Shown one piece after another: positions 1 through 41,128 of a stretch of 41,128 bases of DNA; position 1 is the first letter of the stretch; each line of letters starts with the position of its first letter. Origin of the DNA: Ruminococcus sp. (GTDB taxonomy: Bacteria > Bacillota > Clostridia > Oscillospirales > Acutalibacteraceae); NCBI GenBank assembly GCA_017456845.1, contig JAFTIP010000009.1, forward strand, positions 1-41,128. The letters run 5' to 3'. A program made the translations under genes and the position numbers. The notes under the pieces are model-generated. The model worked only from the letters and a program-made list of their open reading frames with translations. It did no database searches and was not told the DNA's origin.

Positions 1-1758
1 CTTTAATTCCGCCGTTTTCGATGTCTTTTGTGGTAAATCCTAAAAGCTTTAAAAGCTCTTTGGCAGCTTTGTATGACTCAGGATGAACTGCGGTGTTATC
101 AAGAGGCTCTTTGCTGTCGGCAACTCTTAAGAAACCGGCACACTGCTCAAAAGCCTTAGGGCCAAGTTTTGGAACTTTTTTAAGCTCGCTTCTGCTCTTG
201 AATTTTCCGTTTTCTTCACGATAGGCAACTATATTCTTGGAAACTGTGCCGTTTAAGCCTGCAATTCGGGTAAGAAGCGCAGGAGAAGCTGTGTTAAGGT
301 CGGCACCAACACTGTTTACACAATCCTCAACAACGCCATCAAGGGTTTCGCCAAGGCGTTTCTGAGGCATATCGTGCTGATACTGGCCGATACCAATGGA
401 CTTGGGGTCAATTTTAACAAGCTCTGCCAAGGGGTCTTGCAGACGCCTTGCAATGGAAACCGCACTTCTTAAAGTCAGGTCAAGCTCAGGGAGCTCATCC
501 GCCGCAAGCTTACTTGCAGAATAAATTGAAGCACCTGCCTCGCTTACAACCATATATGCAAGGTCTGCCTTTTTAAGCTCAGAGATAACCTCAGCGGCAA
601 ACATCTCGGTTTCTTTACTTGCTGTACCATTACCGATAGAAAGAACGGTAGCCTCGTGCTTTAAAATTAAAGACTTTAATTTATCCTTACTCTCCTTAAT
701 TTTTGACTCGCTGTGAGTGGGATAAATAACGGTGGTGTCAAGAACTCTGCCCGTGCCGTCAACAACCGCAACCTTACAGCCTGTTCTGTAGCCGGGGTCA
801 AGGCCGATTACAACCCTATCCTTAACAGGGGGCTGCATCAAAAGCTGATGAAGGTTAGTGGCGAAAAGCTTCATAGCGGCTACGTCGGAATTTTCGGTAA
901 GAGCAGCTCTTACCTCACGCTCGATTGAGGGCAAAAGGAGCCTTGTGTATGCATCCTCACAGGCCGTCATTACGGCTTCACTGCAGGGAGAATCACCCTT
1001 AACCATAAGCTTTTTAATCATATTGAGGGGTCTGTCAGAGTCCATCTCAACGCTTATCTTAAGGAATTTTTCTCTCTCGCCTCGGTTAATGGCAAGAACT
1101 CTGTGGCCGCTTATCTTCTTAACAGCCTCGCTGAATTTATAGTAACCTGTGTAAACGGAGTCGGCCTCTTCGTCGGTTGCAACGCTTATTACGGTGCCGT
1201 TGAGCCACATAAGGTTGAAAAGCCTTTTTCTGATATCCGCATTATCTGAGCAGATTTCAGCGATAATGTCAAGAGCACCCTGCAAGGCGTCCTCGGCGGT
1301 TTCTACGCCCTTTTCAGCGTCAGCATAATCCTTTGCCAAATCTATGGGGAAAGCCTTTTCGTCTTCCTGATTTAAAATATACTCAGCAAGAGGCTCCAAG
1401 CCCTTTTCCTTTGCAATGGATGCCCTTGTTTTTCTCTTGGGTCGGTAGGGGCGGTAGATATTCTCCAAATCCGCCATGGTTTCTGCCTTTTCAATAGCGG
1501 CAGTAATTTCTTCGGTTAATTTTCCCTGAGCATCAATAAGGTCAGAGATTTCCTTGGCTCTTGCCTCAAAATTTCTGAGGTAATCAAGTCGCTCCGAAAC
1601 CTCACGGATAAGCTGGTCATCCATAGAGCCGTGAAGCTCCTTACGGTAACGGGCAATGAAAGGGATAGTGTTGCCCTCGTCAAGAAGCGTGATGATATTG
1701 CCTGCGTATTCAGGCTTAATATTAAATTCCTGAGATAATTTCTGAATAAAATCCATAA
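1..1758 (-). CDS. tex: Tex-family RNA-binding transcription accessory protein (C-terminus cut by window edge)
   Basis: Translating the minus strand from the ATG at 1758 gives 586 uninterrupted codons running off the left edge. The N-terminus (MDFIQKLSQEFNIKPEY) and the early IPFIARYRKE segment are typical of Tex. A YqgF/RNase H-like domain is seen in the middle (VVIGLDPGYRTGCKVAVVDG), followed by a helix-hairpin-helix region (SPALLTRIAGLNG and KVPKLGPKAFEQCAGFLRV). Tex proteins are usually 700-780 residues and end in an S1 RNA-binding domain, so the missing part should be that domain. The start is supported by AAAGGAC upstream. Tex is a cytoplasmic nucleic-acid-binding protein linked to transcription fidelity. 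It appears to be a single gene here, with the terminator of the ATP-grasp gene just upstream of it. Confidence 0.93.
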
Positions 1759-1824
1759 TCAATAGTCCTTTGTTTTAATTTCGCATAACAAAATAAGTAT
1801 ATCATATTTGCCATAAATTTACAA

Positions 1825-1860
1825 CAAAAAACTGCTGTCTGACATTAATCAGACAGCAGT
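1825..1860 (-). terminator. Rho-independent terminator of the ATP-grasp gene
   Basis: A perfect 12-bp stem (1831-1842 with 1849-1860, loop CATTAA) is followed on the minus strand by a U-rich run (1825-1830). It lies 5 bases after the stop codon of the ATP-grasp gene and separates it from tex. Confidence 0.9.
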
Positions 1861-1865
1861 TGAAA

Positions 1866-2870
1866 TCAATTTTTCTCGGCAAATTCAAAGGCAGCCTTAA
1901 GGCCTTCGCCAGAGTCGTGAAAACGGTGATTCTGGGGCATATCATAACCGGGCAGGTTGTTGCCCTCAACCAAAACAGGGCCGTTGGGGGTAATTGCAAC
2001 GTCCCAGCCTACATATCTCATACGAGGCTCAACTTTTGCGGCTTTTTTGCAAAGCTCCACCGCCTCTTTAAAGTAAGGCACCTTAAAGCCGATGAACTTG
2101 AAGCCGTTATTGGGATGCTCGGTGTAATAGGAAACGGTTTTATCGCAGAATGCAGGATGAGTAATCTCACCCTCTGCAGAAAGCAAGGTATACATACCGC
2201 CGCTGGTTACATTGTCAACATCGTTTTTGCCGCTGCCAACGCGGATAAGTGCATAAACAAAGTTAGCATTGCCCTTGTCGCTTAAAAGAGTAACAATGCG
2301 TATTGTGTTAACTGAGCGTGCACAGAGCTTGTTCATCTCATCATGCTGAACTATAGCTTCCTCGGCAAGAAAAAGCTTTTTTGCTAAAAGCTCGTTATAA
2401 AGCTCCTTAAGATTTTTGCCATTAAGGTCAACCTTCATAACACCTAAACCACCGAAGGAAGAAGGCTCCTTTGCAAAAAAGCAAGCCTTGCCTTGGCAAA
2501 ACTTTTCGAAGCTTTCGAAGCCACTCTGCAAATCAACGAAATCCCGCTTAAGATATTCTTTGAAAGTGCGGTTAAAGTTAAGCTTGTCCGTAAACGTTGG
2601 GTTTGCTTCGGGATTATTAAGCCTTCTGGCAAGCGAAAGGTTGTCATCCATTGTCATAAAGGTTTTACGCTTATCCTTACCTATATATGCAAATCCAAAG
2701 GTCATATAATCAAGGTAACCTATGCCGTACCTGAACATTGAAAAAACCATATTGAAAAAAAGCCACAGGCGGTTTTTGCCTGACTCATTATGAACAATAT
2801 TAAGGTTTCTGAAAAATCTCAGAAAGCTTCCTGAGGCTACACGCCTGAAAAAAGTAGCTATTTTTCTCAT
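1866..2870 (-). CDS. Sugar-transfer-associated ATP-grasp family protein
   Basis: A protein of 334 residues. The reading frame extends further upstream, but ATG 2870 has GGAGG about 9 bases before it and starts MRKIATFFRRVASG, so I use it. The C-terminal two thirds resemble the ATP-grasp fold of the sugar-transfer-associated family: a glycine-rich loop (EPSSFGGLGVMKV), an acidic metal or ATP-binding segment near the end (VGWDVAITPNGPVLVEGNNLPG), and an internal SVNTIRIVTLL strand. Members are often found in capsule or exopolysaccharide clusters and probably form an ATP-dependent amide or ester bond. Here the gene stands alone between tex and a two-component system, so no substrate can be proposed. 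Family assignment is fairly sure; the reaction is unknown. Confidence 0.75.
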   Translation of the reverse strand: MRKIATFFRRVASGSFLRFFRNLNIVHNESGKNRLWLFFNMVFSMFRYGIGYLDYMTFGFAYIGKDKRKTFMTMDDNLSLARRLNNPEANPTFTDKLNFNRTFKEYLKRDFVDLQSGFESFEKFCQGKACFFAKEPSSFGGLGVMKVDLNGKNLKELYNELLAKKLFLAEEAIVQHDEMNKLCARSVNTIRIVTLLSDKGNANFVYALIRVGSGKNDVDNVTSGGMYTLLSAEGEITHPAFCDKTVSYYTEHPNNGFKFIGFKVPYFKEAVELCKKAAKVEPRMRYVGWDVAITPNGPVLVEGNNLPGYDMPQNHRFHDSGEGLKAAFEFAEKN

Positions 2871-3022
2871 ACCATATCCTCCGTTTATTAACACAAAACA
2901 ATTATAGCATTTATATAAAAAAAAGCAAGTACACCTCTTCTTAGGGATAAAAAGGCCTTTTCTGGGACAAACAGAAGTAGATTTTATCTGAAAATATTGT
3001 ATAATAAAACACAAGCTTGGTG

Positions 3023-3067
3023 TTGAACAATAGATAGTTTATGTGTTATATTATATATAACACATAA
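3023..3067 (+). promoter_or_regulatory. Promoter and large palindrome upstream of the LytTR/kinase operon
   Basis: A plausible sigma-A promoter has -35 TTGAAC (3023-3028) and -10 TATATT (3047-3052) with an 18-base spacer. A perfect inverted repeat with 12-bp arms, TTATGTGTTATA (3039-3050) and its complement (3056-3067), covers the -10 and lies just before the AAAGGA ribosome site (3071-3076). It could be an operator for the response regulator or another repressor, or form a hairpin in the 5' leader. LytTR regulators usually bind direct repeats, so autoregulation through this site is only a guess. Confidence 0.55.
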
Positions 3068-3084
3068 TATAAAGGATGTTTTAT

Positions 3085-3810
3085 ATGAAAGTAGCCATTG
3101 TTGACGATATCAAGGAATACCGCGAAAGTGCAGGAAAAGCCGTATTTGAATGGGCAAAGGACAGACACGAGGTTGTATCCATAAAAGGATACAAAAGCGG
3201 CGAAAGTTTTCTTGCCGCCCTTAACGGAGAGCACTTCGATATTGTTTTGATGGACATATATATGGATGGCCTTACAGGTATAGAAGCCGCCGCAAAGCTT
3301 CGCGAAATCAGCCTTGATACTATTCTGATTTTTGCAACCACAAGCGTAGACCATATGGCAGAGGCTTTTCCCTGCAGAGCCTTTGACTATATTATGAAAC
3401 CTATAGATATCCCCCGTCTTTACAGAGCATTGGACGAAGCTGTTAAGGTATTGCCCGAAAATCAGCCCTATATCACCATAACCGTTGAAAAGCAGGAAAT
3501 CAATATTATTGTGTCTGACATTATGTATATTATGTCAGACCTTAACTACTGCCTTGTTTATACCAGACAAGGCGAATACCGCACCCGTTCTCAGTTCAGT
3601 AAATTTATGGAAAACCTCAGCGAATTTCCTCAGTTTTACGTTATCAACCGCGGAGTAACCGTAAACCTTGATAACGTTACAGATATAAAAGAACTGGACT
3701 GCGAGCTTTCTGACAAAACTATACTTCCCGTAAGCAAAAAGAAAGAACTGGAAGCCGAACAGGCTCTCATTGACCGACGCTTTCAGGTAAGAAGAAAGAC
3801 AGGCAATTAA
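3085..3810 (+). CDS. LytTR-family response regulator
   Basis: A cytoplasmic two-component response regulator of 241 residues. The start is ATG 3085 (MKVAIVDDIKEYRE), with AAAGGA 8 bases upstream; the ATG at 3076 overlaps that ribosome site. The N-terminal receiver domain (about 1-120) has the acidic pocket (D8, D9), the phospho-acceptor D57 in IVLMDIYM, and the conserved K105 in YIMKPID. The C-terminal half (about 135-235) is a LytTR DNA-binding domain (ITVEKQEINIIVSDIMYIMS, FYVINRGVTVNLDNV). The family resembles AgrA, ComE and VirR, which often control secreted peptides, cell-wall functions or competence. The partner kinase starts at the base after this stop codon. No peptide pheromone gene is seen nearby. 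Confidence 0.92.
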   Translation: MKVAIVDDIKEYRESAGKAVFEWAKDRHEVVSIKGYKSGESFLAALNGEHFDIVLMDIYMDGLTGIEAAAKLREISLDTILIFATTSVDHMAEAFPCRAFDYIMKPIDIPRLYRALDEAVKVLPENQPYITITVEKQEINIIVSDIMYIMSDLNYCLVYTRQGEYRTRSQFSKFMENLSEFPQFYVINRGVTVNLDNVTDIKELDCELSDKTILPVSKKKELEAEQALIDRRFQVRRKTGN

Positions 3811-5136
3811 ATGAATATTACTGACATTCTGTTATCCATTATCGAAACTGTGGCAATAGTCCCCATAGGATTGTTGTGTCTGCTGATTTTTGACAGGGAT
3901 TCTATTATCCCCAAGCCTCAGTCAATAATTATTTACACAGGTATTTTTACGCTATTGGCATGTATAGGAGGATATCTGAGGGCAATTTTTGAACTTAATA
4001 TAAACCTTGTTATCATTTCTGTATTTATCCTAACGATTATATATGTAATGCTTACGGTAAAAGCCAATAAATTCAAAATACTGTACATATTCACTTCATG
4101 CGGAGCGATTTCATCATCAATAAGGCTTTACAGTTATTTTTTAGAAACTCAGCTAAACAGCACCCACACCTTCCGCGATACTCAGCATTGGGGTTTGTTG
4201 CTTAAATGGGCTCTGATTATTATAGCAATGGTTTTCTTTGCTTTATCCGTAAAAAAAATCCGTTGGCTTATGTATGAAAGCAACCTTGACAACCTGTGGA
4301 AATTTCTGTGGCTTATTCCGGTAGTTCAGGATACTGCCAATATGATGACAATTCCCCACGATTACTCCTTGATGCAATTGGGCAGAGTAGCACAGATTTA
4401 CGTTACTGTTGTCACAGCTCTTACGCTAATGGAAATTGTTTTTCAGGTAATGATATATGTTATTGCAAAAACAATTACAGAAAAATCCAAGCTTGATAAA
4501 CAGGCGCAGATGCTTTCAATTCAGGCATCTCAGTATGAGGGTCTGCAACGGCATATTGAAGCTACCTCAAAGCTGAGGCACGACTTTAAGCACACCGTAC
4601 GCACTGCTGTCTCTCTTGCGTATGAGGGCAACAACGAAGCTCTTATAAAGCTCCTTACCGACTACGGTGTTGCTACTGCAAACACGGATAAACGCAGTGT
4701 TTTCACAAAAAACAGTACACTTAACGCACTTATCGGCCATTATTACGACATCGCCCTAAGCAAAAATATTCTTTGTGATTGGCAGGTAAGGCTTCCCGAG
4801 ACTCTTGGCGTTGAGGATATTGACCTTTTTGGCATTATAGGCAACCTGCTTGAAAATGCCGTTCACGCATCAGAAAATGAGCCTGCCGAAAACCGATACA
4901 TAAACTTTAAGGCAGACACTGAGGATAACGGCGACATCTACATTGTAACCACCAACGGCTTTTCTGGCGAAATCAAAAAAGACCATGATAAATACCTGTC
5001 AACCAAAAAGAACGGCTCCGGTATTGGTATTGAGTCGATAAAGTCTATTGTTAAACGCTACAACGGATTTGTAAGCTTTTATCACGATCCTAAAACTTTT
5101 TATGCCGACATTATGATTAAACAAAATAATCAATAA
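3811..5136 (+). CDS. Membrane sensor histidine kinase with GHKL ATPase domain (AgrC-like)
   Basis: A protein of 441 residues. The first 220 are strongly hydrophobic with about six membrane segments, as in AgrC-type receptors. A short linker (KSKLDKQAQMLSIQASQYEGLQ) leads to the dimerisation/phospho-acceptor motif LRHDFKH (likely H257). The C-terminal GHKL ATPase domain shows the N box (GNLLENAVHASE) and a G box (NGSGIGIESIKSIVKRY). The start codon follows the regulator's stop with no gap, so the two are translationally coupled and act as a pair. The ligand is unknown; AgrC-like kinases usually sense peptides, but no agrB or agrD homologue lies in the window. Confidence 0.9.
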   Translation: MNITDILLSIIETVAIVPIGLLCLLIFDRDSIIPKPQSIIIYTGIFTLLACIGGYLRAIFELNINLVIISVFILTIIYVMLTVKANKFKILYIFTSCGAISSSIRLYSYFLETQLNSTHTFRDTQHWGLLLKWALIIIAMVFFALSVKKIRWLMYESNLDNLWKFLWLIPVVQDTANMMTIPHDYSLMQLGRVAQIYVTVVTALTLMEIVFQVMIYVIAKTITEKSKLDKQAQMLSIQASQYEGLQRHIEATSKLRHDFKHTVRTAVSLAYEGNNEALIKLLTDYGVATANTDKRSVFTKNSTLNALIGHYYDIALSKNILCDWQVRLPETLGVEDIDLFGIIGNLLENAVHASENEPAENRYINFKADTEDNGDIYIVTTNGFSGEIKKDHDKYLSTKKNGSGIGIESIKSIVKRYNGFVSFYHDPKTFYADIMIKQNNQ

Positions 5137-5157
5137 CCCTTATTTACCCTTGACTTT

Positions 5158-5203
5158 AACCTTTCTATGCAGTAACATAACCACATAGAAAGGTTTTTCT
5201 TTT
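5158..5203 (+). terminator. Rho-independent terminator after the sensor kinase
   Basis: A 12-bp perfect stem AACCTTTCTATG (5158-5169) pairs with 5184-5195 and is followed by a T-rich run to about 5207. It ends the two-component operon about 20 bases after the stop. The next gene's ribosome site follows within 15 bases, so that gene may also receive read-through. Confidence 0.88.
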
Positions 5204-5230
5204 TTTAGAAAAGCCTGAAGGAGAGTGTAT

Positions 5231-6424
5231 ATGAACAATAAAAAAGAAAAGGCAAAATTTATTTTGCGACAGTACTCCAAGTGGATTATAGGCATCGGTG
5301 CCGTCTTAATTCTTATTTTCCTTGGGGTTGCAAACTTCAGCTCAGTTGCAGACACCGCAAAGTGGTTTCTCGGGCTTTTTACTCCTCTTACCATAGGCTT
5401 TTTTATGGCACTCATACTCAATGTGCCTATGAGGTTTTTTGAAGCTCACCTTTGGCCCAAAGCCAAAAAGAAGCCGTTACAAAAACTGAGAAGACCAACT
5501 GCCTTTATTCTTAGCCTTGTGCTGATTTTAGGTATTTTAACCGGCGTAATCCTGTTGGTTGTGCCTGAGGTAGCAAGTGCCATAAGGCTTTTTGTAAAAA
5601 GTGCAGTAGGCGTTGTAAACGAGCTGGCACAGCTAAAGAAAACCGAGGGTCTTGAGGGCTTACCTTTTGGAAGCGTATTATCAAAAATCAACTGGGGCGA
5701 AATCGCCGAAAGCGTAGAAAAATGGGTTAAGCAACAAAGCGGCACTATTGTAAACGGCGCAATGGATACAGTAATTTCTCTTGTGGGCGGAATTGTCGAT
5801 TTTGTATTTGCAGTTATTTTCTCAATATACATCCTTTTCAGCAAAGAAACCCTTAAGTTTCAGGCAAAGCGTCTTGTGCGTGCTTGGCTTCCTCAAAAAG
5901 GAGGCAACTACCTTATTCATGCAAGCTCTGTGGCAAGCTTAAACTTCCGTAATTTTGTAGCAGGCCAGACTATCGAGGCGTTTATTTTAGGCTCATTGTG
6001 TGCTTTAGGTATGTTTATTCTGCGTATTCCCTATGCTCCTATGGTAGGTGCTCTGGTTGGCGTTTGCTCTCTTATACCTGTTGTTGGTGCTTTCATTGCA
6101 GGCGGTATAGGTGCCTTTATGATATGCACCGAATCCCCTATAAAAGCTCTTATATTTATTATTTTTCTTATAATTTTACAGCAGCTTGAGGGTAATCTGA
6201 TTTATCCCAGAGTTGTAGGAAGCCAAGTAAAACTGCCTGCTATCTGGGTATTGGCGGCAATTACCGTTGGCGGTGCGTTGGCAGGACCTTTAGGCATACT
6301 TTTAGGTATTCCCATTGCTTCTACTGCCTATGTTCTCGTACGTGAAGCCACCGAACACAGGGAGGCAAAGTTGGGTCTTTCAACTCCCATAGAAAAAAAC
6401 GACGAAGAAACCGAAACCAAATAA
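5231..6424 (+). CDS. AI-2E family transporter (PF01594 type)
   Basis: An integral membrane protein of 397 residues. An upstream in-frame GTG (5225) directly abuts AAGGAG (5218-5223); ATG 5231 has proper spacing and is chosen. The topology fits the AI-2E exporter/Na+-H+ antiporter-like family: two N-terminal helices, a helix near 85-105 (AFILSLVLILGILTGVILLVVP), a long amphipathic segment rich in charged residues, then several C-terminal helices including the conserved block GALVGVCSLIPVVGAFIAGG and the QQLEGNLIYPRVVGSQVKLP motif. Members include TqsA and several Na+/H+ antiporters, so autoinducer-2 export should not be assumed. It ends in a charged cytoplasmic tail (EKNDEETETK). Confidence 0.88.
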   Translation: MNNKKEKAKFILRQYSKWIIGIGAVLILIFLGVANFSSVADTAKWFLGLFTPLTIGFFMALILNVPMRFFEAHLWPKAKKKPLQKLRRPTAFILSLVLILGILTGVILLVVPEVASAIRLFVKSAVGVVNELAQLKKTEGLEGLPFGSVLSKINWGEIAESVEKWVKQQSGTIVNGAMDTVISLVGGIVDFVFAVIFSIYILFSKETLKFQAKRLVRAWLPQKGGNYLIHASSVASLNFRNFVAGQTIEAFILGSLCALGMFILRIPYAPMVGALVGVCSLIPVVGAFIAGGIGAFMICTESPIKALIFIIFLIILQQLEGNLIYPRVVGSQVKLPAIWVLAAITVGGALAGPLGILLGIPIASTAYVLVREATEHREAKLGLSTPIEKNDEETETK

Positions 6425-6432
6425 AAACAAAG

Positions 6433-6466
6433 AAAAAACAGGTTCTCAAAAGAGAACCTGTTTTTA
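6433..6466. terminator. Bidirectional terminator between convergent genes
   Basis: CAGGTTCTC (6439-6447) pairs with GAGAACCTG (6452-6460) around a 4-base loop, flanked by A6 on the left and T5 on the right, so it can stop transcription from both the AI-2E gene and the convergent secreted-protein gene. Confidence 0.9.
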
Positions 6467-6481
6467 TTATCTTTTGAAATA

Positions 6482-8191
6482 TCAGTAACGTTCCGCCTCC
6501 AAGTTATATGTACGAAGGGCGTTGATTACGTTTTTAAGGTTTGTATCATTTTCCTGCTTTGCAAGGTAACCATAGCTGAAAGCGTTGTAATTAAGAGTAA
6601 GCGAGCCTATGCTAACCACTATCTCGTCATCAAGATTCTGAGCAAGAATGTCAGAAATTTTAACTTCGTAGTATCCATTTGCTTGGCTTACGGTTGCAGG
6701 TTGTCCATTTACAAAAATTTCAGGAATATTATTTTCATCCTCGATATAAAAATAATGCTTAAGGGCTGTTTCGCTTTCAAGAGAAAGCCTTGAGCCGTAA
6801 TATGAAACGCCCTCTTCTTTGCCTGTAAGAGAGTAACAATAAGCCGAAAGGTCTGCGTCTGCAAGTTCCTTTTCATCATTGGTAAGCGAAGCGTTTGCGA
6901 GGTTTTCTTTGTTATAACCAAAGAAAACCTGAGCGGATGCGCCGTAGTTAAGCATAGCCCTTACAAGGTCTGCCGCCTTAGCGTACTCGCTCTCTGAGTT
7001 GTGAGAATTTATGTCTTCTTCTGCTTTTTCCAGAATATACTCTGCGTACTGCTTAACAGAATACTCAAAAACTTCGCTCTCATAATCTGCGGTTACAATC
7101 TGAGCCTTAACAACAGACGCCATTTCCTTAGCCGCTATCTTGCATGTAAAAACGTAGCTTCCGTCGTGTTCTGTTGCATCCTGAACAGCAACGTATTTCT
7201 TACTGCCGTTGGGAAGAGTAAACACCATCTGTGCGGTTTCGTCTCCGAGCACATCATCAGAAACATCCATATGAAAGTTTACTGCAATCTGACCGGTAAG
7301 GGTGATTGTACAACCTGTAAATTCCACAGGCTCAGCCTCTGACACAGCCTCAAGAGTTTCTCTGAGCAAAGCCCCCTCCGAAGTGTTTTTGCTAAAGGAA
7401 AAGTAAGCTGTGCTGTCTGTAGCTGTCATTTCCTGCACATTAAACTCAAGGGCTGTTTCGCCGCCTGCCATAACTTCGAAATCAAGGGTAAGAAGCAGCT
7501 TTTCCTCAGTAAAATCGTAACCGTTGATAAACGTACCGTTAAGTGTTACAACCCCCTGTAAATCGGGATTAAACACCGCCTCGGTTAAATTAGGATAATT
7601 TACTGCAGAATTCTCTTCGGAAACGCTTATTAATTTAATCTTTTGGCTATTATAGTTTAAAGCTGCCTGAATATCCTCCAAAAGCTTATCTGAGTAAAGG
7701 TAAACAGAGTAAGTAAGAATGTCTCCGACCTGTGCGTTAACCGCATCATTGCCGAATTTTACAGTAAGCTGAGTGTTTTCACCGATTTCTGTATCAATAC
7801 CGTTCTCAACTTTAAGAGTACAGGCATCTGTATTAAAGCTAAAAGTATAGCTTCCACCTGAAGCAACGAAGGTACATCCGGCACGGACGTCGCTGCTGAA
7901 CATAAAGCCTGATTCGGTCACCTTTGACGTAGTATCCTTTATTGTGCCGGGATAACTGTACTGTTTATCGCCGCATTTAACATAAAAATTGTAGCTGCCC
8001 TCTTCAAGAGCGAGGGTGGTTTTGTATGTTGTGCCCTCATGAAGCTCCATTTTTACTCCCTCAAAGTTATTGAAAGAACCAAAAAGCACAACCTCCTCTG
8101 CCTCTTGCTCTGCAGCAAAAGCAGAAAAGCCCTGACAGCTAAAAATCATAATTAAAACAAGTATCAAAGATAAGGCACGCTTTAAATTCAT
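6482..8191 (-). CDS. Secreted protein with starch-binding-like (X25-like) and cohesin-like modules
   Basis: A protein of 569 residues. Of two ATGs, 8191 has GGGGAG at 8 bases and is preferred to 8197, which is only 2 bases from it. A signal peptide (LKRALSLILVLIMIFSCQGFSAFAA) is followed by an immunoglobulin-like module (about 32-132) with SYNFYVKCGDKQYSYPGTIKDTT and GGSYTFSFNTDACTLKV, resembling the X25/starch-binding modules of Ruminococcus amylases and amylosome proteins. Next is a cohesin-like beta module (about 138-295: VNAQVGDILTYSVYLYSDK, YDFTEEKLLLTLDFEV). The last 270 residues match, from memory, a region common in Ruminococcus surface proteins (ITLTGQIAVNFHMDVSDDV, EYAKAADLVRAMLNYGASAQVFFGYN) of unknown role. 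No dockerin, sortase motif or SLH domain is visible. It is a paralogue of the next upstream gene over its first 290 residues. Domain names are pattern calls, not database hits. Confidence 0.7.
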   Translation of the reverse strand: MNLKRALSLILVLIMIFSCQGFSAFAAEQEAEEVVLFGSFNNFEGVKMELHEGTTYKTTLALEEGSYNFYVKCGDKQYSYPGTIKDTTSKVTESGFMFSSDVRAGCTFVASGGSYTFSFNTDACTLKVENGIDTEIGENTQLTVKFGNDAVNAQVGDILTYSVYLYSDKLLEDIQAALNYNSQKIKLISVSEENSAVNYPNLTEAVFNPDLQGVVTLNGTFINGYDFTEEKLLLTLDFEVMAGGETALEFNVQEMTATDSTAYFSFSKNTSEGALLRETLEAVSEAEPVEFTGCTITLTGQIAVNFHMDVSDDVLGDETAQMVFTLPNGSKKYVAVQDATEHDGSYVFTCKIAAKEMASVVKAQIVTADYESEVFEYSVKQYAEYILEKAEEDINSHNSESEYAKAADLVRAMLNYGASAQVFFGYNKENLANASLTNDEKELADADLSAYCYSLTGKEEGVSYYGSRLSLESETALKHYFYIEDENNIPEIFVNGQPATVSQANGYYEVKISDILAQNLDDEIVVSIGSLTLNYNAFSYGYLAKQENDTNLKNVINALRTYNLEAERY

Positions 8192-8235
8192 GGCCATAAC
8201 TCCCCAAATATATTCTTAATTTATCATATCATTTT

Positions 8236-8264
8236 TTTATAAATAATACAACTGTATGTTTCAA
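8236..8264 (-). promoter_or_regulatory. Candidate promoter of the X25/cohesin-like gene
   Basis: On the minus strand, TTGAAA (8259-8264) and TATAAA (8236-8241) are 17 bases apart. A second overlapping pair, TTGTAT (8246-8251) and TATGAT (8223-8228), also has 17-base spacing. Either could drive the gene starting at 8191, so this gene probably has its own transcript. Confidence 0.5.
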
Positions 8265-8317
8265 TAAATACAAGGAGACTAATATGGTCAGTTTGTCTAC
8301 AAATTCTTAATTCACAA

Positions 8318-8345
8318 GCAAAAACGCCTCCCGAAGGAAGCGTTT
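8318..8345 (-). terminator. Terminator of the dockerin gene
   Basis: AAACGCCTCC (8322-8331) pairs with GGAAGCGTTT (8336-8345) with one wobble and a 4-base loop. On the minus strand it ends in a short T run. It begins 3 bases after the dockerin gene's stop. Confidence 0.65.
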
Positions 8346-8347
8346 AA

Positions 8348-9781
8348 TTATAGTAAATTAGCTATTTTTTTCTGAATAAGGGTTGCATCTTTTATGTTTA
8401 CCTTGCCGTCAGGTTTATAATCTGCAAGTAAAATCTGCTCATCATCAAGGCTGGCGATTTTTGCAATGTACTTCTGGATTAACGTTGCATCACGAATATT
8501 TAATTTTCCATCGCGGTTTACGTCGCCAAGGTCATATTTAAGCTCCGGTGCTGTGGGGCGGGTTGTGGGGTCAGGCTGAGTTTCGCCTTCTGTAGGCTCA
8601 GTCTTTTCGTTGGTAGGAGCTGTGGACCCAGTGGGCTCGATAACTTCCGTAGTTATTGAAGGAACAGATTCTGAGGGCTCGGTAGCGTTCATAGTTACTG
8701 AAGGAACAGACTCTGAAGGCTCAGTCACCTCTGTAGTAACGGGAGCAGTTGTCTCCTGAGGCTCAGTTGTTATGGGCGCGGTTACTTCGGTTGGCTCTTG
8801 GGCTTCTGTCGTTGTTTCCGGCTGGGTTATATTAGCAGAAGGCTCTGTAGGCTTAACGTATTGGGTTACTTGTACATCGCCTCTGAGGCTTACACCTTTT
8901 GAGCAAATATTGCTGAAAAGAAAGTAAGACTCCTCACCGCCTAATTTGGACATTTCCTGAACAGTAAACTCAATATTTGTTTCGCCTGTGCCGATAACTG
9001 TAAAATCAAGGCTTATAAACAACTTTTCGTCGGTAAAATCGTAGCCATCAAGGCAGGATGCATTGGCGGCTACCACGCCGGGATAATCAGAGTTATATAC
9101 AACGTCCTCTAAATTAGGGCAGTTTTTGAGAGCTTCAGCCTCATTATCGGTAATTTCAGGATTATCAGACGTTATCTTGGTAAGCTTGAGTTTATCTTCA
9201 TTAAAGCTTGCTATACTCTGAACGTCTTCAAATACTTTATCCGCCTTAAGATAAATTTCGTAAGAAATTTTGTCGCCTATGTTTGCATGCACACTTATGT
9301 TTCCGATATTAAGCTTAAGACTCTCACCCGAATCACCGGGAGCTTCTACTCCCTCTTTTAAAACCTGAAGCTTGTTATTTTCGGTATTATATGAAAAAGT
9401 GTAATTTCCGCCTGTAGCAACAAGTGTACACTTGGCATTTATAGTTTCGCTTAATTTCCATCCCGATGTTGAAATCGTAACCGTAGTATCATTAATCGTG
9501 CCGGGATGTCCAAAGGTGTTTCCGTTGTCAATCACTCTGAACTGATAGTTACCCTTTGCAAGCTCAACGGTTGTGCTGAAATTAACGCCGTCAACACTTT
9601 CCATAGCTACAGAAGAATCATGAGCAAAGCTTGCTTCGAGAAACACGGTATGGCTTTCTGCTTTGCTTGAAGCAAAGCTTGTTAAGCTAAGTGCACTGAT
9701 ATTAATATTATAAGAGAAAACGCAGAACAAAAGAAAAACGCAAGCCAAAACCTTGGCGAAAGACCCTTTAACCTTTCTCAC
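8348..9781 (-). CDS. Secreted dockerin protein with starch-binding-like and cohesin-like modules (amylosome-like)
   Basis: A protein of 477 residues starting at GTG 9781, which lies 7 bases after AGGTG; an earlier in-frame GTG (9790) overlaps that site. Order: signal peptide; X25-like module (about 40-145, with GNYQFRVIDNGNTFGHPGTI and GGNYTFSYNTENNKLQVL); cohesin-like module (about 150-300, ANIGDKISYEIYLKADKVFE); a 100-residue linker rich in Thr, Pro and Glu with near repeats of TEPSESVPS; and a C-terminal type I-like dockerin (about 416-477). The dockerin has two F-hand repeats, GDVNRDGKLNIRDATLIQKY and YKPDGKVNIKDATLIQKK; in the second the usual Asn at loop position 3 is Lys. Dockerins plug into cohesins of cell-surface scaffolds, so the protein probably joins an amylosome- or cellulosome-like complex. 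Having a cohesin-like and a dockerin module together would make it an adaptor, if the former is a real cohesin. Confidence 0.78.
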   Translation of the reverse strand: MRKVKGSFAKVLACVFLLFCVFSYNINISALSLTSFASSKAESHTVFLEASFAHDSSVAMESVDGVNFSTTVELAKGNYQFRVIDNGNTFGHPGTINDTTVTISTSGWKLSETINAKCTLVATGGNYTFSYNTENNKLQVLKEGVEAPGDSGESLKLNIGNISVHANIGDKISYEIYLKADKVFEDVQSIASFNEDKLKLTKITSDNPEITDNEAEALKNCPNLEDVVYNSDYPGVVAANASCLDGYDFTDEKLFISLDFTVIGTGETNIEFTVQEMSKLGGEESYFLFSNICSKGVSLRGDVQVTQYVKPTEPSANITQPETTTEAQEPTEVTAPITTEPQETTAPVTTEVTEPSESVPSVTMNATEPSESVPSITTEVIEPTGSTAPTNEKTEPTEGETQPDPTTRPTAPELKYDLGDVNRDGKLNIRDATLIQKYIAKIASLDDEQILLADYKPDGKVNIKDATLIQKKIANLL

Positions 9782-9808
9782 GCATATCACCTCATATTTT
9801 ATACACTA

Positions 9809-9837
9809 ATGATATCAGCTTTTTAAGGTCAATTCAA
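9809..9837 (-). promoter_or_regulatory. Candidate promoter of the dockerin gene
   Basis: Minus-strand TTGAAT (9832-9837) and TATCAT (9809-9814) are 17 bases apart, about 28 bases before the GTG start. The rest of the 240-bp gap to the upstream operon holds that operon's terminator and no recognisable gene. Confidence 0.45.
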
Positions 9838-9974
9838 TTGGCAGTAGTCATAATCTGTTAATGAAGGAGGGTTATTATTTTGGGCTTTTTTCAGCCTTAG
9901 ATTAAGACTTGCAAGTAAAGTTCCTGAAATTTGCCTTATGCTTATATTTTAGCTTTGTGTAAAAGGCAAAAAGC

Positions 9975-10008
9975 AAAAAAAAAGACTGCCCCACAAAAGT
10001 GAGGCAGT
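9975..10008 (-). terminator. Terminator of the sugar ABC importer operon
   Basis: A 10-bp stem with one wobble (9985-9994 with 9999-10008, loop AAAA) is followed on the minus strand by a long U run (A-rich 9975-9983 on the plus strand). It lies 14 bases after the permease stop codon. Confidence 0.9.
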
Positions 10009-10022
10009 AGTTTTTAATGTGA

Positions 10023-10892
10023 TTAACCTTTAACTGCACCTGCAGCAACACCTTTGATAATGTGCTTCTGGCAAGTAAGGTAGAATACGATAACGGGAAT
10101 AATGCTGAGTAGGATAAGTGCCATAGTTGCACCTAAGTCTACTGTGCCGTAGCTTCCCTTGAGGTACTGGATATGAATAGGAATTGTCATATACTTCGTT
10201 CTGTCCAGTACAAGGTAAGGCAGGAGGTAGTCGTTCCATACCCACATAATCTCAAGAATAGCAACAGAGATAATTGTGGGCTTAAGCATAGGAAGTACAA
10301 CCTTGAAGTAGGTTCTGAAAGGACCGCAGCCGTCAATAGCGGCGGCTTCTTCAATTTCAAGAGGTATACTCTTTACAAAGCCTGTAAACATAAACACCGC
10401 AAGTCCTGCACCAAAACCTAAATAGATAACAGGAATTGTCCAAGGGGTGTTAAGCTTTAAGGTATCTGCAGTTTTCGAAAGGGTAAACATAACCATCTGG
10501 AAAGGAATAACCATTGAGAAAACGCAGGCATAATAAACAACCTTGCAGAAAATTGAGTTAACTCTGGAAATAAACCAAGCTGCCATCGATGTAAAGAAAA
10601 TAATAAGGAAAGTAGAAAGCAGAGTAATAACCAAGCTCCAGAGAACTGACTGCCAGAAGGGATAACCGCCAAAGGTCATGCCCTTGGTAAAGTTATCGAA
10701 ACCTGCCCAGCTTTCAGCATTCGGCAACGCAAAAGTATCGGTTTTTACGAAAGTGTTCTTCTTAAAAGAGTTAAGCACAACCATAAAAACAGGCATAACG
10801 TAGAATATAGAAACTAAGGTGAAGAGTATGGTAAGCCAAAGCTTTTTGGGCTTAGCCTTTAAAGGCTTTACTTTATTTGCTTTAGTAGTCAT
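10023..10892 (-). CDS. Carbohydrate ABC transporter permease, MalG type
   Basis: An inner-membrane permease of 289 residues with six hydrophobic segments. The binding-protein-dependent EAA loop that contacts the ATPase is EEAAAIDGCGPFRTYFKVVLP (about 184-204), and it ends in the usual GVAAGAVKG tail. ATG 10892 overlaps the stop of the preceding permease as TAATG, with GGAGGTG upstream. It pairs with the MalF-type permease and the lipoprotein of this operon. No ATPase is encoded with them, so a shared MsmX-type ATPase elsewhere is expected. The substrate is an oligosaccharide or monosaccharide that cannot be named from sequence. Confidence 0.9.
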   Translation of the reverse strand: MTTKANKVKPLKAKPKKLWLTILFTLVSIFYVMPVFMVVLNSFKKNTFVKTDTFALPNAESWAGFDNFTKGMTFGGYPFWQSVLWSLVITLLSTFLIIFFTSMAAWFISRVNSIFCKVVYYACVFSMVIPFQMVMFTLSKTADTLKLNTPWTIPVIYLGFGAGLAVFMFTGFVKSIPLEIEEAAAIDGCGPFRTYFKVVLPMLKPTIISVAILEIMWVWNDYLLPYLVLDRTKYMTIPIHIQYLKGSYGTVDLGATMALILLSIIPVIVFYLTCQKHIIKGVAAGAVKG

Positions 10893-11824
10893 TACTGCTG
10901 CACCTCCTTATCGCGGGTAGATTTAAGCTGAACAAGTCCGATACAAGCAACCAGAATAAAGAACATAACCGCCTTAGCCTGTGCAACACCGCGTGAGGTT
11001 GAAGCCTGACCATAGAAGGTATTGTAAATATTAAGAGCAAGCATTTCGGTAGTATGAACCGAAGAACCGTCGGGATTGATAATATAGGGCAAACCGCCTG
11101 TAAGAGCAAGGTTCTGGTCAAAGAGCTTGAAGCCGTTTGTAAGAGATAGGAAAGTACAAATTGTAATGGAAGGCATAACGTTGGGAATTGTAATTCTCGT
11201 TAAAGTCTGCCAAGACGAGGCACCGTCAATCTTGGCGGCCTCTATCATATCCTCAGGAACAGCCTGTAAGCCTGCAACGTAGATAATCATCATATAGCCT
11301 ACCTGTTGCCAGCACATAAGGATAATAAGTCCCCAGAAGCCCCAAGTTTTGTTAAGCAGGATAGATGTACCATAAGCACCTAAAATGCCGTCAAAAATCA
11401 TGCTCCAGATATAACCCAGAACAATACCGCCGATAAGGTTAGGCATAAAGAAAACCGTACGGAAGATATTTGTACCTTTAATGCCCTGAGTAAGTGCGTA
11501 AGCTACTACAAAGGCAAGCACGTTGATTAAAATAACCGAAACAACCGCAAAAAGTGCAGTAAAACCGAAAGAATAGCGGAAGCTTTCGTCTGCAAAGGCC
11601 TTTACATAGTTTGAAAAGCCCACCCATTGCCAGTTGCTTGTTGTTTTAAACTTACAGAATGATAAAAACATTCCGTGTAAAAACGGCCATACAAATCCAA
11701 TGCAGAAAGCCGCAACCATAGGCAAAAGGAAAAACCAACCCTGCCTGCGAATAGGACGTCTTAAAAGCTTGGAATTAACCGCTGCTCCGCTGTACGCCTT
11801 TTTCTTCTTTTTCTTTTTTTCCAT
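10892..11824 (-). CDS. Carbohydrate ABC transporter permease, MalF/UgpA type
   Basis: A permease of 310 residues with a very basic N-terminus (MEKKKKKKKAYSG), six membrane segments and an EAA loop (EDMIEAAKIDGASSWQTLTRITIPNVMPS, about 210-238). GGAGGTGG precedes the start. Sizes and motifs fit the MalF/UgpA half of a CUT1 importer. It sits 251 bases downstream of the binding-protein gene; that gap holds a stem-loop terminator and a repeat element, so the permeases are probably made at lower levels than the binding protein. The downstream permease overlaps by one base. Confidence 0.9.
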   Translation of the reverse strand: MEKKKKKKKAYSGAAVNSKLLRRPIRRQGWFFLLPMVAAFCIGFVWPFLHGMFLSFCKFKTTSNWQWVGFSNYVKAFADESFRYSFGFTALFAVVSVILINVLAFVVAYALTQGIKGTNIFRTVFFMPNLIGGIVLGYIWSMIFDGILGAYGTSILLNKTWGFWGLIILMCWQQVGYMMIIYVAGLQAVPEDMIEAAKIDGASSWQTLTRITIPNVMPSITICTFLSLTNGFKLFDQNLALTGGLPYIINPDGSSVHTTEMLALNIYNTFYGQASTSRGVAQAKAVMFFILVACIGLVQLKSTRDKEVQQ

Positions 11825-11919
11825 TTTTCCACCTCCGAAAGAGTTGCAAAGCTATGCTTTGCTGTTATATTTAACCCGTGGGGTCATATAAATCTGCCCT
11901 GCGGACAAAGCACCACTTA

Positions 11920-11979
11920 GTAGGGAACGCATTTATGCGTTCCGAGTTTTTCTACGAAATGGATAAATCCATTCCCTAC
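11920..11979. repeat. Small MITE-like palindromic element
   Basis: A 60-base unit bounded by GTAGGGAA (11920-11927) and its exact complement TTCCCTAC (11972-11979). Inside are two perfect hairpins: GGAACGCA (11924-11931) with TGCGTTCC (11936-11943), and AATGGA (11958-11963) with TCCATT (11968-11973). The inner and outer pairings share bases, so it can fold as one cruciform or two hairpins. It has no coding capacity and looks like a dispersed intergenic repeat. Confidence 0.6.
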
Positions 11980-12004
11980 AACGCTAATATAATTCTGCTT
12001 TATC

Positions 12005-12035
12005 AAAAACGGGGCGAGCACTAAACTCGCCCCGT
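12005..12035 (-). terminator. Stem-loop terminator between binding-protein and permease genes
   Basis: ACGGGGCGAG (12009-12018) pairs perfectly with CTCGCCCCGT (12026-12035) around a 7-base loop, with a U5 tail on the minus strand (12005-12009). It should end or reduce most transcripts after the binding-protein gene. Confidence 0.88.
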
Positions 12036-12075
12036 TTGTTAGCAACAAATTAAGTTTTATCTGTATTAACAGAAA

Positions 12076-13359
12076 TTACTGATTTGCAGCAGCGTACTGA
12101 GTTGCCCAACCGTCTACGAAAGCAGCTTCAACCTTCTCCCAAGTTGCGTCAGAGGGATTAGCGTTGTAGTCGTTGAGAGCAGCAACTAAAGCTGCACGGT
12201 ATGCATCAACATTGGGCTGGAAGTTTGTAACCCAAGGCATTGTGTAGTTGCCAGCAGCTGCATAAGTGTTAGCCTGTGCAAGGAAGGGGTTAGTAGAAGC
12301 TGCAGCATTCTTGTAAGGCATAACGCCGAATGTAGCAACAGCCTTCTCAGAAGCCTCAGCGTCTGTTACCATCCAGTACATAAAGTCAAGAGTTGCCTTT
12401 ATGTCAGCTTCAGATGCTTCAGCATTAACTGCCCAGTAGTTCTCTGTACCGCAGTTAAGACCAGCCTTCTCTTCGCCTTCAACGCCGCAGTAGTAAGGAA
12501 TCATTGTGAGGTCTTCAGCCTTCATACCAGCTTCTGCAAGACCGGACCACTCCCAGTTACCGTTAGCATAGAAGAGAGCCTTCTCTGTCTTAAACTGGTT
12601 AGCAGCGTCATGACCGCCTGTTGCAAGCTCTGCACGAGGTGTAGCAGAGTTTACGCACATAAGGTCATAGAGAGCCTTGTAGTTATCCATGTATGTACCC
12701 TTGATTTCTGCAGGGCAAGATGTCCAAGCAGCGGGATCGTCAACTGACTCATAGTAGTACTCGAGGTTTGCAAGGTGACCTGTGAATCTCCAAGAAGAAG
12801 AATCGTCCATATCTGTAGCGGAGAAAGCATCGAAACCGAGCTCAGCTGCACGAGCGTGAACGTCTTCTGCAACAGTCTTAAGTGTCTCGAAGTTCTTGAT
12901 GTAATCCTTTGCATAGCCAGCCTTTTCAAGAAGCTTTGTGTTTACGATGATGCCGTAGCACTCGTAGCAGTAGCCGATGGAGCAAAGCTTGCCGTCAGCG
13001 TCCTTAAGCTGGTAAGAGGGGTCGGAAAGCTCTTTAGCAATAGCTGTGTCTGTAAGGTCGTAGCAGTACTCGCCCCACTGATCAACAGCAGCAGAGTTAC
13101 CAACAACAAAGATTGTGGGAACCTTTGATTTATCCATCTCAGCTGTAAGAGTCTCATTGTATGTACCGGAAGCAGCAGTGAGGATCTCAACCTCTACGCC
13201 TGTCTCTTCTGTATACATAGCTGCAATTTCTTTAAGAGCTTCGTCAGACTCGGGCTTGAAGTTAAGCCAGTAAACGGAACCCTTTTCCTCTGTGCCGCCG
13301 CAAGCTACTAAAGAGAGAGCTAATACAGCAACGAGAAGAAGTGCGAAAAACTTTTTCAT
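12076..13359 (-). CDS. Sugar ABC transporter substrate-binding lipoprotein
   Basis: A protein of 427 residues. The open frame extends 32 codons upstream, but ATG 13359 begins a clear lipoprotein signal (MKKFFALLLVAVLALSLVACGG) and has GGAAG 8 bases before it. The mature part has the fold signature of CUT1 binding proteins: an early VYWLNFKPESDEALKEIAAMY strand-helix, YTEETGVEVEILTA, and a late TFGVMPYKNAA region. It should be anchored outside the membrane and deliver a sugar to the two downstream permeases. Signal sequence and family are secure; the ligand is not. Confidence 0.9.
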   Translation of the reverse strand: MKKFFALLLVAVLALSLVACGGTEEKGSVYWLNFKPESDEALKEIAAMYTEETGVEVEILTAASGTYNETLTAEMDKSKVPTIFVVGNSAAVDQWGEYCYDLTDTAIAKELSDPSYQLKDADGKLCSIGYCYECYGIIVNTKLLEKAGYAKDYIKNFETLKTVAEDVHARAAELGFDAFSATDMDDSSSWRFTGHLANLEYYYESVDDPAAWTSCPAEIKGTYMDNYKALYDLMCVNSATPRAELATGGHDAANQFKTEKALFYANGNWEWSGLAEAGMKAEDLTMIPYYCGVEGEEKAGLNCGTENYWAVNAEASEADIKATLDFMYWMVTDAEASEKAVATFGVMPYKNAAASTNPFLAQANTYAAAGNYTMPWVTNFQPNVDAYRAALVAALNDYNANPSDATWEKVEAAFVDGWATQYAAANQ

Positions 13360-13499
13360 TTGTGTTTCTTCCTTTCTTAATATAAAATGAAAATTTTGAT
13401 ATTCTGCATCCTTAACAGAACATCGTAACCGCAGGAGCATTTCGACAAAATTCACAAAATATAGGAATTCCGGAAAAACTTCCCTTTAATTACACTCAT

Positions 13500-13528
13500 A
13501 TAATACCTTTTGAAATGTCAATTGTCAA
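13500..13528 (-). promoter_or_regulatory. Promoter of the sugar ABC importer operon
   Basis: Minus-strand TTGACA (13523-13528) and TATTAT (13500-13505) are exactly 17 bases apart. The transcript would have a leader of about 135 bases. This is part of the 391-bp gap between the binding-protein gene and glnA, which also holds the glnA terminator, a possible cre site and the hairpin repeats. Confidence 0.8.
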
Positions 13529-13543
13529 TAATTTATTAATAAA

Positions 13544-13558
13544 ATGTAATCGTTTTTT
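13544..13558 (+). promoter_or_regulatory. Possible cre (CcpA) site upstream of the sugar operon
   Basis: ATGTAATCGTTTTTT agrees with the cre consensus WTGNAANCGNWNNCW at all fixed positions but one (T for the C near the end). It lies about 15 bases upstream of the -35 box. The match is in an AT-rich stretch and could be chance. Confidence 0.25.
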
Positions 13559-13619
13559 ATTAAAAGTCAATAACCAACTTGTTCTATTGGCAAATTTTAT
13601 CCAAACAAAAATACTGTCT

Positions 13620-13657
13620 AAAAAGCAAAAACAGACCTGAGAAAATTCAGGTCTGTT
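13620..13657 (-). terminator. glnA: Terminator of glnA
   Basis: An 11-bp perfect stem (13630-13640 with 13647-13657) is followed on the minus strand by TTTTTGCTTTTT. It lies about 95 bases beyond the glnA stop, after three further hairpins. Confidence 0.88.
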
Positions 13658-13682
13658 ATTTGTTTTATAGTGTGAAAGTTGC

Positions 13683-13754
13683 TTCATATCCTGCAGATAT
13701 TTCATAAATCCCCACGGGATTTATTTCATTAAGCTAAAACAAAGTTTTAGCTTA
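13683..13754. repeat. Array of three hairpins joined by TTCAT at the glnA 3' end
   Basis: Three palindromes follow one another: ATATC/GATAT (13686-13700), ATAAATCCC/GGGATTTAT with loop CAC (13704-13724), and TAAGCTAAAAC/GTTTTAGCTTA with loop AAA (13730-13754). Each is preceded by TTCAT (13683, 13701, 13725). The last one includes the glnA stop codon. This modular pattern of different palindromes with one shared spacer resembles dispersed intergenic repeats of gut Clostridia. Confidence 0.6.
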
Positions 13755-15188
13755 GAGGTCGTAATACTGACCAAACTCTGCGGGATGAGGAATCTGATTG
13801 ATCTTGGAAGCCTCTGCACGCTTATTCTTAATCCAGAGCTTAAGAAGTCTCTCGGGGAATACACCGCCTGCTGTTAAGTACTCATAGTCAGCCTCAAGAG
13901 CATCAAGTGCTTCGTCCAAAGTCTTGGGAAGACCCTGAAGCTTTGCCTTTTCCTCGTCGGAGAGGTTGTAAAGGTTGTAGTCGTAGGGACCCCAGCCGTT
14001 CTTCTCGGGGTCAATCTTATTCTTAACACCGTCGAGACCTGCCATAAGAATTGCAGCATAAGCATAGTAGGGGTTGCATGTTGCGTCGGGATTTCTTAAC
14101 TCAAAACGCTTTGTCTCAGGGCTCTTTGCGTATGCAGGAATACGGATAACAGCACTTCTGTTAGAAGTAGCGTAACCGATTGTAACAGGAGCCTCATAAC
14201 CGGGCACAAGACGCTTGTAAGAGTTTGTGGAGGGGTTAGTAATTGCACAAAGGGATGCAGCGTGCTTTAATAGGCCGCCCATAAACCAGTGAGCAATATC
14301 AGAAAGACCTGAGTAACCCTTTTCGTCGAAGAAGAGGGGCTTGCCGTCTTTAAAGAGGAGCATATGAACGTGCATACCGTTACCTGCCTCGCCAAAAATA
14401 GGCTTGGGCATAAATGTAGCAGTTTTACCGTTCTTAACAGCCTCGTTCTTAACAACATACTTGATAATCATGGTCTTGTCAGCCATTTCCAGCATATCGC
14501 CAAGCTCAACCTCGATTTCAACCTGACCTGAACCGCCAACCTCGTGGTGGTGGTACTTAACCTTAACGCCCCACTCCTCTAAGAGTAAGCACATCTTGCT
14601 TCTGAGGTCGTATGTAATATCCTGAGGAGCAGCAATGTGGTAACCGCCGTGCTGGGGAACCTGATAGCCGAAGTTCTGAACCTCGTTCTCGCCTGTGTTC
14701 CACTGAGCCTGGTCTGTGTCTACCTCATAAGCTACCTTGTTTGACTTGCACTCATAGCTTACATGGTCAAGAAGATGGAACTCGAACTCAGGGCCGATAA
14801 TCATCTGGTCTGCAATGCCTGTTTCCTTCATATACTCCTGTGCACGGATAGCAACGTTTCTGGGGTACTGGTCGAAGGGGCGGTTAGGCTCACCTACGTT
14901 ACCGATGATGCAAACGTCACCTGTCATTGTAAGTGTGTCTTCAACGAAGGGGTCAACCTTTGCAGATGCAAGGTTAGGAATGAACACCATATCGCTCTTT
15001 TCAACAGCGGCAAAACCGTAGTTAGAGCCGTCAAAGCCGATACCGTAAGTCATGGTATCCTCGGTAAGACGAGCTGTGGGGATAGTGATGTGTCTCCAAC
15101 GGCCGTTGATGTCGATCATTTTGAAGTCGATCATCTTGATGCCGTTGTCTTTACAGAAAGCCTGAACCTCTGCTACTGTTTTAAACAT
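13752..15188 (-). CDS. glnA: Type I glutamine synthetase
   Basis: A cytoplasmic enzyme of 478 residues that makes glutamine from glutamate, ammonia and ATP as a dodecamer. Visible motifs: the N-terminal beta-grasp (DGSNYGF), metal and glutamate ligands (GPEFEFHL, near residue 130), GYHIAAPQD, the HHHEVGGSGQVEIEVE segment, KPIFGEAGNGMHVHM, and NRSAVIRIPAY with NPDATCNPYYAYAAILMAGLDG. The start ATG 15188 has GGAGGAA 8 bases upstream. The C-terminus (NLYNLSDEE, LEADYEYLTAGGVF, PHPAEFGQYYDL) and the length look, from memory of E. coli GlnA, more like the GSI-beta branch than the shorter GSI-alpha of Bacilli, with a Tyr at the adenylylation-loop position. It has its own promoter and terminator. 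Confidence 0.95.
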   Translation of the reverse strand: MFKTVAEVQAFCKDNGIKMIDFKMIDINGRWRHITIPTARLTEDTMTYGIGFDGSNYGFAAVEKSDMVFIPNLASAKVDPFVEDTLTMTGDVCIIGNVGEPNRPFDQYPRNVAIRAQEYMKETGIADQMIIGPEFEFHLLDHVSYECKSNKVAYEVDTDQAQWNTGENEVQNFGYQVPQHGGYHIAAPQDITYDLRSKMCLLLEEWGVKVKYHHHEVGGSGQVEIEVELGDMLEMADKTMIIKYVVKNEAVKNGKTATFMPKPIFGEAGNGMHVHMLLFKDGKPLFFDEKGYSGLSDIAHWFMGGLLKHAASLCAITNPSTNSYKRLVPGYEAPVTIGYATSNRSAVIRIPAYAKSPETKRFELRNPDATCNPYYAYAAILMAGLDGVKNKIDPEKNGWGPYDYNLYNLSDEEKAKLQGLPKTLDEALDALEADYEYLTAGGVFPERLLKLWIKNKRAEASKINQIPHPAEFGQYYDL

Positions 15189-15224
15189 ATATATTCCTCC
15201 TAAATAGAATGGATTTACACTACG

Positions 15225-15254
15225 AATATATCACAAAACGCGACACTTCGTCAA
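15225..15254 (-). promoter_or_regulatory. Promoter of glnA
   Basis: Minus-strand TTGACG (15249-15254) and TATATT (15225-15230) with an 18-base spacer, about 30 bases from the GGAGGAA site of glnA. This makes glnA a separate transcript from the upstream ior operon, although no hairpin terminator is seen between them. Confidence 0.65.
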
Positions 15255-15262
15255 TAAAAATC

Positions 15263-15694
15263 TTAAATTTCTGCTACCTGCTCCTGAGTAATGCATTTAA
15301 TGCCTTCCTTTAAAAGGAGCTCAGCAACTTTCTCGTTGTCTGTAACTCTTAAAACAACGTATGCATGATGAGGAGTTGAGCCGTTGAAAGCATACATATA
15401 CTCTACGTTTATGTCGCCGTCATTAAGCACTCTTACAACTGTAGCAAGAGCACCGGGCTCGTTTCTCAGCCTTGCACCTACAACAGCGGTTTCGGTAACA
15501 ATGCAGTTTTTGCTTCTGAGCACTGCAAGAGCTTTGTCGGTATCGGAAACGATAAGTCTTAAAATACCGAAATCCTGAGTGTCGGCAATTGACATTGCAC
15601 GAAGGTCTATATTTTCTTTTGCAAGGGTATCTGTAATTTCCACAAGAGAACCCTTTTTATTCTCAACGAAAACTGAAATCTGGCGGATAGACAT
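15263..15694 (-). CDS. Double ACT-domain amino acid-binding protein
   Basis: A small protein of 143 residues made of two ACT domains in tandem: MSIRQISVFVENKKGSLVEITDTLAKENIDLRAM (first) and VVGARLRNEPGALATVVRVLNDGDINVEYMYAF (second). It has no catalytic domain. Stand-alone double-ACT proteins of this type commonly sit next to phenylacetate-CoA ligase genes and are thought to sense an amino acid. Its ATG overlaps the stop of the ligase gene (TAATG), so the two are translationally coupled. It is the last gene of the five-gene operon. Confidence 0.88.
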   Translation of the reverse strand: MSIRQISVFVENKKGSLVEITDTLAKENIDLRAMSIADTQDFGILRLIVSDTDKALAVLRSKNCIVTETAVVGARLRNEPGALATVVRVLNDGDINVEYMYAFNGSTPHHAYVVLRVTDNEKVAELLLKEGIKCITQEQVAEI

Positions 15695-17013
15695 TATTTT
15701 TTACCCCCTAATAACTTTCTCTTGTCCTCAACTCGTACTGCCTTGCCCATACTTCTTTCAATAGAATTGGGGGCAACCAGCTTAACGTTTGCGGAAATAC
15801 CCAAAAGCGAACGAAGCTCAGCCTCAAGCTTTTCTTCGTTAGCCTTAATAACGCCCACTGTATCAGAGAACATATCTTCGTTCATCTCAACATGAACGTC
15901 GAGGGTATCGGTATTATTAACTCGGTCAACGTAAATCTTATAGTTGGGAGAATAACCCATCTTAAGAAGAACTGTTTCAATCTGAGAGGGGAACACATTA
16001 ACACCGCGGATAATAAGCATATCATCGCTTCTGCCCATAGGCTTTGACATTCTCACAAATGTTCTGCCGCATGCACATGGCTCCGTATTAACCACGCCTA
16101 TGTCTCTCGTGCGGTAACGGATAAAGGGGCAGCACTCCTTGGTAATACAGGTAAATACAAGCTCGCCCACTTCGCCGTTGGGAATAACCTCGCCTGTGTC
16201 GGGGTTGATGGTTTCAATAATAAAATGGTCCTCGTTAACGTGCATACCTGCCTGCTGACTGCATTCGTAGGAAACACAGGGGCCCATAATCTCGGTTAAA
16301 CCGTAAACATCGTAAGCCTTTATGTCAAGAAGCTCCTGTATCTGCTGACGCATTTCCTCTGTCCAGGGCTCTGCACCGAAGATACCTGCCTTAAGAGGCA
16401 GAGTTTTGGGGTCAACCCCCTTTTTATTGAGGGTTTCGCCAATAAACATAGCGTAAGAAGGAGTACAGCAAAGAACTGTAGAACCAAAGTCCTCAAGAAT
16501 TGTAACCTGTCTGTCGGTATTGCCTGAGGAAACAGGAATAGCTGTAGCACCGAGCTTTGTGGCACCGCCGTGCAGACCGAAACCGCCTGTGAAAAGACCG
16601 TAGCCGTAGGAAACGTGAACAAAGTCGTTTTCATCAGCACCAACTGCACAAAGCTGACGGGCGGCGATATCGTCCCACACGTCAAGGTCGTTTCTTGTGT
16701 AGCCTACTACAATCTGTTTGCCTGTAGTACCTGAGGATGCATGAAGTCGTACAACGTCCTTTGTTGGCACTGCAAAAAGTCCGTAGGGGTAGTAATCTCT
16801 CAAATCCTGCTTAACTGTGAAGGGGAGCTTGTGTAAATCCTCTACTCCCTTGATGTCGTCAGGAGTAAGCCCTGCCTCCTCCATTCTCTTACGATAAGGC
16901 TCGACATTTTCGAAAACGTGCTTAACTGTTTTTACGAGTCGCTCGTCCTGAATAGCCTTAATCTCTTCTCTGGAGGCAGTTTCTATTTCTTTTTGCCAAT
17001 ATTTTTCTGCCAT
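15694..17013 (-). CDS. paaK: Phenylacetate-CoA ligase family (aryl-CoA ligase)
   Basis: An AMP-forming CoA ligase of 439 residues. The phosphate-binding loop is LHASSGTTGKQIVVGYT (about residue 90), followed by DVYGLTEIMGPCVSYEC and the hinge region RTRDIGVVNTEPCACGRTFVRMSKPMGRSDDMLIIRGVNVFPSQIE, all typical of PaaK. It joins CoA to an arylacetate with ATP cleavage, or may run in reverse to recover ATP. Next to indolepyruvate ferredoxin oxidoreductase it probably handles indoleacetate, phenylacetate or hydroxyphenylacetate. The symbol is a family name; the in vivo acid is not known. It starts 18 bases after iorB. Confidence 0.9.
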   Translation of the reverse strand: MAEKYWQKEIETASREEIKAIQDERLVKTVKHVFENVEPYRKRMEEAGLTPDDIKGVEDLHKLPFTVKQDLRDYYPYGLFAVPTKDVVRLHASSGTTGKQIVVGYTRNDLDVWDDIAARQLCAVGADENDFVHVSYGYGLFTGGFGLHGGATKLGATAIPVSSGNTDRQVTILEDFGSTVLCCTPSYAMFIGETLNKKGVDPKTLPLKAGIFGAEPWTEEMRQQIQELLDIKAYDVYGLTEIMGPCVSYECSQQAGMHVNEDHFIIETINPDTGEVIPNGEVGELVFTCITKECCPFIRYRTRDIGVVNTEPCACGRTFVRMSKPMGRSDDMLIIRGVNVFPSQIETVLLKMGYSPNYKIYVDRVNNTDTLDVHVEMNEDMFSDTVGVIKANEEKLEAELRSLLGISANVKLVAPNSIERSMGKAVRVEDKRKLLGGKK

Positions 17014-17031
17014 TTTAAAGCACCTTCTTTA

Positions 17032-17598
17032 TTAATAGTTATAACCTAACTCAAAAGCCTTTTTGTTAAGCTCCACAAATTTAGGAGCAACTGTGGTTTC
17101 GATAGCCTCAATCCACTTGTCGTAGGAAATATCGAAGTACTTTGCAAGTCTGCCCATAAGCACGATGTTAACCGCCTTTGAGGAGCCTGCCTCAGTAGCT
17201 AAAGAGAGAGCATCCAAAGCATCTACCTTAACCTTCTCGCTTAACTCATCAAGGATATTTTCGGGATATTCGGCAGCACCTGTAATAACAGGCATAGGGT
17301 CAATTTGCTGAGTATTTGTGATAATTACGCCGTCTTTCTTGAGGTACTCTACCCAACGGGCTGCTTCAAGCTTTTCAAAAGATACGATGCAATCCGCACC
17401 GCCTTTATCAATTACGGGAGAGTAAACTTTCTCGCCGCATCTTACATATGTAACAACACTACCGCCACGCTGGCTCATTCCGTGAACTTCGCTAACCTTA
17501 ACGTCCAAACCTTCGTTCATAAGAAGCTTGCCTAAAAGCTTACTTGCCAGAAGTGAACCCTGACCGCCAACGCCTACAATCATAATACTTTTATTCAT
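17032..17598 (-). CDS. iorB: Indolepyruvate ferredoxin oxidoreductase, beta subunit
   Basis: A subunit of 188 residues. ATG 17598 (MNKSIMIVGVGGQGSLLASKLLG) is preferred because GAGGTG lies about 7 bases upstream; the in-frame GTG at 17613 directly follows the iorA stop. It is the gamma-type domain of the 2-oxoacid:ferredoxin oxidoreductases, with the glycine-rich GVGGQG loop and the EVHGMSQRGGSVVTYVR motif. With IorA it oxidatively decarboxylates aryl-pyruvates to aryl-acetyl-CoA and reduces ferredoxin. The gap to iorA is 11 bases. Confidence 0.92.
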   Translation of the reverse strand: MNKSIMIVGVGGQGSLLASKLLGKLLMNEGLDVKVSEVHGMSQRGGSVVTYVRCGEKVYSPVIDKGGADCIVSFEKLEAARWVEYLKKDGVIITNTQQIDPMPVITGAAEYPENILDELSEKVKVDALDALSLATEAGSSKAVNIVLMGRLAKYFDISYDKWIEAIETTVAPKFVELNKKAFELGYNY

Positions 17599-17609
17599 TA
17601 CAGCACACC

Positions 17610-19337
17610 TCACTCACAAATTGCATCAAATTTACAAAGCTGCTCGCAAACACCGCAACCAACGCAAAGAGTTTTGTCAATCTCTGCCTTGCCGCCGTGC
17701 ATACTGATAGCAGGGCAACCAAGCTTCATACACATTTTGCAGGATTTGCACTTGTCTCTGTCAACTTTAACAGGAGGATTGAGCTTAACGCTCTTGAGAA
17801 GAACGCAGGGTCTGCGTGAAATAATAACTGAAGGCTCGTCTACGGCTAATTCTTCCTTAACAGCCTCTTCGCACTCTTTAAGGTTATAGGGGTCAACAAC
17901 TCTTACTCTGTTGATGCCTACTGCCTTACATAAGGTTTCAAGGTCAATTTTTGCAGCAGGGTCGCCCTTAATATTGTAGCCCGTTGTGGGGTTCTGCTGA
18001 TGGCCTGTCATACCTGTAATGGAGTTATCAAGAATAATAACTGTGGAATTTGAACCGTTATAAGCAATATTAATAAGGCCTGTAACGCCTGAGTGCATAA
18101 ATGTGGAGTCACCGATTACGCAAACGCTCTTGCCCTCGGTTTCTTTACCGCCTGCTTTGTTGAAGCCGTGAAGGCCTGAAACAGAAGCACCCATACAAAG
18201 GGTGGAGTCAAGAGCACTTAAGGGAGCCTGAGCACCAAGTGTGTAACAACCGATATCGCCTAAAACTGTAATCTTATTCTTGGAAAGCACATAGTACATT
18301 CCTCTGTGGGGACATCCTGCACACATAACGGGAGGACGCATGGGAACAGCGGTTTCGATAGAATCAAATGGAGCAACTTCCTTGCCGAAAGCCTCTGCCA
18401 CAATGCTCTGAGAAAACTCGCCGATATTAGAGAACATCTCTTTACCCTCAACCTCTAAGCCAAGGTTCTTAACGTGGGTCTCAATTACACCGTCAAGCTC
18501 TTCTACAATATAAAGCTTCTTAACCTTTGAAGCAAAGTTTTTGATTCTCTCTACAGGAAGAGGATTAATCATACCGATTTTAAGAACGCTTGCCTCATCG
18601 CCAAAAACTTCCTTAACATACTGATATGATGTAGAGCTTGTAATAATACCGATTTCGCCTGTTCCCCACTCCTCACGATTAAGGTCAGAAGTTTCTGCTA
18701 ATTCTGTAAGCTTCTTGGTTCTTTCCTCAACAAAAGGATGACGCTTCTTAGCCATTGCAGGCATCATAATATACTTCTGCATATTCTTTTCGTAGGGCTT
18801 AAGCTCAGGCACTACACGCTCTGAAAGCTCTACAACGCTCTGGGAATGAGCAACTCTTGTGCACATTTTAATAAGAACAGGAGTGTCAAACTCCTCAGAA
18901 AGCTCAAAGGCTTTTTTGGTAAACTCAAGTGCTTCCTTTGAGTCTGCAGGCTCAAGCATAGGAACCTTTGCAGCAATTGCATAGTGGCGGGAGTCCTGCT
19001 CGTTCTGAGAGGAGTGCATACCGGGGTCGTCTGCAACGCAGATAACAAGACCGCCTGTTACACCTGTGTAAGAAAGTGTAAATAAGGGGTCAGCGGCAAC
19101 GTTTAAGCCAACATGCTTCATAGCACAGCAAGCTCTTTTGCCTCTTAAGGATGCACCGAAGGCAACCTCCATGGCTACCTTTTCATTAGGTGCCCACTCG
19201 CAGTAGATGTCGTCAAATTTTGCGGCAAGCTCAGTTATCTCTGTACTGGGTGTGCCGGGGTAAGAGGATACGATTTCGCATCCTGCCTCGTAAAGACCAC
19301 GGGCAATAGCACCGTTGCCGATAAGTAATTCTTTCAT
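17610..19337 (-). CDS. iorA: Indolepyruvate ferredoxin oxidoreductase, alpha subunit
   Basis: A subunit of 575 residues. The N-terminal pyrimidine-binding domain (EIVSSYPGTPSTEITELA, CEWAPNEKVAMEVAFGASLRG) is followed by a middle domain and a TPP-binding domain (APLSALDSTLCMGASVSGLHG, VIGDSTFMHSGVTGLINIAYN). The C-terminus carries a ferredoxin domain with two cysteine sets, CKSCKMCMKLGCP and CVGCGVCEQLCK, for iron-sulfur clusters. The enzyme converts aryl-pyruvates from Trp, Phe or Tyr transamination to aryl-acetyl-CoA. The start ATG 19337 follows a GGAG site. It is the second gene of the operon headed by the symporter. Confidence 0.94.
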   Translation of the reverse strand: MKELLIGNGAIARGLYEAGCEIVSSYPGTPSTEITELAAKFDDIYCEWAPNEKVAMEVAFGASLRGKRACCAMKHVGLNVAADPLFTLSYTGVTGGLVICVADDPGMHSSQNEQDSRHYAIAAKVPMLEPADSKEALEFTKKAFELSEEFDTPVLIKMCTRVAHSQSVVELSERVVPELKPYEKNMQKYIMMPAMAKKRHPFVEERTKKLTELAETSDLNREEWGTGEIGIITSSTSYQYVKEVFGDEASVLKIGMINPLPVERIKNFASKVKKLYIVEELDGVIETHVKNLGLEVEGKEMFSNIGEFSQSIVAEAFGKEVAPFDSIETAVPMRPPVMCAGCPHRGMYYVLSKNKITVLGDIGCYTLGAQAPLSALDSTLCMGASVSGLHGFNKAGGKETEGKSVCVIGDSTFMHSGVTGLINIAYNGSNSTVIILDNSITGMTGHQQNPTTGYNIKGDPAAKIDLETLCKAVGINRVRVVDPYNLKECEEAVKEELAVDEPSVIISRRPCVLLKSVKLNPPVKVDRDKCKSCKMCMKLGCPAISMHGGKAEIDKTLCVGCGVCEQLCKFDAICE

Positions 19338-19373
19338 TTTAAAATCTCCTATAGAGTTATTTTTATATGTAAA

Positions 19374-20921
19374 TCAGTCTTCAAGACTATTCTTAGCAGA
19401 AACTGTTACCTTTTTGTCGTAGCAGGTAAATTTTGCATTTACAGCTTCGGAATCAGGCTTTTTAGTAAGAAGGCTTACCACAATTACAAGCACAATACCC
19501 ATAAGCATAGCAATAACGCCTACATTTGAGGATGCCTGCAAAAGCTTGGGAAGCACCGTAATATTACCTGTAAGCTTAAGCACCATAAAGGTTACGTTAA
19601 AAACTACGCTGAAAATGAAGCTCGCCCATACCGCAGGCTTTGTGGCACGCTTCCAATAAAGGCCAAGCATAAACGGGCCTAAGAAAGCACCGCTCATTGT
19701 ACCCCAGGAAATACCCATAAGGTCGGCAATAAATGCAACCTTTGAGTTTGCCTGTACAATGGCAATCAAAGCCGAAACTACAATAAAGAATACAATGAAA
19801 ATACGCATAAAACGCATTTTGGAGGCTTCTTTCATCTTACCTCCCTTAATAGGATTGAGAAAATCCAGAGTCAGAGTTGAGCTTGAGGTAAGCACCAGAC
19901 TTGATAAAGTAGACATAGAAGCCGCAAGCACAAGCATAATAACAAGAGCAATAACTACGTCACCAAGGGTTGAAAGCATAGTGGGGATAATCGAGTCAAA
20001 GCCACTCTTTGCAACTTCTTCGGGAGTCATAAAAAGTCTGCCGAAGCCGCCCAAGAAGTAACAGCCGCCTGCAACGATAACCGCAAAAACGGTGGAAACA
20101 ACGGTACCTGTTTTAATGGCTTTTTCGTCTTTAATGGCATAGAACTTACCAATCATCTGAGGAAGTCCCCATGTGCCTAAAGAGGTAAGAAGAACAACAC
20201 CTAAAAGTGCTAAGGGGTCAGGGCCGAAGAACGAGGTAAATCCGCCCTCTGCAACTGTATCGGTAGTGACCTTAGAAAGAAGCTCAACGCTTTCCTTAAA
20301 GCCACCGTTAACATTAAGAACGGAAAACACAACAACCACAATGCCCACAAGCATAATCACGCCCTGCACCGCACTGTTTAAAGCTGTACCCATATAGCCC
20401 GAAAGAACAACGTACATTGCGGTAACCACCGCCATAGCCACAACGCAAACCCAGTAAGGCACGTTGAAGCTCATCTCAAAAAGACGGGAAAGTCCGTTGT
20501 AAAGAGAGGCTGTGTAAGGAATCATAAAGATAAACACAATGGCAGAGGCAACAATCTTAAGTGCCTTGCTGTCATAACGCTTTTCAAAAAAGTCGGGCAT
20601 TGTAGCACTTCCTAAGTGCTGAGTCATAATTCGTGTTCGTCTGCCCAAAATCTTCCATGCAAGATAAGAGCCGATTAAAGCGTTACCTAAGCCTATCCAA
20701 GTAGAGGCTAAACCGAAGTTCCAGCCGAACTGACCTGCATAGCCTACAAAAATAACGGCAGAAAAGTACGATGTGCCAAAGGAAAACGCCGTAAGCCAAG
20801 GGCCAACCGACCTTCCTCCCAGAACAAACCCGTTTACGTCTGTTGCTTTTTTTCTGGAGTAAATGCCTATGCCTATAGTAATCGCCAGAAAAAGCAGGAT
20901 AAACAGGATTTTAATCACCAT
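19374..20921 (-). CDS. Sodium:solute symporter (SSS family)
   Basis: An integral membrane protein of 515 residues with about 13 hydrophobic helices. The N-terminal pattern (FVLGGRSVGPWLTAFSFGTSYFSAVIFVGYAG) and the fifth-helix stretch AMYVVLSGYMGTALNSAVQGVIMLVG are hallmarks of SSS transporters such as PutP and PanF. It imports a solute with Na+. It is the first gene of the transcript and lies 36 bases before iorA, so an aromatic acid, 2-oxoacid or amino acid used by the Ior pathway is a reasonable but unproven substrate. The C-terminal tail is hydrophilic. Confidence 0.9.
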   Translation of the reverse strand: MVIKILFILLFLAITIGIGIYSRKKATDVNGFVLGGRSVGPWLTAFSFGTSYFSAVIFVGYAGQFGWNFGLASTWIGLGNALIGSYLAWKILGRRTRIMTQHLGSATMPDFFEKRYDSKALKIVASAIVFIFMIPYTASLYNGLSRLFEMSFNVPYWVCVVAMAVVTAMYVVLSGYMGTALNSAVQGVIMLVGIVVVVFSVLNVNGGFKESVELLSKVTTDTVAEGGFTSFFGPDPLALLGVVLLTSLGTWGLPQMIGKFYAIKDEKAIKTGTVVSTVFAVIVAGGCYFLGGFGRLFMTPEEVAKSGFDSIIPTMLSTLGDVVIALVIMLVLAASMSTLSSLVLTSSSTLTLDFLNPIKGGKMKEASKMRFMRIFIVFFIVVSALIAIVQANSKVAFIADLMGISWGTMSGAFLGPFMLGLYWKRATKPAVWASFIFSVVFNVTFMVLKLTGNITVLPKLLQASSNVGVIAMLMGIVLVIVVSLLTKKPDSEAVNAKFTCYDKKVTVSAKNSLED

Positions 20922-20982
20922 AAATATCCACTTCTTTCAAAATATTCACAAAAATTCCGTATTTTCACGAAAATGATATTTA

Positions 20983-21011
20983 ATTATACCAAAATTTTGT
21001 AGCTAACACAA
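20983..21011 (-). promoter_or_regulatory. Promoter of the symporter-ior-ligase-ACT operon
   Basis: Minus-strand TTGTGT (21006-21011) and a consensus TATAAT (20983-20988) are 17 bases apart. Just downstream the palindrome ATTTTCACGAAAAT (20961-20974, 6-bp arms) lies where an operator would block early elongation. The transcript is divergent from the met operon. Confidence 0.65.
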
Positions 21012-21080
21012 GTATTTTTGCAGGATTTATCACATAATTTTGCAAAATTTAAGCTGTAAAGTCTTTCCTTTTAAAAAAAG

Positions 21081-21109
21081 TTGACATAGTATGCAAGTTG
21101 GTTTATAAT
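21081..21109 (+). promoter_or_regulatory. Consensus sigma-A promoter of the met leader
   Basis: TTGACA (21081-21086) and TATAAT (21104-21109) with a spacer of exactly 17 bases: both hexamers match the consensus perfectly. Transcription should start near 21116, 23 bases before the leader ATG. Such a strong unregulated promoter suggests that control is exerted downstream. Confidence 0.9.
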
Positions 21110-21138
21110 GAATTTAAGTTTTACAGGAGGACACCAAA

Positions 21139-21198
21139 ATGAAAAGTTTATATGTAAACTACAATATGATGATGTGCACCTGTGCCTTCAAAAACTGA
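21139..21198 (+). CDS. Met/Cys-rich leader peptide upstream of metY
   Basis: A 19-residue open frame, MKSLYVNYNMMMCTCAFKN, with an excellent ribosome site (AGGAGGA, 21125-21131) 7 bases before its ATG. Codons 10-12 are consecutive Met (21166-21174), followed by Cys-Thr-Cys (21175-21183). Three adjacent Met codons are very unlikely by chance in so short a peptide placed before methionine genes. The last codons (GCC TTC AAA AAC TGA) form one arm of the proposed antiterminator. I infer a regulatory peptide whose translation speed reports charged Met-tRNA (and perhaps Cys-tRNA); the peptide itself probably has no other role. It is too short for normal gene finders. Confidence 0.82.
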   Translation: MKSLYVNYNMMMCTCAFKN

Positions 21199-21232
21199 TT
21201 GAGTCTTTATGATTTATCTGATTTTTGAGGGC
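21184..21232 (+). promoter_or_regulatory. Proposed antiterminator hairpin of the met attenuator
   Basis: GCCTTCAAAAA at the end of the leader frame (21184-21194) can pair over 11 consecutive positions (one G-U) with TTTTTGAGGGC (21222-21232). After bulging A21221 the helix continues with four more pairs and one mismatch (21195-21199 with 21216-21220). The downstream arm includes GGC 21230-21232, the base of the terminator stem, so the two hairpins exclude each other. A ribosome at the leader stop codon would cover the upstream arm and favour termination; one stalled at the Met codons would leave it free. Confidence 0.68.
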
Positions 21233-21262
21233 AGATACCCATTTGGGTTTCTGCCTTTTCTT
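21230..21262 (+). terminator. Intrinsic terminator (attenuator) before metY
   Basis: GGCAGATACCC (21230-21240) pairs with GGGTTTCTGCC (21245-21255), 10 of 11 positions, loop ATTT, followed by TTTTCTTATTT. It lies between the leader peptide and metY, 35 bases before the metY start, where a simple operon would have no terminator. Confidence 0.88.
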
Positions 21263-21289
21263 ATTTAAACTTCAAGGAGGAAGATACCT

Positions 21290-22573
21290 ATGAGTAACTT
21301 CAGTATCGACACTAAATGCGTTCAGGGCGGCTATACCCCCGAAAGCGGCGAGCCCCGTCAGATTCCCATTGTGCAGAGCACTACTTTTAAATATGCAACT
21401 TCAGAGGCAATGGGCAAGCTTTTCGACTTAGAGGCTGAGGGCTATTTTTACACAAGACTTCAGAATCCCACCAACGACACCGTTGCAAAGAAGATTTGCG
21501 AGCTTGAGGGCGGTACTGCCGCAATGCTTACATCCTCAGGTCAGGCAGCAAGCTTTTTCAGCATCTTTAACATTGCAGGCGTAGGCGACCACGTGGTTGC
21601 ATCCTCTGCAATTTACGGCGGCACCTACAATCTTTTTGCAGTTACAATGAAGCGTATGGGCATCGACTTTACCTTTGTTGCTCCCGATTGCTCTGAAGAA
21701 GAGCTCAATGCCGCTTTCAAACCCAATACCAAGGCACTTTTCGGCGAAACTATCGCAAACCCTGCATTAGTTGTGCTTGATATCGAAAAGTTTGCAAATG
21801 CCGCACACAGCCACGGTGTTCCCCTTATTATTGACAACACCTTTGCTACTCCCGTTAACTGCCGTCCTATTGAATGGGGTGCAGATATCGTTATTCACTC
21901 AACAACAAAGTACATCGACGGTCACGGCGTTTCTGTTGGCGGTTGCATTGTTGATTCCGGTAAGTTCGACTGGACAAAATACCCCGACAAATTCCCCGGT
22001 CTCTGTACTCCTGACGAAAGCTACCACGGCGTAACCTATACCGAGCGTTTCGGCCTTGCAGGTGCATACATTACTAAGGCAACTGCTCAGTTAATGCGTG
22101 ATTTCGGCTGTATCCAGTCCCCTCAGCACGCTTTCTACATAAACCTCGGTTTAGAGAGCCTTCACGTAAGAATGCGTCAGCACTGTGCAAACGGCCTTGC
22201 TGTTGCAACATATCTTAAAAATCATCCCAAGGTTGCTTGGGTACGTTTTCCCCATTTAGAAGGCGATGCTTCTTATGAGCTTGCAAAGAAGTATATGCCC
22301 AACGGCGGTTGCGGCGTTGTATCATTTGGCGTTAAGGGCGGAAGACAGGCTGCTGAGACCTTTATGAAAAACCTTAAGATTGCCGCTATCGAAACCCACG
22401 TTGCCGACGCACGCACCTGCTGCCTGCATCCTGCAAGTGCTACACACAGACAGATGAACGACGATGAACTTACCGCTGCCGGTATTTCTCCCGACCTCGT
22501 TCGTTTCTCCTGCGGTATTGAAGGTGCCGAAGACCTTATTGCAGACATCGAAAATGCATTAGCTCAGGTTTAA
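21290..22573 (+). CDS. metY: O-acetylhomoserine sulfhydrylase (homocysteine synthase)
   Basis: A cytoplasmic PLP enzyme of 427 residues, the usual size for this family. It makes homocysteine from O-acetyl-L-homoserine and sulfide. Motifs: the N-terminal [29 protein letters not shown], the phosphate-binding region ALEGG-like [16 protein letters not shown], the cofactor Asp in [10 protein letters not shown] (about 180-189) and the Schiff-base Lys in [13 protein letters not shown] (K207). AAGGAGG (21274-21280) gives a strong ribosome site. It is the first structural gene after the attenuator, and metAA follows 17 bases later and supplies its substrate. Confidence 0.95.
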
Positions 22574-22590
22574 TTTCAGGAGGTGTTTTA

Positions 22591-23517
22591 ATGCCAATTA
22601 AAATTCCCAACGAGCTTCCTGCTACTAAAACTTTATATGAGGAAAACATCTTTGCCATTACCGAAACAAGGGCCTTAACTCAGGACATCCGCCCTTTGCA
22701 GATTGTTATTCTTAACCTTATGCCCACAAAGATTGAAACCGAAACCCAGCTTGCCAGACTTTTGGGCAACACTCCGTTGCAGGTAGATGTGGAGCTTATC
22801 CACACCGCCACCCACAAGTCAAAAAACGTTGACTCTGACCACCTTTTAAGCTTTTATAAAACCTTTGACGAGATAAAACACCGTAAGTTTGACGGTATGA
22901 TTATAACAGGTGCGCCTGTGGAGCATCTTGAGTTTGAAGAGGTAGAATACTGGGATGAGCTTTGTGAGATTATGGAATGGACCAAAACCAACGTAACCTC
23001 AACCTTTCATATTTGCTGGGGTGCACAGGCAGGTCTTTACTACCACTACGGCATAAAAAAGTATCCTCTTCCTAAAAAGCTTTTCGGAATTTTCAAACAC
23101 ACCTTAGACTACAAGCGTTCTATGCTTTTCAGAGGCTCTGACGACGAATTCTGGGTACCTCAATCCCGTCACACTACAGTAAGGCGAGAAGACATTGAGG
23201 CTGTAGAGGGGCTTAAAATACTTTCTTCATCAGAAGAAACGGGAGTTTACGCCATTTCCACTAACAAAGGCAGACAGATTTTTATTACAGGCCACTCAGA
23301 GTATGACCGCGACACCCTTAAAAAGGAATATTTAAGGGACAAAAACTTAGGCAAGCCCATAGACCTGCCTAAAAACTACTTCCCTGATGATGACGACACA
23401 AAAGACCCCGTTATCAAGTGGCGAAGCCACTCAAGCCTGCTTTACTCCAACTGGCTCAACTACTTTGTGTATCAGACAACTCCCTACAACATCAACGAAA
23501 TTGACTCTATAAAATAA
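22591..23517 (+). CDS. metAA: Homoserine O-acetyltransferase, MetA family
   Basis: A protein of 308 residues of the MetA (HTS) family. The catalytic Cys is C142 in [12 protein letters not shown] and the His/Glu pair is H235 and E237 in ITGHSEYD, the same numbering as in E. coli MetA. At residue 111 this protein has Glu (GAPVEHLEF), where E. coli has Gly (GAPLGLVEF). Glu111 is the established marker of acetyl-CoA rather than succinyl-CoA use in this family. That fits the neighbour metY, which needs O-acetylhomoserine. Automatic annotation often calls such proteins succinyltransferases. AGGAGGTG precedes the ATG. Confidence 0.95.
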
Positions 23518-23520
23518 GCA

Positions 23521-23556
23521 ATCGCCTTCCGTATTAAGCGGAAGGCGATATTTTAT
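23521..23556 (+). terminator. Terminator of the met operon
   Basis: ATCGCCTTCCG (23521-23531) pairs perfectly with 23539-23549 around a 7-base loop, followed by ATTTTATTT. It starts 3 bases after metAA. The convergent regulator gene ends at 23553, so it may also help end that transcript. Confidence 0.88.
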
Positions 23557-24716
23557 TTAAGCAGATATTGTCCTAATTCTTCGCGGTTGGATACATCCAG
23601 CTTTTCGTAAATAACCGAAAGGTGATGCTTTACCATTCGGGGCGAAATATCCATATGTGCAGAGATTTCTTTGACTGACCAATTACGGTTAAATAGCATG
23701 GCAACTGCAAATTCGGTGGTAGTAAGATGTACCGTTACGCTGTTATGGGTAAGTCCGTTGTAAATGGTTCGCCAGCCTTTGCTGAATCTGTCCACCAGAG
23801 AAACAATGCTTTTGTAAGCGGCAGGTCGGCTCTTTTTAATTTCCGTCTCGATAACACCCTGCAAAAGTCCGTGATGCTCGGCAAAAGGCTGATAAAACTC
23901 CTCGTCAAGAGCCATTCGGTTAATTTCGTTAAAGGCTGTTTTTGCCGACTGAGAATCCTTGATATTCATAAGGCAAACGCACTTTATCAGCTTTAAGTAC
24001 AGAGATGGCACAGGATAATGGGCATCCTTAACGGCAAGTGCACCATCAGCAATACCTACGGCACGGCTGTAGTCTTTCTCAAGATATGCCTTGTGAGCCA
24101 TAATATATGCTCCAAACAATTTAAGACCTCCTGTTAAGTCAGGCATTATCGTCTGAATCGGCGGCAAATCCGCAGTATCCTGATGCAGAAGCACCAAGGC
24201 GGCAGTTCCTATAAACACTGCACTTGTCTTAAATTTTACGTCACCCTGCTCCAATGCTTTTTTAGCAAATCTCCTGATATTATTAAGACCTAATTGAGTC
24301 AGATTTAGCTTGCCAGAACTGAGATTGGCAAAAGCATAGATAAAACTTGCCGAAAGCGACAAATTAAAATCTTTAGGGTTAAGGTAAAGCTCAGAAATCT
24401 CAATTGCCTTTTGGGTCTGCCCTTTGTAATAGTTGTACTCAGCAGTTGCAATTGCTATGTCGTCCTCGTCCTCTAAGCCTTCAATCATTTCTTTGCAGTA
24501 TCCGGGAACGAAGCTGTTTGTCAGAAGCGGCATAAGCTGATGCACGCTGCCGATTTCCTCCGAAGGATTTTCAATAGGTAACGAACCTTTTGGAATAAGC
24601 CACTCTCTGCCAAGCCTGCGGGCACCGTTAAATTTATTCTCTTTTGCCCATTTCTGCACGGTTCGCACGTTTACACCAAGACGCACTGCCACCTGCTTTG
24701 CAGACTCATATTCCAC
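23553..24716 (-). CDS. Transcriptional regulator: N-terminal HTH, TPR-like middle, LuxR-type C-terminal HTH
   Basis: A protein of 387 residues. The start is GTG 24716, 8 bases after GAGGGAG; an upstream TTG (24722) is only 2 bases from it. Residues 1-45 look like a MerR/excisionase HTH (SAKQVAVRLGVNVRTVQKWAKENKFNGARRLGREWLIPK). The centre is helical with TPR-like repeats (AEYNYYKGQTQKAIEISELYL, MAHKAYLEKDYSRAVGIADGAL). The C-terminus is a LuxR/GerE HTH (LTTTEFAVAMLFNRNWSVKEISAHMDISPRMVKHHLSVIYEKLDVSNREELGQYL). TPR plus LuxR HTH recalls MalT-type regulators but without their ATPase. It is next to the amylase and maltodextrin operon, so control of starch genes is possible, not shown. Confidence 0.8.
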   Translation of the reverse strand: MEYESAKQVAVRLGVNVRTVQKWAKENKFNGARRLGREWLIPKGSLPIENPSEEIGSVHQLMPLLTNSFVPGYCKEMIEGLEDEDDIAIATAEYNYYKGQTQKAIEISELYLNPKDFNLSLSASFIYAFANLSSGKLNLTQLGLNNIRRFAKKALEQGDVKFKTSAVFIGTAALVLLHQDTADLPPIQTIMPDLTGGLKLFGAYIMAHKAYLEKDYSRAVGIADGALAVKDAHYPVPSLYLKLIKCVCLMNIKDSQSAKTAFNEINRMALDEEFYQPFAEHHGLLQGVIETEIKKSRPAAYKSIVSLVDRFSKGWRTIYNGLTHNSVTVHLTTTEFAVAMLFNRNWSVKEISAHMDISPRMVKHHLSVIYEKLDVSNREELGQYLLK

Positions 24717-24810
24717 AAGCAAAACTCCCTCTTACATTATAAAATCATTATATTCCTGCAATTTTCAAAATGCAAGAATTAATTTGGTCTTAAACCACAT
24801 ATGTAATTCT

Positions 24811-24931
24811 ATAGGTTCGCCTTTGGCAAAACAAAAGCTCTCCTTTCGGAGAGCTTTAATATATGAATCAATTACATTCAATCCGCCTTTGATGACAAAT
24901 TTACTCTGCAGGCAACCTATCCAAAGGCGAA
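24811..24931. repeat. Interlocked inverted repeats in the regulator-amylase gap
   Basis: Two inverted pairs are present in crossed order: ATAGGTT (24811-24817) with AACCTAT (24914-24920), and TTCGCCTTTGG (24816-24826) with CCAAAGGCGAA (24921-24931, 11 bp perfect). The amylase terminator lies between the arms. A further small hairpin, CGAGT/ACTCG, lies at about 24940-24954. No ORF of note is inside. This may be the remains of a MITE or a larger RNA fold around the terminator. The rest of the 262-bp gap shows nothing else. Confidence 0.5.
24828..24857 (-). terminator. Terminator of the malEFG-amylase operon
   Basis: AAAGCTCTCC (24834-24843) pairs perfectly with GGAGAGCTTT (24848-24857), 4-base loop, followed on the minus strand by TTTTGTTTT. 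It is about 120 bases after the amylase stop. Confidence 0.85.
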
Positions 24932-24978
24932 ATGCCTTGCGAGTGGCAAACTCGCCAAAATGTATACGCAGTTAATGC

Positions 24979-26673
24979 TTATTCAGCTGACTTAATAACT
25001 ACAGAACTTCTGGGAGGAAGTGTCAGCTTGCCGTTTGCAATGTAAGCAAACTCGGGAAGCTCTTCCTGAGCAGGAAGGGTTTCGCCGCGGACTGCCACAG
25101 TCTTCTGTTCGTCTGCACCTGCATAAAGGTCTCCTACGATTTCAGCATTTTTAAGCATTTCATCGGTAATTTCAAACTCGCTTGCCTTAGAACCATTTAC
25201 ATTGTGAACAACAATAACCTGACTGCCGTCATAATCCAGCTTAAAGGCACAAACGCCTATATCACCCTCTACCTCGTAGGTTTCAACGATTTTACCACGG
25301 GCAATTTCGGGGTTCTGACTCTTGATTTTAATAGCCCTCTTATAGAAGTTCAAGAGAGAATTTTCATCTTCGTTCTGCTGTTTAACACCGCCGAAGTCAA
25401 GGTCGCAGAAAGCATCTGCAGTACACCAGATATCAGGCTCTACATCGCTATCCCAAATCATAGGAGAACGGTAGTAAGCGTCGTTCTGGTGATAGTTGCC
25501 GGGGGTCTTCATACCGATTTCCTCGCCATAATAGGTAAAAGAGTTACCGGGAGTAAGAATATAAAGAGCGGCGGCATTCTTCATAACGTTAAGGCCTTTA
25601 CTGAAATATGAGCCGCTTCGAACCTGATCGTGGTTAGAAAGGAACATCGCGTGAATAACGTTGGGGTTAGCTTCTCTTGAGCTTTTATCAAACTTTTCCA
25701 GCTGAGAAGCAAGGCTGTCGCCATCGCCTGAATTTGCAGAAATAGTAAAGTGACCTGTGGAAGACGCAAATGAGAAAGCAAACTGACTATCAATACCCGA
25801 CTCGTAAATATCGTAAAGATAAGAGTTGGACTGCCAGTTCTCACCAACCATATATACGTCGGGGTTGTATTTCTGAGCAGTTTCATAGAACCAGCCGAGG
25901 AACTCTGCACCGTCGGTTGTTTCGTCTGTCATATACTTAACAGCATCAAGTCTGAAGCCTGCTACACCACGCTCAAGCCAGAACTTTGCAACTTCTTCAA
26001 AGTAATCTCTTGTGCCCTCGTAAGCTAAGTTCCACTCAGGCATTTCCGTTGAGAACTGACCCTCGTACCACACGCCGGAAGCGCCTATTACCTGCCTCCA
26101 GCCTTCACCGGGGCTTGTAAAGCCTGATGCCTTGAAACGATAATACTTTGCATAGCCGTCAAGATTACCGTCGGCAGCCTCTTTGAGGGCATTCTGATAA
26201 TACTCATGACCCGTACCGCAGTGGTTTAAAACCAAATCGAGGATAACATCAATGCCTCGCTTATCACATTCTTCGATGAGCTTATCAAATGTTGCAAGGT
26301 CACCAAATTCGGGGTCGATATCCATATAATCGTCAACGTCATATTTATGGTAAGAATCCGAAGGCATAATGGGCGACAGCCAGATACCTGTCATGCCCAA
26401 ATCCGTGTCGGTTTCAGGATTTCCGTCGTTAATGTAGTCAAGGTTGTCAATAATACCCTGCAAATCGCCTGTTTCGTCACCATTGCTGTCGGCAAATGCG
26501 CAAACCCAGATATGGTAATAATTGCGGTATTTGTCGTCAATTTCGGCAATTTCTCTGGCTGCTACGGGGTCCTTATATTCTGTGGGGATTTGCTCAGAGT
26601 TTTCACAGCCTGCAAAACACACACAGGAAAGCGAAAGTGTAATCAAGAGAAATATAGCTATGATTTTTTTCAT
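24979..26673 (-). CDS. Lipoprotein alpha-amylase, GH13
   Basis: A protein of 564 residues. A lipoprotein signal (MKKIIAIFLLITLSLSCVCFAGC) anchors it at C23 to the outer face of the membrane. The GH13 regions are complete: I, DLVLNH (146-151); II, GFRLDAVKYM with nucleophile D243; III, VGENW with acid/base E278; IV, FLSNHDQ with D349. The catalytic barrel is followed by a C-terminal beta domain (about 470-564). It should cut starch or maltodextrins at the cell surface, and the products fit the importer encoded just upstream. Alternative GH13 activities (neopullulanase, cyclomaltodextrinase, glucosidase) cannot be excluded. Confidence 0.93.
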   Translation of the reverse strand: MKKIIAIFLLITLSLSCVCFAGCENSEQIPTEYKDPVAAREIAEIDDKYRNYYHIWVCAFADSNGDETGDLQGIIDNLDYINDGNPETDTDLGMTGIWLSPIMPSDSYHKYDVDDYMDIDPEFGDLATFDKLIEECDKRGIDVILDLVLNHCGTGHEYYQNALKEAADGNLDGYAKYYRFKASGFTSPGEGWRQVIGASGVWYEGQFSTEMPEWNLAYEGTRDYFEEVAKFWLERGVAGFRLDAVKYMTDETTDGAEFLGWFYETAQKYNPDVYMVGENWQSNSYLYDIYESGIDSQFAFSFASSTGHFTISANSGDGDSLASQLEKFDKSSREANPNVIHAMFLSNHDQVRSGSYFSKGLNVMKNAAALYILTPGNSFTYYGEEIGMKTPGNYHQNDAYYRSPMIWDSDVEPDIWCTADAFCDLDFGGVKQQNEDENSLLNFYKRAIKIKSQNPEIARGKIVETYEVEGDIGVCAFKLDYDGSQVIVVHNVNGSKASEFEITDEMLKNAEIVGDLYAGADEQKTVAVRGETLPAQEELPEFAYIANGKLTLPPRSSVVIKSAE

Positions 26674-26699
26674 AATGTACTCTCCTTAGTTTTTGTTTC

Positions 26700-26729
26700 A
26701 AAAAGGGCGGCTGCATAAGGCAGCCGCCC
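26700..26729 (-). terminator. Stem-loop terminator between malG and the amylase gene
   Basis: GGGCGGCTGC (26705-26714) pairs perfectly with GCAGCCGCCC (26720-26729), loop of 5, with TTTTTG following on the minus strand. The amylase is therefore reached by partial read-through or has its own promoter; none is obvious in the 71-base gap. Confidence 0.88.
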
Positions 26730-26744
26730 AAATAGTAGGAGTTA

Positions 26745-27614
26745 TTAGCCCTTAACGCCGCCGGCGGTAACGCCTTCAACGTAATACTTCTGCATGTAGA
26801 GGAAGAGGGCTGTAATGGGAATAGAAACAACAACAGAACCGGCAAGGAAGAATCTGAAATATCCTTGTGCCTTATATTCCTGCTCAGTCCACATCCAAAG
26901 ACCTCTGGAAACAGTGTAGTTATTAACGTTGTCCTGCATAATAAGACGAACAAGAATAAAGTCACACCAGGGGCTGATGAATGATGTAAGAATCTGGTAG
27001 ATAACCATGGGCTTTGCCATAGGAAGAATAATCTTCCAGAATACCTGGAACTGGTTAGCACCGTCGATTGTAGCAGCCTCATCAAGAGCGTGAGGAATTG
27101 TATCGAGGTAGCCCTTCATAACAAGATAGCCAAGACCTGAGCCTGCAGAGTAGCAGAGAATAAGACCGAGAAGAGTCTGGTCTAAGCCCATCATCTTTAA
27201 GATGTAGTAAAGAGCAATCATTGTCATAAATCCGGGGAACATACCCATAATCATACCAACGTTGATAAGGGGCTTTCTTGCTTTAAATCTCAGACGGCTG
27301 AATGCATAAGCAACAACCAGAACAGAGAGAGTAGAAATGATACAGCAAACTACAGCAATAATAAATGTGTTGCCGAACCATCTTAAGAAGTCAGTCTTTG
27401 TGAAAAGCTCAACGTAGTTATTAATTCCGTACTCATCAAGATGAGGGAACAGATGGTCAACCATAGTAGCGGGATCGCCGCCTGCAGGGTTAATTCTGAA
27501 TGAATGAAGAACAAGCCATACGAGAGGGAAGATCCAAATAAGACCTAAAACTGCCAACAAAATGTAGATAAAGGTGTTGGCAAGGCCTCTTCTCAATTTA
27601 TAACTTTTTATCAT
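26745..27614 (-). CDS. malG: Maltodextrin ABC transporter permease MalG
   Basis: A permease of 289 residues with six membrane segments, the EAA loop ALDEAATIDGANQFQVFWKIILPMAKP (about 186-212) and the C-terminal GVTAGGVKG typical of MalG. ATG 27614 overlaps the malF stop (ATGA). Its neighbours are malF, malE and a GH13 amylase, which supports maltose or maltodextrin as the substrate. The operon encodes no ATPase. Confidence 0.92.
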   Translation of the reverse strand: MIKSYKLRRGLANTFIYILLAVLGLIWIFPLVWLVLHSFRINPAGGDPATMVDHLFPHLDEYGINNYVELFTKTDFLRWFGNTFIIAVVCCIISTLSVLVVAYAFSRLRFKARKPLINVGMIMGMFPGFMTMIALYYILKMMGLDQTLLGLILCYSAGSGLGYLVMKGYLDTIPHALDEAATIDGANQFQVFWKIILPMAKPMVIYQILTSFISPWCDFILVRLIMQDNVNNYTVSRGLWMWTEQEYKAQGYFRFFLAGSVVVSIPITALFLYMQKYYVEGVTAGGVKG

Positions 27615-29128
27615 GAGAACGCCTCCTCATCCTTAGCTGACTTAGTCATGTTAAATGTAATCAGCGATAAAGTTGCGCAAACGATGAACACAAGAATACC
27701 GATAGCCGCACCTAAGCCATACTTCTGCTTATCAACAGAAAGTCTGTAAAGAAGCGTGATGAGAAGGTCGGTCTTACCTGCACCATATGCGTAATCACCC
27801 ATGCTGGGACCGCCTCCGGTAAGGAGGTACATCACGTTAAAGTTATTTAAGTTACCAATGAAGTTTGTAATCATGTGGGGTGTTGTAACGAAGAGCATGT
27901 AAGGTAATGTAATCTTAGTAAAGCTCTTAACAGGACCTGCACCGTCAATACGTGCACTTTCGTAAAGGTCCTCGGGAATGTTCATAAGGATACCTGTTGT
28001 CATAAGGATTGTGTAAGGAATACCAATCCAGATGTTAATAATGATAACAGCAATTCTTGCAATCCAACCATCATAAAGTGGTGCCATAACATTGAACTGC
28101 GAGGGTGCACCTGTGAACATTGATATAATCAGATTGAGAGGGCTATCCTGAGACTGACCTATCATCTGAGAAATCAGAAGAAGTGTAACGAACTGGGGAA
28201 CAGCGATTGTCATAACGAAAAGTGTTCTCCATAACTTCTTCAGCTTAATTCCTTTTTTATTAATCATCAGGGCAACAACCATACCTAAGATATAGTTGGA
28301 GAATGTTGCAGCAACTGCCCAGATGAGAGTCCAGAGTACGATGTTACCAAAGGTGTAACCCATGGAAGCACCTGTAGTATTGCCAGAGAAAATCTCTGCA
28401 AAGTTAGCCATTCCAACCCACTGGAATGAGAAGTAGTTCTTGTCGTCGTAGTTTGTAAATGCCATAAGAATCATAAAGATAAGAGGCAAAAGTACAAACA
28501 CACAAATAAGAATAACAGGAACTGAAAGTAATGTAATATGGAATTTAGAGTCAAGGAATTCCTTAACTTCTGAAATAAATGTTTCAGGCTTTTTGCCTGC
28601 TTTTACAAGCTGTTCGCACTTTCTTGCGGACTTTGTGCTTGCAACATAAACTGCTACAATTGCAAGTGTAGCCATGATAGCCAGAATACCGTAAAGGAGA
28701 ATCTGGTTACTGTATGAGTCGTATACTAAAGTCTGGCTTGTGCCGCCACGGCCGCCGCTTATAGTTTCATAATGATACTGTGCCTCAAGGTGAAAGAACT
28801 GGCTCAAATATGCACCACCGAAGAACACCATAAATGCGATGTATGCAACTTCAAGCGAGAAGAAAATTATGCCTTTGATAACCTGTCCTCTTGTAACATT
28901 ACCGAGACCCATAATAATATAGGAAAGCTTGGTAATGATGTCACCCTGAGCAAATCCAACAGCGAAATCTTTAATGCCTAAAGCAATCTTAAGCACAAAG
29001 TTCTTGATGGCTTTACCGATAGCACAGAAGAACGCTTTGAGCGTATTGGGCAAGTTCTTGATAGTTTCCTTAAACTTATACCAAAAACGCTGTAAAGGAT
29101 TCAGCTGTATGTAATCGATATATTTCAC
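27611..29128 (-). CDS. malF: Maltodextrin ABC transporter permease MalF, with long N-terminal extension
   Basis: A protein of 505 residues, longer than usual Gram-positive MalF (about 430-450). The first 70 residues are an amphipathic, Lys/Phe-rich stretch with no signal peptide. Two extra membrane segments follow (about 85-110 and 145-165), then the conserved permease core with the EAA loop EDLYESARIDGAGPVKSFTKITLPY and a MalF-like LTGGGPS segment. The N-terminal block KLSYIIMGLGNVTRGQVIKG recurs, from memory, in other Clostridia sugar permeases, so it is probably a lineage feature rather than a fusion error. AGGGGAG precedes the start. Confidence 0.9.
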   Translation of the reverse strand: MKYIDYIQLNPLQRFWYKFKETIKNLPNTLKAFFCAIGKAIKNFVLKIALGIKDFAVGFAQGDIITKLSYIIMGLGNVTRGQVIKGIIFFSLEVAYIAFMVFFGGAYLSQFFHLEAQYHYETISGGRGGTSQTLVYDSYSNQILLYGILAIMATLAIVAVYVASTKSARKCEQLVKAGKKPETFISEVKEFLDSKFHITLLSVPVILICVFVLLPLIFMILMAFTNYDDKNYFSFQWVGMANFAEIFSGNTTGASMGYTFGNIVLWTLIWAVAATFSNYILGMVVALMINKKGIKLKKLWRTLFVMTIAVPQFVTLLLISQMIGQSQDSPLNLIISMFTGAPSQFNVMAPLYDGWIARIAVIIINIWIGIPYTILMTTGILMNIPEDLYESARIDGAGPVKSFTKITLPYMLFVTTPHMITNFIGNLNNFNVMYLLTGGGPSMGDYAYGAGKTDLLITLLYRLSVDKQKYGLGAAIGILVFIVCATLSLITFNMTKSAKDEEAFS

Positions 29129-29193
29129 TCTTGTTCACTCCCCTTTATCCTACGTTTGCAGAATAAAAATCCTTAGCGTAATTTAGCGTAATA

Positions 29194-29229
29194 AAAATAT
29201 CACAGCCCGAAGCCCTGCCTCGGGCTGTG
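29194..29229 (-). terminator. Stem-loop between malE and malF
   Basis: CACAGCCCGA (29201-29210) pairs perfectly with TCGGGCTGTG (29220-29229), followed on the minus strand by TATTTTTATT. As in the other sugar operon, it probably protects or terminates the malE transcript so that more binding protein than permease is made. Confidence 0.82.
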
Positions 29230-29277
29230 AATAAATCAGATTAAGTTAATTTCAAAAAAATATATCCCGATTTAAAA

Positions 29278-30621
29278 TTAAAGGTCAAGGATATTGTTGA
29301 TGCACTTCTCAACCTCAGCCTTAACGTTAGCCTCTGAGAAATCGTTGCTGGACTCAGTAATGTAAGTACCAAGAGCTGCACAAGGATCCCAGAATGTACC
29401 AACGATGATTGTCTGAGGAACAGAGTTAGTAGCCTGAGCAAGGATAGCAGACATAGACTCGTTGTTTGTTACGAAGTCGCTGTTTGCTACGTTTATGTTA
29501 GAGGGACCCCACTCGAGCTGCTCTGCTCTTTCCTGCTGGCACTCCTCGTTAGAGAGGTAGTAAGCAAGAGCCTGAGCTGTGTAGGGGAACTTAGTCTGGC
29601 TGTTAACACCGATGAACTTGTAACCGAACATGTTCTTGATGGGTGTATCTGTGCCGTTGATGTTGATTGTAGGAAGAATTGCAAAACCTGCGTTTTCACC
29701 AAGAGCTGCCTTAGCGGAAGCTACGTCCCAAGAACCGATAACACCAGCAGATGTTGTGCCGTTCTTGAAACCGTCAACAACTGCACTTGTCTGGTTAGAC
29801 TCAAAGTTTGCCTTGTAAGTCTTGAAAAGGTCAGCAAATGCCTTAACGGAAGCTGTTACCTGATCGATGTCGTAATCGTTGAACTTCTGAGTCTCGCCGT
29901 CTTCCTCAAGACCCATTGTCTCAAGACCGCCTGTAAAGAGGAACATACATGCGAAATAACCATCGCCTGTATTCATGATAAATCTCTTATTGTTAGCCTT
30001 ACAAGCCTCAAGGATAGCCTCAAGAGACTTAGCCTGATCAGCTGTGATGTCTCTCTTATCATAGCAGAGGAAGTAAGAGTTGTCGCCAACTTCGGGGTAA
30101 GCAACGAGGTTGCCTTCGTAAGTTGCAGCTTCAACAGAAGCGGGTGTGTTCATAGAAGTAACTTCGTTGGGGAACATAACATTAGCAAGTGCGCCGGGCT
30201 TTGCAAGCTTCATGATCTGGTCAGAAGCAAAGCCGAATACGTCAGCTGCTGTGTTGGGGTCAGAAAGTACGTTTGCACCAGCGTCGCCCTCGCCCTGGAT
30301 TGCAACTTCGATTTCGATCTCAGCATAATCCTTGAAGATCTCTTTGAAGTCAGCTACCTGAGCCTTAAATACATCCTGAGCTGCCTCAGGCTGCCATACT
30401 TTAAGTGTAACCTTGTTGCCTGCTGCTTCCTTCTGGATGTTTGCACCGAGGTCAGCGATGTCCTCTGCGGACCAGGGAACAAATGTTGTCTGTGCGCCTG
30501 TTGCAGCCTGTGTGCCGTCAACGGGGTCTGTTGTTGCGGGCTTAGTCTCGCCGCAAGCTGCAAGGCAACCTGCTACCATGAGAACAGCGAACAACAGAGC
30601 AAGAATTCTCTTTGCGTTCAT
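29278..30621 (-). CDS. malE: Maltodextrin ABC transporter binding lipoprotein MalE
   Basis: A protein of 447 residues. A lipoprotein signal (MNAKRILALLFAVLMVAGCLAACG) and a Thr/Ala-rich tether precede the mature fold. Motifs such as VTLKVWQPEAAQDVFKAQVADFKEIF, AADVFGFASDQIMKLAKPGAL and AYPEVGDNSYFLCYDKR are typical of maltose-type CUT1 binding proteins. GGAGTTATCC precedes the ATG. It is the first gene of the malEFG-amylase operon and should capture maltodextrins outside the membrane. Confidence 0.92.
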   Translation of the reverse strand: MNAKRILALLFAVLMVAGCLAACGETKPATTDPVDGTQAATGAQTTFVPWSAEDIADLGANIQKEAAGNKVTLKVWQPEAAQDVFKAQVADFKEIFKDYAEIEIEVAIQGEGDAGANVLSDPNTAADVFGFASDQIMKLAKPGALANVMFPNEVTSMNTPASVEAATYEGNLVAYPEVGDNSYFLCYDKRDITADQAKSLEAILEACKANNKRFIMNTGDGYFACMFLFTGGLETMGLEEDGETQKFNDYDIDQVTASVKAFADLFKTYKANFESNQTSAVVDGFKNGTTSAGVIGSWDVASAKAALGENAGFAILPTININGTDTPIKNMFGYKFIGVNSQTKFPYTAQALAYYLSNEECQQERAEQLEWGPSNINVANSDFVTNNESMSAILAQATNSVPQTIIVGTFWDPCAALGTYITESSNDFSEANVKAEVEKCINNILDL

Positions 30622-30657
30622 TTTGGATAACTCCTTTTTAAAATAATTTTCTTGTGT

Positions 30658-30722
30658 CAGTGCACACCTTGGGGCACTGTTTCACTATAGTAATAATAGC
30701 ACAAATCGAAGCACAATTTCAA
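30658..30722 (-). promoter_or_regulatory. malE promoter with operator-like palindrome
   Basis: Minus-strand TTGAAA (30717-30722) and TATTAT (30693-30698) with an 18-base spacer that contains TTGTGC twice. Downstream at about the transcription start, CAGTGC (30658-30663) and GCACTG (30674-30679) form an inverted repeat with a 10-base centre, a plausible repressor site or 5' hairpin. Confidence 0.6.
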
Positions 30723-31118
30723 CTACCTTTGTACTTTTTATCTAAAATAATAAATAAGAAGCTTGATTTTGGTCAATTTAACAACTAATTTTAAATCAAT
30801 TAACATTATGCACAAATTTGTAATCTCAACTTTAGCGGTTATGTCAAAACATGTTTTGTGCAACTTGCCACCCTGTGCCCTCCAAATAAAGGCAATTTGA
30901 CATATACCTAAGCTTCCACCCCCCGTTTTCACCCTGTTGAAAGCAATTTTTCGTCAAAATTACTTTCTGTAGTAGAAATTTAACAAAAACACCTACTTTT
31001 ACCACAAAATAAAGGGTTTAAACGCGAGAATTTAAATTGACATTTGGCTAAAAAAGTTGTACCTTAAGAATACGGACAAAATATACTTATTATAATATAT
31101 ACGGAGGTGCTTCGGATT
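30723..31118. other. AT-rich divergent intergenic region between malE and murE
   Basis: No gene is recognised in this part of the 497-bp gap. It holds a perfect 14-bp palindrome, CAAAACATGTTTTG (30845-30858), which could be an operator, and a fair plus-strand promoter for murE: TTGACA (31037-31042), 17 bases, TACCTT (31060-31065). No riboswitch or T-box elements were seen. Confidence 0.5.
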
Positions 31119-32606
31119 ATGAAGCTTGAAAAACTGCTTTCGTCACTTTCATACGAAGTTTTAAAAGGCTCTGCCGAAATCGAAATCGACGATATCGTCT
31201 ATGACTCAAGAAAAGTGGTAAACGGCACCGCCTTTGTGTGCCTTAAGGGCTTTAACACAGACGGCCACAAGTATGCACAGGACGCTATTGAAAAGGGAGC
31301 CTCTGCCCTGATCGTCAGCGACGACGTTAATACCGATGCCGACATAACAATAATAAAGGTTGAGAACACACGCGCCGCTTTAGCCGTTATGAGCACCGCA
31401 CTTTTCGGAAATCCCGCCGAAGAGCTTACCACAATTGCAATTACAGGTACAAAAGGCAAAACCACAACTGTTGCTATGATTCGCTCTATTTTAGAATGTG
31501 CAGGCATTAAAACAGGCACCATTGGTACTCTGGGCATTGTTATAGGCGACAAAATCTACAAAACCGCCAATACCACCCCCGAATCCTACGAAATTCAGCA
31601 GGCTATGCGTAAAATGGTTAAAAAGGGATGTAAGGCCATGGTTATTGAAGCCTCTTCCCTCGGACTGAAGCACCACCGTACAGACTGCATTAACTTCGAC
31701 TATGGTATTTTCACAAACTTTTCTCACGACCACATCGGCGACAGCGAACACCCTGATATGCAGGATTATTTAGAAAGCAAAGCTATCCTCTTTAAAAACT
31801 GCAAAAAAGGTATTATCAACATCGACGATGAGGCCTATGAAGAGCTTTTAAAAGACTGCGTTTGCGAAAACGTAACCTACGGCTTTAACGAAAACGCTGA
31901 TTTTATTGCATCTGACGACAAACTTCTGGCTCGTCAGGGCTTTATCGGTGTACACTTTGAGCTCAAGGGCAAAAAGGAGCTCCCCTTAGACGTTGCAATC
32001 CCCGGCCGATTCAGCGTTTACAACGCTCTGGCAGCAATTGCACTTTGCTCTGAAATGAATATTAATGATGAATTTATTATTAAAGGACTTGAAACCGTAA
32101 AGGTTAAGGGCAGGGTTGAGGTTTACCCTGTTAAAAGTAACTACACCTTGCTTATTGATTACGCTCACAATGCCGTTTCTATGGAAAACGTGCTTACCAC
32201 TCTCCGCGAGTATAAACCCCACCGCCTGATTACAATGTTTGGTGCTGGCGGTAACCGCCCCAAAGCAAGACGCTATGAAATGGGCGAGGTTTCGGGCAGG
32301 CTCTCGGATTTATCGGTTATCACCGAGGATAACTCCCGTTTTGAGGATGTAAACGATATTATCGCCGACATCAAGGTAGGAATAGACAAAACCAACGGTA
32401 AGTATGTTATTGTTCCCAACCGAGTGGATGCTATCCGCTATTGTATCGAAAACGCCGAGGCTGGCGATATTATCGTTTTGGCCGGCAAGGGTCATGAAGA
32501 TTATCAGGAAATCAAGGGCGTTAAATACCACCTTGACGAAAGAGAAGTTATTGCAAGTATTCTTAACCCACGTACTGACGAAGAAAATATAGTGGTTGAG
32601 GAATAA
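31119..32606 (+). CDS. murE: UDP-N-acetylmuramoyl-tripeptide synthetase (MurE family)
   Basis: A cytoplasmic Mur ligase of 495 residues. ATG 31119 is used; the in-frame GTG at 31107 lies within the CGGAGG ribosome site. Domains: N-terminal UDP-binding (IVYDSRKVVNGTAFVCLKG), central ATPase with P-loop AITGTKGKTTT (about 108-118), the ANTTPES substrate loop and the DYAHNAVSMENVL motif, and the C-terminal domain. MurE adds the third amino acid (meso-DAP or L-Lys) to UDP-MurNAc-L-Ala-D-Glu. The usual DNPR selectivity motif reads DNSR here (404-407), so the Arg associated with meso-DAP is kept but Pro is replaced. It is a single gene, not in a division cluster. Confidence 0.88.
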   Translation: MKLEKLLSSLSYEVLKGSAEIEIDDIVYDSRKVVNGTAFVCLKGFNTDGHKYAQDAIEKGASALIVSDDVNTDADITIIKVENTRAALAVMSTALFGNPAEELTTIAITGTKGKTTTVAMIRSILECAGIKTGTIGTLGIVIGDKIYKTANTTPESYEIQQAMRKMVKKGCKAMVIEASSLGLKHHRTDCINFDYGIFTNFSHDHIGDSEHPDMQDYLESKAILFKNCKKGIINIDDEAYEELLKDCVCENVTYGFNENADFIASDDKLLARQGFIGVHFELKGKKELPLDVAIPGRFSVYNALAAIALCSEMNINDEFIIKGLETVKVKGRVEVYPVKSNYTLLIDYAHNAVSMENVLTTLREYKPHRLITMFGAGGNRPKARRYEMGEVSGRLSDLSVITEDNSRFEDVNDIIADIKVGIDKTNGKYVIVPNRVDAIRYCIENAEAGDIIVLAGKGHEDYQEIKGVKYHLDEREVIASILNPRTDEENIVVEE

Positions 32607-32670
32607 CCCCTGTTTTTTATTAATATTATGAATCCCGATTGTGCAGATTTCGTGTATTTTATAACACACA

Positions 32671-32705
32671 AAAACGCCTGACGAGTAAACGTCAGGCGTT
32701 TTTAT
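32671..32705. terminator. Bidirectional terminator between murE and the ABC permease
   Basis: A 13-bp perfect stem (32671-32683 with 32690-32702, loop AGTAAA) starts and ends in A and T runs, so it can serve both convergent genes. Confidence 0.92.
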
Positions 32706-32715
32706 TTATGATTAA

Positions 32716-34344
32716 TTATTCAGCAGACTCTAAGGGTGCTGCAAGGATTTTTTCCTCTTCTTTTGATACCTTTTTCTTAACTGCAAAGGCTATTCCCTTT
32801 TCTACAAGGTTAATTACAAGGATAAGGAGGGAAACCATAGCTGTACCCTCGATAAATGACTGTGATTCAAGCTGAGGAATCAGCAGAGAAAGAGGCATTG
32901 TTCTGAAGTTCATAAGGAATGAAACCGCAGAAATTGTAATCATGGCATTAACGAAGAAATAGCTGTACATCTCAACGATTGTTGCTCTTGTGCTGGGAAT
33001 GTATACCGAGAAAAGGATTTTCATACGGCTGATGCCCAGAGTATCTGCAACATCCTCAAGATTTGGGTTGAACTTTGAAAGTGAGTTGTAAGCCAAAAGG
33101 TAAGGGGACGAGAAGAAGTGAGCAATATTTACAACCACGAGAATAAAAATTGTGCCGTAAATGGGAACGTTCTTAAACGTAAGAACATAGGAAAGACCCA
33201 AAACAATACCGGGCACAGCAAGAGACAGCATACTGATAAAGTGAAGCACGCCGTTTGAGATTGCCTTCTGGCTTCTTGCTGTAATATATGCAGAGAAATA
33301 AGAAAGGCAGGTACCCACCAAAGATGTAAGAAGTGCAATAGCTACGGAGTTGATAAAATACTGACCTATTCCGCTTGAAAGAAGCTTCTTTGCGGTTTCT
33401 AAGCTAAATGACATATCAATGGGATACTGCTTAACAAAGCTAAGAAGCACAAAAGCCACAATAGGCAGGCACAAAAGGAAGATAACAACTGCAAATACAA
33501 TATAAACCACAACGTCTCTTACCTTGTTTTCGCCTATTACGTATGCTTTTGTAACTGTACTGCCGGATGCATTGATACCGCTGTTTTTAAGGTCCATAAT
33601 AAACGCAACCATAGCAGGCAAAAGAAGCACAACGCCTACAACCGCACCGCCTGAGAAGTTCATCATACCGATAACCTCACGGTACATATATACGGGCAGG
33701 GTCATATCTGTACCACCTGTCATAAGAGAAACGCCGTAGTCGGTAAAAATCATTGTGAATACTGCAAGAACAGCAGAAACAATGGTTCTTCTCATAGAGG
33801 GCAGGGTAATAGACACAAACTGTCTGAACTTGCTCATACCAAGCACACCGGCTGCCTCATAAATTGTGTAGTCCTCATACTGGAAAGAGTCGTTGAACAT
33901 CAGAAAGGACACAGGGAAAGAATAAAGCACAGAGCCCATCACAATGCCCTTGTAGCCGTATAGGCCGATGTTAAGACCCAGAAGGTTTGTTACGATACCG
34001 TTGTCGCCGAAAAGGAACACAAGACCCATACCGTGGGAAATACTGGGAATAAGCATAGGAATTGTGAAAAGCACAACGAAGAAAGATTTGAACTTTATGT
34101 TTGAACGGTTAAGCATATATGCCAAAAAGAAAGAAAGCACAATGGAAATAGCCGTTGCAATTACTGTTGTGATAACAGAATTCTTGAGCATGGGCAAAAA
34201 CTGTGCCGATGACAAAACGTCGCTGATATGCTGACCTCTGATACTGCTGAAAAGGTAGATAATAGGAAGAACAACAGAAACCAGAAGGTAGGCAAGCAGC
34301 AAATACTTTAAGCCGAAATAGCCTTTGTTCTTCTTTATTTTCAT
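32716..34344 (-). CDS. ABC transporter double permease (iron/phosphonate/polyamine type)
   Basis: A protein of 542 residues made of two homologous permease halves, each with about six membrane segments and an EAA loop: YTIYEAAGVLGMSKFRQFVSITLPSMRR (first half) and PNLEDVADTLGISRMKILFSVYIPSTRA (second half). Fused double permeases of this size occur in ferric iron (FbpB/AfuB) and 2-aminoethylphosphonate importers. The gene overlaps the ATPase gene by 4 bases (ATGA) and is the last of its operon. The fold is secure; the substrate is inferred only from context. Confidence 0.88.
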   Translation of the reverse strand: MKIKKNKGYFGLKYLLLAYLLVSVVLPIIYLFSSIRGQHISDVLSSAQFLPMLKNSVITTVIATAISIVLSFFLAYMLNRSNIKFKSFFVVLFTIPMLIPSISHGMGLVFLFGDNGIVTNLLGLNIGLYGYKGIVMGSVLYSFPVSFLMFNDSFQYEDYTIYEAAGVLGMSKFRQFVSITLPSMRRTIVSAVLAVFTMIFTDYGVSLMTGGTDMTLPVYMYREVIGMMNFSGGAVVGVVLLLPAMVAFIMDLKNSGINASGSTVTKAYVIGENKVRDVVVYIVFAVVIFLLCLPIVAFVLLSFVKQYPIDMSFSLETAKKLLSSGIGQYFINSVAIALLTSLVGTCLSYFSAYITARSQKAISNGVLHFISMLSLAVPGIVLGLSYVLTFKNVPIYGTIFILVVVNIAHFFSSPYLLAYNSLSKFNPNLEDVADTLGISRMKILFSVYIPSTRATIVEMYSYFFVNAMITISAVSFLMNFRTMPLSLLIPQLESQSFIEGTAMVSLLILVINLVEKGIAFAVKKKVSKEEEKILAAPLESAE

Positions 34345-35117
34345 ACGTTACCTCTTCCTGTATAGCGGGAAAGATCCTGATATTTCTTATCAAGCTGCTC
34401 TACAACGAACTCCTTGATATAATCGTTTGCAGGATTTGTGTAAAGCTCCTTGGGAGTAGCCATCTGCTCAATGTTACCCTCGCTCATAACCATGATACGG
34501 TCAGAAAGGAAGAAAGCCTCTTCCTGGTCGTGAGTAATGAAAAGCATTGTAGCGTTGAACTTTTTCTGGAGTGACTTAAGCTCAGCCTTCATAATCTCTC
34601 GGTTTGTAACGTCAAGAGCAGAAATAGGCTCGTCAAGAAGAATAACATCGGGGTTCATTGCAAGAGTTCTTGCAATAGCAACTCGCTGCTGCTGACCGCC
34701 TGAAAGCTGATGGGGGCGCTTGTGCATCTGATCGGTAAGACCAACCTGCTCAAGGGTTCTTGTAGCAATTTCCTTAGCCTGCTTCTTTGTGTCCTTACGA
34801 AGAGTAAGGGCATACATAACATTCTGAAGAACTGTCATATTGGGGAAAAGTGCGTAGTTCTGGAAAACAATGCCCATTCCTCTGTCGAAGCTTGCAAGAT
34901 TTGAAATATCCTGACCGCCCTTGATGATTTCGCCGCTGTCAGCTTTCTCAAGACCGATAAGAATACGTAAAAGTGTGGTTTTACCGCAGCCTGAAGGACC
35001 TAAAATAGAAAGGAATTCACCTTCCATAAGGTCAAAGCTTACGTTATTTAAAACTGTTTTGCCTGCGTAAGTTTTTGTAAGATTTTTTACTGATAATTTA
35101 GTGTTTAATACTTCCAT
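34341..35117 (-). CDS. ABC transporter ATP-binding protein (PotA/FbpC-like)
   Basis: An ATPase of 258 residues with Walker A GPSGCGKTT, Q loop VFQNYALFP, signature LSGGQQQRVAIARTLA, Walker B VILLDEPISALD and H-loop FITHDQEEA. It is of the spermidine/iron/phosphonate subgroup but lacks the C-terminal TOBE extension usual in 350-residue members. It overlaps the binding-protein gene by 13 bases and the permease gene by 4. Confidence 0.92.
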   Translation of the reverse strand: MEVLNTKLSVKNLTKTYAGKTVLNNVSFDLMEGEFLSILGPSGCGKTTLLRILIGLEKADSGEIIKGGQDISNLASFDRGMGIVFQNYALFPNMTVLQNVMYALTLRKDTKKQAKEIATRTLEQVGLTDQMHKRPHQLSGGQQQRVAIARTLAMNPDVILLDEPISALDVTNREIMKAELKSLQKKFNATMLFITHDQEEAFFLSDRIMVMSEGNIEQMATPKELYTNPANDYIKEFVVEQLDKKYQDLSRYTGRGNV

Positions 35118-36085
35118 ATTGACAGCAGCCTCTCTTTCGCCTCATAATCCTGAATACCTGTCATATCTGCATAAGGTATTTCGGTGGGATAATTCTCAAT
35201 ATAATTTACCTGACCCTCATAAACTGTTTCGGGGCAGAAATACTCTTTATCATACTTAAGGAAAACATTTGCAATATAGTCGAAAACCTCGTCTACACCT
35301 TTTTTGTCTTCGTGACCCTTAACAATGGCTGTGCCTGTAAGGGAGTAAGGTGAACCCTCGGGAGGGAAAATAACCTCAAAAGGCTGGCCATCGTTCATTT
35401 CGGTAATACCTTGGAAGGTAAGTGCAAGGCCCACGGCAATCTCGCCCTGCTTTAAAAGCTTAATAGGACCTGAGCCTGACTCTGTAAACTGCTTCAAGTT
35501 TGGATAAAGCTTGTCGACGTATTCAAGTGCACCCTCTTCACCCCAGAGGTTAACCCAGTTTTTGTAGAAGAAGTAGCCTGTGCCTGAGGATTTGGGGTCA
35601 GGCATTGCAACTAAGCCTTTATACTCAGGCTTTAATAAATCCTCATAAGTCTTAGGAGCCTCTAAGCCGTGCTTTTCTAATATGTCAGTATTAACGATAA
35701 TACCGCCTGCCTGCTTCTCCCAAGTAACCCAGAGGTTGCCGTTATCGGCAGGAGTAAGACCTTCGAGATAAGGAATCTTGCTCTTGCCCTCGATATTTGC
35801 AAGCTCACCTTTAATCTTGTTCATATAGCCTGTCTCTAAACCTACAAGAATATCAACCTCGGTGTCCTCGCCCTCAGCGTAAATTTTAGCGGCAGATTTA
35901 CCCGTAGACATATATGTAACAACTACATTGTAATTAGGGAACTCCTCAGCAAGCTGTGCCTGCAGCTCGTCGTTACGAAACTGCTCTGAAGATGCACACA
36001 CAACGATTGTTTCCTTTGAGCCGAAATCGGCAAAAAAGGTAAACAGTAACGTTACTGCAAGTAATATAATTAGTCCTTTTTTCAT
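35105..36085 (-). CDS. ABC transporter substrate-binding protein (AfuA/PhnS-like)
   Basis: A protein of 326 residues. The N-terminus (MKKGLIILLAVTLLFTFFADFGS) is a membrane anchor or signal peptide without a lipobox Cys. The mature part (ETIVVCASSEQFRNDELQAQLAEEFPNYNVVVTYMSTGKSAAKIYAEGEDTEVDILVG) follows the pattern of ferric-iron and 2-aminoethylphosphonate binding proteins; the later WEKQAGGIIVNTDIL and DPKSSGTGYFFYKNWV fit too. GAGGGGTG precedes the ATG. It starts 11 bases after the nucleotidyltransferase fusion gene, which argues for a phosphonate, phosphocholine-like or related ligand rather than iron, but this is inference. Confidence 0.82.
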   Translation of the reverse strand: MKKGLIILLAVTLLFTFFADFGSKETIVVCASSEQFRNDELQAQLAEEFPNYNVVVTYMSTGKSAAKIYAEGEDTEVDILVGLETGYMNKIKGELANIEGKSKIPYLEGLTPADNGNLWVTWEKQAGGIIVNTDILEKHGLEAPKTYEDLLKPEYKGLVAMPDPKSSGTGYFFYKNWVNLWGEEGALEYVDKLYPNLKQFTESGSGPIKLLKQGEIAVGLALTFQGITEMNDGQPFEVIFPPEGSPYSLTGTAIVKGHEDKKGVDEVFDYIANVFLKYDKEYFCPETVYEGQVNYIENYPTEIPYADMTGIQDYEAKERLLSIWKY

Positions 36086-36096
36086 AAAAACACCCC

Positions 36097-36993
36097 TCAG
36101 ATGTAGGTATGGTCTAAGTTTTTAAGGTCGTTGTAGGTGTCAATCTCAATAATATCATCAAAAGTGCAGGCTCTAACCTCAACCTGATAATTCTTTATGC
36201 AATATTCAAGAGAAACCTGATCCCAGTATCTTTCCTTACCGCCGGGAAGGTTAAACACCTTTTCTATATCACTTTCAAGCTTTTTGCCGTCTTCAGCGTT
36301 CCAGTAGGATATGCCAAACATATGATAGCAATCTGTGCCGCCGATACAAAGCTTTGTGATGACTCTGTTTTTAACCTCGAAACACCAGTCGTCTGTTTTC
36401 TCAACAGGAACACCAAGGTAATTGGATGTGTACTGATATTTTGTAATAAGCTCAGGATTGTAAAGCACCAAGTCAGCCTCAAAAACATATGCGTTCTGAA
36501 GAAGGCTTCTGGCAATAAGTGCAGAAGAAATATTGTTTGCCTCATTGTAAATGGGGTTTTCAATAAACTTGATGTTGGGATATTTATAAAGAAGCTGGTC
36601 AAACTGCTCGCCCAAATATCCTCTTACAACATAAATTTCCTCGATACCTGCATTAACCACAGCGTCAAGGAGGGTGTCAATCATTCTTGTGCCGTTAACA
36701 CGAACCAAAGGCTTGGGAGTGTTAAGAGTAATCGGCACCAAACGTGAACCGAAACCTGCGGCAATAAACACAGCACGCTTTACTCTGTAAGGCTCTAAAG
36801 CCTCTATGCCCTTTTCTGTTACCTTTGTTCCCTCAATTAAGCCTTCATTTCTTAAAAACTCAAGGTGACGGCTTACGGAGCCTAAGGATATATCCAGCTT
36901 ATCGGAAATCTCACGCTGGCTGAGTTTTTCATTCACACGTTCAAGATATGTAAGAATCTTAAACTGCTTGCGGCTAAGCTCAAAACTGCTCAT
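36097..36993 (-). CDS. Winged-helix regulator fused to LicC-type nucleotidyltransferase
   Basis: A protein of 298 residues. Upstream in-frame codons exist, but ATG 36993 has AAAGGAA at about 8 bases and begins at the HTH. Residues 1-70 are a winged helix (SRKQFKILTYLERVNEKLSQREISDKLDISLGSVSRHLEFLRNEGLI). The rest is a cytidylyltransferase of the LicC/PntC group: AAGFGSRLVPITLNTPKPLV, YNEANNISSALIA, EADLVLYN, GISYW, RYWDQVSLEY and DDIIEIDT all align with LicC features I remember. LicC activates phosphocholine to CDP-choline; PntC acts on 2-aminoethylphosphonate. The HTH may make it an autoregulator that senses its ligand. It is first in the operon with an importer. Confidence 0.83.
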   Translation of the reverse strand: MSSFELSRKQFKILTYLERVNEKLSQREISDKLDISLGSVSRHLEFLRNEGLIEGTKVTEKGIEALEPYRVKRAVFIAAGFGSRLVPITLNTPKPLVRVNGTRMIDTLLDAVVNAGIEEIYVVRGYLGEQFDQLLYKYPNIKFIENPIYNEANNISSALIARSLLQNAYVFEADLVLYNPELITKYQYTSNYLGVPVEKTDDWCFEVKNRVITKLCIGGTDCYHMFGISYWNAEDGKKLESDIEKVFNLPGGKERYWDQVSLEYCIKNYQVEVRACTFDDIIEIDTYNDLKNLDHTYI

Positions 36994-37096
36994 TTTCCAT
37001 TTCCTTTCCCAAACAAATCTTTTATGAAACAAAAACACCCCATATCTACAAGGAATAATCGATGCCAATAAGGGGTAATGCGTTCATTTTTAATTT

Positions 37097-37126
37097 ATAA
37101 TACTACACCAGTTGAACATTGTCAAC
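37097..37126 (-). promoter_or_regulatory. Promoter and palindrome of the HTH-nucleotidyltransferase operon
   Basis: Minus-strand TTGACA (37120-37125) and TATTAT (37097-37102) are exactly 17 bases apart. The palindrome GTTGAACATTGTCAAC (37111-37126, 5-bp arms) covers the -35 box and is a natural candidate operator for the winged helix encoded downstream. Confidence 0.75.
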
Positions 37127-37146
37127 ATATTTTTACAAAAACAAAA

Positions 37147-37182
37147 GTTCCACTTTTGAGTTCAACGCCTCAAAAGTGGAAC
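37147..37182 (-). terminator. Terminator of the DUF2325-DUF3793 transcript
   Basis: A 14-bp perfect stem (37147-37160 with 37169-37182) followed on the minus strand by TTTTGTTTTTG, 36 bases after the DUF3793 stop. Confidence 0.9.
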
Positions 37183-37217
37183 ATATTGCTTATTTTGTCT
37201 CATTTTGCCTACATGTT

Positions 37218-37769
37218 TTAAGCCGAAACCGTTAATTTGTCCAAGCTTCTGCCCTGCAACCATTTCCTGTTATATACCGTCGCGCAATGCCTGTACATTT
37301 CAAAAAGTCTCCGAGCTTTATCAACATCGGAATATACCTTCCAGCAGCCCTTACACTTGTAGTTTCTTGAGCCCTCCTCAATAAAACCTTTCACATCCTC
37401 AGGAGGATAGCCGAGAAAAAGTCCGATTTCGTGAGGAAAGCCCTGAACCTCGTTAATACGTCCAATAAGCCTTACCACCGAAAGCTCTGCACTTTCGGGA
37501 ATATAACCGAGTCCTCCTAAAAGGCCTTTGGCGTAGCTGTGCTTTAAATCCTGAGCTAAAAGCTGAGGACGGTAAATATATATAAGGGCTCTGCCGTCTT
37601 TATGCTTCAGTGGCAGAATCCTCAGGCCTTTCTTCACAAACTTTTTATTATATTTACGAAGTGCCTCTTTTAGTTCTTCTTCGCTTTTAACCTCACAGGA
37701 AAAAAGATTTGCAGTTTTAATCCGCGCTAAAGTTGGTGCACAGTGCTTTAAAATCATTTCTTCCGACAT
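37218..37769 (-). CDS. DUF3793 family protein
   Basis: A soluble protein of 183 residues. HCAPTLARIKTANLF at the N-terminus, LIYIYRPQLLAQDL, RLIGRINEVQGFPHEIGLFLGYPPEDVKGFIE and the YKCKGCWKVYSDVDKA segment are typical of DUF3793, a family found in Clostridia beside feoAB and flavodoxin genes. Its function is unknown. The Cys pair (CKGC) may bind metal. AAGGAGGG precedes the ATG. It lies 23 bases after the DUF2325 gene, on the same transcript, with a candidate metal-repressor box upstream. Confidence 0.85.
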   Translation of the reverse strand: MSEEMILKHCAPTLARIKTANLFSCEVKSEEELKEALRKYNKKFVKKGLRILPLKHKDGRALIYIYRPQLLAQDLKHSYAKGLLGGLGYIPESAELSVVRLIGRINEVQGFPHEIGLFLGYPPEDVKGFIEEGSRNYKCKGCWKVYSDVDKARRLFEMYRHCATVYNRKWLQGRSLDKLTVSA

Positions 37770-37792
37770 ATTTACCCTCCTTTTTTCTTATT

Positions 37793-38071
37793 TTATCCCG
37801 TGTGAGCTTTAAGTATTCCCTTAAGTGCACTCGCCGAGCTTGAATGGCTTCGTGCCACTATGGTATCGCTACCTTTTGTTTCGCTTAGTGCTGTGCGAAG
37901 CATCTTATGGCTCATAGTATCTGTAAAAAGCACCAGCAAATCGGGGGCACCTAAATTTTTAAGCCCTGACTTCATTTTGTGGTAACACTTGGCCTTACAT
38001 CCGTAAGACTTGCATATATCCATATACTGACGGGTCATACACTCATTGCCGCCTACAATAACTACGCTCAT
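37793..38071 (-). CDS. DUF2325 family protein
   Basis: A small protein of 92 residues. MSVVIVGGNECMTRQYMDICKSYGC and the late SDTIVARSHSSSASAL fit DUF2325, a Rossmann-like family with no known activity, often next to feo genes in Clostridia. AAAGGGA precedes the ATG. It is the first gene of a two-gene transcript with DUF3793. The palindrome at 38100-38117 lies about 30 bases upstream of its start. Confidence 0.85.
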   Translation of the reverse strand: MSVVIVGGNECMTRQYMDICKSYGCKAKCYHKMKSGLKNLGAPDLLVLFTDTMSHKMLRTALSETKGSDTIVARSHSSSASALKGILKAHTG

Positions 38072-38099
38072 AATTATCCCTTTCCATACACCCGACCTC

Positions 38100-38117
38100 G
38101 GTTAGCATACGCTAACC
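38100..38117. promoter_or_regulatory. Putative DtxR-type box upstream of the DUF2325 gene
   Basis: GGTTAGCATACGCTAACC is a palindrome within a 24-base one (38097-38120, 10-bp arms). It has the same TTAGC-N4-xxTAA spacing as three boxes around feoA and feoB. With no U run it is not a terminator. Confidence 0.7.
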
Positions 38118-38129
38118 GAGTCTTGAAAT

Positions 38130-38160
38130 AAATGCTCTTACCCTTAGAGCAAGAGCATTT
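38130..38160 (-). terminator. Terminator of the feo operon
   Basis: AAATGCTCTT (38130-38139) pairs with AAGAGCATTT (38151-38160); the minus strand continues TTTATTTC. It lies 15 bases after the FeoB-associated gene. Confidence 0.75.
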
Positions 38161-38175
38161 AAAGTCAAATATAAA

Positions 38176-38328
38176 TTATTTTTTATGGCAGGCATCCTTC
38201 ATCGCACAGCCTGAACATCCGCAGGAGCAAGAAGACTTACCTTTTTTCTTATTAATAATTCCAACCGCTACAACAGCTACAAAAACCGCCGCTATAACGC
38301 CTAAGACCACCCAGGTCTGCCAAGTCAT
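38176..38328 (-). CDS. FeoB-associated Cys-rich membrane protein
   Basis: A 50-residue protein. It starts MTWQTWVVLGVIAAVF with one membrane helix, then a Lys-rich stretch, then a Cys-rich tail CSCGCSGCAMKDACHKK. This is the pattern of the FeoB-associated Cys-rich family. GGAGG lies 7 bases before ATG 38328. The tail may bind iron or assist FeoB at the membrane; this is inference from family context. It is the last gene of the feo transcript. Confidence 0.9.
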   Translation of the reverse strand: MTWQTWVVLGVIAAVFVAVVAVGIINKKKGKSSCSCGCSGCAMKDACHKK

Positions 38329-38352
38329 AGGATAACCTCCTTACAAAACTTA

Positions 38353-38520
38353 TTATTTTCGGATTTTGCCCTGAGCATACTTGTTGGGGCGAACCACCAT
38401 AAATACAAGGAGTGCAAGTACTGCTACAGCAAAGATAAGTCCAACCACATTTACGTTGCCTGTAAAGAGAAGACCGAACTGATAAACAATAAGCGAAACT
38501 GCATACGCAAATACGCACAT
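38353..38520 (-). pseudogene. feoB: Detached C-terminal part of FeoB (after in-frame stop)
   Basis: A 55-residue frame, starting MCVFAYAVSLIVYQFGLLFTG and ending in RPNKYAQGKIRK, which matches the last two membrane helices of FeoB. It is in the same reading frame as feoB, separated only by the TAA at 38530-38532 and three codons. No ribosome site precedes its ATG, so it is unlikely to be made on its own. Read as a broken gene end; read-through or a sequencing error are alternatives. Confidence 0.75.
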
Positions 38521-38529
38521 ATAATAAAT

Positions 38530-40542
38530 TTAGAAAGCTGTCCACTTCCAGTTGTTCATTTCTCTCTTGATAGCACCCATTGCCGCAAAGCAAGGAGCAC
38601 ATAAAAGGTTGAACACAAGGAAGCTGAAACCTGCAAGCGAAGAACCTCCGAAAATAGCCTCTGCAACGCCTGCACCCTCACCGCTCATAGCAGCGAGTTC
38701 TTCAAGAACACTTACAACCTCTTCTTTAGCCATAAGACCCATAATGGTAGCAACAGCTGACTGCCAGTTACCAAAGCCAAGGGGAGTAAAAATCCACGCA
38801 ATTGCTGAGCCAACTGTCTCAAGAATAGAAGCTCCGCATACGCCTTCATCAATATAATGGAAGCCGCCCTCAAAGCTTAAGGAGTTAAGCACCCAGATAA
38901 TTACGGAAGCGGCAAAAATAACTGTACCTGCACGCTTGATGAAAGACCAGCCTCTTTCCCATGTTGCACGCAAGAAGTTCTTGGGAACAGGTGCATGGTA
39001 AGAGGGAAGCTCCATAACAAAGGGAGCAGGGTCACCGGCAAACGCCTTAAGCTTTTTAAGTAGAATACCAGAAACTACAACCGCCGCAACTCCTATAAAA
39101 TAAGCCGCAGTAGCAACCCAAGCAGAACCGCCGAAAAGTGCACTTGCAATAAGGCCAACAACGGGCATTTTTGCACCGCAGGGAATAAAGCTTGTAGTCA
39201 TAATTGTAATTTTTCTGTCTCGGTCGCTTTCAATGGTACGGCTTGCCATAATACCGGGAACAGAGCAACCTGTACCGACGAGCATAGGAATAAATGACTT
39301 GCCCGAAAGACCGAACTTTCTGAAGAGCCTGTCCATAATAAAGGCAACTCTTGCCATATAACCGCAGTCTTCAAGAAGAGAAAGCAAAAGGAAGAGTATA
39401 AGCATCTGAGGTACAAAGCCTAAAATTGCACCAACACCTGCAACAATACCATCCATAACAAGACTATAGAGCCAATGAGCAATTACAGGGTTACCTGCAC
39501 TATCCAAAAGAAAAGTATCCAAAAACTCAGGCACGCTTACCCAAGAGCCCATAAACGCAGGCAAATCTCCTGCCGCAGCACACTCAGCAAAAGAGCCGAA
39601 CAAGCCGTCGTTCATAAACGTAACTGTCCAGTTACCTATCGTGCCGATAGAAACCATATACACAAGAAGCATTGCCGCAATAAAAATGGGAAGTGCAAGC
39701 ACACGGTTTGTAACAATTCTGTCGATTTTATCGGTTATTGTGAGTCTGCCGATGCTCTTCTTAACGTAGCAGCCCTTTAAAATTTTATCTATGTAAATGT
39801 AACGCTCGTTGATAATAACAGCTTCGGCATCGTCATCAAGCTCCTGCTCAACGGCCTTGATGTCGTTTTCCATATGCTCAACTATTTTACCTTCAAGCTG
39901 AAGCTTGCAAAGCACGTGGCGGTCTCTTTCAAAAAGCTTTATAGCAAAAAACCTCTGCTGGTCCTCAGGCATATTGTGAATTGCTGCTTCCTCAATATGA
40001 GCAATGGCGTGCTCAACTGTACCTGAGAAAATATGCTGAGGCACCGCTCTGCCCTTTTTTGCGGCTCTTATTGCAAGGTCGGCAGCCTCTTCGATACCAT
40101 CGTTTTTAAGCGCAGAAATCTCAATCACAGGGCATTTAAGCCTTTTGCCTAAAAGCTCAGTGTCAATTTTATCGCCAAGCTTTCTTACAACATCCATCAT
40201 ATTGATGGCAACAACCACAGGAATGCCGATTTCCATAAGCTGAGTTGTAAGGTAAAGGTTACGCTCAAGGTTTGTACCGTCAACAATATTAAGAATAGCG
40301 TCGGGTCTTTCTTCTATAAGGTAGTTTCTTGCCACAACCTCTTCCAAAGTATAAGGCGAAAGGCTGTAAATACCGGGAAGGTCGGTAACAATAATATCCT
40401 CATTTTTCTTTAATTTACCTTCTTTTTTCTCAACGGTTACACCGGGCCAGTTACCAACATATTGATTGGCACCTGTAAGAGTATTGAAAAGCGTTGTTTT
40501 GCCTGAATTGGGATTACCCGCCAGAGCAATTCGTATCTGCAT
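38530..40542 (-). CDS. feoB: Ferrous iron transporter FeoB (prematurely ended by TAA)
   Basis: A protein of 670 residues from ATG 40542 (MQIRIALAGNPNSGKTTLFN; AGAGAGGA upstream). The N-terminal G domain has G1 GNPNSGKTT, the switch region NWPGVTVEKKEG, G3 DLPGIYSL, and the NMMD and SALKND boxes. Core membrane domains follow with the FeoB motifs LVGTGCSVPGIMASRTIES and IPCGAKMPV. It imports Fe2+. The frame stops after REMNNWKWTAF, where other FeoB proteins continue for about 60 residues; that missing part follows in frame after the stop (38353-38520). Activity of the truncated form is uncertain. Confidence 0.93.
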   Translation of the reverse strand: MQIRIALAGNPNSGKTTLFNTLTGANQYVGNWPGVTVEKKEGKLKKNEDIIVTDLPGIYSLSPYTLEEVVARNYLIEERPDAILNIVDGTNLERNLYLTTQLMEIGIPVVVAINMMDVVRKLGDKIDTELLGKRLKCPVIEISALKNDGIEEAADLAIRAAKKGRAVPQHIFSGTVEHAIAHIEEAAIHNMPEDQQRFFAIKLFERDRHVLCKLQLEGKIVEHMENDIKAVEQELDDDAEAVIINERYIYIDKILKGCYVKKSIGRLTITDKIDRIVTNRVLALPIFIAAMLLVYMVSIGTIGNWTVTFMNDGLFGSFAECAAAGDLPAFMGSWVSVPEFLDTFLLDSAGNPVIAHWLYSLVMDGIVAGVGAILGFVPQMLILFLLLSLLEDCGYMARVAFIMDRLFRKFGLSGKSFIPMLVGTGCSVPGIMASRTIESDRDRKITIMTTSFIPCGAKMPVVGLIASALFGGSAWVATAAYFIGVAAVVVSGILLKKLKAFAGDPAPFVMELPSYHAPVPKNFLRATWERGWSFIKRAGTVIFAASVIIWVLNSLSFEGGFHYIDEGVCGASILETVGSAIAWIFTPLGFGNWQSAVATIMGLMAKEEVVSVLEELAAMSGEGAGVAEAIFGGSSLAGFSFLVFNLLCAPCFAAMGAIKREMNNWKWTAF

Positions 40543-40559
40543 ATATATCCTCTCTTTCA

Positions 40560-40577
40560 GATTAGCAAACACTAATC
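40560..40577. promoter_or_regulatory. Putative DtxR-type box upstream of feoB
   Basis: GATTAGCAAACACTAATC (20-base palindrome if A40559 and T40578 are counted) lies in the 73-base feoA-feoB gap, just before the feoB ribosome site. It has the same spacing as the other boxes. Confidence 0.65.
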
Positions 40578-40615
40578 TAACTTTTAAGTAAAAGGGGCTT
40601 TAAGTCCCTTGATAA

Positions 40616-40837
40616 TTACTCTACTTCTATCATTTCGGCGTCCGCCTTGCGAAGAGACAAAGCGTAACCTCTTACGTTAAGCTCAAAAGGGTCGCCTAAA
40701 GGAGCCACCTTGCGGATATAAATCTCTACGCCTTTGGTAATACCCATATCCATAATTCTTCGTCTTACAGGACCTTCGCCGTGAACCTTAACTACCTTTA
40801 CGGTATGGCCGATTTTTGCATCTTTTAAAGTGTTCAT
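40616..40837 (-). CDS. feoA: FeoA, SH3-like ferrous iron transport accessory protein
   Basis: A cytoplasmic protein of 73 residues, the normal FeoA length. The frame is open further upstream through the operator region, but ATG 40837 has AGAGGAAG 9 bases before it and begins MNTLKDAKIGHTVKVVKVHG. RRRIMDMGITKGVEIYIRKVAPLGDP and FELNVRGYALSLRKADAEMIEVE are the FeoA signature. It works with FeoB in Fe2+ uptake. It is the first gene of the transcript. Confidence 0.95.
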   Translation of the reverse strand: MNTLKDAKIGHTVKVVKVHGEGPVRRRIMDMGITKGVEIYIRKVAPLGDPFELNVRGYALSLRKADAEMIEVE

Positions 40838-40855
40838 ATTTATACTTCCTCTGTC

Positions 40856-40873
40856 GGTTAGCCTAAGGTAACC
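40856..40873. promoter_or_regulatory. Putative DtxR-type box in the feoA leader
   Basis: GGTTAGCCTAAGGTAACC, close to the classical IdeR/DtxR half-site TTAGG/CCTAA pattern. It lies between the promoter-proximal box and the feoA ribosome site. Confidence 0.7.
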
Positions 40874-40890
40874 GAACCTTTTAAAAAATA

Positions 40891-40908
40891 AGTTAGCTTT
40901 TGCTAACT
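40891..40908. promoter_or_regulatory. Putative DtxR-type box at the feoA transcription start
   Basis: AGTTAGCTTTTGCTAACT is a perfect 18-bp palindrome (7-bp arms and T4 centre) lying 7 bases downstream of the feoA -10, so a bound repressor would block transcription start. Confidence 0.75.
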
Positions 40909-40915
40909 GCAATAT

Positions 40916-40944
40916 ATAATACACAAAAAGCCTCCTTTTGTCAA
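40916..40944 (-). promoter_or_regulatory. feoA promoter
   Basis: Minus-strand TTGACA (40939-40944) and TATTAT (40916-40921), 17-base spacer. Confidence 0.85.
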
Positions 40945-41044
40945 CACTTGAGGGTTCAACTTTTCCAAAATCTCTCAAAATTCGTCAGGATTTACATATA
41001 TAAAGGTAAAATTCAGAATTTTTATTGTGCAGATTTATTTATTA

Positions 41045-41072
41045 TTGAAATCCCCGAAAAATATGATATACT
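41045..41072 (+). promoter_or_regulatory. Candidate promoter of the right-edge regulator gene
   Basis: TTGAAA (41045-41050) and TATACT (41067-41072), 16-base spacer, 26 bases before the ATG. Divergent from feoA. Confidence 0.6.
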
Positions 41073-41098
41073 ATATACACGAAGCGGAGGGACAGATT

Positions 41099-41128
41099 AT
41101 GCATTTACAGGAATCAGGCGAAATGTAC
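41099..41128 (+). CDS. Probable DtxR-family metal-dependent regulator (first 10 codons only)
   Basis: ATG 41099 follows GGAGGG (41086-41091) at 7 bases. The ten visible residues, MHLQESGEMY, match the start I remember for DtxR/MntR-type repressors in Clostridia (ESGExYLETI). The gene is cut by the right edge. Its place beside feoA, divergently transcribed, and the DtxR-like boxes nearby support the call; ten residues alone would not. Confidence 0.65.
   Translation, partial: MHLQESGEMY

Follow-up and report, generated by a model that had tools for sequence, protein, structure and literature searches.

A leader with tandem methionine codons before metY-metA in gut Clostridia: a candidate transcription attenuator

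The metY-metA locus and its leader

The stretch of Ruminococcus DNA considered here (41,128 nucleotides, "the window" below) carries metY and metA behind a short leader, whose features are collected in Table 1. The initial annotation had placed such a leader directly before these two genes, and their identities are backed by NCBIfam matches above cut-off. On the opposite strand of the window, at 17032-19337, lie the genes for the alpha and beta subunits of indolepyruvate ferredoxin oxidoreductase (TIGR03336 and NF005325, above cut-off).

Table 1. Leader features and downstream genes, in window positions
Feature	Position	Strand	Basis
Sigma-70-type promoter, TTGACA-17-TATAAT	21081..21109	+	12/12 consensus matches
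Promoter boxes	TTGACA 21081-21086, 17-nt spacer, TATAAT 21104-21109	+	sequence
Leader ribosome-binding site, AGGAGG	21125..21130	+	sequence
Leader peptide ORF, MKSLYVNYNMMMCTCAFKN and stop, 19 codons	21139..21198	+	open frame, SD-led
Three tandem Met (ATG) codons, proposed sensor	21166..21174	+	sequence, conservation
Antiterminator 5' arm, GCCTTCAAAA, within leader ORF, 9 nt past Met run	21184..21193	+	pairs with 21223-21232
Antiterminator 3' arm, TTTTGAGGGC, overlaps terminator base	21223..21232	+	pairing
Intrinsic terminator hairpin, GGCAGATACCC-ATTT-GGGTTTCTGCC	21230..21255	+	folding, covariation
U-rich terminator tract, TTTTCTTATTT	21256..21266	+	sequence
metY, O-acetylhomoserine sulfhydrylase, proposed regulated gene	21290..22573	+	TIGR01326 558.6 bits, cut-off 495.1
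metA, homoserine O-acetyltransferase, next gene	22591..23517	+	NF047918 500.3 bits, cut-off 460.5

The individual parts named in the initial annotation were recovered. Its perfect promoter agrees with the consensus at every position, and the leader peptide with its ribosome site is present in the window as AGGAGG and a 19-codon frame. The antiterminator helix, which had been drawn between 21184-21199 and 21216-21232, has a conserved core at 21184-21193 and 21223-21232, and the intrinsic terminator that had been put at 21230-21255 folds strongly compared with shuffled sequences, has conserved pairing and is followed by a U-rich tract. The bases common to both helices are GGC at 21230-21232, as had been noted; the overlap comes to only 3-4 bases. 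Folding of the RNA from 21180 to 21270 gives z = -5.04, and from 21110 to 21270 z = -4.01; in either case 0 of 200 shuffles folded as well. A simple terminator scan missed the hairpin in the window (0 found). As a control for chance, 2,800 dinucleotide-shuffled upstream regions were searched for an SD-led ORF of 10-40 codons containing MMM, and none was found. The element before metY is beyond chance, and the anatomy of the locus and its conservation are firmly established.

Distribution of the element

A total of 20 elements was found, each before metY: 12 in the 161 genomes of the genus and eight in the 296 relatives of a second genome. The Met codons and both helices are conserved among them, with compensating changes, a point on which the initial annotation had let its proposal depend. 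Model R1 was built from the 12 genus leaders themselves, which had originally been found by scanning metY upstream regions, and in the genus it gives scores above 100 bits in 12 of 161 genomes, in each case before metY. The strongest genus match below these has 34.8 bits (G088, locus L166, model positions 63-136) and is without a Met leader. The distribution is patchy (12/161 genus genomes). Among the matches listed, 12 of the 14 genus genomes with a metY at least 83% identical carry the element (one split over two contigs). The remaining two close relatives, G078 and G069 (loci L055 and L056), are without the leader; in the last 120 nt before their metY, the promoter runs directly into a remnant hairpin and then into metY. 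The other genus upstream regions examined, which adjoin metY genes at most 73% identical, contain no Met leader.

The metY upstream scan also gave a second group, consisting of L134 (MNMIHRAVMMMCDTACVNAL; public contig SVKO01000004.1) and L202 (MKTVYTHTTMMMRSTACV). R1, trained without L134, gives this locus 34.8 bits (E 9e-7 in 77 kb). Because the best non-leader match and the true L134 have the same score, R1 alone fails to separate distant members. Model R2, whose training included L134 and L202, was run over the 296 relatives of the L134 genome and yielded five new matches of 35.6-58.5 bits, all before metY (MNALSMRAVMMMPNTVFGRFQNR, MLKRTYNGFYMMMPITVFSRF, MKMNMVSSMMMPCAVFGCF, MKQNMLSSMMMPSAAFAAS and MSLIHHRAVMMMRSAVFGRTSDKRS), and a sixth new element before metY at only 25.7 bits (MKNSVYMCMMMFRTALSLR). 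The matches directly below 35.6 bits, L286 (35.5) and L287 (33.3), are both without a Met leader. Among the matches whose locus was examined, R2 over 391 genomes of the class gave no further case, and model R3 over 394 genomes of the order recovered only the element of L285. The element counts are lower bounds, since R1 missed the genome of L285 (G364) in the order sample, where R3 found it.

The 20 elements have many properties in common. TTGACA lies upstream of every leader, with a best promoter match of 10-12 out of 12, and an SD-like motif precedes the leader in 20/20 by a loose pattern and in 19/20 when the pattern is stricter (the motif of L281 is weak). The leader ORF is open in frame in all 20 and encodes 18-25 residues. 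The Met run begins at codon 9-11 and reads MMM in 19 elements and MM in one, where it must be kept in mind that the models contain the ATG run and MMM is therefore partly selected among their matches. In 171 metY upstream regions with 40 SD-led short ORFs, a count that predates the last six elements, triple runs were of Met in 13 cases, Ile in 2, Pro in 2, Ser in 1 and Leu in 1. The spacing to the antiterminator arm is constant, with no gap between the Met run and the arm in 19/19 aligned elements. Codon-position bias in the leader is weak (232, 212 and 280 differences at positions 1, 2 and 3), so that no purifying selection on the peptide is claimed. The SD motif, the open frame and the Met run suggest that the leader is translated.

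In a tree of the metY proteins, the group of the window and L134/L202 are not sisters, and support for the deep nodes is weak. Such a tree would be compatible with repeated origin, with horizontal spread and with repeated loss alike.

Some further loci were set aside. On the minus strand of L296, from 1490, a candidate Met leader (MHPSIGNSMMMCNMRSKMRMCFAVPI) and a terminator precede another O-acetylhomoserine sulfhydrylase gene, 40% identical to the metY of the window. L112, from 3829, has a Met-rich leader (MMCHMWNMIMLVLAY) and a terminator before metY, with an R2 score of only 17 bits. Both loci are excluded from all counts and alignments. A scan of the 79 model-match loci L166-L200 and L261-L304 over their whole length turned up SD-led short ORFs whose MM falls at the model position, but without a met gene, at L186, L264 and L302/L293, the last being one place under two labels with an ORF that reads MMMCCC, and also at L271. 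On the minus strand of L186, from 1517, the short ORF reads MQAQMMAFMCWAYHFHLPI and, together with a terminator, precedes the gene of a nucleobase permease; the model probably matches here by chance. At L264, from 1517, there is a small hydrophobic SD-led ORF (MDNEYILSFMMILLLLVISIKK), and no ORF of at least 100 codons starts within 1.2 kb downstream on the same strand.

Covariation and competition of the two helices

The covariation analysis in relatives that had been called for gave compensating changes over 19 sequences, while covariation within the genus group of the window is slight. In the 12 genus sequences, 99.2% of the antiterminator cells are paired and one pair is doubly changed; the covariation score of the antiterminator is attained in 51 of 500 shuffles, that of the terminator in every one of the 500. 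With L134 and L202 added (14 sequences), the antiterminator is 95.2% paired with 3 doubly changed pairs and the terminator 97.4% paired with 6, and for either helix none of the shuffles attains the same share of paired cells or the same covariation score. The widest alignment, A8, has 19 sequences; L294, although counted among the 20, was left out of these pair counts since its 3' part is misaligned. A8 was aligned by sequence, without fitting to structure, and the structure was taken from a single member, L281; the start codons of L282-L284 are not aligned to the rest, but the helix columns are. In this alignment 91.4% of the antiterminator cells and 91.5% of the terminator cells are paired, and at most 56.7% and 60.3%, respectively, when the pairings are slid. 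Doubly changed cells number 24 in the antiterminator (8.6 in shuffles) and 38 in the terminator (11.9 in shuffles), bearing in mind that cells count sequences and not events, and that related sequences can exceed shuffles. For both helices, 0 of 500 shuffles match the doubly changed cells, the paired share or the score. Double changes are seen in 6 pairs of the terminator. By number of doubly changed pairs and of pair types, neither helix stands out from shuffles: 61 and 109 of 500 shuffles do as well for the antiterminator, 135 and 338 of 500 for the terminator. The segment between the antiterminator arms varies in length and sequence.

At equilibrium, folding of the window favours the terminator. 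In the window the shared antiterminator pairs form with a probability of 0.26-0.37, a value that does not exceed 0.52 in any of the other 13 sequences of the 14-member set. Imposing the shared GCC:GGC pairs on these 14 takes 0.53-3.39 kcal/mol relative to the full ensemble. In the 8 distant members, the antiterminator lies above one half in three (L282, L284 and L285), with 0.09 in L134 and 0.004 in L202; the result varies with the stretch folded, and another fold gives the antiterminator in L282-L285. The antiterminator would be expected to form first, as its helix is transcribed ahead of the 3' arm of the terminator.

The position of the ribosome was considered with an assumed footprint. A ribosome stalled at the first Met codon leaves the 5' arm fully free, and at the last Met codon partly covers it. 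The initial annotation had pointed out that the upstream arm is the end of the leader frame and would be hidden by a ribosome at the stop codon; with this footprint the arm, whose helix shares bases with the terminator, is within reach of such a ribosome and covered.

Known regulatory elements at the locus

SAM-I riboswitches are a usual control of met genes in Firmicutes. Both this riboswitch and a T-box had been reported absent from the locus, and both are rejected here as well, given that there is no RF00162 or RF00230 match upstream of metY. Nowhere in the window does an Rfam family attain its gathering score, and no Rfam element was found at any of the 20 leader loci, with SAM-I (RF00162), T-box (RF00230) and the His, Leu, Thr and Trp leaders included in the search. 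The genome of the window (G000) has one SAM-I match, before metK, a placement also seen in G551, and nine T-box matches, one of them before pheS. At L204:1224-1449 a T-box, whose specifier position reads AUG by eye, immediately precedes a metY that shares 83% identity with that of the window. The other leaderless relatives scanned have no Rfam element before metY (18/20 loci in one scan, 19/20 in another). Among related gut bacteria, metY appears to have switched sensors, between a leader peptide, a T-box (one relative) and no Rfam element. A Met T-box would likewise sense tRNA-Met charging before metY, but it binds the tRNA directly, without translation, and is absent from the 20 leader loci. 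The SAM-I riboswitch is found in the same genome, at metK, but senses SAM and is absent from the metY locus.

Mechanism and alternatives

We consider it very likely, from comparison of sequences, that the element before metY-metA is a transcription attenuator of the ribosome-mediated type, with charged elongator tRNA-Met as its signal. That comparison brings out the promoter, the short ORF, the Met run, both helices and the linkage to metY; translation, stalling, the methionine response and the read-through switch are what we infer from them. In the proposed mechanism, RNA polymerase would start at the promoter and a ribosome would translate the 19-codon leader. When methionine is plentiful, the ribosome would pass the three AUG codons, reach the stop codon and cover the arm at 21184-21193, so that the terminator would form and transcription would end near 21260. 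When methionyl-tRNA is scarce, the ribosome would stall on the AUG run and leave the arm, 9 nt downstream, free to pair with 21223-21232 once this is transcribed. The antiterminator would then take the GGC at the base of the terminator, and polymerase would continue into metY-metA. This reading is tempered by two results: doubly changed pairs are no more numerous than in shuffles, and of the 8 distant members only 3 have the antiterminator above one half.

Peptides such as TnaC and plant CGS1 stall their own ribosome in response to a small molecule. It is possible, if improbable, that the leader peptide here does the same, for instance with SAM or methionine, and so controls the terminator. 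The residues past the Met run look conserved in the group of the window (SAF[KR]; CAFK in the window), and the Met run could itself be an arrest motif. These residues overlap the antiterminator arm, however, and vary wherever the helix does (SAF, TAC, TVF, AVF), and the codons from the start to the Met run diverge freely, with 351 non-synonymous against 47 synonymous differences in clade-1 pairs. A stall on excess methionine or SAM would also be expected to free the antiterminator, which would be the wrong sign for feedback.

Another explanation is that the terminator and its flanking helix simply fix a basal level of expression, and that the small ORF, translated or not, has no regulatory role. 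This would fit with the minimum-energy folds, where the terminator is kept in 11 of 14 members even with a ribosome at the first Met, and ensemble probabilities agree for most of them. We judge it quite unlikely, because a Met run at codons 9-11 in 20/20 elements, the constant distance to the arm and a covarying helix with one arm inside the ORF would be difficult to account for if no ribosome were involved. An undescribed riboswitch, in which a structured RNA binds a protein or metabolite directly, would agree with the strong folding and the absence of an Rfam match, but the conserved parts are the Met run and two overlapping helices only, with a variable segment between the arms, and we give this very little credence. 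Sensing of cysteine or sulfur by a stall on Cys codons right behind the Met run, which the two Cys codons of the window leader (MMMCTC) might suggest, is most improbable and was rejected, as Cys past the Met run is missing in 7 of the 20 leaders.

Comparison with known attenuators

The attenuator reading has parallels. The classical attenuators (trp, his, leu, thr, phe and ilv; RF00513, RF00514, RF00512, RF00506) also have a promoter, an SD-led short ORF with codons for the product, an antiterminator 5' arm in or beside this ORF, a terminator with a U tract and a biosynthetic operon downstream. They differ in that here the codon is Met, the host is an uncultured gut clostridium, no Rfam leader matches, and the antiterminator of the window takes only the base of the terminator. 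In Firmicutes, leader-peptide attenuation of an amino-acid operon is described for ilv-leu of S. aureus in PMC5794164; that case has Leu and Ile codons and another operon, and is supported by mutants, whereas the metY leader is supported by comparison. According to PMC2965389, Firmicute His leaders before hisS* and hisZ were likewise predicted by comparison, with a leader peptide replacing a T-box, although with His codons and other genes.

As for specificity, the amino acids given for attenuators in PMC3766115 are His, Leu, Thr, Trp, Ile/Val and Phe. PMC1262725 proposes Cys leaders, and PMC8632094 one before cysS. PMC1262725 also finds no conserved RNA structure for the methionine operons of Actinobacteria, and in PMC2659441 (Shewanella) the word methionine is absent. 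The initial annotation held that a Met-codon attenuator in Clostridia is not known to have been described, and searches of open full-text PMC papers likewise showed no methionine attenuator. Measured against those papers, what is new is the amino-acid specificity, within a known kind of switch.

Implications for methionine control

Methionine is a special case, as starvation for it should also limit initiation: the initiator tRNA should be lowered too, and with it initiation at the leader. Taken together, and with distinctly more reserve than for the attenuator itself, we lean towards an undescribed class of Met attenuator that would be scattered over several lineages of gut Clostridia, in the place where the metY-metA of relatives has a T-box or lacks any recognised element. 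This class would work even though elongator and initiator tRNA-Met are charged by one synthetase, which means that the triple AUG would have to stall elongation at a degree of starvation that still permits initiation at the leader, and SAM would be sensed separately, by the riboswitch at metK in the same genomes. If this is true, a working Met attenuator would test the partition of elongator versus initiator tRNA-Met.
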